This document shows, piece by piece, positions 1-57,820 of a stretch of 57,820 bases of DNA. Each line of letters opens with the position of its first letter. The stretch's first letter is position 1. This DNA comes from Prevotella sp. (GTDB lineage Bacteria > Bacteroidota > Bacteroidia > Bacteroidales > Bacteroidaceae). The stretch is taken from positions 1 through 57,820 of the forward strand of contig JAFVGS010000021.1 in NCBI GenBank assembly GCA_017474845.1, in the 5' to 3' direction. The position numbers and the translations under genes were made by a program. The notes beneath the pieces are model-generated. The model ran no database searches and had not been told where the DNA came from. It saw nothing but the letters and a program-made list of their open reading frames with translations.

Positions 1-515
1 CACGATTGCTCATGGTAGAAAATCCAAACACCTCGGCTTTGGCAGTCAGCCAGTCAATAGGCAGATACTGTCCAGAGCGAATACTCTCAGGGACCATCGT
101 ATCTTTGAGGATTTTGCCTTCTACATGGTGTCTATTGCTCACCCGTGTCCCAGGCATTCACGCTAGACGGAGTACCAGCCTTGGTGTTGCGGTTTGTGAT
201 AGGTTGCGACTTATAGATATAAGGTACAGGCGTGTATTGTGCCGCAGGATTCTTCGTTTGTCCCTCAGTAGGTCCTGCCGGGATGCTCATATCCAGACGA
301 TCTACTAACTTTCCTGTTCTTTTGTCAAATACAGACACGAACCCTTTCTGCCCGACGATGGCATCATCACTCATCGTCAGCGTCAGATGTGTGTCGATAT
401 TCACATCTGTCGCCCCGTTCTCTGGCAGCATCTTTACTACTGCATTTTGCGCCAGGCAAATGCAGGCTGTGTTTGCCAAGATAGCCAGAAAGCAAGTTAA
501 AACCTTCTTCATCAT
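1..515 (-). pseudogene. Pectinesterase-like secreted protein, N-terminal part, frame broken
   Basis: Translation from the ATG at 515 gives a signal peptide (MMKKVLTCFLAILANTACIC, then LAQ) followed by a segment with MLPENGATDVNIDTHLTLTM and SIPAGPT. That segment resembles the N-terminal module of Bacteroidales pectin methylesterases (CE8). The frame stops at a TAG at 132-134. A second frame, shifted by one, is open from about 155 to the window edge and reads ...SNRHHVEGKILKDTMVPES..., so a single-base indel or a rearrangement near 134-160 is likely. The sequence after the break is not one I recognise as pectinesterase, so a fusion to something else is possible. The MM at 515/512 is preferred over the upstream ATG at 563 because the latter lies upstream of the promoter TACTTTTG (541-548). 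The gene runs off the left edge. Confidence 0.45.
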
Positions 516-540
516 TCTGTGCAATTTTCTAAACTTGGCA

Positions 541-548
541 CAAAAGTA
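541..548 (-). promoter_or_regulatory. Promoter -7 element of the pectinesterase-like gene
   Basis: Minus-strand TACTTTTG matches the Bacteroidota -7 consensus TAnnTTTG. It lies 25 bases before the ATG at 515, which supports that start. Confidence 0.55.
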
Positions 549-790
549 CGAAGAAATCTTCAAATATCAACTGAAAGTACTAAAAACTTTAAGTAGTAAA
601 CATTAGTTGATACTATTGGCGGCATCAGTGTCCTGTGATCTGATATTCCTAAAATCACCAAAACAATCCTAAAAATGTTATAAATTTGAATTTTCCTTAC
701 GGAGAGTGGGGTCGGGTTTGAAATTTTGGGGTTTGATTCGGGGGCGAATCGGAATCTATCACGCCAAAATCACGCCAAAAGTGAAATAGA

Positions 791-831
791 AAAATTGCTA
801 AGTGCTTGATTTTAAGCGACTTAGCAATTTT
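791..831. terminator. Bidirectional intrinsic terminator next to tRNA-Gln
   Basis: A perfect 12-bp inverted repeat (AAAATTGCTAAG at 791-802, CTTAGCAATTTT at 820-831) with a further inner GCTT/AAGC pairing. A T-tract follows on either strand. It lies 7 bases past the end of tRNA-Gln on the minus strand and probably ends that transcript. The rest of 549-837 shows no gene. Confidence 0.8.
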
Positions 832-837
832 CTTCTG

Positions 838-908
838 TTGGGGTACTCGGACTCGAACCAAGAATGACAGGACCAGAATCTGTAGTGTTACCATTACACC
901 ATACCCCA
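838..908 (-). tRNA. tRNA-Gln (anticodon CUG)
   Basis: The minus strand folds as a cloverleaf of 71 nt. The acceptor arm is TGGGGTA/TACCCCA, the D arm GTGT/ACAC, the anticodon loop TTCTGGT, and the T arm contains GGTTCGAGTCC. Anticodon CUG reads CAG (Gln). The last pair of the anticodon stem is an A-C mismatch. CCA is not encoded. Confidence 0.93.
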
Positions 909-1034
909 ATGTCAATTTGCCTTTCAGAACACCCTTGTTCTTTCAATTGCGGGTGCAAAGGTAGTGCTTTTTCTTGAATCACCAAAACTTTTTGGGGATT
1001 TTTTTATCAAAATGCCCAATTTTCCCTAATTTAT

Positions 1035-1065
1035 TTTGTATTTCGCCCGATTTGCTGTACCTTTG
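1035..1065 (+). promoter_or_regulatory. Promoter of rsfS-ftsH-cdsA
   Basis: TTTG at 1035-1038 and TACCTTTG at 1058-1065 are separated by 19 bases, the standard Bacteroidota -33/-7 arrangement. The ATG at 1091 is 26 bases downstream. Confidence 0.7.
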
Positions 1066-1090
1066 CACACTCAATACATTATTAATATAT

Positions 1091-1441
1091 ATGGACGAAC
1101 TGGTAAAAACCATAACAGAAGCGATACAAGAGAAAAAAGGCAGCGGCATCGTCGTGGCTGACCTGACGAAGATCGGTGGTACCATCAGCAACTATTTCAT
1201 CATCTGTGAAGGCAATTCGCCCACACAGGTGGAAGCCATCTGCGAGTCGGTGGGCGACATGTGCCGTGAGCGACTGAAAGAGAAACCCATGCATGTGGTG
1301 GGATTGGAGAATGCCCAGTGGGTGGCTATGGACTACGGTGACGCGCTGGTACATATTTTCCTGCCAGACGTGAGAGCATATTACGACTTGGAGCACCTCT
1401 GGGATGACGCAGAACTCACGAGAATCGAGGATATTGATTAG
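1091..1441 (+). CDS. rsfS: Ribosomal silencing factor RsfS
   Basis: A 116-residue protein of the RsfS/DUF143 (Iojap) family, which binds ribosomal protein L14 and blocks joining of the 30S and 50S subunits when nutrients run low. Family marks are GSGIVVADLTKIGGTISNYF near the N-terminus, GLENAQWVAMDYGDALVHIF in the middle, and YYDLEHLWDDA near the end. The open frame continues upstream to 974, but the ATG at 1091 is chosen because the promoter ends at 1065 and the family begins at MDELVK. It leads a same-strand cluster with ftsH (69 bases on) and cdsA, an order common in Bacteroidales. Confidence 0.95.
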   Translation: MDELVKTITEAIQEKKGSGIVVADLTKIGGTISNYFIICEGNSPTQVEAICESVGDMCRERLKEKPMHVVGLENAQWVAMDYGDALVHIFLPDVRAYYDLEHLWDDAELTRIEDID

Positions 1442-1510
1442 AGGAAAGTGGAAAGAGGAAAGTGGAAAGTGGAAAGAGAATAGAAAAAGAGCGAAAGGAA
1501 ATAATTAAAT
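1442..1510 (+). repeat. Purine-rich micro-repeat filler
   Basis: Degenerate tandem repeats of about 8-9 bases (GGAAAGTGGAAAGAGGAAAG type) fill the rsfS-ftsH gap. One of many such tracts in the window. Confidence 0.7.
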
Positions 1511-3577
1511 ATGGATAAAAATAAACCAAACAAGAACGGAAACGGTCCGAAGATGAACATGCCCAAGTTCAATATGAACTGGATTTATGCCATCGCCATC
1601 TTGGCATTGGGCCTTTTATACTTTTCGAGTGGCGGGCCTCAGAACAGCAGCGTTAGCCGTACGGCTACCTATTCTGACTTCAAGTCGATGATCGACCACG
1701 GCTATGCCTCGAAGATTGTGATCAACAAGACGCAGGGCAATCTGAAGATGTACGTGAAGCCGGAGCATATCCGCGACGTGTTCCACCAGAGTGCCCAGCA
1801 GACGGGCAAGGATCCCTACGTCGAGGTGGAGTTCGGCTCGATAGACCAGGTGGAGGAGTATATCAATCAGGCCAAGGAGGCCAAGACGTTTACGGGCGAC
1901 TACACCTTTGAGAACCGTAAGGAAAATGACTTCCTGAACATGATCTTCTATAACATGTTCCCCATCCTCCTGCTGATAGCCTTGTGGATGTTCTTCATGC
2001 GCCGTATGGGCGGTGGAGGCATGGGCGCTGGCGGCAATGTGTTCAGCGTCGGAAAGTCGAAGGCGAAGATGTATGAGAAGGGCGGCGACCTGGGTATCAC
2101 GTTCAAGGATGTAGCCGGACAGGCTGGCGCCAAGCAGGAGATACAGGAGATCGTGGACTTCCTGAAGAATCCGCAGAAATATACCGAACTGGGTGGTAAG
2201 ATTCCCAAGGGTGCCCTGTTGGTAGGCCCTCCGGGAACGGGTAAGACGCTGTTGGCGAAGGCTGTGGCCGGAGAGGCTGGCGTGCCGTTCTTCTCGATGT
2301 CGGGTTCCGACTTCGTGGAGATGTTCGTCGGCGTGGGAGCCTCCCGTGTTCGCGACCTGTTCCAGCAGGCGAAGACGAAGTCGCCTTGCATCATCTTCAT
2401 TGATGAGATTGATGCCGTAGGCCGTGCCCGTTCCAAAAATCCCGCTATGGGTGGCAACGATGAGCGCGAGAATACGCTGAATGCCCTGTTGACGGAGATG
2501 GACGGGTTTGGAACCAACAGTGGTGTGATCATCCTTGCAGCCACGAACCGTGCCGATATGCTCGACTCGGCGCTGCTGCGTGCAGGACGATTCGACCGTC
2601 AGATTCATGTAGACCTGCCAGACTTGAACGAACGCAAGGAGGTGTTCAAGGTGCATTTGAAACCCGTCAAGACGGACGAAAGCGTGGATATAGATTTCCT
2701 CGCCCGTCAGACACCGGGCTTCTCTGGTGCCGATATCGCCAACGTCTGTAACGAGGCGGCCCTGATTGCTGCCCGTCATAACTCGCAGACGGTTAAGAAG
2801 CAGGACTTCCTCGATGCCGTTGACCGTATCATCGGTGGTCTGGAGAAGAAGACGAAGGTGATGACCGAGGCGGAGAAACGTTCTATCGCCATCCATGAGG
2901 CTGGTCACGCTACGATATCGTGGTTTACGGAGTTTGCCAATCCGCTGGTGAAGGTGAGCATCGTGCCACGTGGTCAGGCCCTGGGTGCCGCCTGGTATCT
3001 GCCAGAGGAGCGCGTGCTCCAGACCAAGGAGGCGATGCTCGACGAGATGTGTTCACTCTTGGGAGGCCGTGCGGCTGAGGAACTGTTTGTGGGACATATC
3101 TCCACTGGTGCGATGAACGATCTGGAGCGTACCACCAAGCAGGCTTACGGCATGATTGCCTTCGCTGGTATGAGCGACAAACTGCCCAACCTCTGCTACT
3201 ACAACAATGCCGAGTATCAGTTCCAGAAGCCCTATTCCGAGACAACGGCGAAGATTATGGATGACGAGGTGCTGCGGATGATCAACGAGCAGTACGAACG
3301 CGCCAAGAAGATCCTGACAGAGCACAAGGAAGGTCACGCCCAGCTGGCTCAGTTGCTCATCGACCGTGAGGTGATTTTCGCTGAGGATGTCGAGAAGATC
3401 TTCGGCAAACGTCCTTGGACCAGTCGTGCCGAGGAACTCCTTGAGGCCCAGATGAAGGCTGATGCCGAGCGCATGGCCGAGGAGCGCGCCCGGGAACTGG
3501 AGGCTCAGAAGGCAGAAGAAACGAAAAGCGACGCTGGCGACGGCGAGACAAAAGCCGACGAGAGCGAAGATAAATAA
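1511..3577 (+). CDS. ftsH: ATP-dependent zinc metalloprotease FtsH
   Basis: A 688-residue membrane AAA+ protease that degrades misfolded membrane proteins and short-lived regulators. Two membrane segments (about 24-38 and 144-164) flank a periplasmic domain. A Gly/Met-rich linker follows, then the AAA module with Walker A GPPGTGKT (239-246), Walker [10 protein letters not shown] (294-302), and the second region of homology [20 protein letters not shown] (344-363). The protease site is HEAGH (462-466), with a likely third zinc ligand in GAMNDLE (about 533-539). The C-terminal tail is rich in Glu, Ala and Lys. Length is normal for the family. It sits between rsfS and cdsA; the gap to cdsA is 15 bases, so co-transcription is likely. 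Confidence 0.98.
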
Positions 3578-3592
3578 TATTAAGGTACGCGT

Positions 3593-4441
3593 ATGAAAAA
3601 TTTTATAGTTAGGACGATCACATCGGTGTTCTTCGTTGCTGCAATCGTGAGTTGCTTCCTGCGTCCGGAGGCGATGATATTCTTGTTCGCACTTGTGACG
3701 GGTATGACCATCTGGGAGTTTGCGGGTCTGGTGAACGATCGGAATCGTGTGTCTGTCAATCAGATGATCTCAACGGTGGCAGGCGTGTACTTCTTTCTGG
3801 CGATGGCAGGCTTCTGCAGTGGCATCACGCCCCCTTCCATCTTCGTGCCTTACCTGGTTACGCTGATCTATCTCATGGTGGCGGAGCTTTATCTGAAGCA
3901 GGAAGACCCCGTTCACGACTGGGCCTACACAATGATGAGCCAGCTCTATATCGCCCTGCCTTTCTCGCTGCTGAACGTGCTGGCGTTCCAGTCTGATTCA
4001 TCAGGCATCCACTTTGTGTGGTCTATTCCCTTGTCTGTGTTCGTGTTCCTTTGGATCAACGATGCAGGCGCCTATATCTGCGGTTCGCTCTTAGGCAAGC
4101 ACAAACTCTTCCCCCGCATCTCTCCAGGCAAGTCTTGGGAGGGAAGCATCGGCGGAGGCATTCTGGTGATTATCGTAGCTGTGCTTGTGTGGTATCTATC
4201 TGAGCAGTACGCACAGAATCCCCTTGGACTCACAGCCATTGAATGGGCGGGTCTTGGCCTTGTGGTTGTCGTTTTCGGCACTTGGGGCGATCTCGTTGAG
4301 TCTCTCTTCAAGCGCACCCTCGGTATCAAGGACTCAGGCCACATCCTGCCTGGTCACGGTGGTATGCTTGACCGTTTCGACTCCACCCTCATGGCCGTCC
4401 CCGCCGCTGTTGTCTACCTCTACACGCTTCAGATGCTCTGA
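3593..4441 (+). CDS. cdsA: Phosphatidate cytidylyltransferase
   Basis: A 282-residue multi-pass inner-membrane enzyme that makes CDP-diacylglycerol from phosphatidate and CTP, the branch point of phospholipid synthesis. Around seven to eight hydrophobic segments are visible. The family signature lies at about 235-262: SLFKRTLGIKDSGHILPGHG, then GMLDRFDS. Start ATG at 3593 fits the 15-base gap from ftsH. Confidence 0.96.
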   Translation: MKNFIVRTITSVFFVAAIVSCFLRPEAMIFLFALVTGMTIWEFAGLVNDRNRVSVNQMISTVAGVYFFLAMAGFCSGITPPSIFVPYLVTLIYLMVAELYLKQEDPVHDWAYTMMSQLYIALPFSLLNVLAFQSDSSGIHFVWSIPLSVFVFLWINDAGAYICGSLLGKHKLFPRISPGKSWEGSIGGGILVIIVAVLVWYLSEQYAQNPLGLTAIEWAGLGLVVVVFGTWGDLVESLFKRTLGIKDSGHILPGHGGMLDRFDSTLMAVPAAVVYLYTLQML

Positions 4442-4492
4442 CGAATACCCAGAAATATTTCTTATATATTCACTTCCTAAAACAACTATAAG

Positions 4493-5935
4493 ATGAAGAA
4501 GATATTCATTCTTTTATTAATGATGACAGTGTCGCTGAATTTGATGGCTGGTTCTGGCGACGTAGATGGTGACGGCAAACGGACTCTCAAAGACGTTGAG
4601 TTCATCACACAGTATATTATGGGGGAAACCCCCAATGAGTTTAATGAGGAGGCTGCCGACGTCAACGGCGACACCTTCATCAACGCCTCAGACATCGTGA
4701 TTCTGCTGAACATGATTCTTAATAATGACATAGTCCTGTGGGTGCACCCCGTAAAGACCGGTTTGCCCGTCGTTTTTATCAACACCCCTGGCGGTAAGGC
4801 CATTCCTAAGAAAACGGAATCGTGGATGGAAAAGGTATCAATCCAAGTCTATAACCCTGACGGAACCATCGACTATAAAGATGACAGCCTGTCCATACGC
4901 CAGCGCGGCAACTTGACTGCCACGCTGCCCAAGAAACCATACGCGCTGAAACTCAACAAAAGTTCGAAACTCCTGGGCATGAACAAACACAAGCGCTGGT
5001 GTCTGCTGGCCAACTGGATAGACCGCACGCTGCTAAGAAACGACGCGGCCTTCCAGATAGCCCGACAAACGGCGCTTGACTGGACACCGACGGGCAAATT
5101 CGTAGAAGTGATGCTGAACGGCAAGCACGTGGGCAACTACTATCTGTGTGAACAGGTTAGGGTGAACAAGAATCGTGTGAACATCACGGAGATGAAGAAG
5201 GAGGACGTCACGGAAAAAACGATCACGGGCGGCTATCTGCTGGAAGTCGATGTGGCTTATGATGAAGTGAATAAATTCACATCAGCAAAAAAGAGCCTAC
5301 CCTACATGATCAAGTCACCCGATGAAGATGTGCTGCAGCCTGCACAGAAGAAATATATCACGGACTATATCAACAAGATGGAGGAACTGCTCTACGCCGA
5401 CAACTGGCTTAAGAAAAGAGGCTATGCCGACATGATGGACATCGGCTCGTTTGTTGACAACTGGTTCGTTCAGGAACTGGCGATGAACAGTGAAAGCCGG
5501 TATCCTAAGAGCACATACATGTTCAAGGATCGTGGCGGGAAACTGAAAGCCGGACCCGTATGGGATTTCGACTATGAGACTTTCTATCCGAGCAAGACTA
5601 CCAAGTTTAATGCGTCGTTCAATTACAAGAACCATGAGCATGTCTATTATGAGCGGTTGCTACAAGACCCACAGTTCGTGGCCGAAGTGAAGAAAAGGTG
5701 GGATGCCTATAAGGAAGGCTTTGGTCAGATTCCTGCCTACATCCGCGAAATGGCAGCCTACATCAAAGCCTCTAACGAACTTGATATCGCCAAGTGGCCG
5801 TTGCTGCCCGAATACGGCATTCCTGCGACGGTCAATGGTGACCAGAACATGACGTTCGACGAGGCTGTCGAACGTATGATTTCCTGCTATGAGGCCAAAC
5901 TGGCTTGGATGAATGAGCAGATCAAGAATATGTGA
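4493..5935 (+). CDS. Secreted CotH-type kinase-fold protein with N-terminal dockerin
   Basis: 480 residues. A signal peptide (about 1-19) is followed directly by two EF-hand-like dockerin type I repeats: DVDGDGKRTLKDVEFITQYI (from residue 23) and DVNGDTFINASDIVILLNMI (from about residue 56). The remainder matches the CotH family: SIRQRGNLTATLPKKPYALK, an LLANWIDRTLLRNDAAFQIA segment, GNYYLCEQVRVNKNRVNI, and the putative catalytic GPVWDFDYE (about residue 353). Bacillus CotH is a protein kinase for spore-coat proteins; the role in Bacteroidales is unknown. No cohesin or scaffoldin is in the window, so the dockerin partner is elsewhere or absent. It converges on the lipoprotein at 5942, with a 6-base gap. 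Confidence 0.88.
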   Translation: MKKIFILLLMMTVSLNLMAGSGDVDGDGKRTLKDVEFITQYIMGETPNEFNEEAADVNGDTFINASDIVILLNMILNNDIVLWVHPVKTGLPVVFINTPGGKAIPKKTESWMEKVSIQVYNPDGTIDYKDDSLSIRQRGNLTATLPKKPYALKLNKSSKLLGMNKHKRWCLLANWIDRTLLRNDAAFQIARQTALDWTPTGKFVEVMLNGKHVGNYYLCEQVRVNKNRVNITEMKKEDVTEKTITGGYLLEVDVAYDEVNKFTSAKKSLPYMIKSPDEDVLQPAQKKYITDYINKMEELLYADNWLKKRGYADMMDIGSFVDNWFVQELAMNSESRYPKSTYMFKDRGGKLKAGPVWDFDYETFYPSKTTKFNASFNYKNHEHVYYERLLQDPQFVAEVKKRWDAYKEGFGQIPAYIREMAAYIKASNELDIAKWPLLPEYGIPATVNGDQNMTFDEAVERMISCYEAKLAWMNEQIKNM

Positions 5936-5941
5936 TACAGC

Positions 5942-6409
5942 CTATTTCACCTCGTAGAGCACGGAGAGTGTGGGCTTGTAGGTGTTTTCGAGGGTGAGGG
6001 TGATGAAGCCGCCGTCAGACTCGAACTTGGCGATTTTGTGGTCGTCGCCGTGTTTGGGCATGTTGGGCCAAGCACCTAATTCCTTCTCGAAGTCGTCACG
6101 CAGCTGCTGCCAAGTACGACGGGTGCTGTCATTGGTGGAGAGGGTATAGTTTTCCTGCAGAGCCTGGAGCTTTCCATTCTGCTGGGCGAGCATCAGACGA
6201 TAGTGGTCGCCAGTACGGGCCATCACCACACGGGTAAAGGCAGAGTCGGTCTTGGCAGAGTCGACGGCATAGCCGCGGTTCACTAAGGAGTCGCAGAAAG
6301 TCTGGAAGGGTAGGGCCATCGAGAGACCACGATACGAGAATTCTTTCTTCTCACTGCTGCATGCACAGAGTGCTACGATTGCCACAAGGGCTACAAAGAT
6401 CTTTTTCAT
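5942..6409 (-). CDS. Lipoprotein of unknown function
   Basis: 155 residues. The N-terminus MKKIFVALVAIVALCACSSE carries a lipobox (LCAC, Cys at about 17), so the product is predicted to be lipid-anchored. The mature part (FSYRGLSMALPFQTFCDSL... to VLYEVK) is of mixed alpha/beta character with no family I recognise. The open frame extends to 6451, but the ATG at 6409 is chosen because the signal peptide starts there. Confidence 0.75.
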   Translation of the reverse strand: MKKIFVALVAIVALCACSSEKKEFSYRGLSMALPFQTFCDSLVNRGYAVDSAKTDSAFTRVVMARTGDHYRLMLAQQNGKLQALQENYTLSTNDSTRRTWQQLRDDFEKELGAWPNMPKHGDDHKIAKFESDGGFITLTLENTYKPTLSVLYEVK

Positions 6410-6574
6410 CTGCAATTTACTAATGGATGGTTTACTATTTATCGGGGGCAAAGTTACAACTTTTTCCTTAAAGAAAAGACAAAAATACTGAATTTTACTA
6501 CAACTTGGTCAATGAAGACCACATATTATGATAAAATAGTTGTCTGAGTTGTCTGAGTTGTCGTAAATAAATCG

Positions 6575-6582
6575 TATCTTTG
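6575..6582 (+). promoter_or_regulatory. -7 element almost touching the TonB receptor start
   Basis: TATCTTTG ends 5 bases before the ATG at 6588, so the transcript would be leaderless or nearly so. Just upstream (about 6540-6562) is a triple GTTGTC(TGA) direct repeat. Confidence 0.55.
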
Positions 6583-6587
6583 CACCC

Positions 6588-8645
6588 ATGTTTGGACTTA
6601 GTATCTTGCTTTCAGCGTTTTTGAGTCTGCCTTTGGTAGAGGAAGACACCATCCGCACAGAGCGGCTGGAGGAGGTCGTCGTGACCTCCAACTCAGCCCG
6701 TCAGCGCATCCAGAATGTGCAGACAGGTGCCGAGGTGTTGCAGTTGGAAGACCTGGCTTCAGCTCCCCAGTTGTTTGGTGAGACGGACATCATGCGTTCC
6801 ATCCAGCTTTTGCCTGGCGTGAAAGCGGAGAGCGATGCATCGAGCAGCTTTCAGGTGCGTGGCGGTACCTCGGCACAGAATCAGGTACTCTTCGACTTGG
6901 CTCCCGTCTATAATTCAGGCCATCTGGCAGGACTGTTCTCTGCCTTTAATGACGATGCGCTGGCCTCTGCCACTCTCTATAAAGGTCTGCTGCCTGCCCA
7001 ATATGGTGGTGCCTCATCGGCTGTACTCGACATCACTGGCAAGACGGGCAACAAGCACGACTGGCATGGTGGCGCCAGCATAGGCATCCTGTCTGCCAAA
7101 GGTACCATCGAAGGACCTATCGCGAAGGATAAAGCTTCGCTGTTAGTGACTGCCCGTCGTACGTATATGGATCTCTTCCTGAAAGCCTCGAAGGACTTCA
7201 GGGATAACACCCTCTACTTCTACGATGTCAACGCGAAACTCGACTGGATGCTCAACATGCGGAACCAACTGTTCTTTACCTTCTTCACCAGCTACGACTG
7301 TACGGCTGTAGACAAGATGGCGGACATCCGATGGAGCAATATGACATTCAACCTGAAATGGCTGCATCATTTCAAGGGTGACTCATACGCCCAGACGACA
7401 GCCTACTACAGCAACTATCTGACGGACAACGGCGTGGACTTCCTGCGGATGAACCTCTGGTATAAAGGTCATATCCGTCAGGCCAGTCTGCGACAGGACT
7501 TCCATATTGTCTTGGGCGAGCATCAGTTGAAGGCCGGCTTGCAGACATCACTCTATAATGTGAAATCGGCAGAGTGGCAGGTACTGACCAAATACGACAA
7601 GGAAGAGCGCCGTGCCTGGGAGAATACGGGCTGGGTGAATGGCACATTCAATCTGCGTCCAGACCTGCAGGCCTCGCTCGGACTGAGGCTCAATGCCTTC
7701 TCGCCCCTTGGCGGTTCGCTCTATTACGATATTGAGGACAACGGAGAAATTGGCTGGTATTATAACTACGGCAGGAACGAAATCGTGAAGACCCACCTGA
7801 CGCTCGAACCCAGAGCCAGCATCAGTTGGCAACCTACGACACAGACCAGCATCAAACTGGGCTATGCACGGACCTCGCAGAATCTGCACGCCCTCAGGAA
7901 CCAGAGCACGTCGACACCCTTCGACCGTTATACCATCAGCAGTAATATTGTAGAGCCGGAGATCGCAGACCAGTGGAGTGGGGGATTCTATATGATGACG
8001 CCTGAGCAAGACTATGATTTCAGCGTGGAGGGCTATTACAGGAAGATACAGAACGTGCTCGACTATCGCGACGGTAAGTCGTTCAGCAGCGAGATTGAGA
8101 TAGAGCGTCTGGTGTTGGCTGGCGACGGCAAGAGTTATGGCGTAGAGCTCTGTGCCCGTAAGAACAGCGGCAGGCTGACGGGTTGGATAGGCTATACCCT
8201 CTCATGGTCGAAGACCCGTATCGACGGTATCAACGGCGGGCAATGGTACGATGCCAACAACGACCGTCGTCATGACATCAATATCGTTTGTATGTTCAGG
8301 CTGAACAAGCGATGGACCTTCAATGCCGCCTGGGTGTTCAACAGCGGACAGGCTTTCACGGCTCCCAGTGGCAAGTATCAGATCATCGACAACTGGATTT
8401 ACTATTATTCTGAGCGCAACGGCTACCGGGCACCAGACTATCATCGTCTGGACGTGAGTGCCGTATGGTCCAAGAAGTATCGTAAGACGACCAGACAATG
8501 GGTGTTTGGCATCTATAATATATATAATAGGTATAACCCTTATTTGATTAATTTTGAGGATAGTGCTGACGGAGCCCGTACCAAAGCCAAACAGTATTCG
8601 CTGTTCGGCATCGTACCAAGTGTGGCGTTTAATATTCAATTCTAA
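6588..8645 (+). CDS. TonB-dependent outer-membrane receptor
   Basis: 685 residues. A short hydrophobic leader without a charged n-region is followed by a TonB-box-like segment (LEEVVVTSNS), then a plug domain (SAPQLFGETDIMRSIQLLPG, QVRGGTSAQNQVLFD, PAQYGGASSAVLDI). A long beta-barrel ends in an aromatic C-terminus (VPSVAFNIQF). The carboxypeptidase-like N-terminal module common in Bacteroidota receptors is missing. Two bases after its stop comes a DUF4249 lipoprotein, the usual partner of this receptor subtype. Substrate unknown. The start is the first ATG after the promoter; a later start would remove the hydrophobic leader. Confidence 0.9.
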   Translation: MFGLSILLSAFLSLPLVEEDTIRTERLEEVVVTSNSARQRIQNVQTGAEVLQLEDLASAPQLFGETDIMRSIQLLPGVKAESDASSSFQVRGGTSAQNQVLFDLAPVYNSGHLAGLFSAFNDDALASATLYKGLLPAQYGGASSAVLDITGKTGNKHDWHGGASIGILSAKGTIEGPIAKDKASLLVTARRTYMDLFLKASKDFRDNTLYFYDVNAKLDWMLNMRNQLFFTFFTSYDCTAVDKMADIRWSNMTFNLKWLHHFKGDSYAQTTAYYSNYLTDNGVDFLRMNLWYKGHIRQASLRQDFHIVLGEHQLKAGLQTSLYNVKSAEWQVLTKYDKEERRAWENTGWVNGTFNLRPDLQASLGLRLNAFSPLGGSLYYDIEDNGEIGWYYNYGRNEIVKTHLTLEPRASISWQPTTQTSIKLGYARTSQNLHALRNQSTSTPFDRYTISSNIVEPEIADQWSGGFYMMTPEQDYDFSVEGYYRKIQNVLDYRDGKSFSSEIEIERLVLAGDGKSYGVELCARKNSGRLTGWIGYTLSWSKTRIDGINGGQWYDANNDRRHDINIVCMFRLNKRWTFNAAWVFNSGQAFTAPSGKYQIIDNWIYYYSERNGYRAPDYHRLDVSAVWSKKYRKTTRQWVFGIYNIYNRYNPYLINFEDSADGARTKAKQYSLFGIVPSVAFNIQF

Positions 8646-8647
8646 AG

Positions 8648-9445
8648 ATGAAGAAGATAGGGTTATTAGGGATATTAGGATTATTAGGGTTAGTTGGCTG
8701 TGAGAAGGAGATCGACATCGACTATCGCAGCGTGGAGCCTATCTACGTGGTGGAGGCATCCGTTTCCAATGACGGAATGACGGCCCGTGTCAGCCTGACG
8801 CAGGATGTGGATGACAACCATACGACAAGCGATGTGTCAGATGCCAGCATTGTTGTGACAGGCAGCGATGGCAGCGAGACAAAGCTCGTCCATAAGAAGA
8901 ATGGTATCTATCAGGCGACGGCAAAGGGGCAGGTGGGCGTGACCTATCAGATAGATGTGGAGGTGGGAGGTCATCACTTTACCTCGACCTCGACGATGCA
9001 GCGCATGCCGAAGATCAACAAGTTTCACTTCATATGGAAGAAGATCATGAGCAGTCGGTTCTTGATGGGAGAACTGTTGTTCCAGGATATCCCCAATGAG
9101 GAGAATTGGTATTTCTCGCATATCTATCGCAACAAGCTTGGTTTCCGATGGGCCGTGAAGCGCGACGATCAGAATCCGAATAAGGAACTGCAGCAACTGT
9201 ACTCAATTGCGAAAGAAGGTAGCGATGACAAGGATTTGTTGAGAGAGGGAGACCAGTTGCGGATAGAACTGCGTGCCATAGACCAACGGGCCTACGACTA
9301 TCTATACTCTATGCAGATCATGGATAATACCAATACCAACCCCATTCCTAATTTTACAGGCGGGTGTTTAGGGTATTTCTCTGCTTATAGCCAGACGACC
9401 ATCAACTATGTCTACCATGAGTCAGACGTAGATGAGGAGGAGTAG
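8648..9445 (+). CDS. DUF4249 lipoprotein, TonB receptor partner
   Basis: 265 residues. A signal ending in LGLVGC gives a lipobox (Cys about 18) followed by EKEIDIDY. The segments PIYVVEASVSNDGMTARVSL and the beta-rich middle (DASIVVTGSDGSETKL, YQIDVEVGGHHF) match the DUF4249 family, encoded next to TonB receptors in Bacteroidota and presumed to sit on the receptor at the cell surface. Translational coupling is likely because only two bases separate it from the receptor gene. Confidence 0.85.
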   Translation: MKKIGLLGILGLLGLVGCEKEIDIDYRSVEPIYVVEASVSNDGMTARVSLTQDVDDNHTTSDVSDASIVVTGSDGSETKLVHKKNGIYQATAKGQVGVTYQIDVEVGGHHFTSTSTMQRMPKINKFHFIWKKIMSSRFLMGELLFQDIPNEENWYFSHIYRNKLGFRWAVKRDDQNPNKELQQLYSIAKEGSDDKDLLREGDQLRIELRAIDQRAYDYLYSMQIMDNTNTNPIPNFTGGCLGYFSAYSQTTINYVYHESDVDEEE

Positions 9446-9465
9446 GATTGTTTGTGGTTTACAGT

Positions 9466-9972
9466 TTACAGCTTGCGGACGATGAAGGTAATAGTCACGC
9501 CGAATTCTTCGTTCTCGTATCGTAGCTGGAGGGTGTCGTCAGTAAAGTATACCACTTGTGCCAGCAATTTCTCCTCGCCATCGGGCTCCAGTTTCATATT
9601 GTGATTATCACACTGGTATTTCCCTTCGAAGATAACGTCGCCATAAGTGTCGTAGGCAATGAAAGTCCCATTGCGCACCATACCGTTGTAGCTGCCATCG
9701 TCGTTGAACACAAACTGGTCATAGGCAAAGTTCTCGGGCCTCAGATCAGTATCACCTTCAATCACCACATCACCTTCACCCCAGCCACGTTGCCAAGTGC
9801 CAACGATGACTTCGCCAAGCCGTCGGCCGTCGTCATCGCCACCACCGCAGGAATTGAAAAATAATAGGGAAGTTAAAAGGAAAAGAAAGGAAGTTAAAAG
9901 GAAGTTCAAAGGACGAAAGTAATGTCCCTTTGACTTCCCTATAACTTCCCTAAAACTTTCCTTTAACTTCAT
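9466..9972 (-). CDS. Lipocalin-like lipoprotein with micro-repeat-derived signal region
   Basis: 168 residues. The signal region is unusual: 24 residues (MKLKESFREVIGKSKGHYFR...) precede the hydrophobic stretch NFLLTSFLFLLTSLLFF, then NSC forms a lipobox followed by GGGDDD. The mature part (VGTWQRGW, DDGSYNGMVRNG, YQCDNHNMKLEPDG, VTITFIVRKL) has the layout of small Bacteroidota lipocalin-like lipoproteins. The DNA of the first 40 codons is built of GGGAAGTTAAA-type micro-repeats and their inverse, unlike the rest of the gene. The gene ends 8 bases after the asd stop on the same strand order asd then this gene, so it may share the asd transcript. Confidence 0.7.
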   Translation of the reverse strand: MKLKESFREVIGKSKGHYFRPLNFLLTSFLFLLTSLLFFNSCGGGDDDGRRLGEVIVGTWQRGWGEGDVVIEGDTDLRPENFAYDQFVFNDDGSYNGMVRNGTFIAYDTYGDVIFEGKYQCDNHNMKLEPDGEEKLLAQVVYFTDDTLQLRYENEEFGVTITFIVRKL

Positions 9973-9979
9973 AGTAACT

Positions 9980-10993
9980 TTATTTCACGTTGCCAACCTT
10001 TACCAGATACTCAGCAATCTGCACGGCATTCAGGGCTGCACCCTTACGGATCTGGTCGCCAGAAAGCCAGAAGGTCAGACCGCAGTCGTCAGTGAGGTCT
10101 TTGCGGATACGTCCCACGTAGACGTCATCCTTGCCTGCTGTCTCGAGCGGCATAGGATAGGTGAGGGTAGATGGATCGTCTTTCAGCGTACAACCAGGGG
10201 CAGCGGCAATAGCCTTCTGTGCCTCTTCGACGCTGATGGGCTTCTCCGTCTCAATCCATACGGACTCAGAGTGGGAGCGGAGAGAACTTACACGAACACA
10301 CATGGCTGAGCACTTGGCATCGGTATGCATGATCTTGCGGGTCTCGTTGTACATCTTCATCTCCTCCTTCGTGTAGCCATTGGGCTGGAAGACATCAATC
10401 TGGGGAATCACATTGTAAGCCAACTGGTGGGCGAACTTCTTGACGGTCTTCACCTCGCCTTCCTCCACCATCTCCTTGTACTGCTGCTGGAGTTCTGCCA
10501 TAGCGGCAGCACCAGCTCCAGAGGCACTCTGATAGGAGGCCACGTGGATGCGCTTGATATGAGAGATGTTCTCCAATGGCTGGAGTACGACCACCATCAT
10601 GATCGTTGTGCAGTTCGGGTTGGCGATGATGCCACGAGGACGGTTCAGGGCGTCCTCTGCATTGCACTCAGGCACTACAAGGGGTACATCGTCATCCATA
10701 CGGAAGGCGCTGGAGTTGTCAATCATTACGGCACCATACTTTGTGATTGTCTCTGCGAACTCCTTGGATGTGCCTGCACCTGCCGAAGTAAAGGCGATAT
10801 CGACGTCTTTGAAATCATCATTATGCTGAAGCAACTTCACCTCAATCTCTTTTCCCTTGAAGGTATATTTTTTGCCTGCGCTGCGCTCTGAACCAAACAA
10901 CACCAGTTCATCCATCGGGAAATTCCTCTCGTCAAGAATCCGCAGGAACTCCTGTCCCACGGCTCCACTTGCACCTACAATTGCTACTTTCAT
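9980..10993 (-). CDS. asd: Aspartate-semialdehyde dehydrogenase
   Basis: 337 residues. Catalyses reduction of aspartyl phosphate to aspartate semialdehyde, the shared step to lysine, diaminopimelate, threonine and methionine. The N-terminus [20 protein letters not shown] is a Rossmann NADPH site. The active-site Cys is in NPNCTT (about 128) and the active-site His in SLRSHSES (about 240). The frame extends to 11059, but the ATG at 10993 matches the family N-terminus and lies after the promoter at 11030-11037. Confidence 0.97.
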
Positions 10994-11029
10994 CTTACCT
11001 TTTTTCTTTAATTGGTTACAATTTGGCTG

Positions 11030-11037
11030 CAAAGGTA
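11030..11037 (-). promoter_or_regulatory. -7 element of asd
   Basis: Minus-strand TACCTTTG, 36 bases upstream of the asd ATG. Confidence 0.6.
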
Positions 11038-11041
11038 CGAA

Positions 11042-11130
11042 AAAATGGATAATGGACAATGGAAAATGGTTATTTTTTCAGTGGCGGCAGCAAATTATTC
11101 ACTTTTCACTCTTCACTTTTCACTTAAAAA
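11042..11130 (+). repeat. Composite promoter-proximal repeat, copy A
   Basis: GGATAATGGACAATGG-type repeats, then GGCGGCAGCAAATT, then TTCACTTTTCACTCTTCACT-type repeats. It ends 4 bases before the -7 element of the antiporter gene. A near-identical copy in the same orientation to its gene lies at 41127-41205 on the minus strand. Confidence 0.75.
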
Positions 11131-11133
11131 TCG

Positions 11134-11141
11134 TACCTTTG
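11134..11141 (+). promoter_or_regulatory. -7 element of the CPA2 antiporter
   Basis: TACCTTTG ends 8 bases before the ATG at 11150, implying a leader of only a few bases. Confidence 0.6.
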
Positions 11142-11149
11142 CACACAGA

Positions 11150-13270
11150 ATGACATTATTGACGTCATATTTGCCAATCACAGACCCCACGTTGATTTTC
11201 TTTGTGGTGTTGTTGATTATCCTCGTTGCACCGATTGTGATGAGTAAACTGCGTATCCCGCATATCATTGGTATGGTGCTGGCGGGTGTGATAATCGGGC
11301 AGTATGGTTTCAATATTTTGGTACGCGACAACTCCTTCGAACTATTCGGCAGGGTGGGACTCTATTATATCATGTTTCTGGCTGGTTTGGAGATGGACAT
11401 GGAGGGTGTGAAGAAACAGACACGCTCGTTTATCGTCTTCGGACTGCTCACCTGTTTTGTGCCATTGATCCTGACGTATGTGATGGCTATTACTATGCTT
11501 GGATACTCTTCGACGGCCTCTTTCCTGTTGGGATGTATCATGGCCTCCAATACACTCATAGCTTACCCCATCATCGGCCGTTATGGTCTGCAACGCCACC
11601 AAAGTGTGATGCTCAGCGTGGGTTCGTCAATGATTTCGTTGTTCATGGCCCTGGTGATGCTTGCAGCATTCTCAGGTTCCTTCGAGAGCGGTAGTGGCTG
11701 GCTGTTCTGGATACTCTTCGTAGTGAAGTTCGCTGTCTTCTGTGCGGGCAGCATCATCCTGATACCCAAGTTGACGCGCTATTTTCTCCGTCGTTACAGC
11801 GATGCGGTGATGCAATATATCTTCGTATTGGGCATCATGTTCCTCAGTGCAGCCCTCACCTCGCTCATCGGTATTGAGGGAATCTTTGGCGCTTTCTTCT
11901 CCGGACTGATCCTCAACAGATATATCCCCCACGTCTCACCCCTGATGAACCGCATCGAGTTTATCGGCAACGCCCTGTTCATCCCCTATTTCTTGATTGG
12001 TGTTGGTATGCTCATCAACGTGCGCACTCTTTTTACGGGTATCGACATGCTGTGGATTGTATTCCTCATCGCCTTTTTCGGCACTTTCGGAAAGGCGGCA
12101 GCAGCCTATATATCCAGCCTTCTCTTCCGTCTGTCGAAGGCTGATGGTAATATGATGTTCGGCTTGACATCCGCCCATGCGGCAGGTGCCATCGCGATGG
12201 TGATGGTGGGTATGCGGTTGGAGGTGGCTCAAGGACAGTATTTGGTGAACGATGATATGCTTAACGGCGTGGTGATCATGATTCTTGTCACTTGTGTCAT
12301 CAGCACCCTGATGACTGAGCATGCCGCTCAGCAAATTATCCTGCAAGAGAAGAGACATCCTCATGTTGACAGTCCCCAGACTGATGATGAAAAGATTCTG
12401 CTCTGCGTGAAGTATCCTGAGATTGCCCCGCATTTGCTCTATCTCTCTATCCTGATGCGTGACCAGCGGTTGAATCGTGAACTGGTGGCACTGAACGTTG
12501 TCTATGATGACCAGAATAGCAATACCGCCAGACAACAGGGCCTACAGTTGCTTGAACGTTTGCAGCAGACCGCCAGTGCTTCCGATGTCAAGGTGCAGAC
12601 ACAGGTGCGCCTCGCCACGAACATAGCCAACGGCATCAAGCATGCCTTCCGGGAGTTTGCCTGTTCGGAGATTATCATGGGTATGCACGTCCATACGGAT
12701 ATCAACCCCCGCTTCTGGGGTGAGTTCATTCAGAGTCTCTATAACGGTCTGAACCGTCAGATCATACTTATCCGCTTCGTTCAGCCAATGTCTACCTTGC
12801 GTAGAATACAGGTCGTGGTGCCGTCCAGGGCCGAGTTCGAGCCGGGCTTCCACCGTTGGCTGGAGCGCCTGAGCCGTCTGGCGGGACAGTTAGACTGCCG
12901 TATACAGTTTCATGGGCGTAACGAGTCATTGGTTCTGATAGCGGAATACATCAACAACCGCCATCCGAGCGTAAGGGCCGAATATACGCATATGGAACAC
13001 TGGAACGAACTACCGCGATTGGCTGCCGGCATCGCTGAAGACCATCTCTTCGTGGTGGTGACTGCCCGTAAGGGAACCATCTCATACAAGAACGCCTTAG
13101 AACGGTTACCAGATGAACTGCAAAAACATTTCTCAGGAAAGAACCTCATGATCATCTTCCCAGACCAGTTCGGTAACACAAAGGATGAGCGCATGAGCTT
13201 CACTGAAGCACAGCACCATGAGGAGAAGAGTATTTATGACACCATATCCAAGTGGATACATAAATCGTAA
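11150..13270 (+). CDS. Cation:proton antiporter, CPA2 family
   Basis: 706 residues. The first about 400 are a dozen or so membrane segments of the KefB/NapA type, with VVLLIILVAPIVMSKLRIPH at the start and the core GLYYIMFLAGLEMDMEGVKK and GIEGIFGAFFSGLILNR. The C-terminal about 290 residues are cytoplasmic and resemble tandem universal-stress-protein folds (ILLCVKYPEIAPHLLYLSIL; QVVVPSRAEFEPGFHRWLER), not a RCK/TrkA-N domain. Probable role is Na+ or K+ efflux against protons. The start at 11150 is chosen because the promoter is at 11134-11141; the open frame upstream is made of micro-repeats. Divergent from asd. Confidence 0.87.
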   Translation: MTLLTSYLPITDPTLIFFVVLLIILVAPIVMSKLRIPHIIGMVLAGVIIGQYGFNILVRDNSFELFGRVGLYYIMFLAGLEMDMEGVKKQTRSFIVFGLLTCFVPLILTYVMAITMLGYSSTASFLLGCIMASNTLIAYPIIGRYGLQRHQSVMLSVGSSMISLFMALVMLAAFSGSFESGSGWLFWILFVVKFAVFCAGSIILIPKLTRYFLRRYSDAVMQYIFVLGIMFLSAALTSLIGIEGIFGAFFSGLILNRYIPHVSPLMNRIEFIGNALFIPYFLIGVGMLINVRTLFTGIDMLWIVFLIAFFGTFGKAAAAYISSLLFRLSKADGNMMFGLTSAHAAGAIAMVMVGMRLEVAQGQYLVNDDMLNGVVIMILVTCVISTLMTEHAAQQIILQEKRHPHVDSPQTDDEKILLCVKYPEIAPHLLYLSILMRDQRLNRELVALNVVYDDQNSNTARQQGLQLLERLQQTASASDVKVQTQVRLATNIANGIKHAFREFACSEIIMGMHVHTDINPRFWGEFIQSLYNGLNRQIILIRFVQPMSTLRRIQVVVPSRAEFEPGFHRWLERLSRLAGQLDCRIQFHGRNESLVLIAEYINNRHPSVRAEYTHMEHWNELPRLAAGIAEDHLFVVVTARKGTISYKNALERLPDELQKHFSGKNLMIIFPDQFGNTKDERMSFTEAQHHEEKSIYDTISKWIHKS

Positions 13271-13294
13271 ATCCGTAAATCGTAAATATCCATC
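13262..13294 (+). repeat. Micro-repeat tract between antiporter and lolD
   Basis: Three imperfect copies of TAAATCGTAAATCC-like sequence overlapping the antiporter stop. Confidence 0.6.
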
Positions 13295-14014
13295 ATGATA
13301 GATATAAAGAATATAACGAAGAGTTTTGGGACACTTCAGGTGCTCAAAGGCATAGACCTCCATATTGACAAAGGCGAGGTGGTCAGCATTGTTGGTCCCA
13401 GTGGTGCAGGTAAGACAACCCTGCTACAGATTATAGGAACTTTAGACCGTCCTGACACAGGTTCTGTCTGTGTCGACGGCATCGATACTAGCCGCCTGCC
13501 TGCAAAGAAACTGTCTGATTTCCGCAACCAGCATCTGGGTTTTGTGTTCCAATTCCATCAGTTATTACCGGAGTTCACAGCTATCGAGAATATTATGATT
13601 CCTGCCTATATTGCGGGAACGTCCCAAAAGGCGTCCAAGGCCCGTGCCGAGGAACTGCTTCGATTCATGGGCCTGAGTGATCGAGCATCACATAAACCAA
13701 ACGAACTGTCGGGTGGAGAGAAACAGCGCATTGCCGTAGCCCGTGCATTGGTCAACAACCCTGCTGTTATCTTGGCTGACGAACCTTCTGGCTCCCTTGA
13801 TACACGTAACAAGGAAGACTTGCATAAGTTGTTCTTCGACCTGCGTGATCAGTTCGGACAGACGTTTGTTATTGTCACCCACGATGAATCTCTCGCTGCT
13901 ATTACTGACCGCACCATTCACCTGCGTGACGGTCTGATTGAGGTTCCACAAATTGAAGTCCTACAAACCGAGGAAGAATGCTTAAACTTGGAGACTACAA
14001 TACCCTCAGAATAA
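13295..14014 (+). CDS. lolD: LolD-type ABC transporter ATP-binding protein
   Basis: 239 residues. Walker A GPSGAGKT (about 34-41), Q-loop region [17 protein letters not shown], signature [15 protein letters not shown], Walker [14 protein letters not shown]-loop THDES. The [15 protein letters not shown] segment is typical of the MacB/LolD group that energises lipoprotein release from the inner membrane. LolC/E partners are not in the window. The C-terminal tail after about 215 is unusual, and its last 37 bases overlap the next gene in a different frame. Confidence 0.85.
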
Positions 14015-14601
14015 AGAAACGTACGGATTACGGTCTTTATTTGGACGGTGGTGACGAGGGAAATATCCTGTTGCCTAACCGTTATGTCACACAGGATATG
14101 CATATTGGTGATAATCTGGAAGTTTTCATCTATCTTGACCAGGATGAGCGGACCATAGCCACTACGGAACATCCGATAGCCAAGGTGGGTGAGTTCGCTT
14201 ATCTGGAATGCGCCTGGACGAATGAGTACGGCGCTTTTCTTAAATGGGGATTGATGAAGGATCTCTTCTGCCCATTCCGTGAGCAGAAGCAGCGGATGGA
14301 AATTGGGAAAACCTACTATGTCTATATCATGGAAGACGAAAAGACCCATCGGCTGATGGCGACAGCGAAGGTCGAACGCTACCAGAAGTTTGACGGACGC
14401 CAGCGCGTGCTGGATTTTGCAGAAGTGCTGCTCCGTTATCTCTATGAACACGATGGCAAGTGCGAACTTGGCGACAAGTCGCCTGCTGAGCAGATCTATG
14501 AGCGTTTTCAGGTCTCAAAGAAAGATTATAAAAAAGCCATCGGCGATCTGTATCGCCGACGGCTTATCACTATCTCCGAAAAGGGTATTCAATTAATTTA
14601 G
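13978..14601 (+). CDS. S1-domain RNA-binding protein, CvfB-like, short form
   Basis: 207 residues. The N-terminus [20 protein letters not shown] and the following [11 protein letters not shown] match the first S1-like module of the CvfB family (PF13509). A second S1-like module includes [20 protein letters not shown] and [14 protein letters not shown]. The C-terminus ([33 protein letters not shown]) is the family winged helix. It is shorter than the roughly 280-residue Gram-positive proteins. Overlaps lolD by 37 bases and shares the four bases TTAG (14598-14601) with the convergent asnS stop. Confidence 0.85.
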
Positions 14602-16037
14602 AATTCTGCAGATTTTGGCGTTCTCGGGAAGGGTATGACGTCGCGGATGTTCTGCATGCCCGTGACGAACAGGATTAGACGCTCGAAGCCGAGACCGAAA
14701 CCTGCATGGGGACAAGTACCCCATCGACGTGTGTCAAGATACCACCAAAGATGCGTGGTGTCCATCTTTCGACGTTCCACCTCGCCCATCAGCTTGTCGT
14801 AACTCTCCTCACGGACAGAACCGCCGATGATCTCGCCAATCTGTGGGAACAGCACGTCGGTGCCCTGCATCGTGGGACCAGGAGCAACAGCGCCCTTATA
14901 GCCTACAGAACCACCATCTGCTGTATCCGCATTCTGCTTCATGTAGAACGACTTGAACTCACGCGGGTAGTCCGTCATGATAACAGGTTTCTTGAAATGC
15001 TCCTCAACCAGGTAGCGCTCATGCTCAGAAGCCAGATCATCGCCCCAGTTGCAGGGGAACTCAAACTTCTTACCGTTCTTAATAGCCTCCTGTAGGATGT
15101 TGATACCTTCAGTATAAGGCAGACGGACAAAGGTCTCTTTCAGCACACCTTCCAAACGGGCGATAAGGGTCTTGTCAATCATCTGGTTCAGGAATGCCAG
15201 GTCGTCCTTACAGTTGTCCAATGCCCAACGGACACAATATTTGATGAAGTCCTCCTCGAGGTCCATCAGTTCCTCCTGGTCGAGGAAGGCCACTTCAGGC
15301 TCCACCATCCAGAACTCTGCAAGATGACGAGGTGTGTTGGAATTCTCTGCACGGAAGGTCGGTCCAAACGTATAGATGGCTCCCAAAGCAGTGGCACCAA
15401 GCTCACCCTCCAGCTGGCCAGATACTGTCAGTGAGGTCTGCTCACCGAAGAAATCATCATCATAGATAATTTTCCCCTGCTCGTCCTTCTTCAGGTCATA
15501 GAGGTTCTTCGTGGTCACCTGGAACATATTCCCTGCTCCCTCACAGTCAGAAGCAGTAATCAGTGGGGTATGGAAATAGAAGAATCCATGCTCATGGAAA
15601 TAGGTATGGATAGCCATTGCCATATTGTGACGGATGCGCATGACTGCTCCGAATGTGTTGGTGCGAAGACGCATGTGGGCGTTCTTACGCATCACCTCGA
15701 AGCTTTGTCCCTTTTTCTGCATCGGATAGGTGTTGTCGCAGAGACCATATATTTCCAGTTTCGTTGCCTGGATCTCACTACTCTGTCCGGCACCCTGACT
15801 CTCCACCAGCACACCTTCTGCACAGATACATGCTCCAGTCGTAATATCCTTCAAGAGTTGCTCGTCGAACTTTGTCGGGTCAACGACAACCTGTACATTC
15901 TTAATGGTGGAACCATCATTCAAGGCGATAAAGTCAACTGCCTTTGAAGAGCGGTGCGTACGCACCCAACCCTTCACGCAGATGTCTTTGCCGTATTCTG
16001 TACTCTGCAGTACATCGATAATCTTTGTCCTTATCAC
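14598..16037 (-). CDS. asnS: Asparagine--tRNA ligase
   Basis: 479 residues. Class II aminoacyl-tRNA synthetase: an OB-fold anticodon-binding domain ([20 protein letters not shown]), then the catalytic core with motif 2 [20 protein letters not shown] and motif 3 [20 protein letters not shown]. AsnRS is favoured over AspRS by the length and the [15 protein letters not shown] end. The start codon is GTG at 16037, 17 bases after the rluB stop; this is the third gene of a purB-rluB-asnS cluster. Confidence 0.95.
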
Positions 16038-16054
16038 TTTTTTATTATTTACCT

Positions 16055-17440
16055 TTATTCATATGCTCCCATGCGCAGACGATCGACCTCTTCCTCTGTG
16101 AGATAGCGCCAGTCACCACGCTTCAGGTTCTTCTTTGTCAGACCGGCAAACTGTACGCGGTCCAATTTCTGCACACGATAACCCAGTGATTCGAAGATAC
16201 GACGCACAATACGGTTCTTGCCGCTGTGGATCTCTATGCCCACCTGTTTTTTGTCTGTCGGACTGGCATACTGTACATCGTCGGCTTTGATCTCGCCATC
16301 TTCGAGTTGTATACCGTCGGCAATCTGCTGCAGGTCATGGGCTGTCACGTTCTTGTCAAGGAATACGTGATAAATCTTCTTCTTCAAATACTTCGGATGG
16401 GTCAGCTTGGAGGCTAGATCGCCATCATTCGTCAACAGGAGGACACCTGTCGTGTTGCGGTCAAGGCGTCCCACTGGATAGATACGTTCCGGACATGCGT
16501 TCTTCACAAGATCCATCACGGTCTTGCGCTGCTGGGGATCGTCACTCGTCGTCACGTAATCCTTCGGTTTGTTCAGCAGGACATATACCTTCTTCTCAAT
16601 TTTGACGGGCTGGTCGTGGAACATCACCGTATCGGTGCGCAACACCTTGGTTCCCAGTTCCGTCACGACCTCACCGTTGACGGTGACGACGCCAGCCTGG
16701 ATGAACTCATCAGCCTCACGACGACTGCAAATACCTGCATTGGCAAGGAACTTGTTCAAGCGAAGCGGCTCGTTCGGATCAATGTTCACCTCCTTGTACT
16801 CGATACGCTTCTTCATGCTATACTTGGCATTCGGATCGTAGTCTGCCGTATGCTGGCGTGGCCCTTTCTTATAGGCCCCCGGCTTGCCGTAGGGTTTCTG
16901 ATAACCACCCTGGCGCTGCTGGTATCCACCACCCTGTCCCTGACGGGGCTGATAGCCTCCCTGACGCTGCTGGTATCCACCCTGACGGGGCTGATAACCG
17001 CCTTCTTGTCCCTGACGTGACTGGTATTCACCTTGACGTGGCTGATAGCCTCCCTGACGCTGCTGGTATCCTCCTTGACGGGGCTGATAACCGCCTTCCT
17101 GTCCCTGACGGGGTTGATAGCCACCCTGGCGCTGCTGGTATCCGCCTTGACGGGGCTGATAGCCACCCTGACGCTGACGGGGCTGGTATCCACCTTGGCT
17201 CCGCTGTGTGTTGCCTTCGAACAGAGCTGCGCCAAAACCTTCAGGGCGGAACCCGCCCTCATCATTGTCATGGCGACGGTAGTCCTGACGTTCAAAAGGA
17301 GGACGCTGGACAGTATGTATACGGGGACGTGGTGTACGTCTTGCTTCTCTCTGACCGCTCGGCTCTGCCGCTTGGCTTCGCCAAGAACCTTCCTGCTGTG
17401 TTGTTTCCTCTTGTTTCTTTTCGTTATTCTCGATATCCAT
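16055..17440 (-). CDS. rluB: 23S rRNA pseudouridine synthase (RluB/RsuA family) with N-terminal GGYQPRQ repeats
   Basis: 461 residues. After a Glu/Gln/Lys/Arg-rich start, about 13 repeats of the seven- to nine-residue unit GGYQPRQ (variants [16 protein letters not shown]) occupy about residues 75-185. This is a Gly/Tyr/Gln/Arg low-complexity region. The S4 RNA-binding domain follows ([20 protein letters not shown]), then the catalytic domain with [18 protein letters not shown] (catalytic Asp about 324) and the [20 protein letters not shown] end typical of RsuA/RluB. The frame extends to 17506, but MDIENN at 17440 is the first start after the purB stop. The repeat is encoded by tandem 21-27-bp DNA repeats and may vary in copy number. 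Confidence 0.9.
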
Positions 17441-17462
17441 TTTCTTATATGTTTTTATGTGG

Positions 17463-18818
17463 TTAAATTCCTGTATATGTCGATGGACTGATGGCACGGA
17501 GCTCATTCTTCACATCCTCGCTGACTTCCAGCGTCTCAATAAAGTCCTGAATCTTTTCTGCCGTCAGTTTCTCGTTTGTTCTTGTGAGTGCCTTCAGTGT
17601 CTCGTAGGGGTTGGGATAAGCCTCGCGACGTAGAATGGTCTGGATGGCTTCTGCCACAACAGCCCATGTGTTGTCGAGGTCTTCCTGTAGTTTCTCCTCA
17701 TTGAGGATCAGCTTACGGAGTCCTTTCAGAGTGCTCTGGAAAGCAATCAGGCCGTGTCCCATGGGTACACCGACGTTACGCAATACCGTGGAGTCTGTCA
17801 GATCCCGCTGCAGACGGCTTACAGGCAGTTTCGCTGCGAGAAACTGAAGGATGGCATTGGCAATGCCGAGGTTGCCCTCAGAGTTCTCGTAGTCAATGGG
17901 GTTCACCTTATGGGGCATGGCACTACTGCCCACCTCGCCGGCCTTGATCTTCTGCTTGAAGTAATCCATAGAGATATACATCCAGAAATCACGGTCCAGG
18001 TCAATGATGATGGTGTTGATACGACGCATGGCGTCAAACAGACCGCCGAGCCAGTCGTAATTGGAAATCTGTGTAGTATATTGCTCACGTTCCAGTCCGA
18101 GCTTCTCGCTGACGAAACTGTTTCCAAACTCCCGCCAGTCGTACTGCGCGTAGGCCACGTGATGGGCATTGAAATTACCTGTGGCACCGCCGAACTTGGC
18201 TGTAAGGGGAATTTCTTTCAATCCGCGCAGTTGCTCTTCCAGACGATATACGTAGACCATGATTTCTTTCCCGAGACGGGTGGGAGATGCAGGCTGCCCG
18301 TGCGTCTTTGCCAGCATTGGGATATTCTTCCACTGCTCGGCATAGTCGTTGAGTTGCTCAATCAGTTCCTCTATCAGTGGGATATACACCTCTTCAAGAG
18401 CCTCTTTGATGCTCAGGGGCACACTCGTGTTGTTGATGTCCTGTGAAGTCAGTCCGAAATGGATGAATTCCTTGTAGACTTTCAACTCTGAGAGCTGGGG
18501 CTGTTGGTCAATCTGCTCCTTGATGTAGTACTCCACTGCCTTTACGTCGTGGTTGGTCACCTTCTCAATATCCTTGACACGCTGGGCATCAACAGGAGTG
18601 AGATGGCGATAGACATCACGGAGTGGTTCAAACAGTTCGTGGTTGACTTGTTGCAGTTGCGGCAGGGGGAGTTCACACAAAGCGATGAAGTATTCTATTT
18701 CCACACGTACCCTATAACGGATAAGGGCATATTCGGAGAAATAGCCTGCCAATGGTTCGGTTTTACTTCGATAACGGCCGTCAATAGGCGAGACGGCTGT
18801 CAGTGCATTTAATTCCAT
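17463..18818 (-). CDS. purB: Adenylosuccinate lyase
   Basis: 451 residues. Fumarase/aspartase superfamily enzyme acting twice in purine synthesis (SAICAR to AICAR; adenylosuccinate to AMP). Begins MELNALTAVSPIDGRYRSKT. The superfamily signature GSSAMPHKVNPIDYEN is present, as are TSQDINNTSVPLSI and KTHGQPASPTRLGKE (catalytic His region). The ATG at 18818 is chosen over the 18872 frame start on family alignment. First gene of the purB-rluB-asnS cluster, downstream of a promoter-like region with a palindrome at 18839-18852. Confidence 0.96.
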   Translation of the reverse strand: MELNALTAVSPIDGRYRSKTEPLAGYFSEYALIRYRVRVEIEYFIALCELPLPQLQQVNHELFEPLRDVYRHLTPVDAQRVKDIEKVTNHDVKAVEYYIKEQIDQQPQLSELKVYKEFIHFGLTSQDINNTSVPLSIKEALEEVYIPLIEELIEQLNDYAEQWKNIPMLAKTHGQPASPTRLGKEIMVYVYRLEEQLRGLKEIPLTAKFGGATGNFNAHHVAYAQYDWREFGNSFVSEKLGLEREQYTTQISNYDWLGGLFDAMRRINTIIIDLDRDFWMYISMDYFKQKIKAGEVGSSAMPHKVNPIDYENSEGNLGIANAILQFLAAKLPVSRLQRDLTDSTVLRNVGVPMGHGLIAFQSTLKGLRKLILNEEKLQEDLDNTWAVVAEAIQTILRREAYPNPYETLKALTRTNEKLTAEKIQDFIETLEVSEDVKNELRAISPSTYTGI

Positions 18819-18838
18819 GTTTTCTAATCCAAATTTTA

Positions 18839-18852
18839 TATAAGCGCTTATA
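18839..18852. promoter_or_regulatory. 14-bp palindrome in the purB promoter spacer
   Basis: TATAAGCGCTTATA is a perfect palindrome between a -33-like TTTTGG (minus strand, about 18859-18867) and a -7-like TAAAATTTG (18830-18838). The position suits an operator. The regulator is unknown. Confidence 0.45.
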
Positions 18853-18907
18853 CTTAAGCCCAAAACCAACAACCTCCACGGCTGCGGACGGGTCTATTAA
18901 TGTGTTG

Positions 18908-18982
18908 TGGGCGCTGACGGATTCGAACCGCCGACCCTCTGCTTGTAAGGCAGATGCTCTAAACCAGCTGAGCTAAGCGCCC
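18908..18982 (-). tRNA. tRNA-Val (anticodon UAC), copy 1
   Basis: 75 nt, standard cloverleaf: acceptor GGGCGCT/AGCGCCC, anticodon loop CTTACAA with UAC, T arm GGTTCGAATCC. Identical to the copy at 56056-56130. CCA is not fully encoded. Confidence 0.95.
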
Positions 18983-18998
18983 TTTCGTTTTGCGGCTG

Positions 18999-19006
18999 CA
19001 AAGGTA
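18999..19006 (-). promoter_or_regulatory. -7 element of tRNA-Val copy 1
   Basis: Minus-strand TACCTTTG, 16 bases upstream of the tRNA 5' end. Confidence 0.55.
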
Positions 19007-19020
19007 CTGAGAAAAAACGA

Positions 19021-19054
19021 AACTGCAAAATTTCCAGGCGGAAATTTTGCAGTT
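19021..19054. terminator. Bidirectional intrinsic terminator after the ACT gene
   Basis: A perfect 15-bp stem (AACTGCAAAATTTCC / GGAAATTTTGCAGTT) with a 4-base loop. On the minus strand it is followed by TCGTTTTTT. It ends the DUF349-paaK-ACT transcript and insulates tRNA-Val. A T6 tract is also present on the plus side. Confidence 0.88.
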
Positions 19055-19064
19055 CCAGTCTTTT

Positions 19065-19490
19065 TTATAGCTGATAGAGGTCATTGGCTGCCATCAGTTC
19101 CACTTTCTTGGCTGCCAGAATCTCTTCGCAGGCATCCAGATCGGAGGGACGGATGACCACTGTGGCCACGTCGCCATTGGCAAATGAGTACATATACTCA
19201 ATAAATACGCCGTTGTCGGAGAGGTGGCGCAATACGACTGCCAGCGAACCGCTAGTGTTCGGACAGACGAAGCCGATGACATCTGTGATCTTTACGGCAA
19301 AATGCTGTTCCTTCAGTACCTGATAGGCCTTGTCTGGATCTGAGACGATGCAACGCAGAATACCGAAGTCGCTGTTGTCTGCAATACTCATGGCCGACAG
19401 ATTGATGCCTGCTGCACCAAGGGCGTCAGTAACCTCAGTCAGACGACCTGACTTGTTCTCGAGAAATACGGATAGTTGTTTTGCTTTCAT
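19065..19490 (-). CDS. Tandem ACT-domain protein
   Basis: 141 residues made of two ACT modules: KQLSVFLENKSGRLTEVTDA (from residue 4) and a second from about 70 (VIGFVCPNTSGSLAVVLRHL). ACT domains bind amino acids. In Bacteroidota this protein is usually encoded beside paaK and indolepyruvate:ferredoxin oxidoreductase genes, suggesting a role in aryl-acid or aromatic amino acid metabolism. Here paaK is 82 bases upstream on the same strand, but no iorAB genes are visible. Confidence 0.88.
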   Translation of the reverse strand: MKAKQLSVFLENKSGRLTEVTDALGAAGINLSAMSIADNSDFGILRCIVSDPDKAYQVLKEQHFAVKITDVIGFVCPNTSGSLAVVLRHLSDNGVFIEYMYSFANGDVATVVIRPSDLDACEEILAAKKVELMAANDLYQL

Positions 19491-19572
19491 ATGCTTTTGT
19501 TATTTTACTATACCTTTATATAATATATCTGTGTCAATCACAACTTCTGTGATAATCTGTGTAATCTGTGGC

Positions 19573-20871
19573 TTAAATCTGGCGATTGTCAATTACGCGC
19601 TTAGCCTTGCCCGTAGAGCGCTCGATGCCCTTAGGCTCGACAAGTTTCACCTTGAATCCGAGACCGATGACGCTGCGCAGTTCTGCTTCGAGCTTCTTCT
19701 GCAGCCCAACCATCGTAGCCATGTCGTCGGTGAAGTATTCCTCCTTCACTTCGACCTTCAGCTCAGAGGTGTCGGTATTGTTCACACGGTCGACGGTGAG
19801 CAGGAAGTGTGGCTCGTACTCAGGCAGCTTCAGGATGACATCCTCTATCTGCGACGGGAATACGTTCACACCGCGGATGATGAGCATATCGTCGCAACGG
19901 CCCAGGATACGATCCATCCTCACCAACGTACGTCCACATTCACACTTCTCATAATGCAAAGCCGTGAGGTCGTGGGTGCGATAACGCAACAGCGGCATTC
20001 CCTCTTTCGTCAGATGCGTGAAGGTCAGTTCTCCGAAGGTTCCCTCCGGCAGGGGCTCACCTGTATTTGGGTCAAGGATCTCCGGATAGAAATAGTCCTC
20101 ATTCAGGTGGGTACCGTTCTGACACTGGCACTCATAACCCACACCTGGACCTGCTACCTCCGATAGTCCGTAGATGTCGTATGCCTTGATGCCTAAAGAC
20201 TCTTCCAGCTTCACACGCATCTTCTCTGTCCATGGCTCTGCGCCGAATACACCGATCTTCAGCTTGAAATCCTCCCGGGGCCACTCACATTCTTTCATTG
20301 CCTCTCCAAGGAACATGGCGTATGATGGTGTACAGCAGAGGATGGTCGTCCCAAAGTCGTGCATCAGCGTCATCTGCTTCTGGGTGTTGCCAGAAGAGAT
20401 AGGAATCACGGAAGCTCCGATATTCGTGGCACCGTCGTGGGCACCCAATCCACCTGTGAACAGTCCGTAGCCGTATGCCACCTGGAAGATATCTTCTTTA
20501 CCAGCGCCGTAGGCCGTGAAGGCACGCGAGATGGCCTCTGCCCACATGGCGAGGTCCTTCCGGGTATAGAGTACGACAACAGGTTTCCCCGTCGTACCTG
20601 AAGAGGCGTGGATACGGACAATCTGGCTCATCGGCACTGCTGCCAGCCCAAATGGGTAATTGTCTCTCAGATCGAGTTTGTTGGTAAATGGCAACTTGAC
20701 GATATCGTCGATACTCTTGATGTCGCCTGGCTCCAGGCCCATCTCCTGGAATTTCTTCCGATAGAAGGGCGTGTTGTAATAGACATACTCAGCCATCTTC
20801 ACCAGACGACGGCTTTGGATCTCACGAAGCTGCTCGCGATCCATGCACTCTATGCTCTCATTCCAAATCAT
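19573..20871 (-). CDS. paaK: Phenylacetate--CoA ligase
   Basis: 432 residues. An adenylate-forming enzyme that activates phenylacetate or related aryl acids to CoA thioesters. The P-loop-like HASSGTTGKPVVV (about 86-98), YDIYGLSEVAGPGV, and the C-terminal hinge RGVNVFPSQIEDVIL are typical of PaaK. Full length. Situated between a DUF349 gene (31 bases upstream) and the ACT gene. In gut Bacteroidales it probably serves reversible arylacetate metabolism with indolepyruvate oxidoreductase; that part is inference. Confidence 0.93.
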   Translation of the reverse strand: MIWNESIECMDREQLREIQSRRLVKMAEYVYYNTPFYRKKFQEMGLEPGDIKSIDDIVKLPFTNKLDLRDNYPFGLAAVPMSQIVRIHASSGTTGKPVVVLYTRKDLAMWAEAISRAFTAYGAGKEDIFQVAYGYGLFTGGLGAHDGATNIGASVIPISSGNTQKQMTLMHDFGTTILCCTPSYAMFLGEAMKECEWPREDFKLKIGVFGAEPWTEKMRVKLEESLGIKAYDIYGLSEVAGPGVGYECQCQNGTHLNEDYFYPEILDPNTGEPLPEGTFGELTFTHLTKEGMPLLRYRTHDLTALHYEKCECGRTLVRMDRILGRCDDMLIIRGVNVFPSQIEDVILKLPEYEPHFLLTVDRVNNTDTSELKVEVKEEYFTDDMATMVGLQKKLEAELRSVIGLGFKVKLVEPKGIERSTGKAKRVIDNRQI

Positions 20872-20902
20872 GTTGTGTTTTATCTAGTTTGTTGATGTTT
20901 TG

Positions 20903-22783
20903 TCAGCCTTGCTGTGCCTTGTTCTCCGCATCGATGGCCTTGATCTTCTCCTTGACGAGGTTCAGGTCGTCCTTGAGTTTCTGCACCTTGCGGTTCATCT
21001 CGTCGATGAGGCTACTGCCCTTCTTCGAACTGGCGTTCAGGAAACCGAGGTTGTTCTCGTAGGTCTGGATCTCCTGCTTGAGGGTCTCATACTGACGGAA
21101 CAGACGGGCACGCTCCGTGTCGAGGGCATTCTCCCCACGTTCGGCCACCTGCTTAAGGTTTTGCTTGAAATTGTTCAGACGGCGCTTGGCCACGGAGATG
21201 TTCAGTTCCTTATAAAGACGGTCCAATACGGCATGGTATTCCTCGTAGAGCTTGTCTTTCTCCTTGAAGGGTACATGTCCGATAGACTGATACTCGTCCA
21301 CCAGTTTCTGGACTTCTTTCTGGACATCATCGCCGGCCTCTTCCGTGATGGCCTTCAGCTTCTCAACCACCTCACGCTTCTTTTCCAGGTTGGCATATTC
21401 CTCACTGTGCTGTCCGGCACCGGCAGCCTTGCGAGCCTCGAAGAACTTGTTGCAGGCTCCGAGGAACTCATCCCACAACTGGTCTCCCAGTTTCTTGGGT
21501 ACCATGCCGATGGTCTTCCACTCTTTCTGGAGGGCGATCAGCTTGTCGGCGGTCGACTTCCATTCCGTGGAGTCCTGCAGGGCCTTGGCCTTCTCGATTA
21601 ATGCACGTTTCTTATCGGCGTTCTCCTTGAAGGCATCCTTAAGTGTCTTGAAATATTCAGCCTTACGTCCGAAGAAATCATCGCAGGCAGCACGGAAGCG
21701 CTCGAAAATCTTGACATTCATCTTCTGGGGCGCAAAACCGATGGTCTTCCATTCTGCCTGCAGTTCGATGATCTGCTTGGTGTGCTTCTCCCAGTCGCCG
21801 CTGCCCTTGTTTTCTTCAGCAGCAATGGCCTCCACCTTCTCGCAGAGCTCCGTCTTACGGGCCAGGTTCTCTTCCTCCTTGGCACGGATGCCCTCGAAAT
21901 GCTGTTGATGACGCTTGTTGATAACCGTACTGGCAGCCTTGAAGCGATTCCATATTTCTTCACGCTCTTCCTTGGCCACAGGACCGATCTCACGATATTC
22001 CTGATGCAGTTTCTGCAACTGATGGAAGGCGCTGATGATGTCTGGTTCGTCGGCCAGCTTCTCTGCAGCTTCGCAAAGGCGCTCCTTCTGTTCCTTGTTC
22101 TTGCGGAAGTCGTATTCACGGGCTTCGCTGTTCAGGCGGAGCATATCATAGAACTGTTCCACATAGAGCTGATAGTTACGCCACAGTTCATTGGCCTTCT
22201 CGGCAGGTACATTCTTGATCTCACGCCACTGCTGCTGCAGGGCCTTGAACTCCTGATAGCTCTTGTTGGCCTCCTCAGGAGTGGTGATCATCGACTTCAC
22301 CTTCTCAATGATCTCGAGTTTCTTGGCCAGGTTGGCCTGCTTCTCTGCTTCCTGCTCCTTGAAGAGCTTGGCGCGCTTCTCCTTGACAATGCCCATCTCG
22401 GCCTTGAAAGCCTCTTCCAATTCGTCGGGAGTGATTTGATACTGTTCAGGGTCGCCGCCACCGTCGAGATATGCTTTGAAACTGGCTTCGCGCTCTGCAA
22501 TATGCAGCTTGTAGAAGGCGGTCTTCAGATAGTCCACCTCCTCCTTCTGGGGAGACTCGTCACCATGGGCGATTTCCCTGATACGCTCCAGAATCTCTGC
22601 TTTGGTCTCGTAGACCTTGCGGGGAGTTTCCACTTCGGAAGCTTCCTCTTCATCTGTTTCTTCCACAGGCTGAGAGGTCACTTCACTTTTCACTTCTTCA
22701 CTTTTCACTTCCGTGTTGCAAAGTTCTTCACTTGGCGAAACGGTACCGCCGATAACGGGGGCATTTTCTTGAGAGTCCATCAT
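20903..22783 (-). CDS. DUF349 repeat protein
   Basis: 626 residues, highly charged and mostly helical. At least five DUF349 repeats can be seen, each centred on a WKxIGxxP-like motif followed by a W/F-rich helix: WREIKNVPAEKANELW, YREIGPVAKEEREEIW, WKTIGFAPQKMNVKIF, WKTIGMVPKKLGDQLW, YQSIGHVPFKEKDKLY. A C-terminal coiled coil follows. No signal peptide. Function unknown. Starts are ATG at 22783 or 22780. Part of the acidic N-terminus (TEVKSEEVKSEV) is encoded by GTGAAAAGTGAAG micro-repeats like those in the gaps. Confidence 0.85.
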   Translation of the reverse strand: MMDSQENAPVIGGTVSPSEELCNTEVKSEEVKSEVTSQPVEETDEEEASEVETPRKVYETKAEILERIREIAHGDESPQKEEVDYLKTAFYKLHIAEREASFKAYLDGGGDPEQYQITPDELEEAFKAEMGIVKEKRAKLFKEQEAEKQANLAKKLEIIEKVKSMITTPEEANKSYQEFKALQQQWREIKNVPAEKANELWRNYQLYVEQFYDMLRLNSEAREYDFRKNKEQKERLCEAAEKLADEPDIISAFHQLQKLHQEYREIGPVAKEEREEIWNRFKAASTVINKRHQQHFEGIRAKEEENLARKTELCEKVEAIAAEENKGSGDWEKHTKQIIELQAEWKTIGFAPQKMNVKIFERFRAACDDFFGRKAEYFKTLKDAFKENADKKRALIEKAKALQDSTEWKSTADKLIALQKEWKTIGMVPKKLGDQLWDEFLGACNKFFEARKAAGAGQHSEEYANLEKKREVVEKLKAITEEAGDDVQKEVQKLVDEYQSIGHVPFKEKDKLYEEYHAVLDRLYKELNISVAKRRLNNFKQNLKQVAERGENALDTERARLFRQYETLKQEIQTYENNLGFLNASSKKGSSLIDEMNRKVQKLKDDLNLVKEKIKAIDAENKAQQG

Positions 22784-22820
22784 TTAACTTCTGTTAGTTA
22801 CTGACACAAATTACTATTAC

Positions 22821-22835
22821 TGATGCGTCGCATCA
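22821..22835. promoter_or_regulatory. 15-bp palindrome in the DUF349 gene leader
   Basis: TGATGCGTCGCATCA, 7-base arms around one central base, in the predicted 5' leader between the -7 element (22849-22856) and the ATG at 22783. It could be a small RNA hairpin or a protein site. Confidence 0.35.
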
Positions 22836-22848
22836 ACACATTTGGGGT

Positions 22849-22856
22849 CAAAGGTA
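22849..22856 (-). promoter_or_regulatory. -7 element of the DUF349-paaK-ACT cluster
   Basis: Minus-strand TACCTTTG, 65 bases upstream of the ATG at 22783. Confidence 0.6.
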
Positions 22857-22885
22857 CTAATAAAAAGTGAAATAGTAAAAAAGTG

Positions 22886-22932
22886 AAAAGGTGAAAGGCG
22901 TTAATTTGTAATTTTTTAACCTTTCACCTTTT
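22886..22932 (-). terminator. Hairpin after corA made of micro-repeats
   Basis: A 13-bp stem (AAAAGGTGAAAGG at 22886-22898 with its complement at 22920-22932), extended by TTAA/TTAA. It starts 13 bases past the corA stop. It has no clean T-tract, so it may act as a transcript-end hairpin. Confidence 0.5.
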
Positions 22933-22945
22933 CGCCCTTTCACCT

Positions 22946-23872
22946 TTACACAAGCCGTTTATGCCTGAATATGAGCCACGCGACGACAGAAACAGCCACT
23001 GAAAGCACCATTGCGAAGACAAATCCCCATGTGGTTGTCTCCATGCCGTTCACCAGGTTCATGCCGAACAAAGAGGCGATGAGTGTGGGGCACATCATCA
23101 TGATCGACACCGACGTCAGCGTACGCATCACCGTATTCATATTATTATTAATAATAGAGGAATAGGTGTCCATCGTCGACTCCAGAATGTCGGAGTAGAT
23201 GGAAGTAGTTTCACGGGCCTGCGACATCTCGATGTTCACGTCCTCGATCAGGTCGGCATCCAGTTCGTCAATCTGCAGTTTGAACTTCAGTTTCGACAAC
23301 AAGTTCTCATTGCCTCGGATGGATGTCTGGAAGTAGGTGAGCGAGTCCTGCAGGCGGCTGAGGCCTATCAGGCTCTCGTTGTTCACTTCCTTGTCGAGGT
23401 TGCGCTTGGCCTTGTCGATGAGCATCGAGATCTGCTTCAAGCGCTTCAGGTACCAGACGGCGCTGGAGAGGAACAGGCGGAAGATCATATCGACATAGTC
23501 TGTAAATCCTACGTTGCGCTTCTGCTGGAACGAAACGAAGTCGATCATCATGTTCGTCTCGTAGTAGCAGACGGTGATGGTAACATCGCGTTTGTGGATG
23601 ATACCTAAGGGCACGGTGGTATACGGTGTCCTCGACCGTATCTCTTTCACGTAGGGGATACGGAGGATGATCAGCATCCAGCCGTCGTCGTACTCGTAAC
23701 GGGCACGCTCGTCGGTATCGCTGATGTCCGACATGAAATAGTCAGGGATATTGAACTGCTCTTCTAGTTCGTGCTGGTCTTCTTCGGTGGGGCATGTCAC
23801 CTGTATCCAGCAATTGGGCTGCCACTCTGAGAGTTGGCTCAGTCCGCCTTGGGTGTTCCAAAAAGTCTTCAT
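22946..23872 (-). CDS. corA: CorA-family magnesium/divalent cation transporter
   Basis: 308 residues. A large cytoplasmic N-domain precedes long helices (KRLKQISMLIDKAKRNLDKE) and two C-terminal membrane segments. The pore signature GMN is in LFGMNLVNGMETTTWGF (about 270), and the tail is basic (FRHKRLV). The ATG at 23872 (MKTFWNTQGG) is chosen. The in-frame open stretch back to a TTG at 23947 has no ATG and lies within a structured leader. Expressed from a promoter at 24048-24079 with a leader of about 170 nt carrying a short upstream ORF. Confidence 0.93.
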   Translation of the reverse strand: MKTFWNTQGGLSQLSEWQPNCWIQVTCPTEEDQHELEEQFNIPDYFMSDISDTDERARYEYDDGWMLIILRIPYVKEIRSRTPYTTVPLGIIHKRDVTITVCYYETNMMIDFVSFQQKRNVGFTDYVDMIFRLFLSSAVWYLKRLKQISMLIDKAKRNLDKEVNNESLIGLSRLQDSLTYFQTSIRGNENLLSKLKFKLQIDELDADLIEDVNIEMSQARETTSIYSDILESTMDTYSSIINNNMNTVMRTLTSVSIMMMCPTLIASLFGMNLVNGMETTTWGFVFAMVLSVAVSVVAWLIFRHKRLV

Positions 23873-24047
23873 TTTGCTAATCCTTTTCTTTTTCCTTGGC
23901 GCGACGGTGCGGGGGGCACGTTGGCGCGAGAAATGACTTAGTGGCAAGAGGATTAGCGGTCTTGCCTGCTATCCTCCGGCCTATAACTTGTTACTATTCG
24001 CCGGGTAATCGTCCATAATTTTATTAATACTTTGATGATTTCGGCTG
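23873..24047 (-). promoter_or_regulatory. Structured corA leader RNA with competing pairings
   Basis: The segment at 23948-23957 (RNA GCUAAUCCUC) can pair three ways. (i) With GAGGAUAGC at 23968-23976: 9 pairs, one bulge. (ii) It can sit in the loop of a 7-bp hairpin, GGCAAGA/UCUUGCC (23943-23949 with 23960-23966). (iii) With AGGAUUAGC at 23876-23884: 9 perfect pairs, just before the corA ATG at 23872. A further GC-rich hairpin at 23899-23927 would bring the partners of (iii) together. An 11-codon ORF ends 4 bases before pairing arm (i). The architecture is that of a translation-controlled attenuator. No known riboswitch is recognised. Confidence 0.65.
23981..24016 (-). CDS. Upstream ORF / putative leader peptide of corA
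   Basis: ATG at 24016 to TAG at 23981-23983, encoding MDDYPANSNKL. It begins about 27 bases after the predicted transcription start. Two Asp, then Tyr-Pro, directly follow the start, similar in composition to the acidic/proline start of enterobacterial MgtL, which destabilises ribosomes at low Mg2+. A ribosome at its stop codon would cover GAGGAUAGC (23968-23976) and stop pairing (i) of the leader. A role in sensing Mg2+ is inference. Confidence 0.55.
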   Translation of the reverse strand: MDDYPANSNKL

Positions 24048-24079
24048 CAAAGTTACGAATAACTGAGCAATAAACCAAA
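24048..24079 (-). promoter_or_regulatory. Promoter of corA
   Basis: Minus-strand TTTG (24076-24079), a 20-base spacer, then TAACTTTG (24048-24055), matching both Bacteroidota promoter elements. Confidence 0.7.
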
Positions 24080-24170
24080 TTTTATTGGGATTATTTCGCG
24101 CAAAAGATGCAGGGAAAGGCTGTTGGAGGTCTCTGGAAACAGGTCATGAATGCCGAGTAAACCGTTTGTC

Positions 24171-24257
24171 GACTATAGTCAACGAATAATTTGACTGGAG
24201 TCAACGAATAATTTGACTCCAGTCAGTCGATTGGTTGACTCTATGTCAACAAGCATT
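24171..24257. repeat. 22-bp tandem repeat array A with palindromic cores
   Basis: Four units with 22-bp period start at 24171, 24193, 24215 and 24237. The first three begin with the 10-base core GACTnnAGTC (GACTATAGTC, GACTGGAGTC, GACTCCAGTC); the fourth is degenerate (GACTCTATGTC). Units 1 and 2 share the remaining AACGAATAATTT. Units 2 and 3 also form an inverted repeat. The array lies between the pepD stop and the corA promoter, 92 bases upstream of its -33 box. No other gene-like feature is seen in 24080-24258. Confidence 0.85.
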
Positions 24258-24258
24258 C

Positions 24259-25716
24259 TTACTTTTCAGGAATATCCTCCAGGGTCTTCTTCAGCAGCGT
24301 CCAGAATGGCTCGACGGTGGCGATGAGGGCGCGCTCTGTTGTTGTGTGGGGCGACTTCATCGTGGGGCCGAGGCTGACGACATCGAGCCAGGGGTACTTG
24401 CCGAGGATGACCGAACACTCCAGACCAGCGTGGTCTACTTGTACGATGCCGTCTTCGCCGAAGAGTTCCTTGTATTCTTTCAGCAGCAGGTTCAGGATCT
24501 CAGAGTCGGGATTGGGGTCCCAACCTCCGTAGGAACCTGCGGTCTCCACCTTCATGCCGGCCATGTTGAAACAACTTTCGAGGGTCTTTACGATGTAATC
24601 CTTCATATCCTCGCGGCTACTGCGAGCCAGGATTTTCAATGATGCCTTGCCGTCGCCGATGTTGATGATGGCGAGGTTGGAGGATGTCTCTACGACGCTG
24701 GGGTAGGAGGGGATCATGCGGATGACACCGTCGTGACAGGCGTAAATGGCATTGATCAGGTTGTCCTGAATCTCTACGGGCACTTCCGTCTTGGGCGTCT
24801 CGACGTCCTCACAGATCACTTCGATGCCGCTCTCGATGCCTTTGTACTCGTCGGTGAAGTCGTCGAGCCAATCTTGGGCGAGTTCCTTCAGCAGGGTGAC
24901 GTTCTCCTTGGGCACCGTCAACACGGCCTCAGCCTTGAAGGGAATGGCGTTGCGCATGTTGCCGCCCTGCCACGAAGCCAGACGGGCCTCGCACTCCTCG
25001 ATGGCCTCGCGGACGAGACGAACGAGCAGTTTGTTGGCGTTGGCGCGTCCTTCGTGGATCTCCAGGCCAGAGTGTCCGCCACGCAGACCTTTGACAGTTA
25101 CCTTGACGGCAGCATCGTCAGCATCCGTCTCAGCCTCTTTGTAGTCGAGGGTGGCAGTCACGTCGATACCTCCTGCCGAGCCGATGACGAACTTGCCCCA
25201 GTGCTCAGAGTCGAGGTTCAAAAGAATATCGCCCTGCAACTCGTCTTTAGGCAGGTCGTTGGCGCCATACATGCCCGTCTCTTCATCAGCGGTGATGAGG
25301 GCATTGATGGGGCCGTGTTTCAGGGTCTTGTCCTCCATGATGGCCATAATGGCAGCCACACCCAAACCGTTGTCGGCTCCGAGGGTCGTGCCCTTGGCTT
25401 TCACCCACTCGCCGTCGATCCAAGGCTGGATGGGATCGGTCTCGAAGTTATGGGTACTCTCTGGTGTCTTCTGCGGCACCATATCCATGTGGGCCTGGAG
25501 GATGACGCCCTTGCGGTTCTCCATTCCCGGCGATGCGGGCTTGCGCATCACGATGTTGTTGCCTGGATCCTTGAAGGCCTCGACGCCTGCCTCTTTGGCA
25601 AAGTCTAGCAGGAACTTCTGGATTTTCTCGAGATGTCCGCTCGGACGCGGTACCTGCGTCAGTGCATAGAAGTTCTTCCAGATGCACGCTGGGTTCAGAT
25701 TCTTAATTTCGCTCAT
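24259..25716 (-). CDS. pepD: Aminoacyl-histidine dipeptidase (cytosol non-specific dipeptidase)
   Basis: 485 residues, M20C metallopeptidase that hydrolyses dipeptides such as Xaa-His. Zinc-site motifs are LQAHMDMVPQ, TLGADNGLGVAA and ITADEETGMYGA in the right order; the dimerisation segment GLRGGHSGLEIHEGRANANK and the C-terminal DHAGLECSV are also present. Full length. The ATG at 25716 begins MSEIKNLNP as in the family. Upstream gap 25717-25777 is micro-repeats (TTATGTAC/TTATGTC). Confidence 0.95.
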   Translation of the reverse strand: MSEIKNLNPACIWKNFYALTQVPRPSGHLEKIQKFLLDFAKEAGVEAFKDPGNNIVMRKPASPGMENRKGVILQAHMDMVPQKTPESTHNFETDPIQPWIDGEWVKAKGTTLGADNGLGVAAIMAIMEDKTLKHGPINALITADEETGMYGANDLPKDELQGDILLNLDSEHWGKFVIGSAGGIDVTATLDYKEAETDADDAAVKVTVKGLRGGHSGLEIHEGRANANKLLVRLVREAIEECEARLASWQGGNMRNAIPFKAEAVLTVPKENVTLLKELAQDWLDDFTDEYKGIESGIEVICEDVETPKTEVPVEIQDNLINAIYACHDGVIRMIPSYPSVVETSSNLAIINIGDGKASLKILARSSREDMKDYIVKTLESCFNMAGMKVETAGSYGGWDPNPDSEILNLLLKEYKELFGEDGIVQVDHAGLECSVILGKYPWLDVVSLGPTMKSPHTTTERALIATVEPFWTLLKKTLEDIPEK

Positions 25717-25777
25717 AGCTGTTTGTTTCTTAAAATTTATGTTCTTATGTACTTATGTCTAAAAATATGTTCGTATG

Positions 25778-26785
25778 TTAATCTGTCTTTAATTTGTTAT
25801 TCTGTCTCTTCGTAAACGAAAGTGCGGCCCAGGCATAGATGCCAAGGGCGACGACGAGCATCGTCTGGACGGTGTGGACGATGAGGACAAAGTAGAGCGC
25901 ATACTCATCGACGACGCCGTAGAGGATGAGCATCGTCTTGACGGCAAAGTGCCAGGGGCCTGCGCCGTTGGGGGTAGGCACGATGACGGCGATGGAGCCG
26001 ACGACGAAAGTGACCAGCGCACAGGCCAGTCCTAAGTGGGATGTGGCCTCGAAGCAGAAGAAGGTCAGATAGTAGTGTAGGAAGTAGCTGATCCAGATGC
26101 CGATAGTGAAGAAGATGAACAGCGGCAGGTTCTTCACGTCCTTCAGGGAGATAACCCCTTGCCAGATGCCGCTGGCCGTCGCTTTCACCTTACTGTATAT
26201 GTTAAGGCTCTGGAAAAGGATATGCAACAGGATGAGGATGGCAATGGCACAGACGGCTGTCACCAGATAGCCTGTCAGCGAGAATCGTGCGAGGATGGTG
26301 TCGAGGCTGGTGCCCGTCTGGGTAAAGAATGTACCAAAGATGCTCAGCTGAAACAGCAGCGTCAGTCCTGCCACCGTCCCCATCAGCAGGGTGTCGATGG
26401 CGCGCTCTGTCACCACCGTGCCTAAAGCCTTCGAGAAAGAGCAGCCGTCGTAACGCTTCAGCACCCCACAGCGGGTGAACTCTCCAAGACGGGGGATGAT
26501 GAGGCTCACGGCATATGACAGGAATACGGCATAGATACTCGTTGACGTGCGTGGATGCTCGTCGATGGGCTCCAGTGTCTGCTTCCATCGCCAGCCGCGG
26601 AACAACTGTGCCAGGATGCCAAAAGGGAACGAGAGCAGCATCCACGTCCAGTTCATTTCTTCCAGCAGGACATGCTTCAATCGCAGAAAGTCCTCGCCGC
26701 GATACATCCAATACAGAATGACCCCACCCAGCAGGATAGGGGCGATGATTTTGGCTATGTTGGTGAGGACCGTTTTCATTTCCAT
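25778..26785 (-). CDS. Flippase-like membrane protein (lysylphosphatidylglycerol synthase TM region family, UPF0104)
   Basis: 335 residues, seven to eight hydrophobic segments. Family features include LRGW-like FRGWRWKQTLEP, SYAVSLIIPRLGEFTRCGVL and ERAIDTLLMGTVAGLTLL, then GAGPWHFAVKTMLILYGV near the C-terminus. The family resembles the flippase part of MprF; the substrate is unknown. M1 at 26785 lies only 5 bases from the -7 box; the next in-frame ATG (26779) is equally plausible. A 16-bp palindrome overlaps its promoter. The C-terminus is charged (FTKRQNNKLKTD). Confidence 0.88.
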   Translation of the reverse strand: MEMKTVLTNIAKIIAPILLGGVILYWMYRGEDFLRLKHVLLEEMNWTWMLLSFPFGILAQLFRGWRWKQTLEPIDEHPRTSTSIYAVFLSYAVSLIIPRLGEFTRCGVLKRYDGCSFSKALGTVVTERAIDTLLMGTVAGLTLLFQLSIFGTFFTQTGTSLDTILARFSLTGYLVTAVCAIAILILLHILFQSLNIYSKVKATASGIWQGVISLKDVKNLPLFIFFTIGIWISYFLHYYLTFFCFEATSHLGLACALVTFVVGSIAVIVPTPNGAGPWHFAVKTMLILYGVVDEYALYFVLIVHTVQTMLVVALGIYAWAALSFTKRQNNKLKTD

Positions 26786-26790
26786 GGGGA

Positions 26791-26823
26791 CAAAGGTACG
26801 AATAAAAATTGATACGTATCAAT
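26791..26823 (-). promoter_or_regulatory. Flippase promoter with 16-bp palindrome
   Basis: Minus-strand TACCTTTG at 26791-26798. Ten bases upstream is the perfect palindrome ATTGATACGTATCAAT (26808-26823), which occupies the spacer and -33 region and so looks like an operator. Confidence 0.5.
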
Positions 26824-26882
26824 GAATTGTCTATTTTTCACCCTTTTTCTGCCAAAATCTTGTCTGTGCGCGCAAACAGTAG

Positions 26883-26890
26883 TACCTTTG
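26883..26890 (+). promoter_or_regulatory. -7 element of the 30-aa protein gene
   Basis: TACCTTTG, followed by CATCGTC. The 16 bases GTACCTTTGCATCGTC (26882-26897) recur at 31102-31117 in front of the small RNA candidate. Confidence 0.65.
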
Positions 26891-26933
26891 CATCGTCTTA
26901 AGACAGACTAAAGTTTAGAGAAAGGATAAAGTT

Positions 26934-27026
26934 ATGGTTTTAGGTTTTATGGTAACCCTCGCCGTTGCAGTCTTCGTGGCTGAGGCCGTCAAGATGAACA
27001 ACGACATGAATTTAGGACTGAAGTAA
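26934..27026 (+). CDS. Single-span small membrane protein, 30 aa
   Basis: An ORF of 30 codons plus TAA. It begins MVLGFMVTLAVAVFVAEAVK, a single hydrophobic helix of about 17 residues, followed by a short polar tail (MNNDMNLGLK). It has a promoter 43 bases upstream, a purine-rich AGAGAAAGGA tract before the ATG, and an intrinsic terminator 35 bases after the stop. So it forms a complete monocistronic unit. No family recognised. Confidence 0.7.
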   Translation: MVLGFMVTLAVAVFVAEAVKMNNDMNLGLK

Positions 27027-27061
27027 CGAAAGTACTTAGAAAAGAAAGCATAGACGAAGAT

Positions 27062-27092
27062 GGGCCGGATGTGAATCCAGCCCGTCTTTTTT
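27062..27092 (+). terminator. Intrinsic terminator of the 30-aa gene
   Basis: GGGCCGGAT / ATCCAGCCC stem with one C-A mismatch and a GTGA tetraloop, followed by GTCTTTTTTG. Confidence 0.85.
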
Positions 27093-27113
27093 GATTTTAC
27101 TTTTAGGGAATAT

Positions 27114-27989
27114 TTACGTGACGATGGGTACGGTGAAAGTTCTTCCGTCTGCTAAAACGAAAGTGATGGATTTATTGTCTTCGGAAATGCTGATGTCTAC
27201 AAAAATGTCATCAGGTCCATCCTCGCCGTCTTTACCATCCAGTCCGTCTTTACCATCCTTGCCGTTTTTACCGTCTTTGCCGTTTTTACCGTCCTTGCCG
27301 TCTTTACCGTCTTTACCGTCCTTACCGTCTTTACCGTCCTTACCGTCTTTACCGTCGGCAGAAATGCCAGTACTATTCCAAGTGTTACCGTCGTCAGTGG
27401 AAATCTCCCATATACGAGTTTCTTCGTTAATGCGAACCTGAGGAACAATAGCTGGTGCTAATGGATTGTTTTCTCCATCTTTTCCATCTTTTCCATCTTT
27501 TCCATCTTGACCGTCTTTACCGTCTTTACCGTCCTTACCATCTTGGCCGTCCTTACCCGTGACAGGCATTTTATTGCCATTTCCATCAAGAATCCATTCG
27601 CCGTTGAGAGTCCAGTACCAGATACCATCTGAATCTTGTCCGACACTGATGAGAAAATCTATGTTTTTCCCGTCTTGCCCATCTCGTCCATCGGTACCTT
27701 CTTTACCATTCCGAAGGGTCGTTGTCTTACCATTGTTGAAAGTAATGGTGTATGTCCCGTCTCCATTTTGGTTGACGTTTGTGATGTAACCTCGTTCCTC
27801 TATGGAAGTGATAATCAACTGTAAGGCGGACAGGTCGGTGTTGATGTCAAACAACTCTTCTTCCAAAATTTCCACACGTTTTCCCAATCCCTGCAACTCG
27901 TCGGTATAATTGTATTTATCGCATGAGATAACCGTCGATAGGATTGCCAGTGCGAAAATGACTGTAATAACTTTTTTCGTTGTCTTCAT
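27114..27989 (-). CDS. Collagen-like (GKD) lipoprotein with DUF4988-type coiled coil, paralogue 2
   Basis: 291 residues. Lipobox STVISC (Cys23), then a coiled coil (about 28-68, LGKRVEILEEELFDINTDLS) as in DUF4988. A beta module with GYITNVNQNGDGTYTITFNN leads to the first Gly-X-Y run (95-108). Next are a WYWTLNGEWILDGNG module, a second run (145-173), a VRINEETRIWEISTDDGNTW module and a third run (213-258). The protein ends in a short beta module (ADGRTFTVPIVT). The X-Y pair is almost always Lys-Asp; there is no proline in the runs. Probably a trimeric surface stalk (inference). Follows its paralogue by 12 bases. Confidence 0.88.
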   Translation of the reverse strand: MKTTKKVITVIFALAILSTVISCDKYNYTDELQGLGKRVEILEEELFDINTDLSALQLIITSIEERGYITNVNQNGDGTYTITFNNGKTTTLRNGKEGTDGRDGQDGKNIDFLISVGQDSDGIWYWTLNGEWILDGNGNKMPVTGKDGQDGKDGKDGKDGQDGKDGKDGKDGENNPLAPAIVPQVRINEETRIWEISTDDGNTWNSTGISADGKDGKDGKDGKDGKDGKDGKDGKNGKDGKNGKDGKDGLDGKDGEDGPDDIFVDISISEDNKSITFVLADGRTFTVPIVT

Positions 27990-28001
27990 CTGCCAATGGT
28001 T

Positions 28002-28859
28002 TTAAGAGTTCTTGAAGATAGGTATTCTGAAGGTCTGTCCGGACTTGGTGACAATCACCAAGAACTCGCCTTCTCCAATGATGCCTTCGTAGTAGATACT
28101 CGAGAAGAATTGGTTTCCGTCCTTGCCGTTTTCACCGTCTTTACCGTCCTTGCCGTTTTCACCGTCTTTACCATCTTTTCCGTCTAAACCGTCTTTACCA
28201 TCTTTTCCGTCTACACCATCTTTACCGTCTTTTCCGTCTTTACCATCCTTACCGTCTTTTCCGGTAGCAGAGGTACCTGTTGACATCCATGTCTGGCCAT
28301 CGTCGATGGAGATCTCCCAGATTCCTGTTTCTTCATTGATTCTGACCTTGGGGGAGATGGCGTCTTTACCATCTTTACCATCTTGGCCGTCTTTACCGTC
28401 TTTACCGTCTTGACCGTCTTTACCGTCTTTACCGTCCTTACCATTGGCTCGTACAGGTTCTCCGTTGGGGTTGGTAATCCATTCGCCGTTAATTGTCCAG
28501 TACCAGTAACCGTCTTCACCTTGTTGGACAGAAATATCCGGTGTCTGTGCATCTTTTCCGTCTACTCCGTCTTTACCGTCCTTACCATCCTTGATGACGA
28601 TGGCACCAGATTTGTTGAAGGTGATGATGTAGCCTTGACTGCTCTTCGTGACATCGGTAATGTAGTCACCATTTTCCATAGCAGTGACAATAACCTGCGT
28701 AGACTCCAAGTCGGAATTCAACTGCCTCACTAAATTTTCCAAAACGGTGACGCGGTAGTCGAGGGCATCAATCTCGTCTTGATAGTCGGTGCACGCCGTA
28801 AAAGCCGGAGCCACTAAAGTGACAATGGCTGTTAGTAAGATTCTCTGTATTCTTTTCAT
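28002..28859 (-). CDS. Collagen-like (GKD) lipoprotein with DUF4988-type coiled coil, paralogue 1
   Basis: 285 residues with the same module order as the next gene. Lipobox PAFTAC (Cys23), coiled coil DALDYRVTVLENLVRQLNSD, beta module (GDYITDVTKSSQGYIITFNK), Gly-X-Y run 92-103, module WYWTINGEWITNPNG, run 140-166, module VRINEETGIWEISIDDGQTW, and run 200-248. The C-terminal beta module (GEFLVIVTKSGQTFRIPIF) closes it. Runs are dominated by GKD with occasional GQD, GVD, GLD and GEN. The coding DNA is a 9-bp tandem repeat that could change in copy number without frame loss. It lies 20 bases after the OmpA-type gene. Confidence 0.88.
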   Translation of the reverse strand: MKRIQRILLTAIVTLVAPAFTACTDYQDEIDALDYRVTVLENLVRQLNSDLESTQVIVTAMENGDYITDVTKSSQGYIITFNKSGAIVIKDGKDGKDGVDGKDAQTPDISVQQGEDGYWYWTINGEWITNPNGEPVRANGKDGKDGKDGQDGKDGKDGQDGKDGKDAISPKVRINEETGIWEISIDDGQTWMSTGTSATGKDGKDGKDGKDGKDGVDGKDGKDGLDGKDGKDGENGKDGKDGENGKDGNQFFSSIYYEGIIGEGEFLVIVTKSGQTFRIPIFKNS

Positions 28860-28879
28860 ATTCTTATATCTTTTTTATA

Positions 28880-30016
28880 TTAATACTCAAATGCTTGGGG
28901 TACTGGATTGTCTGGATCGTAGACAAAGCAGATACATACTCGGTTATCTTCTGGGATGTCGAAGGGCTGAACACGGTCACCCTTGGCAAATCTGCGGATA
29001 CGCCATTCCTGTATACCGGCATCCTGCAGATACTGCGAGACGACTTGTGAGCGCTCGATAGAGAGTCGCATATTGATCTCGGGCGTTCCTGTGTCCTTGT
29101 CGGCAAAGCCTGACAAACGGACGAAAGCTCGTGGATGCTCGCGCAGATATTCTAACAGTCGCGTCAATTTCCGGATCTGATTGGAGCGAATGACGCTCTG
29201 GTTGATCAGGAAGTGGATATTGACGTTGAAGGAAATCTTCTCGATGGGTACATCTACGAACTGATCCTCAGTAGCAGGCTCTGGGATTGGATTATGAATA
29301 ATTTCGTAGATAGGCTCGGTCCGTCCTGAACTCTTGCCAATAGTGAACTTCACACCGACGAGGGCATTGAAATGCCAGTCGCGATTATCGTTCCTTCCCA
29401 GTTTTGAGTTGAAATGGTCGGGCATCATGTTGGCATTGACTTCAGCTCCGATAGCGATGTTTTTAGTGAGACTAAAATCTACTCCGATACCTCCTCTGAC
29501 CACTGGATTCAGACGGGTACCCGTCCATAACTTCTGAAAGTCGATACCATAACGCTTGTCGGCCTCAATAGCATCGTCATTGTTGAACGAAATGGCCAAT
29601 CCTGCTCCGGCAAAGAGATAGAGGTTAACGGGTCGTTCAGGATTCCTTCCGAAAAAGAGAGGTAGCAACTCGAGTTCCCCTTCTATGGCGGGTTGGATGA
29701 AATTCCATTTGTATTTCGCCTCAGGGTAGGCATAGCGGTTTCGTGCCCAGATACCGCTCACGCTACCTCTGACACCAAACAACTCATCAAACTTATAGCC
29801 GAAGGTGAGTTGTGCGGCAGGGGAGATTAGTTGAGAGAACTTTGCTTCACCCACATCGTAAGCAGCGCCACCTTGGGCCTTGACATACCAATGTGGGACG
29901 AAGAAAACACGAGAAGGTTGTACTAACCTACGCTCCACGCTATCGTTTAGTTCTTGGGCTTGTGCGCTGAACGTCATGCAGAAAAGCATACTGATTAGAA
30001 AAACTAGTCTATTCAT
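28880..30016 (-). CDS. OmpA-family outer-membrane protein
   Basis: 378 residues. The signal peptide ends ...SAQA. An eight-strand-type beta-barrel follows (WYVKAQGGAAYDVGEAKFSQ to FNALVGVKFTIG), then a linker with PEPATEDQFVDVP. The C-terminal OmpA peptidoglycan-binding domain (VNIHFLINQSVIRSNQIRKL, VRLSGFADKDTGTPEINMRL, SIERSQVVSQYLQDAGI) is present. First gene of a three-gene cluster with the two collagen-like lipoproteins, which suggests a shared surface structure. Confidence 0.9.
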   Translation of the reverse strand: MNRLVFLISMLFCMTFSAQAQELNDSVERRLVQPSRVFFVPHWYVKAQGGAAYDVGEAKFSQLISPAAQLTFGYKFDELFGVRGSVSGIWARNRYAYPEAKYKWNFIQPAIEGELELLPLFFGRNPERPVNLYLFAGAGLAISFNNDDAIEADKRYGIDFQKLWTGTRLNPVVRGGIGVDFSLTKNIAIGAEVNANMMPDHFNSKLGRNDNRDWHFNALVGVKFTIGKSSGRTEPIYEIIHNPIPEPATEDQFVDVPIEKISFNVNIHFLINQSVIRSNQIRKLTRLLEYLREHPRAFVRLSGFADKDTGTPEINMRLSIERSQVVSQYLQDAGIQEWRIRRFAKGDRVQPFDIPEDNRVCICFVYDPDNPVPQAFEY

Positions 30017-30058
30017 ATTTGTTATTTTAACATAAGTTCTTTAGTTATTTCTTTTGTG

Positions 30059-30066
30059 CAAAGATA
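30059..30066 (-). promoter_or_regulatory. -7 element of the OmpA/collagen-like operon
   Basis: Minus-strand TATCTTTG, 42 bases before the ATG at 30016. The rest of 30067-30165 is A/T-rich with no gene. Confidence 0.6.
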
Positions 30067-30169
30067 CGAAAAAAAATAATAACAAACAAAAAAATAAGAA
30101 AAAAAGTAACATTTGGAGTAAAAAAAAGTAAAATTATGCATTTTTATAGGTTTTTCATACTTTTTTTTG

Positions 30170-30177
30170 TACTTTTG
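30170..30177 (+). promoter_or_regulatory. -7 element of rsmA
   Basis: TACTTTTG ends 7 bases before the ATG at 30185, implying an almost leaderless transcript. Confidence 0.55.
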
Positions 30178-30184
30178 CACACAA

Positions 30185-30973
30185 ATGAAACAAGTAAGAC
30201 CCAAAAAGAATCTCGGTCAGCACTTCTTGACTGACCTGAGTATCGCGAAGAGAATAGCCGATACGGTGGATGAACCGTTTGCCGATCTGCCCGTGCTCGA
30301 GGTAGGTCCTGGTATGGGTGTGATGACCCAGTATCTCGTGGAGAAGCCACGTCCCTTGAAGGTGGTTGAGATCGACCGTGAGAGTGTGGCTTACCTTCAG
30401 AAGCATTTTCCACGTCTATATAATAATATAATAGGTGGAGATTTCCTCCGCATGGACCTCTACGGTGTCTTCGACGGACAGCCTTTCGTGCTGACAGGCA
30501 ACTATCCCTACGACATCTCCTCGCAGATCTTCTTCAAGATGCTCGACAACAAAGACCTCATTCCCTGTTGTACGGGCATGATCCAGCGCGAGGTAGCCCT
30601 ACGGATGGCCTCACAACCTGGTAACAAGCAGTATGGCATTCTCTCCGTGCTGATACAGGCCTGGTATCATGTGGAGTATCTCTTCACTGTCGAGCCTGGT
30701 GTCTTCAATCCGCCGCCCAAGGTGAAGAGTGCCGTCATCCGCATGACGCGCAACGAAGTGACCGACCTGGGCTGTGATGAACAATTGTTCAAGTGTATCG
30801 TCAAGACGGTCTTCGGCCAGCGCCGCAAGATGCTGCGCGTCTCCCTCAAGCAGCTGTTGCCGGCAGAGTCGCCTTTCTTCGAAAAACATGCCTCACTTCT
30901 CACCCGTCGACCAGAGCAACTTTCCATCCTTGAATTTGTTGCGTTGACGAACAAAGTGGCGGAAGCACTCTAA
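30185..30973 (+). CDS. rsmA: 16S rRNA (adenine1518/1519-N6,N6)-dimethyltransferase
   Basis: 262 residues. Methylates two adenines in the 3' helix of 16S rRNA (KsgA). The N-terminus is KKNLGQHFLTDLSIAKRIAD. The SAM motif I is VLEVGPGMGVMTQYL, and the catalytic motif IV is NYPY (about 105-108) in LTGNYPYDISSQI. The C-terminal domain includes VFGQRRKMLRVSLKQLL. The ATG at 30185 fits the family start; the frame from 30167 would begin inside the promoter. Confidence 0.96.
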   Translation: MKQVRPKKNLGQHFLTDLSIAKRIADTVDEPFADLPVLEVGPGMGVMTQYLVEKPRPLKVVEIDRESVAYLQKHFPRLYNNIIGGDFLRMDLYGVFDGQPFVLTGNYPYDISSQIFFKMLDNKDLIPCCTGMIQREVALRMASQPGNKQYGILSVLIQAWYHVEYLFTVEPGVFNPPPKVKSAVIRMTRNEVTDLGCDEQLFKCIVKTVFGQRRKMLRVSLKQLLPAESPFFEKHASLLTRRPEQLSILEFVALTNKVAEAL

Positions 30974-31102
30974 TCGTTAAAATGCGTTGTTTTCGCGCAC
31001 AATTGGCATGTGCTCGCACACAATGAGTTGATTTATATCAAAAGAAAGCTCTTTTTTGAATAAAATGAGGGTAAAAGTGTTGCGTAGTTCGAAAAATCGT
31101 CG

Positions 31103-31110
31103 TACCTTTG
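31103..31110 (+). promoter_or_regulatory. -7 element of the small RNA candidate
   Basis: TACCTTTG, with a weak TTG-type -33 near 31080. Shares 16 bases with the promoter of the 30-aa gene. Confidence 0.55.
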
Positions 31111-31114
31111 CATC

Positions 31115-31283
31115 GTCAAAAGAAAAAAGGTTTAAGTTTAGTTATAGTTAGTTAGAGTTAATTGTTAGTTAGATTTAGGTTTTAGGTTTATAATTTTTGA
31201 TTGGCAATAGGTATTTCTAAGGCGTTAGAAAAAAGAATTGCAAGTAAGGATAACAAGACGCAGTGGTGACACTCCGTTTTTTT
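31115..31283 (+). ncRNA. Candidate small RNA of about 165 nt
   Basis: The segment begins after a good promoter and has no ORF with an ATG. A T/A-rich GTTAG micro-repeat stretch is followed by a nested structure: GCAAT (31204-31208) with ATTGC (31237-31241) enclosing a 7-bp hairpin TTTCTAA/TTAGAAA with loop GGCG. It ends in a hairpin with a GTGA tetraloop (31260-31277) and TTTTTTT. No Rfam family is recognised. It could also be a decayed small-protein gene. 31284-31404 holds only a possible second, weaker terminator near 31350-31363. Confidence 0.5.
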
Positions 31284-31404
31284 CAAAGAAAAAGGTTTTT
31301 AGTTATTCATAGATTGTTGGTAGTCGTTCAGGAGTCGTTGATGACCCTTGGGCGGCTTTTTTTATTCCCCTTAGGCGAAAGGCCTGCAGTATTGGTAACT
31401 GTTT

Positions 31405-31487
31405 CCCCTCCTAAGTTAGGAGGGGTTAGGGGTGGTCTGATCAGCACTTGTTCAGACCCCCTCTGGCTCCCCCTAACTTAGGGGGAG
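31405..31487. repeat. REP-like triple-hairpin palindromic element
   Basis: Two perfect hairpins, CCCCTCCTAA/TTAGGAGGGG (31405-31425) and CTCCCCCTAA/TTAGGGGGAG (31467-31487), flank a third weaker one (GGTCTGA/TCAGACC). C-rich palindromes of this form recur between genes in many Bacteroidota. It lies between the small RNA and the cyclophilin stop, where it could end transcription from both sides. Confidence 0.75.
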
Positions 31488-31493
31488 AAAAAG

Positions 31494-32291
31494 TTACTTT
31501 CGAACTGGTCTTTTCCGATTGGTGACTTTTTTCGCTGGAGCTTTCTTCTGAGGCTCTGGCTGAGGAAGATCTTTGGTGACGGTGGCTTTCAGAATCCGGA
31601 TGTCTTCTATCGGACGGTCGTTCTTGTCCGTCTGCACCTGTTGGATCTTCCCCACGATATCCATTCCCTCCACCACTTCTCCGAAGACAGTATACTGTCC
31701 GTCGAGATGCGGCGTGCCACCAACTGTCTTATACACCTCGATCATCTCTGGTGTCAGTTTCACGCTACCTTGGGTGGCAGAGTCGAGTCTTTCCTGCACT
31801 TTGGCAATCAGGCGATCGTCATTATAAATCTTTCCCCAGACGATATAGAACTGGCAGGCCGACGAGCGTCTTTCCGGATTCACCTTGTCGCTCTCCCTCG
31901 CCATCGCCACGACGCCGCGACGGTGGAAGATCTGCGGCAGCCTAAACTCCGCCTCAGTGGTATAGTCGAAATCGCCAGTTCCCAACAACTGTCCGGGTTT
32001 GGCGTGCTTACTGTTGGTATCGCCGCTCTGGATCATGAAGTCCTTGATCACCCGATGGATGAGTAGCGAGTCGTAGATGCCCATCTTCGTGATTTTCAGG
32101 AAGTTGTCACGTGTCTGCGGCGTCTCGTCGTAGAGGGCGATGCGGATATTGCCCGCTGTCGTTTCAAACAATACCTCCGTACTCTTCGTCTGAGCGGAGA
32201 CGGGAAGGGTGATGAGGGTGAGTAGGGAAATTAGGGTTTTGCGCATAGTGGTAATCATTGTTTTAATAGTTCTTTTAAGCTCTTTATTCAT
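31494..32291 (-). CDS. Cyclophilin-type peptidyl-prolyl isomerase, exported
   Basis: 265 residues. A signal-like segment (MRKTLISLLTLITLPVSAQ, preceded by 15 basic residues if the first ATG is used) leads to a cyclophilin domain (TTAGNIRIALYDETPQTRDN, FMIQSGDTNSK, QFYIVWGK, YTVFGEVVEGMDIVGKI). An insert of about 50 residues (RLIAKVQERLDSATQGSVKL...) splits the domain. The C-terminus is Lys/Arg/Pro-rich. The ATG at 32291 is two bases after the MATE gene stop, which suggests coupling; ATG 32246 would give a cleaner signal peptide. Confidence 0.88.
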   Translation of the reverse strand: MNKELKRTIKTMITTMRKTLISLLTLITLPVSAQTKSTEVLFETTAGNIRIALYDETPQTRDNFLKITKMGIYDSLLIHRVIKDFMIQSGDTNSKHAKPGQLLGTGDFDYTTEAEFRLPQIFHRRGVVAMARESDKVNPERRSSACQFYIVWGKIYNDDRLIAKVQERLDSATQGSVKLTPEMIEVYKTVGGTPHLDGQYTVFGEVVEGMDIVGKIQQVQTDKNDRPIEDIRILKATVTKDLPQPEPQKKAPAKKVTNRKRPVRK

Positions 32292-32293
32292 AT

Positions 32294-33676
32294 TTACTTA
32301 ATTTTCAGTTTCTCGGCCCAGTTGCCTTTGAACAGACGGGTGAGGAAAATACTTCCGCGGAAGGTGAGTTCGATGGCCATCGCAGTCCAGACGCCTTTCA
32401 GACCATACTTCGGGGCGAGGGTGGCAGCCATCGTCAGACGGACGGCCCACATGGACACAAGACTCATGACAGCAGGAACCAACGTATCTCCTGCGCCGAT
32501 GAACACACCGTTGCAGACGATGGCTGCCGCAAACATCGGCTCTGCCCACGCCTCGATACGGAGCACCTGTGTGCCGAGGGCAATCACCTCCTCTACGGGT
32601 GACATCAGCGCCATCAGTTCCGGAGCGAAGATCCACATCAGCACGCCCATCAGCGTCATCACGCCGATGCCCAGTGCCACAGACATGCGGGCGAACGACC
32701 TTGTGAGCATCCTTTGTCCGGCTCCGATGCCCTGTCCGACGAGTGTCGTAGCTGCCTCCGCGATGCCATAGCCTGGCATGTAGCACAGGCTCTCGACGGT
32801 GATGGCCAGCGAATGTGCAGCGATGGCGATCGTGCCTAATGGTGCCACAATGACAGTGCTCACGATATACGCGCCTCCCATCAGCAGATGCTGCAGTCCC
32901 ATCGGTGCTCCGATCTTCACGGCAGTGCGGATGGTGTCCTCCCTGGGCTTGAACGATCCCGGCCGTCCAATGAGCGCCAGCATCTTCGACTTCACGATCA
33001 GGAAATACATCATCGCGCTGGCTGTCACGAGCATCGCCAGCCCCGTTCCTATGGCGGCGCCCACAACGCCCATCTCTAATATATATATAAATAGGTAATT
33101 GAACACCACGTCCATCACGCACATGCCGATGTTCAGCACCGAGGGTATCTTCATGTTGCCCGAGCATTTCAGCATCGAGCCCGCCAGGCCTTCCATCTGA
33201 AAGAAGATGCCGCTGAGGCCGAAGATGGCGAAATAGAGCGAGGCGTCGTGGGCAATCTCCTCATTGCCGCCCAGCCAGTAGGGCAGGTAGGGAGAGATGC
33301 AGAGTGACGTGATGGAGATGACGAGTGCCCAGATGATACAGCAGACGATCGATTGCCTGAGCACCCTTCGTGCTGCCTCCATGTCGTTGGCGCCGATGAA
33401 ATGTGCCACCTGCACGGAGAATCCCATATTTGCCGCCGAACCCAGTCCGCCCATCAGCCAGCCCGTCGTCTCCACCAGTCCGATGGCCGCCGATGCCTTC
33501 GCGCCCAGATGACCCACCATCGAGGCATCGATGAAGAACATCACCGTCGCCGATATCTGCGCCAGGATGGAGGGAATACTCAGGCTGACGATGAGCCACA
33601 GCTTTTCGCGCTGTGTCATCGTACGCCCCTCCCGGATATAGGAAAGCAACAATTCGCTGTTCTTCAGTTTCTGCAT
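32294..33676 (-). CDS. MATE-family efflux transporter
   Basis: 460 residues, about 12 membrane segments in two homologous halves. The N-terminal half shows SIPSILAQISATVMFFIDAS, MVGHLG and GFSVQVAHFIGANDMEAARR; the second half shows TLVGQGIGAGQRMLTR. Drug/Na+ or drug/H+ antiport is the family role. Start M at 33676 or M20 at 33619. A minus-strand TACTTTTG lies at 33693-33700. Forms a two-gene unit with the cyclophilin. Confidence 0.92.
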   Translation of the reverse strand: MQKLKNSELLLSYIREGRTMTQREKLWLIVSLSIPSILAQISATVMFFIDASMVGHLGAKASAAIGLVETTGWLMGGLGSAANMGFSVQVAHFIGANDMEAARRVLRQSIVCCIIWALVISITSLCISPYLPYWLGGNEEIAHDASLYFAIFGLSGIFFQMEGLAGSMLKCSGNMKIPSVLNIGMCVMDVVFNYLFIYILEMGVVGAAIGTGLAMLVTASAMMYFLIVKSKMLALIGRPGSFKPREDTIRTAVKIGAPMGLQHLLMGGAYIVSTVIVAPLGTIAIAAHSLAITVESLCYMPGYGIAEAATTLVGQGIGAGQRMLTRSFARMSVALGIGVMTLMGVLMWIFAPELMALMSPVEEVIALGTQVLRIEAWAEPMFAAAIVCNGVFIGAGDTLVPAVMSLVSMWAVRLTMAATLAPKYGLKGVWTAMAIELTFRGSIFLTRLFKGNWAEKLKIK

Positions 33677-33743
33677 TTCTTAAACGATGTTGCAAAAGTA
33701 CAAATAAAAATGGATAATTCTTCATTTTTCACTTTTTTTGTCG

Positions 33744-33751
33744 TAACTTTG
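33744..33751 (+). promoter_or_regulatory. -7 element of the carboxypeptidase gene
   Basis: TAACTTTG, 19 bases before the ATG at 33771. Confidence 0.55.
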
Positions 33752-33770
33752 TGCCGAAAAAACGAATAAT

Positions 33771-34703
33771 ATGTCACGAACACATCTTTTCCGATGGACT
33801 TGTCTGCTCGCCCTCCTCGCCGCTGTTGTCTCCTGCCGCTGGGGTGATCAGGCAGGCACCCGTATCGCACTCACCCCCGAACAGATACGCCTTGAGCACA
33901 TCAACACCATCGACAGCACCACCCTCAGCACCCTCATCACGCCCGATTCGACAGCAACGGAACAGCTTGAAGCCCTCTCTGCCGACGCCTGGATGCTCAT
34001 CGACGATGCCACAGGGATGGTCATCAGCCAGAAATACGCCAACGAACCCCGGTTCATGGCCTCGCTCACGAAGATGATGACCTGCCTGCTCGCCCTCGAG
34101 AACAGCAATTTGGAAGACACCGTCTGCATCACCGAGGATGTCTTCGTCTGCCGTGACTCCCGTGTGCGCCTGGGCGAAGGCTATCTGCTGGGCGACCTGC
34201 TCTACGAGATGATGCTCCAGAGCGACAACGATGCCGCCTACGCTCTGGCGAAGCACGTCGGAGGCGATACCATCCGCTTCTGTGAGATGATGAACGAGAA
34301 GGCTGCCTACCTCGGTATGGAGAACACGCACTTCGCCAACCCCAACGGCATGCCTGCCCCTGACAACTACAGCACGGTCGGCGACCTCACCCGCCTGGCG
34401 CGCTACGCGATGCGTGACAGCCTGTTTGCCGCCATCGTGGGCACAACGGAGAAGAAAGTCCCCATGATCGACGGCCGCCACATGGATTGCTATAACACCA
34501 ACGTGCTGCTTTCCTCCTACGACGGCTGCATCGGCATCAAGACGGGCTTCACGCGTCAGGCTGGCTACTGTCTCGCCTCGGCTGCCACCCGCGAGGGGCG
34601 CACGCTCTACTGCGTGCTGCTCAACAGCCGTTCGATGCGTACGCGCTTCACTGAGTCCGCCGTCCTCCTCGACTACGGCTTCCGCGTCATGAAACAGTTA
34701 TGA
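33771..34703 (+). CDS. D-alanyl-D-alanine carboxypeptidase, lipoprotein
   Basis: 310 residues. Lipobox AAVVSC (Cys22). A penicillin-binding S11-type domain has the catalytic SLTK (about 98-101), the second motif SDN (about 151-153) and KTG (about 257-259). It trims the terminal D-Ala of peptidoglycan stem peptides. The C-terminal beta domain of PBP5 proteins is missing, and the protein is lipid-anchored instead of held by a C-terminal helix. GC content is somewhat higher than neighbours (codons such as CTCGCC, ACCGTC). Confidence 0.9.
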   Translation: MSRTHLFRWTCLLALLAAVVSCRWGDQAGTRIALTPEQIRLEHINTIDSTTLSTLITPDSTATEQLEALSADAWMLIDDATGMVISQKYANEPRFMASLTKMMTCLLALENSNLEDTVCITEDVFVCRDSRVRLGEGYLLGDLLYEMMLQSDNDAAYALAKHVGGDTIRFCEMMNEKAAYLGMENTHFANPNGMPAPDNYSTVGDLTRLARYAMRDSLFAAIVGTTEKKVPMIDGRHMDCYNTNVLLSSYDGCIGIKTGFTRQAGYCLASAATREGRTLYCVLLNSRSMRTRFTESAVLLDYGFRVMKQL

Positions 34704-34716
34704 AGTAAAAATTATT

Positions 34717-35490
34717 CTATTTGGTGTTCTCCTTCTCGATGACCAGCTGACGCATGTTTTTCAGAAGGTCGCTGGCGAAGATGAAGTCCGTCAGGCGGGT
34801 GTTCGTCGAGTGCATGATCTCGTCGCTCTTCCCCTGCCACTCCTTGTGGCCTTCGTAGATGAAGACGATATTCTCACCGATACCCATCACCGAGTTCATG
34901 TCGTGGGTATTGATGATGGTGGTGATGTTAAACTCCTTCGTGATGCCCTGCAGGAGGTCGTCGATCACGAGCGACGTCTTCGGATCCAGTCCTGAGTTCG
35001 GCTCGTCGCAGAAGAGGTACTTCGGATTGAGTGCGATGGCACGTGCGATGGCCACACGCTTCTGCATACCGCCCGAAATCTCCCCAGGGAACTTCTCCTC
35101 CGCGCCCACGAGGTTCACACGGTCCAGGCAGTCCATCGCCCGTTTCGTGCGCTCACGCAGGTTCATCGTCGAGAACATATCCAGCGGGAACATCACGTTC
35201 TCCAAGACCGTCATCGAGTCGAACAGCGCGGCACTCTGGAAGATCATGCCCATCTCGCGGCGCATATGCACCTTTTCGCTCTTCGACATCGCCACGAAGT
35301 CGCGCCCGTCGTAGAGCACTTGTCCGCTCGTCGGGTCGAGCAGTCCCACGAGGTTCTTCATCAGCACCGTCTTTCCCGATCCGCTCTGGCCGATGATGAG
35401 GTTCGTCTTACCGTCCTCAAACACCGTCGAGATGTCCTTCAGCACCTCACGGCTCTCAAAGCTCTTGCAAAGGTTCTTCGTCTCGATCAT
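34717..35490 (-). CDS. mlaF: MlaF-type ABC transporter ATP-binding protein
   Basis: 257 residues. Walker A GQSGSGKT, signature ISGGMQKRVAIARAI, Walker B YLFCDEPNSGLDP, H-loop NTHDMNSV. The GGMQKR form and the DPKTS segment are typical of MCE-linked lipid transport ATPases (MlaF). It overlaps the permease gene by 4 bases (ATGA), so the two are coupled. The MlaD-like MCE protein is not in the window. Confidence 0.92.
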   Translation of the reverse strand: MIETKNLCKSFESREVLKDISTVFEDGKTNLIIGQSGSGKTVLMKNLVGLLDPTSGQVLYDGRDFVAMSKSEKVHMRREMGMIFQSAALFDSMTVLENVMFPLDMFSTMNLRERTKRAMDCLDRVNLVGAEEKFPGEISGGMQKRVAIARAIALNPKYLFCDEPNSGLDPKTSLVIDDLLQGITKEFNITTIINTHDMNSVMGIGENIVFIYEGHKEWQGKSDEIMHSTNTRLTDFIFASDLLKNMRQLVIEKENTK

Positions 35491-36233
35491 GACAGCAGCT
35501 GGGTTAGGAAGACATCACTGAACAGTATGAGCACACTCGAGGTGACGACGGCATCTGTCGACGCCTTGCCCACGTTCACTGAGCCGCCCTCGACGGTATA
35601 GCCGCAGAACGCCGGCACGCTCGAGATGATAAAGGCGAAGAACTGGCTCTTGATGATCGACATCCACATGAACCAGGGCTTGAACGAGTGCTGCAGTCCC
35701 AGCGTCAGGTCGTCGGGCGGCAGCACGTGGCCGACATAGGCGGTGGCGTAGGCGCCGAGGATGCCTGTGGCCGAAGAGAAGATCACGAGGAACGGCATGA
35801 TTGTCAGCATGCCCATGATCTTCGGCAGGATGAGATACGAGGCAGAGTTCACGCCCATGATCTCCAGGGCGTCGATCTGCTGGGTGACGCGCATCGTGCC
35901 AAGCTCCGAGGCGATGTTCGACCCCACCTTTCCGGCGAGGATCAGACACATGATCGAGCTCGAGAACTCCAGCAGCATGATCTCACGCGTCGTGTATCCC
36001 GACACCCATCTTGGCATCCACGGGCTCTGGATGTTCAGTTTCATCTGGATGCAGATCACGGCTCCGATGAAGAACGATATGAGCAGCACGATGCCGATGG
36101 AGTTCACGCCCAGCTGCGCCATCTCCTTCACATACGACTTGAAGAACATGCGCATCTTTTCGGGCACCGAGAACGTCCGCCCCATCACGATCAGGTACCG
36201 CCCCAATATCGCCAAATATTTCAGTATGATCAT
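35487..36233 (-). CDS. mlaE: MlaE-type ABC transporter permease
   Basis: 248 residues, an interfacial N-terminal helix and five membrane segments. Typical MlaE motifs include GVNSIGIVLLISFFIGAVIC, LEFSSSIMCLILAGKVGSNI, ASELGTMRVTQQIDALEIMG. Moves phospholipids between outer and inner membranes with MlaF. Confidence 0.93.
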   Translation of the reverse strand: MIILKYLAILGRYLIVMGRTFSVPEKMRMFFKSYVKEMAQLGVNSIGIVLLISFFIGAVICIQMKLNIQSPWMPRWVSGYTTREIMLLEFSSSIMCLILAGKVGSNIASELGTMRVTQQIDALEIMGVNSASYLILPKIMGMLTIMPFLVIFSSATGILGAYATAYVGHVLPPDDLTLGLQHSFKPWFMWMSIIKSQFFAFIISSVPAFCGYTVEGGSVNVGKASTDAVVTSSVLILFSDVFLTQLLS

Positions 36234-36235
36234 TT

Positions 36236-36283
36236 GTCCTTTAACTTCCTCTAACTTCTTTAACTTCCTTAACTTCCTTTCAT
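36236..36283 (-). repeat. Micro-repeat tract upstream of mlaE
   Basis: TTAACTTCC-type units (period 9-10) repeated five times between the C11 peptidase stop and mlaE. Confidence 0.65.
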
Positions 36284-37530
36284 TCCCACACTTTCCACCA
36301 CCATGCCAACTTCTTGATGTCCTTGTTGTACTTCCCGTAGAGCCCTAAATCCGGATCCTGGGGCACGAACATCGACACGCCGTGATATCTCTCCTCCGTC
36401 ATCTCGAAGTCAGTGTAGTGGGTGTACCAATTCTTGTTCACCGTCCAGCTTGTGGCGAACGCCTTGTCTACTACCACACGGTCGAGCACCGCTTTCCACT
36501 CCTTGTACTCCTCGTCGGTGGCATAGCGCTTCACGAAGTCGCCGGCATCGAAGAAGATGTTGTAATACGGGTAGAACCTCGACTTATAGTCATTATAATA
36601 ATGTATCAGTTCCATCATGTCCAGATATTGCTCTGTTGGCTTGATGTCGTAGCGGCTGCAGATCTGCTTCAGCACGTTGCGCGTCGCCTCTGCCAGCGCC
36701 TCCATGTCGCTCGTCTTCACCACCGACAGCGGCAGGTAGTTCGGATAGAATTCGGCATACTGCCGCATGATGCCCTTCGCGGCGTCCTGGCGCTTGAACA
36801 TCTCGGGCACCACCAAGGAGTAGGGGGCCCCCGGGTCGGGGATTTCTGCGGGCGAGGCCACGACATAGTCCGTCACCTTGCGCAGCTCGTACGCTGACTC
36901 CAGGCACATGAAGTTGCAGCAGTCGGCGAAGATGAACTCCAGATGCGGCTGGTTCTCCAGTACGCGGCGGATGGTGGGCAGGTTCAGCCAGGGGCCTATG
37001 TTTGATTCCGTGTTCCTGCCGTTGTCCACGCCGTAAGCCCTCGTATAGGCGACGGAGTCTTCTATCACCCAGCCCGAGGCGTGGCTCCAGAGCCCCAGCC
37101 CGTAGCCCTCCGTGGCGGGATAGTGGCTGAAGGCGTACGAGAGCACCTTCTCGAACACGTGCGGGTCGCTCGAATACTCGTCCTTGTCGCTGATCTGCAT
37201 GTCGGCGATCGACACCGAGTCCTTCAGCTCTCCGTTCACGATGCGCGCCAGCCAGGGCAGCTCGCCCTCCCTCGCACGGTCGAACCACACGATAAGCTGG
37301 TCGTTTTCCGTCAGCAGCTTCGAGCCCTCCTTGATCTCCTCGAGGTCATACCACGCATAGGGCGACAGCGAGAGCGACAGCGAGTTCTCTGCCGACATGT
37401 AGATGAGTACCGTGCGCTTCTTTGGCTCCTTCTCGTCCTCGTCCTTGCTACAGGCCGACAGCAGCAGCCCGCACACAAGGGCGACGGTAGCCGTCCACAC
37501 AAGATGATGTATTGATTTTCTCATTTCCAT
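36280..37530 (-). CDS. Clostripain-family (C11) cysteine peptidase lipoprotein
   Basis: 416 residues. Lipobox LLLSAC (Cys27), then an acidic linker (SKDEDEKEPKK). The fold of the C11 family starts RTVLIYMSAENSLS. The His of the dyad is in GLGLWSHASGW (about 147-152) and the Cys in FADCCNFMCLE (about 203-207). The secreted family includes clostripain-like enzymes cutting after Arg or Lys. Start M1 (37530) or M3. It is followed downstream by mlaE and mlaF on the same strand, but a shared role is unclear. Confidence 0.9.
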   Translation of the reverse strand: MEMRKSIHHLVWTATVALVCGLLLSACSKDEDEKEPKKRTVLIYMSAENSLSLSLSPYAWYDLEEIKEGSKLLTENDQLIVWFDRAREGELPWLARIVNGELKDSVSIADMQISDKDEYSSDPHVFEKVLSYAFSHYPATEGYGLGLWSHASGWVIEDSVAYTRAYGVDNGRNTESNIGPWLNLPTIRRVLENQPHLEFIFADCCNFMCLESAYELRKVTDYVVASPAEIPDPGAPYSLVVPEMFKRQDAAKGIMRQYAEFYPNYLPLSVVKTSDMEALAEATRNVLKQICSRYDIKPTEQYLDMMELIHYYNDYKSRFYPYYNIFFDAGDFVKRYATDEEYKEWKAVLDRVVVDKAFATSWTVNKNWYTHYTDFEMTEERYHGVSMFVPQDPDLGLYGKYNKDIKKLAWWWKVWE

Positions 37531-37703
37531 TTCCTAAATGATGTCCTTTGCGGATGCAAAGGTACAACTTTTTTCCGACACCACAAAAAAATCCAAAGAA
37601 AATGCAATCTAACCATTCTGACATATTGATAATTGAGAAAGAAAAGTAGCCAAAGATTTGCTGATATTAGTTTGCAATCGGGCGCCAGTAGTGCCAGAAA
37701 TCT

Positions 37704-37790
37704 GGAAGTATACTTTTACGGAGCTGGAAGTATACTTTTACGGCGCTGGAAGTATACTTTTACGGCGCTGGAAGTATACTTTTACGAAAG
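37704..37790. repeat. 22-bp tandem repeat array B with palindromic cores
   Basis: Four near-identical units start at 37704, 37726, 37748 and 37770. Each holds the perfect 10-bp palindrome AAGTATACTT followed by TTACGG and GCGCT (or GAGCT); the last unit decays after TTTACG. It lies in the divergent gap between the C11 peptidase and the DUF3857 gene, about 60 bases upstream of the latter's -33 box. The other parts of 37531-37845 show no gene; short frames here only read through the repeats. Confidence 0.92.
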
Positions 37791-37845
37791 TCGGGGTACT
37801 GAGGCAGGATTTCAGGCCAACAAAAAAAGATTTTTGCGGAAATCC

Positions 37846-37877
37846 TTTGGCGCATTAAAAGAAATAGTGTAATTTTG
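37846..37877 (+). promoter_or_regulatory. Promoter of the DUF3857 gene pair
   Basis: TTTG (37846-37849), 20-base spacer, TAATTTTG (37870-37877). ATG follows at 37910. Confidence 0.65.
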
Positions 37878-37909
37878 TGGCTTGAAAGAAACTTTATAAG
37901 ATTAGGACT

Positions 37910-39415
37910 ATGAGAAAAGGATTGTTTTTTGGACTGTTCGTTATGCTGGCGTGGCCCTTCGTGGCGGTGTCGGCACAGAATCAGGTGAACATGAAGTTCG
38001 GCAAGCCGACGAAGGAGGAGTTGCAGATGACGGTCTATGAGCCGGAGCCTGAGGCAAAGGCCGTGGTGCTGTGCCGGCTGACCGATGTGGAATATACCGT
38101 GCAGATGACCAGCTATCTGGTGGACTACCATGAGAAGGTGCGCATCAAGGTGCTGAAGCCCGGCGGCGCACGGTTCGCCTACGTGGTCGTGCCCTATCAG
38201 GTGGGTATGTCGGTAGGCAATAACATCAGCGGCCTGAGGACGTCGTTTGCGACGATCCCGATGAACAGGGCCAGCGGCGACTCGTATTTCGGCGAGGAGG
38301 CCGGCTCGATGTCGGAGGGCGTCTTCGGCACCGATGGCGACGAGAGCGTGGAGAGTATCAAGGCGACGGCCTTCAACCTGGAAGGCGGTAAGACGGTGAA
38401 GACCTCGCTGAAGAAGAGCGACATCAAGACGACGAAGATCGACGAGCATAACTACCAGGTGGAGTTCCTCGTGCCCAACGTGAAGGAGGGGACGGTGTTC
38501 GAATACGAGTACACGATCCACAGCCAGCTCTTTTGGGAACTGCACGACTGGTATGGCCAGTGCGACATCCCCGTGGCCTTTGCCAAGCTGGACATGAACA
38601 TCCCCACCTTCCTCATCTTCAACATCGAGGATCACGGCATCCAGCGCCTGACGCACACCTGCACCGCCGGCTCGATGAACTATAAGGTGGAGAGCGACCC
38701 GCTGGCCAAGCCCATGACGGTCACCACCAACCACTATGTCTACGTGGGGCGCAACCTGAAGGGCATGCCGAACGACGGCTATACGTGGAACGTGCAGGAC
38801 CTCTGGGCAGGCATCACGGCTGAGCTGAAGACCTACCGACTGCGCGGAATGGGACAGATGGACTATGCCAAGACGTGGGATCAGATAGAGGAGATGATCC
38901 TCGACTCTGACGATCTGGGCGCGCATCTGAACGACCACAGTCCGCTGACCGACGAACTGAAGGAGGCCAAGCTGGATGAGGTCGCCGACCAGCGTGTGCG
39001 TGCCGCGGCAGTGTGTCAGCTGGTGATGAGTAAGGTGAAGTGGAACGGCAAGTATGCGCTGAGTCCCGCTTCGACGGCAGAGACGCTGAAGAACGGCGCC
39101 GGATCGAACGCCGACATCAACCTGCTGCTCATCCAGTCGCTCCGCGAGGCGGGGCTCACGGCAACCCCCGTGATGCTCAGGACTCGCGACCTGGGAATGC
39201 TGCCCTATAATTTCCCCTCGGTCAGCAAGTTCTCGACCTTCCTCGTGGCGGTCATCCTGCCCAGTGGCGGCAAGGCCTTCGTCGATGCCTCGTCGAAGCA
39301 CGGCGGGCTGAACGAGGTGCCCGAGGTGATGCGCGTAGAACGGGCCCGACTGGTGCAGAAAGGCAGGAAGGGCGAGTGGGTGAACCTGCAGAAGATTAGT
39401 GAACAGAAAAAATGA
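37910..39415 (+). CDS. DUF3857 / degenerate transglutaminase-like secreted protein
   Basis: 501 residues. Signal peptide (MRKGLFFGLFVMLAWPFVAVSA). The N-terminal beta domain (VLCRLTDVEYTVQMTSYLVD, FLVPNVKEGTVFEYEYTIHS) is DUF3857. A transglutaminase-like core follows (VCQLVMSKVKWNGKYALSPA; GSNADINLLLIQSLREAGL; GGKAFVDASSKHGGLNEVPE). The position of the usual catalytic Cys (pattern GxCxD before LLxxLLR) reads GSNADIN, so the enzyme is probably inactive. Its stop overlaps the next start (ATGA at 39412-39415). Confidence 0.82.
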   Translation: MRKGLFFGLFVMLAWPFVAVSAQNQVNMKFGKPTKEELQMTVYEPEPEAKAVVLCRLTDVEYTVQMTSYLVDYHEKVRIKVLKPGGARFAYVVVPYQVGMSVGNNISGLRTSFATIPMNRASGDSYFGEEAGSMSEGVFGTDGDESVESIKATAFNLEGGKTVKTSLKKSDIKTTKIDEHNYQVEFLVPNVKEGTVFEYEYTIHSQLFWELHDWYGQCDIPVAFAKLDMNIPTFLIFNIEDHGIQRLTHTCTAGSMNYKVESDPLAKPMTVTTNHYVYVGRNLKGMPNDGYTWNVQDLWAGITAELKTYRLRGMGQMDYAKTWDQIEEMILDSDDLGAHLNDHSPLTDELKEAKLDEVADQRVRAAAVCQLVMSKVKWNGKYALSPASTAETLKNGAGSNADINLLLIQSLREAGLTATPVMLRTRDLGMLPYNFPSVSKFSTFLVAVILPSGGKAFVDASSKHGGLNEVPEVMRVERARLVQKGRKGEWVNLQKISEQKK

Positions 39416-40536
39416 CGGACATGAAAAAGATCATTCTCAGCTTGGTGCTGGCGACGGTGTCAGCAGCCGGATATGCCCAGACGGAAGAACCACGGGCGAT
39501 GTCGAAACTGACTCAGGAACAGAAGGAGGCGCGTATGGCGGAGATTCGCAGCGCCTATGCGGAAGCGAAACAGAAGATGTCGAAGAACGGCAAGAACGGC
39601 CAGTCGCCGAGGGATCTCTGGATCGAGTACAACGACGTGCTCGAGGCTCAGGCGGACATCACGGAGTGGGATGGGACATCGATCTATTTCGACTCCGACA
39701 CCCTGGGCGGCATCGAGGTGAACCGTCCCTACTTCATCGTTGAGAACTGGACGGCCCACCAGCACACGCGCTATCGTGAGATGCTGATCAACCCGAAGGA
39801 CAGCACGCTGATGTTCTGCTACAGGCGCGGCGAGACGGACGCGGGCTTCGTGGTGGAGTCGCGCTACTACTATGATCCCGAGGGGCTGCTCATCGAGGAG
39901 AAGCACAACACGTCGAACACGTGGAGTTCGCCCGAGGGAGAACAGAAGGATGCCAAACGGTATATCGGCCTGTTCAAGACGATGACGCAGGGCGTGCTCA
40001 TCACCCGCGAAGGGACGATGACCGATGCACCGGCAGCTCCGAAGACGGCCACGCCGTTAGTGGGGCCTCGCTCGAAGGATCAGCAGAAGGCGTATATCCG
40101 CTCGCTGTATGCCAAGGCGAAGAAGAGAATAGCCGAGGAGGAGCATGAGTATCAGAAACGGAACGTGCGCATCGTGCTGCACGATCAGGGCACACTGTGG
40201 CCGCCCATGACCACCGAGTATAAGTTCTTCTTCGACACGAGGGTGATAGATCTGCCAGATCAGAGACGGCACGACAACTACTGCTACTTCATCTCGGAGC
40301 ATCGCCAGCGGATGGGTTTTGACAGCTACGTAGAGTATCTGTTCGACACCTACAGCGGCGACCTGCTGTTCTACTACTGCAAGTGCGCCGAGGAGAACGA
40401 ACAATGGGAGTGGCGACGCTATTACGACCAGCACGGCGAGTGCTTCGAGGAGACGGGCGTAAGCGCTGACGAAGAGCCGCTGGACAAGAACGATGCCCAG
40501 AACATGCTCGGACTGTTCTACAAAGTCATGAATTAA
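39412..40536 (+). CDS. Secreted protein of unknown function with internal duplication
   Basis: 374 residues; the start is ATG 39412 (overlapping the upstream stop) or MKK at 39421. Signal peptide ...VSAAGYAQ. The two halves look homologous: IRSAYAEAKQKM and IRSLYAKAKKRI begin the repeats, YYYDPEGLLIEEKH and YYDQHGECFEETG occur late, and DAKRYIGLFKTM and DAQNMLGLFYKVM end them. No known family. Co-transcribed with the DUF3857 gene. Its last 11 bases overlap the convergent AraC-type gene. Confidence 0.75.
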   Translation: MTDMKKIILSLVLATVSAAGYAQTEEPRAMSKLTQEQKEARMAEIRSAYAEAKQKMSKNGKNGQSPRDLWIEYNDVLEAQADITEWDGTSIYFDSDTLGGIEVNRPYFIVENWTAHQHTRYREMLINPKDSTLMFCYRRGETDAGFVVESRYYYDPEGLLIEEKHNTSNTWSSPEGEQKDAKRYIGLFKTMTQGVLITREGTMTDAPAAPKTATPLVGPRSKDQQKAYIRSLYAKAKKRIAEEEHEYQKRNVRIVLHDQGTLWPPMTTEYKFFFDTRVIDLPDQRRHDNYCYFISEHRQRMGFDSYVEYLFDTYSGDLLFYYCKCAEENEQWEWRRYYDQHGECFEETGVSADEEPLDKNDAQNMLGLFYKVMN

Positions 40537-41086
40537 TTTTGTTGTTCTCGCAGAGCATGCGGAACTCGTGGGGCGTCATGCCGATGGCGTCCTGGAACTT
40601 GCGGTTGAAGGAACGGATGACGGTGAAGCCGGCTTCCTGGGCACAGGCCGCGATGCTCCATGAGGGCTGTGTCTGTAGAAAGAACATCGAACGGAGCAGG
40701 CGCAGATAGTCGAGATAGTCGTCGAGTGACTTGTGGAGAGTGGAGCGTCGGAAGAGTTCCACGATGCGCGTCTGCGTGGTGCCGATAAGCTCTGCCATAT
40801 CCTTTAGCCCGAAGTCGGGGTTGGTGTAGTTCTGGCCTGTCTCGAGTTTCGTCTCGATGACGGCCATGAGTTCGTCGTCGTCGCGCAGGTCGGCTTCCTT
40901 GAGCAGTTCCTTGTGGCGTATGACGAGGTCTTTGAGCATTTCGATGCGACGGCGGACGTCATAGTAGGCGTCGACCATCTGGCCGAGTTGCATGTTGCGG
41001 TTGATGAGGTTCACGTTGGCCTCCTGAAGCCCTTTCACTTGCGCCTCCAGTTCCTGAATCCGGGCTTCGTAGTCTTTGCTGTTCAT
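40526..41086 (-). CDS. AraC-type helix-turn-helix regulator with N-terminal coiled coil
   Basis: 186 residues. About 1-60 is a coiled coil (ARIQELEAQVKGLQEANVNL). Two HTH motifs of the AraC type lie at about 100-180 (FGLKDMAELIGTTQTRIVEL; WSIAACAQEAGFTVIRSFNR) with the signature end DAIGMTPHEFRML. There is no sugar-binding cupin or membrane segment; such short proteins resemble the output domains of Bacteroidota regulators. The frame reaches 41227, but the ATG at 41086 follows the promoter at 41111-41118. Confidence 0.85.
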   Translation of the reverse strand: MNSKDYEARIQELEAQVKGLQEANVNLINRNMQLGQMVDAYYDVRRRIEMLKDLVIRHKELLKEADLRDDDELMAVIETKLETGQNYTNPDFGLKDMAELIGTTQTRIVELFRRSTLHKSLDDYLDYLRLLRSMFFLQTQPSWSIAACAQEAGFTVIRSFNRKFQDAIGMTPHEFRMLCENNKINS

Positions 41087-41110
41087 ATTGCTATTGCTTT
41101 GTTGATGGTG

Positions 41111-41118
41111 CAAAGATA
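41111..41118 (-). promoter_or_regulatory. -7 element of the AraC-type gene
   Basis: Minus-strand TATCTTTG, 24 bases before the ATG at 41086. Confidence 0.6.
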
Positions 41119-41126
41119 GCAAAAAG

Positions 41127-41205
41127 AAGTGAAAAGTGAAGAGTGAAAAGTGAAAAATTTGCTGCCGCCGCACAAAATTATCCATTATCCATTGTCCGTT
41201 ATCCT
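41127..41205 (-). repeat. Composite promoter-proximal repeat, copy B
   Basis: On the minus strand: GGATAACGGACAATGG, GGCGGCAGCAAATTT, then TTCACTTTTCACTCTTCACT, ending about 9 bases before the -7 box of the AraC-type gene. About 40 consecutive bases are nearly identical to copy A at 11083-11125. Confidence 0.75.
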
Positions 41206-41214
41206 TTTTTTTAT

Positions 41215-41222
41215 TAATTTTG
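41215..41222 (+). promoter_or_regulatory. -7 element of lptB
   Basis: TAATTTTG ends 9 bases before the ATG at 41232. Confidence 0.5.
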
Positions 41223-41231
41223 CACACGATT

Positions 41232-42062
41232 ATGGAAGAAAATCAGCCACAGATACAGTCCCAAGAGCAGCCACAGGAGAAGTTGGTGTTGCGCACGGAG
41301 GGACTCATCAAGCGGTATGGTAAGCGTACCGTTGTGAACGACGTGAGCTTCGACGTGAAGCAGGGTGAGATTGTGGGTCTGCTGGGTCCCAACGGTGCCG
41401 GCAAGACCACCTCGTTCTATATGACCACAGGCCTGATCGTGCCCAACGGCGGACATATCTACCTGGGCGACGAGGAGGTGACGAAGTATCCTGTCTACAA
41501 GCGTGCCCGTGCCGGCATCGGCTATCTGGCGCAGGAGGCGAGCGTGTTCCGGAAGATGAGCGTCGAGGACAATATCCTCTCCGTGCTCGAGATGACGGGC
41601 AAGCCACGCGACTACCAGCTAGAGAAGCTCGAGGAGCTGATCAAGGAGTTCCGTCTGGGCAAGGTGCGCAAGAACAAGGGTGACCAGCTGTCGGGCGGTG
41701 AGCGCCGAAGGACGGAGATCGCCCGTTGTCTGGCCATCGAACCGAAGTTCATCATGCTCGACGAGCCCTTCGCCGGCGTCGACCCCATCGCTGTGGAGGA
41801 TATCCAGTTCATCGTATGGAAACTGAAGGACCGCAATATCGGCATCCTCATCACCGACCACAACGTGGAGGACACGCTCTGTATAACGAACCGTGCCTAT
41901 CTGTTGTTTGAGGGTCGCATTCTCTTCCAGGGATCGCCTGAGGAGCTGGCGCAGAACAAGATCGTGCGTGAGAAGTACCTCACTGACTCGTTCGTGCTCC
42001 GCCAGAAGGACTTCCAACTGCTTGAAGAGGAAAGAAAAGCCAAAGAAGAATCGGAAAGCTGA
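41232..42062 (+). CDS. lptB: LPS export ABC transporter ATP-binding protein
   Basis: 276 residues. Powers LptFGC extraction of lipopolysaccharide from the inner membrane. Walker A GPNGAGKT, the LptB-type [17 protein letters not shown], signature [15 protein letters not shown], Walker [14 protein letters not shown], switch [10 protein letters not shown]. It has a charged N-terminal extension and a C-terminal tail ([12 protein letters not shown]). The frame start at 41220 is a TTG inside the promoter, so the ATG at 41232 is used. Confidence 0.95.
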
Positions 42063-42089
42063 TCTTTTGGAAACGAATATGGACTTTTG

Positions 42090-42209
42090 GAAACGAATGT
42101 GAATAATGTGAATAATTCTGTTCACGAATTAATATAATATTTTCTATTCGCAGACATATTATTATTCATATTTGTGGATAAAATTATTCATATTATTCAA
42201 ATTCGTTTC
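42090..42209. repeat. 28-bp near-perfect inverted repeat between lptB and tig
   Basis: Arms at 42090-42117 and 42182-42209 match at 26 of 28 positions; each arm begins or ends with GAAACGAAT and is itself a GAATAATGTGAATAATT micro-repeat. The 64-base loop is A/T-rich. It could fold as a long hairpin in the lptB 3' region; no T-tract follows. Confidence 0.7.
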
Positions 42210-42272
42210 TTAAAACCCTTAATTTATTTTAAAATCTTGTTTTCTGTTTCTTAATTCTTAATTTATTATTGT

Positions 42273-42280
42273 ACTTTTGC
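42273..42280 (+). promoter_or_regulatory. -7 element of tig
   Basis: TACTTTTG, 43 bases before the ATG at 42324. Confidence 0.6.
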
Positions 42281-42323
42281 ACCCTAAAATTTGAACATAT
42301 AATATAATAAGGTATAAAGAAAG

Positions 42324-43685
42324 ATGAAAATTACATTTGATTGCCCTGATAAAATCAATGGCGTCATGACTATGGTCATCGAGCCCGCCGACTATCAGGA
42401 GAAGGTTGAGAAGACACTGAAAGACTATCGTAAGAAGGCCCAGGTGCCCGGTTTCCGTCCGGGTCAGGTGCCCATGGGAATGATCAAGCGTCAGTATGGT
42501 ACCGCCGTGAAGGTGGAGGAAGTGAACCGCCTGATCAGCGAGAAGCTCTATGGCTATATCCAGGAGAACAAGATCCAGATGCTGGGTGAGCCCCTGCCGA
42601 ACCAGGAGAAGCAGAAGCCCCAGGATTTTGAGAAGGATGGCGAGCTGGAGTTCGTCTTTGACATCGCTGTGGCTCCTGAGATGAAGGCTGAACTGTCAGA
42701 CAAGGACAAGATCACGTATTATGATATCAAGGTCGACGACAAGCTCGTGGACGACCAGGTGCAGATGTACGCCTCGCAGGCTGGTGAGTTCCAGCAGGCA
42801 GAGACATTCAGCGGTAACGACACGATGACCGGTGAGCTGCGCGAGCTCGACGAGAAGGGTAACACGAAGGAGGGCGGTCTCACCAACGAGGCAGCCATGA
42901 TCATGCCAGCCTATATCAAGGAGGAGAAACAGCGCAAGCTCTTCGACGGTGCGAAGAAGGGTGATGTCATCACCTTCAACCCGAAGAAGGCCTATCCCGA
43001 CAACGACGCCGAGGTGGCTGCCCTGCTGAAGGTGCAGAAGGACGACGTGAAGGATCTGGCCAGCGACTTCAGCTATCAGATTAACGAGATCCGTCACTTC
43101 CAGCCCGCAGAGATCAACCAGGCTCTCTTCGACCGTGTGTTCGGCGTCGGCGAGGTGAAGGACGAGAAGGCCTTCCGTGAGAAGATCGCCGAGACCATCA
43201 AGCCCCAGCTGCAGGCCAACAGCGACTATAAGTTCCTGATGGACTTACGCGCGTATATGGAGAAGAAGGTGGGCGAAGTGACGTTCCCTGAGGCTCTGTT
43301 GAAGCGTGTGATGCTCCAGAACAACCAGGACAAGGGCGCTGACTATGTGGAGAAGAATTTCGAGGGCAGCATGAAGGAGCTGAAGTGGCACCTGATCAAG
43401 GAGCAGCTCGTGGCTGCCAACGAGATCAAGGTGGAGGAAGCCGACCTGAAGGCCGTCGCCAAGGACGCCATCCGTCAGCAGTTCGCTCAGTATGGTATGT
43501 CGAACGTACCCGATGACGTGCTGGAGAATTATGCCGCCGAGCAGATGAAGAAGCGTGAGAACGTTGATGGATTTGTGGATCGCGCCGTCGACCAGAAACT
43601 CGTCGAAAAGCTCAAAACTGTCGTCAAACTGACCACGAAAGCAGTTAGTTTGGAGGAGTTTAACAAGGCAATGCAAGAAAAATAA
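42324..43685 (+). CDS. tig: Trigger factor chaperone
   Basis: 453 residues. Binds the ribosome at L23 and shields nascent chains. The ribosome-binding signature is GFRPGQVPMGMIKRQYG (about 42-58). The middle region replaces a clear FKBP domain with a divergent segment (GNDTMTGELRELDEKGNTKE...), as usual in Bacteroidota. The C-terminal helical arms are present (PEALLKRVMLQNNQ..., YAAEQMKKRENVDGFVDRAV). Leads the clpP-clpX cluster. Confidence 0.95.
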   Translation: MKITFDCPDKINGVMTMVIEPADYQEKVEKTLKDYRKKAQVPGFRPGQVPMGMIKRQYGTAVKVEEVNRLISEKLYGYIQENKIQMLGEPLPNQEKQKPQDFEKDGELEFVFDIAVAPEMKAELSDKDKITYYDIKVDDKLVDDQVQMYASQAGEFQQAETFSGNDTMTGELRELDEKGNTKEGGLTNEAAMIMPAYIKEEKQRKLFDGAKKGDVITFNPKKAYPDNDAEVAALLKVQKDDVKDLASDFSYQINEIRHFQPAEINQALFDRVFGVGEVKDEKAFREKIAETIKPQLQANSDYKFLMDLRAYMEKKVGEVTFPEALLKRVMLQNNQDKGADYVEKNFEGSMKELKWHLIKEQLVAANEIKVEEADLKAVAKDAIRQQFAQYGMSNVPDDVLENYAAEQMKKRENVDGFVDRAVDQKLVEKLKTVVKLTTKAVSLEEFNKAMQEK

Positions 43686-43718
43686 GTATTTTTAGGAAAA
43701 AATAACCCCTAAATTAGA

Positions 43719-43789
43719 GTGGTTATCGACTTTTTTATGTAATTTTGTGTCCCAAACACAAACGAAAAAGGTCGATGACCGCTTTTTTT
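43719..43789 (+). terminator. Long hairpin plus T-tract between tig and clpP
   Basis: Outer stem 43719-43730 with 43771-43782 (12 pairs including two G-T), A/T pairing inside it, and an inner 7-bp stem TTTGTGT/ACACAAA with loop CCCAA. Seven T bases follow (43783-43789). It can end the tig transcript or attenuate read-through to clpP. A TAATTTTG that could serve as a clpP -7 box (43740-43747) lies within the hairpin. Confidence 0.75.
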
Positions 43790-43820
43790 AATGAATAATG
43801 AATAAAGAATTAAGGTATTA

Positions 43821-44519
43821 ATGAATAAAGAAGGTATTAGAATGATGAACGATAGAAATGATTTCAGGAAGTATGCAGTCCGCCATTTAGGCATGGACGG
43901 ACTGACCGTTGACGAAGTGATGGCAGCTCAGGCTCAGTATCTCAATCCCTATATCCTCGAGGAGCGTCAGTTGAACGTGACACAGATGGACGTCTTTTCA
44001 CGACTGATGATGGATCGCATCATCTTCCTTGGTACACAGATTGACGACTATACCGCCAATACGCTGCAGGCACAGTTGCTGTACCTGGATTCCGTGGACT
44101 CGGGCAAGGATATCTCGATCTACATCAATTCGCCTGGTGGCAGTGTGACGGCTGGACTGGGCATTTACGACACGATGCAGTTCATCTCCTCCGATGTGGC
44201 CACCATCTGTACGGGTATGGCTGCCTCGATGGGTGCCGTGCTGCTCGTGGCAGGCAAGGAGGGCAAGCGCTCGGCCCTGCCCCACAGCCGTGTGATGATT
44301 CACCAGCCCCTCGGAGGCGTACAGGGACAGGCCTCGGACATTGAGATCGAGGCGAAGGAGATCCTGAAGTTCAAGAAGGAGCTCTACACCATCATTTCAG
44401 AACACTCGCATACGCCCTATGACAAAGTGTATGCAGACTCGGACCGTAACTACTGGATGACTGCCGAGGAGGCGAAGGCCTACGGCATGATCGACACGGT
44501 GCTGAGCAGGAAACAGTAA
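43821..44519 (+). CDS. clpP: ATP-dependent Clp protease proteolytic subunit
   Basis: 232 residues. Serine peptidase of the ClpXP complex. Catalytic Ser136 in GMAASMGAVLL, His161 in VMIHQPLGG, and the INSPGGSVTAGLGIYDTMQF segment. The N-terminus is about 30 residues longer than E. coli ClpP; alternative starts at 43842 or 43845 would shorten it. clpX follows after 17 bases. Confidence 0.96.
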   Translation: MNKEGIRMMNDRNDFRKYAVRHLGMDGLTVDEVMAAQAQYLNPYILEERQLNVTQMDVFSRLMMDRIIFLGTQIDDYTANTLQAQLLYLDSVDSGKDISIYINSPGGSVTAGLGIYDTMQFISSDVATICTGMAASMGAVLLVAGKEGKRSALPHSRVMIHQPLGGVQGQASDIEIEAKEILKFKKELYTIISEHSHTPYDKVYADSDRNYWMTAEEAKAYGMIDTVLSRKQ

Positions 44520-44536
44520 GAAGTGAGAAGTAAAGA

Positions 44537-45766
44537 ATGGCGAAATTAAGAAAAGAATGTAGCTTCTGCGGACGGAACGAACGGGAGGTCAAGCTGCTGA
44601 TTACAGGACTGAACGGATATATCTGCGAGGACTGTGCCCAGCAGGCCTACCGCATCGTGCAGGAGAATATGCCGAGGCTGAATGGCAGCAGTAGTGCCGT
44701 CCCCGCAGAAGATAAGAAGAAAAAGGTGCCGAAACCGAAAGAGATCAAGGCCTACCTCGACGAATACGTCATCGGACAGGATGAGGCGAAGCGTTATCTC
44801 TCGGTTGCGGTATACAACCACTATAAGCGACTCGGACAGGCACCCGACAAGGACGGTGTGGAGATCGAGAAGTCGAACATCATCATGGTGGGTTCGACAG
44901 GAACGGGAAAGACACTGCTGGCGCGTACCATCGCGAAACTGCTCGACGTGCCTTTCGCCATCGTCGACGCGACGGTGCTCACGGAGGCCGGCTATGTGGG
45001 TGAGGACGTGGAGAGTATCCTCACGCGTCTGCTGCAAGTGGCTGACTACAACCTGGAGAAGGCTCAGCAGGGTATTGTGTTCATTGACGAGATCGACAAG
45101 ATCGCACGGAAGTCGGACAATCCTTCCATCACGCGTGACGTGAGTGGCGAAGGCGTGCAGCAGGGTCTTCTGAAACTGTTGGAAGGTACGATCGTCAATG
45201 TGCCGCCCAAGGGTGGACGCAAGCATCCGGACCAGGACTATATCCACGTCGACACGAGGAACATCCTGTTCATCTGCGGTGGTGCCTTTGACGGCATCGA
45301 ACGGAAGATCGCCCAGCGCCTGAACACACATGTGGTGGGATACAACTCTGTGCAGAACGTGCAGAAGATCGACAAGAAGGATCTGATGAAGTATGTGCAG
45401 CCGCAGGATCTGAAGGCCTTCGGCATGATTCCCGAGATCATCGGCCGTCTGCCCGTGCTCACCTATCTGAACCCGCTCGACAAGGAGGCTCTGCAGAGAA
45501 TCCTGACAGAGCCGAAGAACTCGATTGTAAAGCAATATAAGAAGCTCTTCGAGATCGACGGTGTCCAGCTGGAGTTCACGCAGGAAGCCCTCGACGTGAT
45601 CGTGGAGAAGGCGATAGAGTTCAAGCTTGGTGCCCGTGGCCTGCGTTCGATCGTGGAGAATGTAATGATGGATTCCATGTACTCTCTGCCCTCGCAGAAA
45701 GTAAAGAAATTTAGCGTAACGCCAGAGTATGTCCAGGAACAGCTGGCGCAGTCGCGTATGCAGTAG
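44537..45766 (+). CDS. clpX: ATP-dependent Clp protease ATP-binding subunit ClpX
   Basis: 409 residues. N-terminal zinc-binding domain [14 protein letters not shown]...CEDC. AAA+ domain with Walker A GSTGTGKT, Walker [11 protein letters not shown], the RKH-like [15 protein letters not shown] segment, and the pore loop GYVGED. Unfolds substrates for ClpP. Confidence 0.97.
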
Positions 45767-45795
45767 AAAAAGAAAAGCCTAATGACTAAACAGAT

Positions 45796-47974
45796 ATGAA
45801 TGAAAAGAGAAATCTGACAGAAGCGCTGAAGAAGTATTTCGGCTTCGACAAGTTCAAGGGAGACCAGGAGCAGATCATCCAGAACCTGCTGGACGGTAAT
45901 GACACGTTCGTGCTGATGCCCACGGGTGGCGGTAAGTCGCTGTGCTATCAGCTGCCGTCGCTGCTGATGGAAGGTACAGCCATTGTCATCTCACCGCTGA
46001 TTGCCCTGATGAAGAACCAGGTGGATGTCATCACTAACCTCAGTGAGCACGAGGGGACGGCCCACTATCTGAACTCGTCGCTGAACAAGGCCGCCATCGA
46101 CCAGGTGAAGTCTGACATCCTTGCAGGGCACACAAAACTGCTGTATGTGGCTCCAGAGTCGTTGACGAAGGAGGACAATGTAGAGTTCCTGAAGACGGTG
46201 AAGATCTCGTTTTACGCCGTCGACGAGGCCCACTGTATCTCTGAGTGGGGCCACGACTTCCGTCCGGAGTACCGTCGCATCCGTCCCATTGTGAACGAGA
46301 TCGGCAAGGCGCCCATCATCGCGCTGACGGCTACGGCTACAGACAAGGTGAGGAGCGATATCAAGAAGAATCTCGGCATGACGGAAGCTAAGGAGTTCAG
46401 GAGCTCCTTCAACCGTCCGAACCTCTATTACGAGGTGCGCGCGAAGACGAAGGATGTGGACAAGGACATCATCAAGTTCATCAAGCAGCACCCAGGCAAG
46501 AGCGGCATCATCTATTGTCTGTCGCGCAAAAAGGTGGAGGAGCTGGCTGCCGTGCTGAAGGCCAACGAGATCAAGGCGGCTGCCTATCATGCCGGACTCG
46601 ACTCTACCACGCGTACGCAGACGCAGGACGACTTCCTGATGGAGAACATCGACGTGATCGTGGCTACCATCGCCTTTGGCATGGGTATCGACAAACCCGA
46701 CGTGCGCTTCGTGATCCACTACGACATCCCCAAGTCGCTGGAGGGATATTATCAGGAGACAGGCCGTGCGGGACGTGACGGAGGCGAAGGCCTCTGCATC
46801 GCCTTCTATTCGAACAAGGACCTGCAGAAACTCGATAAGTTCATGGAGGGTAAGCCTGTGGCCGAACAGGATATCGGCCGTCAGCTGCTCGTGGAGACGG
46901 CGGCCTATGCAGAGACGTCGATCTGTCGGCGGAAGATGCTGTTGCACTATTTCGGTGAGACCTATCCGAAAGACAATTGCGGCAACTGCGACAACTGCCT
47001 GCATCCCAAGACGGAGATCGAGGCGAAGGACCAGCTGGTCATCGCCCTGAAGGCCATCCTCGAGATCAAGGAGAACTTCCGTGCCGACTATGTCATCGAC
47101 TTCATCACGGGTAAGGAAACGGACGAGATCATCGCCCACCACCATGAGGACTTTGAGAACTTCGGAGCCGGAGCCGACGAGGATGAGAAAATCTGGAATC
47201 CAGTCATCCGTCAGGCTCTCATAGCAGGCTATCTGCTGAAGGAGGTGGAAAACTACGGACTGCTGAAAGTGACGCCTGCGGGAAAGAAGTTCCTGAAATC
47301 GCCCAAGTCGTTCATGATCGTGAAGGACGCAGAGTTCACTGGCGACGACGAGCTGCCGGATCAGGAGGGAGGCATCAGCGCCCTCGACCCCACGCTGAGT
47401 GCGATGCTGCGCGAGTTACGCAAGAAGGTGTCGAAGCGGCTGGAGCGTCCGCCGTATGTCATCTTCCAGGATGTGTCGCTCGAACAGATGGCCACAGACT
47501 ATCCCGTCACGCTCGAGGAACTGAAGAATATCCAGGGTGTGGGCGAGGGTAAGGTGAAACAACCTTACGCCAAGGAGTTTGTCGACCTGATCCGTAACTA
47601 TTGTGAGGAGAATGAGATTGAGCGCCAGGTGGACATGCGCGTCAGGACGGTGGCGAAGAAGTCGATGCTGAAGGTGAAGATCATCCAGAGCATCGACCGT
47701 CAGATAGCCCTCGATGACATTGCGACAGCTCAGGGCATCGAGTTCGAAGATCTGTTGGACGAGGTGGAAGCCATCGTCTACAGTGGCACGAAACTCAATA
47801 TCGACTACTTCCTCGACGAAGTGATGGACGAGGATCATGTCGATGACATCTACGACTATTTCTGTGAGTCGGATACCGACCGTCTGAGTGTGGCGCAGCA
47901 GGAACTGGGCGACGAGTATTCGGAGGATGAGATCCGTCTCGTGAGGATTAAGTTCCTCTCGGAAATGGCGAATT

Positions 47975-47976
<2 letters not shown>
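45796..47976 (+). CDS. recQ: ATP-dependent DNA helicase RecQ
   Basis: 726 residues. Superfamily 2 3'-5' helicase: Walker A MPTGGGKSLCYQLP, DEAH box (about 142-145) followed by CISEWGHDFRPEY, motif VI QETGRAGRDG. The RQC zinc region has CRRKMLLHYFGE...CGNCDNC, and the HRDC domain begins near MATDYPVTLEELKNIQGVGE. The C-terminal extension of about 120 residues beyond HRDC (LKVKIIQSIDRQIALDDIAT...) is typical of Bacteroidota RecQ. Confidence 0.96.
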
Positions 47977-49499
<1,523 letters not shown>

Positions 49500-49542
49500 T
49501 TATATAAAACAACGAAATAAACGAATTTCACGAATTAAGCAG

Positions 49543-50961
49543 ATGAAATTTAAGATGATACTGGCGGCCTGTCTGATGAGCACAGCCGCAATGGCGCAGA
49601 CAGACCCTGTGGTGATGACCGTCAACGGTGTGGACGTGACTCGCTCAGAGTTTGAGTATTCATTCAACAAGAACAACAGCGACGGCGTGATCGACAAGAA
49701 GAATGTCGAGGAGTATGCCGACCTCTATGCCGTTTACAAGATGAAGGTGGCTGCTGCGCTTGATGCCAAGCTCGACACGCTTACGTCGTTCAAGAATGAG
49801 TATGCCACCTATCGTGACCAGCAGGTACTACCCACGATGACCACTGATGCAGAGGTGTTGGCTGAGGCTCGCAAGGCTTATGACCGTGCGAAGGAACAGA
49901 TTGGTGAGAAAGGGCTCATCCTTCCTGCACATATCTTCCTCCGTCTCTCCACCAAGGCTACGCCTGAGGAACAGGCTAAAGTCGCCCAGCGGGCAGACTC
50001 CGTCTGGCAGGCCCTCAAACAGGGTGCCGACTTTGCCGAGCTCTGTAAGAATGTGTCTCAGGACCGTCGTAGTGCTGCCAGGGGAGGTGAGCTGACGTGG
50101 ATAGGGCCCAATCAGGTCTATCCAGAGTTTGAGGAGGCTGCCTATGCCCTTCAGACTGGTGAGCTCAGCCGTCCAGTGCTGGGTCCCGACGGCTATCACA
50201 TCATCCTGATGAAAGGCCGGAAGCAGCTTGAGCCTTTTGAGGAACTCCAGGAACAGATTGTGAGCTCGTTCGAGAAGCAGGGTATCCGAGAGGCCATTGC
50301 ACGTCAAAAGATCCAGAGCGTCGTATCGAGTGGTCAGATGACGGAAGAGCAATACATGGCCCGTCGCGCTGATTCCTTGGGTGCTGTCGACTCCGACATG
50401 AAATACCTCATCCAGGAGTATCATGATGGCCTGCTGGTCTATGAGATCAGCAACCGTCAGGTATGGGAGAAAGCGTCTAAGGACGAGGCAGCCCTCGACA
50501 CCTGGTTCCGGACTCATCGGAAGGACTATAAGTGGCCGGAGCCCCGCTTCAAGGGCATCGCCTATCATGTGAAGGACAAGGCTGACGTCAAGGCCGTGAA
50601 GCGCTGTGTCAAGGGGCTGCCGTTCGGTCAGTGGGCTGGTGTCCTCCGTCAGACCTTCAACCCCGACTCTGTCATCCGCATCCGGGTGGAACAGGGACTC
50701 TTCAAACCTGGTGATAGCCGTCTGGTCGATCATAAGATCTTCCGTACAGCACTCGACCAGCCCGTTGAAGTCAATAGGGATTATCCCATCGACGCCGTAT
50801 ATGGCAAGAAGTTGAAGATGCCTGAGGATTATACCGATGTGCGCAGCCAGGTGGTTGAGGACTACCAACAGGCTCTTGAGCAGCAGTGGGTGGCAGACCT
50901 CCGCCAGCGCTACGCCGTCAAGGTATATGATGATGTATTGAAAACAGTAAACCAGCACTGA
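49543..50961 (+). CDS. Parvulin-type peptidyl-prolyl isomerase, exported
   Basis: 472 residues. The start is ATG 49543 (MKFKMILAACLMSTAAMAQ signal peptide); the open frame upstream lies inside guaB. One clear parvulin domain is seen (LILPAHIFLRLSTKATPEEQ ... GGELTWIGPNQVYPEFEEAA ... GYHIILMKGRK), within a helical SurA-like arrangement. The stop TGA and the next ATG share one base (TGATG), so translation is coupled to surA. Likely a periplasmic outer-membrane protein chaperone. Confidence 0.88.
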   Translation: MKFKMILAACLMSTAAMAQTDPVVMTVNGVDVTRSEFEYSFNKNNSDGVIDKKNVEEYADLYAVYKMKVAAALDAKLDTLTSFKNEYATYRDQQVLPTMTTDAEVLAEARKAYDRAKEQIGEKGLILPAHIFLRLSTKATPEEQAKVAQRADSVWQALKQGADFAELCKNVSQDRRSAARGGELTWIGPNQVYPEFEEAAYALQTGELSRPVLGPDGYHIILMKGRKQLEPFEELQEQIVSSFEKQGIREAIARQKIQSVVSSGQMTEEQYMARRADSLGAVDSDMKYLIQEYHDGLLVYEISNRQVWEKASKDEAALDTWFRTHRKDYKWPEPRFKGIAYHVKDKADVKAVKRCVKGLPFGQWAGVLRQTFNPDSVIRIRVEQGLFKPGDSRLVDHKIFRTALDQPVEVNRDYPIDAVYGKKLKMPEDYTDVRSQVVEDYQQALEQQWVADLRQRYAVKVYDDVLKTVNQH

Positions 50962-52406
50962 TGAAGACAACAAGAAATCTGATCATAATCCTATTAATGG
51001 CTGTCCCTTTCCTGGGATCAGCCTTTACTGGTAATCCTGGACTATCCGGAGTCTCTGGAACTTCCGGGCTCTCTGCCGATTCCACAGCCAAAGACTCTGT
51101 CCACATGGGTACCGTCATCGACGAGGTTATCTGGGTCGTTGGCGATGAGGCCATTCTGAAGTCCGACGTTGAGACATTCCGTATGCAGGCAGCTATGGAG
51201 GGACAGAAATGGAATGGAGATCCGGACTGTATGATCCCTGAGCAGATTGCCGTACAGAAGCTGTTCAAGCATCAGGCACAGATCGACAGTATCGAGGTGA
51301 CGGATGCCGACGTGGCCTCAGAGGTCGAACAGTATATCAACTACTGGCTCGAAATGGTTGACGGCTCCCGTGAACGTCTCGAGGAGTATCGTCATAAGCC
51401 CCTGTCGCAGATCCGCAGTGACCTGCGTGAGGACCTGAAAGACCGTCAGATGGTGCAGAGGATGAAGCGTAAACTCGTTGAGGATATCGCCGTCACCCCT
51501 GCTGATGTACGCCGTTATTACCAGGATCTGCCGGAAGACAGTCTGCCTTTTGTCCCCACGGAGGTGGAGGTGGAGATTGTTCAGATGACGCCAAAGATCC
51601 CAGTCGAGGAGTTGAACCGTGTGAAGGATGAGCTCCGTGAATATACCGATCGTGTGAATCGTGGCGATGCCTCGTTCTCTACGCTGGCTCGTCTTTATTC
51701 TGAAGACCCGGGTACGGCCCGTCGTGGTGGTGAACTGGGTCTCTCCGGTCGTGGTATGCTCGACCCTGCCTTCGCTACGGTGGCCTTTAACCTCACCGAC
51801 CCCAAGAAGGTATCGAAGATTGTGGAGTCGGAGTTCGGCTTCCATATCATCCAGCTCATCGAGAAGCGTGGCGATAAGGTCAATGTGCGCCATATCCTCC
51901 GCAAGCCTGTCGTTTCCGACGAGGCTGTCGAGAGTACGCAGGCACGTCTCGATTCCATCGCTGACGATATCCGTGCAGGGAAGTTCTCTTTTGAGGATGC
52001 TGCCTCGATGCTCTCCGACGACAAGGACACCCGCAATAACAAAGGCCTGATGTCGAACAGTGATCCGCAGACAGGCCGTATCACCTCCCGATTCAAGATG
52101 CAGGACCTGCCGCCCGAGGTGGCTAAGGTGATCGACACAATGCAGGTTGGACAGGTATCACACGCCTTCCAGCTGATCAACCAGCGTGGTAAGACTGTCT
52201 GTGTCATCGCGAAGCTGAAGAGTAGGATAGAGGGTCATAAGGCCTCTATCTCCGAGGACTTCCAGACACTGAAGGACGTAGTGCTCGAGCATCGCCAGAA
52301 CGACCGTGTCCACCAGTGGGTGGTCGACAAGATCAAGAGTGTCTACACCCGTCTCAACAGCGATTATCTCGACTGCAAGTTCGAGTACGAAGGCTGGATT
52401 AAGTAA
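50961..52406 (+). CDS. surA: SurA-like periplasmic chaperone/peptidyl-prolyl isomerase
   Basis: 481 residues. Signal peptide, then a Gly/Ser-rich stretch (NPGLSGVSGTSGLSADST). An N-terminal SurA helical domain begins IDEVIWVVGDEAILKSDVET. There are two parvulin modules (VEVEIVQMTPKIPVEELNRV ... ARRGGELGLSGRGMLDPAFA; VRHILRKPVVSDEAVESTQA). Chaperones beta-barrel proteins, consistent with ostA downstream. Confidence 0.9.
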   Translation: MKTTRNLIIILLMAVPFLGSAFTGNPGLSGVSGTSGLSADSTAKDSVHMGTVIDEVIWVVGDEAILKSDVETFRMQAAMEGQKWNGDPDCMIPEQIAVQKLFKHQAQIDSIEVTDADVASEVEQYINYWLEMVDGSRERLEEYRHKPLSQIRSDLREDLKDRQMVQRMKRKLVEDIAVTPADVRRYYQDLPEDSLPFVPTEVEVEIVQMTPKIPVEELNRVKDELREYTDRVNRGDASFSTLARLYSEDPGTARRGGELGLSGRGMLDPAFATVAFNLTDPKKVSKIVESEFGFHIIQLIEKRGDKVNVRHILRKPVVSDEAVESTQARLDSIADDIRAGKFSFEDAASMLSDDKDTRNNKGLMSNSDPQTGRITSRFKMQDLPPEVAKVIDTMQVGQVSHAFQLINQRGKTVCVIAKLKSRIEGHKASISEDFQTLKDVVLEHRQNDRVHQWVVDKIKSVYTRLNSDYLDCKFEYEGWIK

Positions 52407-52440
52407 GGGTAAAAAAGTAAAAAGGTAAAAAAGTGAAAGG

Positions 52441-54045
52441 GTGAGAAGGTCTTTCCTATATCTGATGGGGCTGTTATGTGTACTGGTGTGTTACACCAGT
52501 CTTGACGCCTATGCCCAGAAGGGAAAGACGAAGCGCCCTGCCCGACGGGCGAAGGTGCAGGACTCCCGTGTCTACCTCGTCCACGCCGACGTGCTCCATT
52601 ACGACCAGCATGTTAATGCCGATGCTACCATCCTTAACGGCAAGGTGCACTTTACCCACCAGGGGGCACGCCTCTATTGCGACAGTGCCTATTTCTACGA
52701 GGCCTCCAACTCCTTCGAGGCCTTCGGGCATGTGAAGATGTACCAGGGCGACACGCTCTCACTCTTCAGCGACTATGCCTACTACGACGGCAATGAGCAG
52801 ATGGCCCGTGCCCGCTATAATGTAGAGCTCAAACATCGCAAGACCCTGCTCTATACAGACAGTCTCGACTTCGACCGCATCTACGACAACATCTACTTCT
52901 TCGAGGGCGGAAAGATGATCGACGGTAAAACCACGCTCACCTCCGATTGGGGCGAGTACAACACGAAGACGAAGATGTCTGTCTTCAACTACGATGTGAA
53001 GATGAAGAATCCAGATATGTTCCTCACGACTGACACCCTCTATTACGATACGCACAACTCGATGGCCCATATCGTCGGACCTTCCGACATCATCTCCGGC
53101 GACAACCATATCTATTCTGAGCAGGGCTATTACGACACGAAACTCGAACGTTCCATCCTCATGAACCGTTCCATACTTACCAACAATGGCAAGATGCTTG
53201 TGGGCGACAGTATCTACTACGACAGCAAGATGGGCTTCAGCCAGGCGTTCTACGATGTGGTCTATGTCGACTCCGTCAATTGCAACAAGCTCACGGGCAA
53301 CTACGGTGAGTATTATGAGAATACCGGCTATGCGATGTGTACTGACAGTGCTGTGGCCATCGATTTCTCCCAGGGCGACTCCCTCTTCATGCATGCCGAC
53401 ACGTTCAAGCTTGTCACCTTCAACATCGAGACAGACTCTGTCTATCGTAAGCTCCATGCCTACCATCATGTCCGTGCCTTCCGTCGGGACATACAGGCCG
53501 TTTGCGACTCGCTTGTCTACGTCTCCAAGGACTCTTGTGTCACACTCTACCATGATCCTATCATGTGGAACAACGGGCAGCAGTTGGTGGGCGACCTCGT
53601 CAACGTCTATCTGCGTGACTCCGTCATCGACCATACCCACCTCATCGGCAACTGTTTCTCCATCCAGCAGCTGAAGTCTGATACCGCCTGCTACAACCAG
53701 GTGTCATCCAGTGAGATGTTCTCCTATTTCGTCGATGGTAAGGTCCGTGAGGCAAAGGCAAAGGACAACGTGCTCATCGGCTATTACTTCGAGGAGGGCG
53801 ACACACTGCCTATTATCTACAACTACCAGGAGACCTCCGAGCTCCGCATGTTCATCAAGGACCAGAAGCTGGAGAGCGTGTGGACGCCCAAGACCACCGG
53901 AACGATGTATCCGCTCAACCAGATTCCTGCCGACCGCAAGCGACTTCCCGGCTTCGCCTGGTACGACTACGTCCGTCCCGTCAATCGTTATGATATCTTC
54001 AACTGGCGGGATAAGAATGGTAAGAAAGGGAGTAATCATCTGTAA
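52441..54045 (+). CDS. OstA-like outer-membrane LPS transport protein
   Basis: 534 residues. GTG start at 52441 gives a signal peptide (MRRSFLYLMGLLCVLVCYTS); an ATG 8 codons on is less likely. The body is a run of beta-jellyroll repeats of the LptA/LptD type (VHADVLHYDQHVNADATILN, ARLYCDSAYFYEASNSFEAF, MYQGDTLSLFSDYAYYDGNE). There is no large LptD barrel, so it fits the Bacteroidota OstA-like family next to surA and mutL. Confidence 0.85.
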   Translation: MRRSFLYLMGLLCVLVCYTSLDAYAQKGKTKRPARRAKVQDSRVYLVHADVLHYDQHVNADATILNGKVHFTHQGARLYCDSAYFYEASNSFEAFGHVKMYQGDTLSLFSDYAYYDGNEQMARARYNVELKHRKTLLYTDSLDFDRIYDNIYFFEGGKMIDGKTTLTSDWGEYNTKTKMSVFNYDVKMKNPDMFLTTDTLYYDTHNSMAHIVGPSDIISGDNHIYSEQGYYDTKLERSILMNRSILTNNGKMLVGDSIYYDSKMGFSQAFYDVVYVDSVNCNKLTGNYGEYYENTGYAMCTDSAVAIDFSQGDSLFMHADTFKLVTFNIETDSVYRKLHAYHHVRAFRRDIQAVCDSLVYVSKDSCVTLYHDPIMWNNGQQLVGDLVNVYLRDSVIDHTHLIGNCFSIQQLKSDTACYNQVSSSEMFSYFVDGKVREAKAKDNVLIGYYFEEGDTLPIIYNYQETSELRMFIKDQKLESVWTPKTTGTMYPLNQIPADRKRLPGFAWYDYVRPVNRYDIFNWRDKNGKKGSNHL

Positions 54046-54064
54046 ACTGTAAACCGTAAACAAA

Positions 54065-55960
54065 ATGCCGGACATCATCTCCCTTCTCCCCGATAGCGTC
54101 GCCAACCAGATTGCCGCTGGTGAGGTGATCCAGCGCCCGGCTTCCGTCGTGAAGGAACTCGTTGAGAATGCCGTCGATGCAGGGGCCAAGACCATCCATG
54201 TGATCATCGTTGATGCAGGGCGCACGTCGATCCAGGTCATCGATGACGGAAGGGGCATGTCTGAGACCGATGCCCGTCTGGCATTTGAGCGTCATGCCAC
54301 GTCGAAGATCCGCAAGGCCGACGATCTCTTTGCGCTTCATACGATGGGCTTCCGTGGTGAGGCCCTCGCCTCTATCGCTGCTGTGGCACAGGTGGAGCTG
54401 CTCACCCGAATGGCTGACGATGAGATAGGTACCCGCATCCAGATAGCCGCCTCGAAGGTGGTGTCGCAGGAACCCGCAGCCGCTCCCTTGGGCAGCAGTT
54501 TCAAGGTGGACAACCTCTTCTATAATGTCCCTGCCCGCCGGAAGTTCCTCAAGTCCAACGCCACCGAACTCAGCAATATCCTCCAGGCTTTTGAGCGCAT
54601 CGTGCTCGTCTATCCCGACATCCATTTCATTCTCCACCATAATGGGGCAGAGCTCCAGAATCTCAAGCCCGCCAGTCTGCGTCAGCGTATCACTGATGTC
54701 TATGGGCGTCAGTATTCACAGGATCTCCTGCCTGTAGAGGTTCAGACGACACTCTGCAACATCACGGGTTTCGTTGGCAAGCCTGAGACAGCCCGTAAGA
54801 AGAGCGGTCATGACTTCTTCTTCGTCAATGGCCGATATATGCGGCATCCGTATTTCCACAAGGCCGTTGTCACAGCCTATGACCGCATGATACCTGAAGG
54901 CATGCAGGTGCCTTATTTCTTGTATATTGATGTCGATCCTGCTGCGGTGGACGTGAACATCCATCCTACCAAGACGGAGATTAAGTTCGAGAACGAGCAG
55001 GCCGTCTGGCAGGTGCTCACTGCCACCGTTCGCGATGCCTTGGGCCGTTTCTGTGACGTGCCGGCCATCGACTTCGACGTGCAGGGCAAACCCGACATCC
55101 CTGTCTTCGACCCTGAGCGCGATTCCATCTCCGCCCCCAAGGTGAACTACAACCCTGACTATAACCCCTTCCGCTCCCACAGCGAATCTCACTCCGGCTC
55201 AGACTTTTCATCTGTCAACAAAAAGAATGTTCCCTCCGATTGGGAACAGCTTTACGACATTGCCAGCACCTCTTCCTCTCGTGAGGAAGATCAATCGCTA
55301 TTTCCCTCTGGCGAAAGCGTCTCCTCTGGGAATCTTAGTAATCTTGATTCTCAATTCGATCTCTCTCCTCTCCACTACCAATACAAGGGCTGTTACATCA
55401 TGACCGCCGTCAAGAGTGGCCTCATGATTATCGATCAGCATCGTGCCGATGTGCGTATCCGCTATGAGCGCTATCTCGGGCAGCTTGAAAACCATGCTGC
55501 TGCCACCCAACAGATGCTCTTCCCTGAGTCTGTCCGCTTCTCACCTGCAGAGTGTGTCATCCTTCAGCAGATACTCCCCAGCCTCACAGCCATCGGCTTC
55601 GACCTCTCCGACCTTGGCGGCAACACCTTTGCCATCAACGGCATCCCTGCCGGTCTCGAGGGCATCGACCCTGTCACCCTCCTCCAGCAGATCGTTACTG
55701 ATGCTGAAGATCACTCTATCTGCGACGACTCCGCCTCAGACAAATCATCTATAAACAATAAACTATTAACAATAAACAAAAACATCGCTCTTTCCCTCGC
55801 CCAGAGCGTTGCCGTTCCCTACGGCCAAGTCCTCTCCAACGACGAGATGGAACAGATTGTCAACGAGCTCTTTGCCTGTTCCAATGTCAACTACACCCCT
55901 AACGGCAAACCCATCCTTTCCATCCTCCCGCAGGCCGATATCGAGCGCCTTTTTGCCTGA
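54065..55960 (+). CDS. mutL: DNA mismatch repair protein MutL
   Basis: 631 residues. GHKL ATPase domain: IAAGEVIQRPASVVKELVEN, then AVDAGA; DDGRGMSETDARLAFERHAT; GFRGEALASIAAVAQ. A Ser-rich linker (about 365-425) leads to the C-terminal dimerisation/endonuclease domain with IIDQHRADVRIRYERY, close to but not matching the strict DQHAxxExxxxE motif. Confidence 0.96.
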   Translation: MPDIISLLPDSVANQIAAGEVIQRPASVVKELVENAVDAGAKTIHVIIVDAGRTSIQVIDDGRGMSETDARLAFERHATSKIRKADDLFALHTMGFRGEALASIAAVAQVELLTRMADDEIGTRIQIAASKVVSQEPAAAPLGSSFKVDNLFYNVPARRKFLKSNATELSNILQAFERIVLVYPDIHFILHHNGAELQNLKPASLRQRITDVYGRQYSQDLLPVEVQTTLCNITGFVGKPETARKKSGHDFFFVNGRYMRHPYFHKAVVTAYDRMIPEGMQVPYFLYIDVDPAAVDVNIHPTKTEIKFENEQAVWQVLTATVRDALGRFCDVPAIDFDVQGKPDIPVFDPERDSISAPKVNYNPDYNPFRSHSESHSGSDFSSVNKKNVPSDWEQLYDIASTSSSREEDQSLFPSGESVSSGNLSNLDSQFDLSPLHYQYKGCYIMTAVKSGLMIIDQHRADVRIRYERYLGQLENHAAATQQMLFPESVRFSPAECVILQQILPSLTAIGFDLSDLGGNTFAINGIPAGLEGIDPVTLLQQIVTDAEDHSICDDSASDKSSINNKLLTINKNIALSLAQSVAVPYGQVLSNDEMEQIVNELFACSNVNYTPNGKPILSILPQADIERLFA

Positions 55961-55984
55961 AAGGGTTAAAAGCTGTTAATGCGG

Positions 55985-56022
55985 CCGTAATTCTCAATTC
56001 TCAATTCTCAATTCTCAATTAT
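55985..56022 (+). repeat. Micro-repeat tract before tRNA-Val copy 2
   Basis: Four copies of TTCTCAAT (period 8). Confidence 0.75.
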
Positions 56023-56028
56023 TATTCG

Positions 56029-56036
56029 TACCTTTG
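56029..56036 (+). promoter_or_regulatory. -7 element of tRNA-Val copy 2
   Basis: TACCTTTG, 19 bases upstream of the tRNA 5' end. Confidence 0.6.
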
Positions 56037-56055
56037 CACCCGCAAAAGAAAACAC

Positions 56056-56130
56056 GGGCGCTTAGCTCAGCTGGTTTAGAGCATCTGCCTTACAAGCAGA
56101 GGGTCGGCGGTTCGAATCCGTCAGCGCCCA
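56056..56130 (+). tRNA. tRNA-Val (anticodon UAC), copy 2
   Basis: Identical over all 75 nt to copy 1 at 18908-18982, opposite strand. CC follows the discriminator A. Confidence 0.95.
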
Positions 56131-56149
56131 CCGAAGTTAAATTTTGCTT

Positions 56150-57235
56150 GTTTTTGTCTTTACCCCAGCACTATAGGCTCTATCATAAGAAGTACGTAGC
56201 ACCGTGTATCAACATCGCGTTAAAGGTCTTTGCCTTTATGGCTCATGTTGCTGCCCTGTGTATGATCGTTGGTGCCGTCCTGGAATTCGGGTTTGAGTTG
56301 TCGGCACGGCTGAAAAACGAACTGAATTGGGTCTATTTCTGGGCTTGGAACATGTTCCTGATAGAGCGTATCGGTCATCTGCTCCTGACGAAACGTGGAA
56401 AGAGAAAATCGGCATATAGTTTCTTGGGGTGGAGCATCAACGGATTATTGACGCTTACGCTGATTCCTATCTTCGTCAATCTCCTCGGCATAGACGACAG
56501 TATTGGCGTGATGAAGATACTCGACAACAGGGCGTTTCACCTGTTGGTATTGTTCCTGATCTCTTTCATCGAACTGTCTGACGCTGCCATCACCTCATTA
56601 GGCAGAAAATCTAACCCTGCCCTGATGATGGCCGTCAGTTTCATGCTCATCATCATGGTTGGCTCTGGCATGCTGCTGATGCCCCGCTGCATTCAACAGG
56701 GTGTCCACCTCTCTTGGATAGACTCGCTGTTCACAGCGACCAGTGCTGTTTGCGTGACAGGACTCACGACTATTGACGTGCCCAGTACGTTTACCAGTTT
56801 CGGACAACTGGTCATCATGCTGCTCATCCAGGTCGGAGGACTGGGTGTGATGACCATCACCAGTTTCTTCGCTCTCTTCTTCATGGGAAACACGAGCATC
56901 TACAACCAGATGCAGGTGCAGGACATGGTGAGTTCGAAATCTCTGGCCTCGCTGTGGTCCACGTTGCGCTGGAATGCCGATACATGAGAAACTGACCCAG
57001 GCATTCTTCAATGCCGTCAGTCCCCGTACGGCAGGATTCATCAGCGTCAACCTGAATAGCATGTGTATCCAGTCTATCTTTATCTATACGGTATTGATGT
57101 GGATAGGCGGTGCTTCGCTGTCGACGGCAGGCGGCGTGAAAGTCAATGCCTTTGCCGTAGCCGTTCTCAACATCCGTGCTATCATCCACGGCACCACCCG
57201 TGTGGAGTTTGCAGGCCGTGAACTGTCGTCCGACT
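56150..57235 (+). pseudogene. trkH: TrkH/KtrB potassium channel subunit, collapsed by deletions
   Basis: Fragment 1 (to the TGA at 56985-56987) carries the first TrkH membrane segments, including GSGMLLMPRCIQQG, SLFTATSAVCVTGLTTIDVP and IQVGGLGVMTITSFFALFF, ending at SKSLASLWSTLRWNADT. Fragment 2, in another frame from the ATG at 56974, resumes near the third pore repeat: KLTQAFFNAVSPRTAGFISV, MWIGGASLSTAGGVKVNAFA, and breaks off at GRELSSDYYR. The part between the fragments (several membrane segments and a pore loop) and the C-terminal part are missing. No ATG precedes the conserved start LYHKKYVAP, so the 5' end may also be damaged. Decay or an assembly collapse are both possible. Confidence 0.75.
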
Positions 57236-57820
57236 ATTATCGGATTAGGAACATACGGCAGGGTGCTTGTAGACGAAATGTCTGCCCTGGGTCATGAGGT
57301 CATTGCCGCTGACAGCGACGCCGGCCGTGTAGAGAGAGTGAAGGACATCTGCGATGCCGCGTTTCAGATTGACGCCTGCGACGAACTGGCCCTGACGGTG
57401 CTGCCGCTGAAGAAAGTCGATGTGGTCATCGTGGCGATAGGCAGCAATCTGGGAGCCTCCGTCCGGGTGGTTGCGCTGTTGAAGAAACTGGGTGTGAAGC
57501 ACATCTATGCACGTGCCAATGACTATGTGCACAAGAGCATCTTGCAGGCGTTCGACATCGAGAAGATCCTGATTCCGGAGGAGCGTGCCGCCCGTTCGCT
57601 GGTACGCCAGATGGAGCTGGGCGTGAAGACCGACCTCTTTCGTATAGACGACACGTATTGTGTCTATAAATTCCGCATTCCGGAGAAATTCGTCGGACTC
57701 CGCGCCAACGACCTTCATCTCTACGAGGAATTCCATCTGAAGATCATCGCCGTCAAGAAAAAGACGAAGGTGCAGAATTTCATCGGCATCGAATATAACA
57801 CCACCGTGGTTGTCAACACC
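57236..57820 (+). pseudogene. trkA: TrkA/KtrA-type NAD-binding regulatory subunit, 5'-truncated, runs off the window
   Basis: Open frame from about 57236 to the window end. It begins abruptly at IIGLGTYGRVLVDEMSALGH, the Rossmann start of a KTN/RCK domain that lacks its first few residues and start codon. It continues VDVVIVAIGSNLGASVRVVA, HIYARANDYVHKSILQAFDI, and a TrkA_C-like FRIPEKFVGLRANDLHLYEE. Directly joined to the trkH fragment, so trkH's end and trkA's start were lost together. The 3' end is outside the window. Confidence 0.75.

Follow-up and report, generated by a model that had tools for sequence, protein, structure and literature searches.

In enterobacteria, the leader peptides MgtQ and MgtL carry early acidic residues, and poor translation of these upstream open reading frames (uORFs) at low Mg2+ raises the transporter (PMC8092293, PMC11282234). 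In E. coli, the effect of the acidic residues in both peptides is relieved by EttA, according to the same reports (PMC8092293, PMC11282234). The closest known system is mgtQ-mgtB of Salmonella, which, like the locus presented here, combines a short uORF, early acidic residues and a Mg2+ transporter (PMC8092293). Concerning Bacteroidota, no such device was found described in the open-licence PMC literature searched, in line with the preliminary description of this DNA, which knew of none. The transcriptome of B. thetaiotaomicron includes sORFs in long 5' UTRs, corA being unmentioned in the text searched (PMC7366714). Here we present the leader of a corA gene from the window (the whole analysed stretch of 57,820 nt), which probably forms a leader-peptide-coupled translational switch for corA, with low cytoplasmic Mg2+ as the likely ON signal.

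The corA gene and its leader

The corA gene is located on the minus strand, like all leader elements below, at 23872-22946 (stop included; ATG at 23872-23870) and encodes a 308 aa protein. The product falls in the Pfam CorA family (E-value = 5e-48) and scores 96.7 bits against NCBIfam TIGR00383, under the cut-off of 200.75. The genome also bears a gene scoring over the cut-off for TIGR03719, a family which we take to be EttA-like. On the minus strand at 27114-27989 the window additionally harbors a 291-aa ORF that resembles a lipoprotein at its start and contains long collagen-like GKDGKDG repeats, as judged by eye.

As in leaders of the MgtL/CorL/MgtQ kind, the Mg2+ transporter gene is preceded by a short uORF, here at 24016-23981. 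It reads MDDYPANSNKL (11 codons, stop TAG) and is kept in relatives, and the motif ATGGAYGAY occurs three times in the window, both strands counted. Ahead of it, at 24055-24048, lies the box TAACTTTG of the type TAnnTTTG, which we take to be a Bacteroidota-type promoter box and which recurs in relatives: 119 of 126 distinct leaders have TAnnTTTG in the 80 nt ahead of the uORF, vs 3 of 125 for a control stretch 120-200 nt upstream. The surrounding stretch (24043-24080) matches three other sites in its own genome (L002, L003, L004) with 87-93% identity across 28-38 nt, and this repeat looks like a strong shared promoter sequence.

Four nt past the uORF stop begins arm 1, GAGGATAGC (23976-23968). 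Arm 2, GCTAATCCTC (23957-23948), sits in the loop of a clade-specific hairpin, GGCAAGA/TCTTGCC (23966-23943), and is separated by a linker from arm 3, AGGATTAGC (23884-23876), which ends 3 nt ahead of the corA ATG. In the window leader, AGGATTAGC offers nine complementary bases to GCTAATCCT. These elements were read from the sequence; swap tests bear on the three arms, and pair counts on arm 1, arm 3 and the hairpin (see below). Promoter box, uORF, arms and corA ATG all sit, base for base, where the preliminary description had placed them.

Conservation of the uORF and its link to corA

The close set was made up of 80 corA loci, the best from 571 relatives found, under names such as Prevotella, Xylanibacter and uncultured Prevotellaceae. 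At least 230 nt of DNA precede corA in 76 of them, the other four being cut shorter. An 11-codon MDDYPA uORF precedes corA in 75 of these 76 loci; the 76th (L092) reads MIDDYPA and was not counted as MDD. Within the family of the window, 45 of 50 fetched loci carry an MDD uORF no more than 420 nt before corA, starting with MDDY in 41 cases, MDDSYPA in one, MDDSNPR in two and a doubtful MDDPYS in L191 (167 nt away), and five (L186-L189, L193) carry none within that distance. Genus g3 has the uORF in 16 of 17 fetched corA loci, 14 times as MDDSNPR, these 17 being a sample from at least 34 strong CorA matches among those listed. Among 25 more distant loci (order and class), nine have an MDD uORF, one of them doubtful (L198: MDDGPET, 208 nt from corA), and 16 do not. 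The uORFs at this level are MDDYHPEID, MDDYHPDS, MDDYPPER, MDDYHADIFRCN, MDDSIPRETKTVSNK, MDDYYYSLVLN, MDDYYPKNLIITE, MDDYPADGNQRVKP and MDDGPETLSDLLNC, and L199 and L202 present look-alikes (MDEVP and MDGVPD, by eye). No MDD uORF was seen at five distant CorA paralogues (L220-L224), whose guessed gene starts make them an imperfect control. Judged from these sequences, the device is present beyond Prevotellaceae-like genomes, and the uORF of the preliminary description is upheld as a conserved element.

The invariance of Asp2-Asp3 in the large sets was preset, because the search motif demanded ATGGAYGAY. In the 76 close loci, a single one of which, inspected by eye, is without the motif, variation in codons 2, 3 and 4 is synonymous and confined to the third base (codon 2, GAC 74/GAT 1; codon 3, GAT 65/GAC 10; codon 4, TAC 74/TAT 1). 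Tyr4, which lies outside the motif requirement, is found in 121 of 126 distinct leaders, with TAT and TAC about equally used (44/42) in 86 distinct uORF DNAs. Early acidic and proline residues are represented by Asp2-Asp3 and by position 5, which is P in 52 of the 86 distinct uORFs, H in 25, Y in 8 and L in 1. E, D or N stands at position 7 in 81 of the 86, later positions vary freely, and 92 of 121 leaders have an 11-codon uORF. Irrespective of the amino acid encoded, codon 6 (23999-24001 in the window) reads NCG in 82 of the 86. When it encodes Ala it is GCG in 74 of 74 cases, yet GCG makes up only 13.8% of the Ala codons in 32 ORFs of the window. Peptide chemistry gives no explanation for this third-base constraint.

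The uORF is tied to corA. The pattern ATGGAYGAYTAYCCNGCN (MDDYPA) was found in 31 of 201 family genomes, and in all 30 matches fetched of these 31 corA comes next, its match starting 112-249 nt after the uORF start. The wider pattern ATGGAYGAYTAYYHNNCG was found in 103 of the 201 genomes; of its matches, 14 were chosen by eye as odd and fetched. Two proved to be corA leaders, eight lie within frames of 116-232 codons and four open short frames, beside which no transporter gene was recognised by eye. An occurrence of the same uORF ahead of other transporter genes was considered and rejected, as none of the 12 non-corA matches resembled such a uORF by eye.

A second, compact architecture was met in family f62, where eight of ten genomes have a strong CorA match. 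All seven fetched loci (L211, L213, L214, L217, L241-L243) read ATG(G/A)ACGATGAT, an out-of-frame MDDD or MNDD uORF whose ATG begins 7 nt before the corA ATG, and L216 (family f76) has an out-of-frame uORF starting with MEDD at the same distance. Codon 4 (GAT) is forced because the overlapping corA start reads ATGAT, a constraint that does not reach the upstream ATG, codon 2 or the G of codon 3. Since some of these loci are near-identical, they represent few independent events, and six further loci of the class (L209, L210, L212, L215, L218, L219) do not have the compact uORF. We tentatively raise the view, which we hold to be somewhat doubtful, that Met-Asp-Asp peptides are an old, class-wide Mg2+ gauge for corA in Bacteroidota. 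It would exist in a switch form (uORF plus arms 1, 2 and 3) and in a minimal form, in which ribosomes could be lost at the acidic codons and initiation could thereby pass to corA, no RNA switch being needed. The sensor would then be the instability of the ribosome itself, a solution arrived at separately from mgtL, corL and mgtQ of enterobacteria.

Alternative pairings and the position of the ribosome

The sequences of the arms change completely between genera, and their complementarity is kept. For the cross-genus comparison we used 35 leaders with under 65% in common over the 24 nt that precede the corA ATG; identical leaders were counted once, and L198 and leaders with a uORF-corA gap outside the set limits were left out. 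Duplexes of each arm 2 region with its own arm 3 averaged -14.9 kcal/mol vs -9.5 after permutation. This swap test gave a z of -11.5 with 0 of 20000 permutations as good (-11.7 with 37 leaders), a value which is not a strict probability because the leaders are related. The own arm 3 partner ranked first in 8 of 35 leaders and among the top three in 21. With narrower segments, z was -10.3 for arm 1 with arm 2 and -7.8 for arm 2 with arm 3, again with 0 of 20000 permutations reaching the own partners. A pairing between arm 1 and arm 3 was rejected (z = -0.8), and the control pairs gave no signal either: 5' UTR with arm 2, +1.5; 5' UTR with arm 3, +0.7; arm 2 with corA codons 2-15, -0.8. A fourth, trp-like protector pairing gained no support across genera, as swapping uORF codons 4-8 against the segment after the stop gave z = +1.9, a test of little power because those codons hardly vary; in part of the window's genus, CCGGC/GCCGG and CACGC/GCGUG complements between uORF and post-stop segment were seen by eye.

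Within the window's genus, a chosen part of 55 leaders was aligned. For arm 2:arm 3, 93.1% of cells are paired, and five of the nine pairs have changed on both sides, a number reached by 0 of 500 shuffles. Arm 1:arm 2 is paired in 87.6% and the hairpin in 82.7% of cells; both-side changes in these two were not above shuffles (88 and 206 of 500, respectively), and the further pair types of the hairpin were below shuffles (499/500). Two slid versions of the pairings rival the covariation scores (arm 2:arm 3 slid by +1, 0.066 vs 0.061; arm 1:arm 2 slid by +3, 0.178 vs 0.196 unslid), with paired cells at 60% or less. In L112, GCTATTCC with GGAATAGC replaces the usual GCTAATCC with GGATTAGC, a compensatory change. 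The linkers between arm 2 and arm 3 vary in length and sequence between fixed ends in the close loci (best 80 of 571). Further away, in L173, L174 and L194 (g29) and L182 and L183 (g14), arm 3 reads GATTCAGAC, or GCAAAG plus RTTCAG; it shares no sequence with arm 3 of the window, yet at least nine bases pair with its own arm 2. The same five leaders present a T-rich stretch a few nt after arm 2.

The preliminary description had proposed three mutually exclusive pairings. Two of them, arm 1:arm 2 and arm 2:arm 3, co-vary across genera, and the comparisons support them as conserved, mutually exclusive alternatives that include the corA start region through arm 3. The third does not hold generally: the hairpin with GCUAAUCC in its loop belongs to part of the window's genus and is lost in the MDDYH-type leaders L146-L156 of the alignment.

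Each leader was also folded, at equilibrium, downstream of an assumed ribosome footprint reaching 15 nt beyond the first P-site base, and openness was measured over the last 16 nt plus the corA ATG. Moving the ribosome from the stop back to codon 4 raised the predicted openness of the corA start by a mean of +0.061, vs -0.012 in shuffles (sd of the mean 0.011). The difference was +0.11 in the window leader (0 of 60 shuffles), 13 of 35 leaders were matched by at most two of 60 shuffles, and three of 35 (L168, L178, L191) went clearly in the opposite direction. Mean pairing of arm 3 with upstream RNA increased from 0.42 five codons before the uORF end to 0.54 at the end, and in the window it jumped from 0.07 to 0.44 at the second-last codon. 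Folding codon by codon, 18 of 37 leaders were more open early, 7 less and 12 flat (Wilcoxon p = 0.005), and in L244 the start is predicted to be masked at every ribosome position. The modelling supports an open corA start with an early ribosome and a closed one with the ribosome at the stop as an average trend rather than a rule for every leader. The earlier claim that a ribosome at the uORF stop masks the corA start is supported on average.

In the switch that we favour, a ribosome would translate the short uORF (Met-Asp-Asp-Tyr-Pro/His-Ala...). On reaching the stop it would cover arm 1, so that arm 2 pairs with arm 3 and the corA start is closed (OFF). A ribosome pausing or falling off early would leave arm 1 free to trap arm 2, and the corA start would be open (ON).

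Signal, output and known systems

By analogy, the switch would most probably be turned ON by low cytoplasmic Mg2+, because early acidic and proline residues destabilise enterobacterial ribosomes when Mg2+ is low and the gene encodes a CorA-type Mg2+ transporter. The Mg2+ signal, ribosome drop-off on the MDDYP peptide and the in vivo direction are drawn from mgtL, corL and mgtQ and from the function of the gene; these, and translation rather than Rho as the output, we infer. Another signal acting through the same uORF and RNA switch is possible, although rather unlikely: the peptide or the rare NCG codon 6 might pause the ribosome in response to translation speed, an ABC-F factor, tRNA supply or another metal. 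The NCG preference at codon 6, with GCG as the sole Ala6 codon, and the score of the protein under the CorA equivalog cut-off (TIGR00383) would suit such a signal, whereas Asp2-Asp3 and the D, E or N at position 7 fit acidic destabilisation and the protein belongs to the Pfam CorA family, which speaks for Mg2+.

As for the output, a trp-like attenuator with an intrinsic terminator was rejected, as a terminator scan of 23800-24150 in the window found none. Among 37 divergent leaders, a T-run follows the arm 1:arm 2 hairpin in only three and arm 3 in one. Because terminators are so few, translation control of corA appears to fit better than transcription attenuation. Of 37 leaders, 18 have GGAG no more than 25 nt from the corA ATG, and AGGAGG-like sequences stand before corA in genera g3 and g2 (e.g., L229, L184); the ribosomes of Bacteroidota reportedly do without Shine-Dalgarno pairing (PMC9976891). 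That the uORF acts on corA transcription through Rho, as has been reported for mgtL and corL (PMC11552253), is improbable here, since arm 3, which co-varies with arm 2, immediately precedes the corA ATG.

The search with Rfam covariance models, which presumably include the Mg2+ sensor and the M-box riboswitch, returned no match to the window leader at gathering score and only two chance-like ones (E = 1.4 and 1.9), so that the leader matches no riboswitch family of Rfam. A ligand- or ion-binding riboswitch with an incidental uORF, suggested by a structured and conserved leader, is highly improbable given this result and a peptide that is kept while the arm sequences change completely between genera.

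Translational attenuators of the erm type (e.g., PMC5118997) work by drug-induced stalling on a leader peptide. The peptide-coupled switch of corA would resemble them in that access to the start of the following gene depends on where the ribosome stands on a leader peptide, and differs in its acidic peptide start and in having no known drug. With mgtL-mgtA and corL-corA of E. coli and Salmonella, where poor uORF translation at low Mg2+ raises the transporter, it shares acidic and proline residues and mutually exclusive structures, and corL likewise precedes corA (PMC11552253, PMC11282234). Their output as described is Rho-dependent termination (PMC11552253), whereas arm 3 would mask the corA start. 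Alternative stems, one of them masking the RBS of the transporter, and translational control link it to mgtQ-mgtB (PMC8092293). In contrast, mgtQ lies between mgtC and mgtB and its stem 1 overlaps the uORF, while the uORF described here belongs to the 5' leader and its stop precedes arm 1; the transporter proteins differ, with no sequence similarity by eye (PMC8092293).

By analogy, the leader would work like mgtQ and mgtL, the likeness being one of function. As a conserved leader element it can be tested in genetically tractable strains. If the proposed switch is true, the failure of ribosomes on a very short acidic peptide would set Mg2+ uptake in gut and rumen Bacteroidota, and ribosome stability would have evolved convergently into a magnesium gauge in bacteria reported not to rely on Shine-Dalgarno pairing. 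The principle would be that of enterobacteria, but with a sequence unrelated to theirs, in a different transporter context and with translation as the output.
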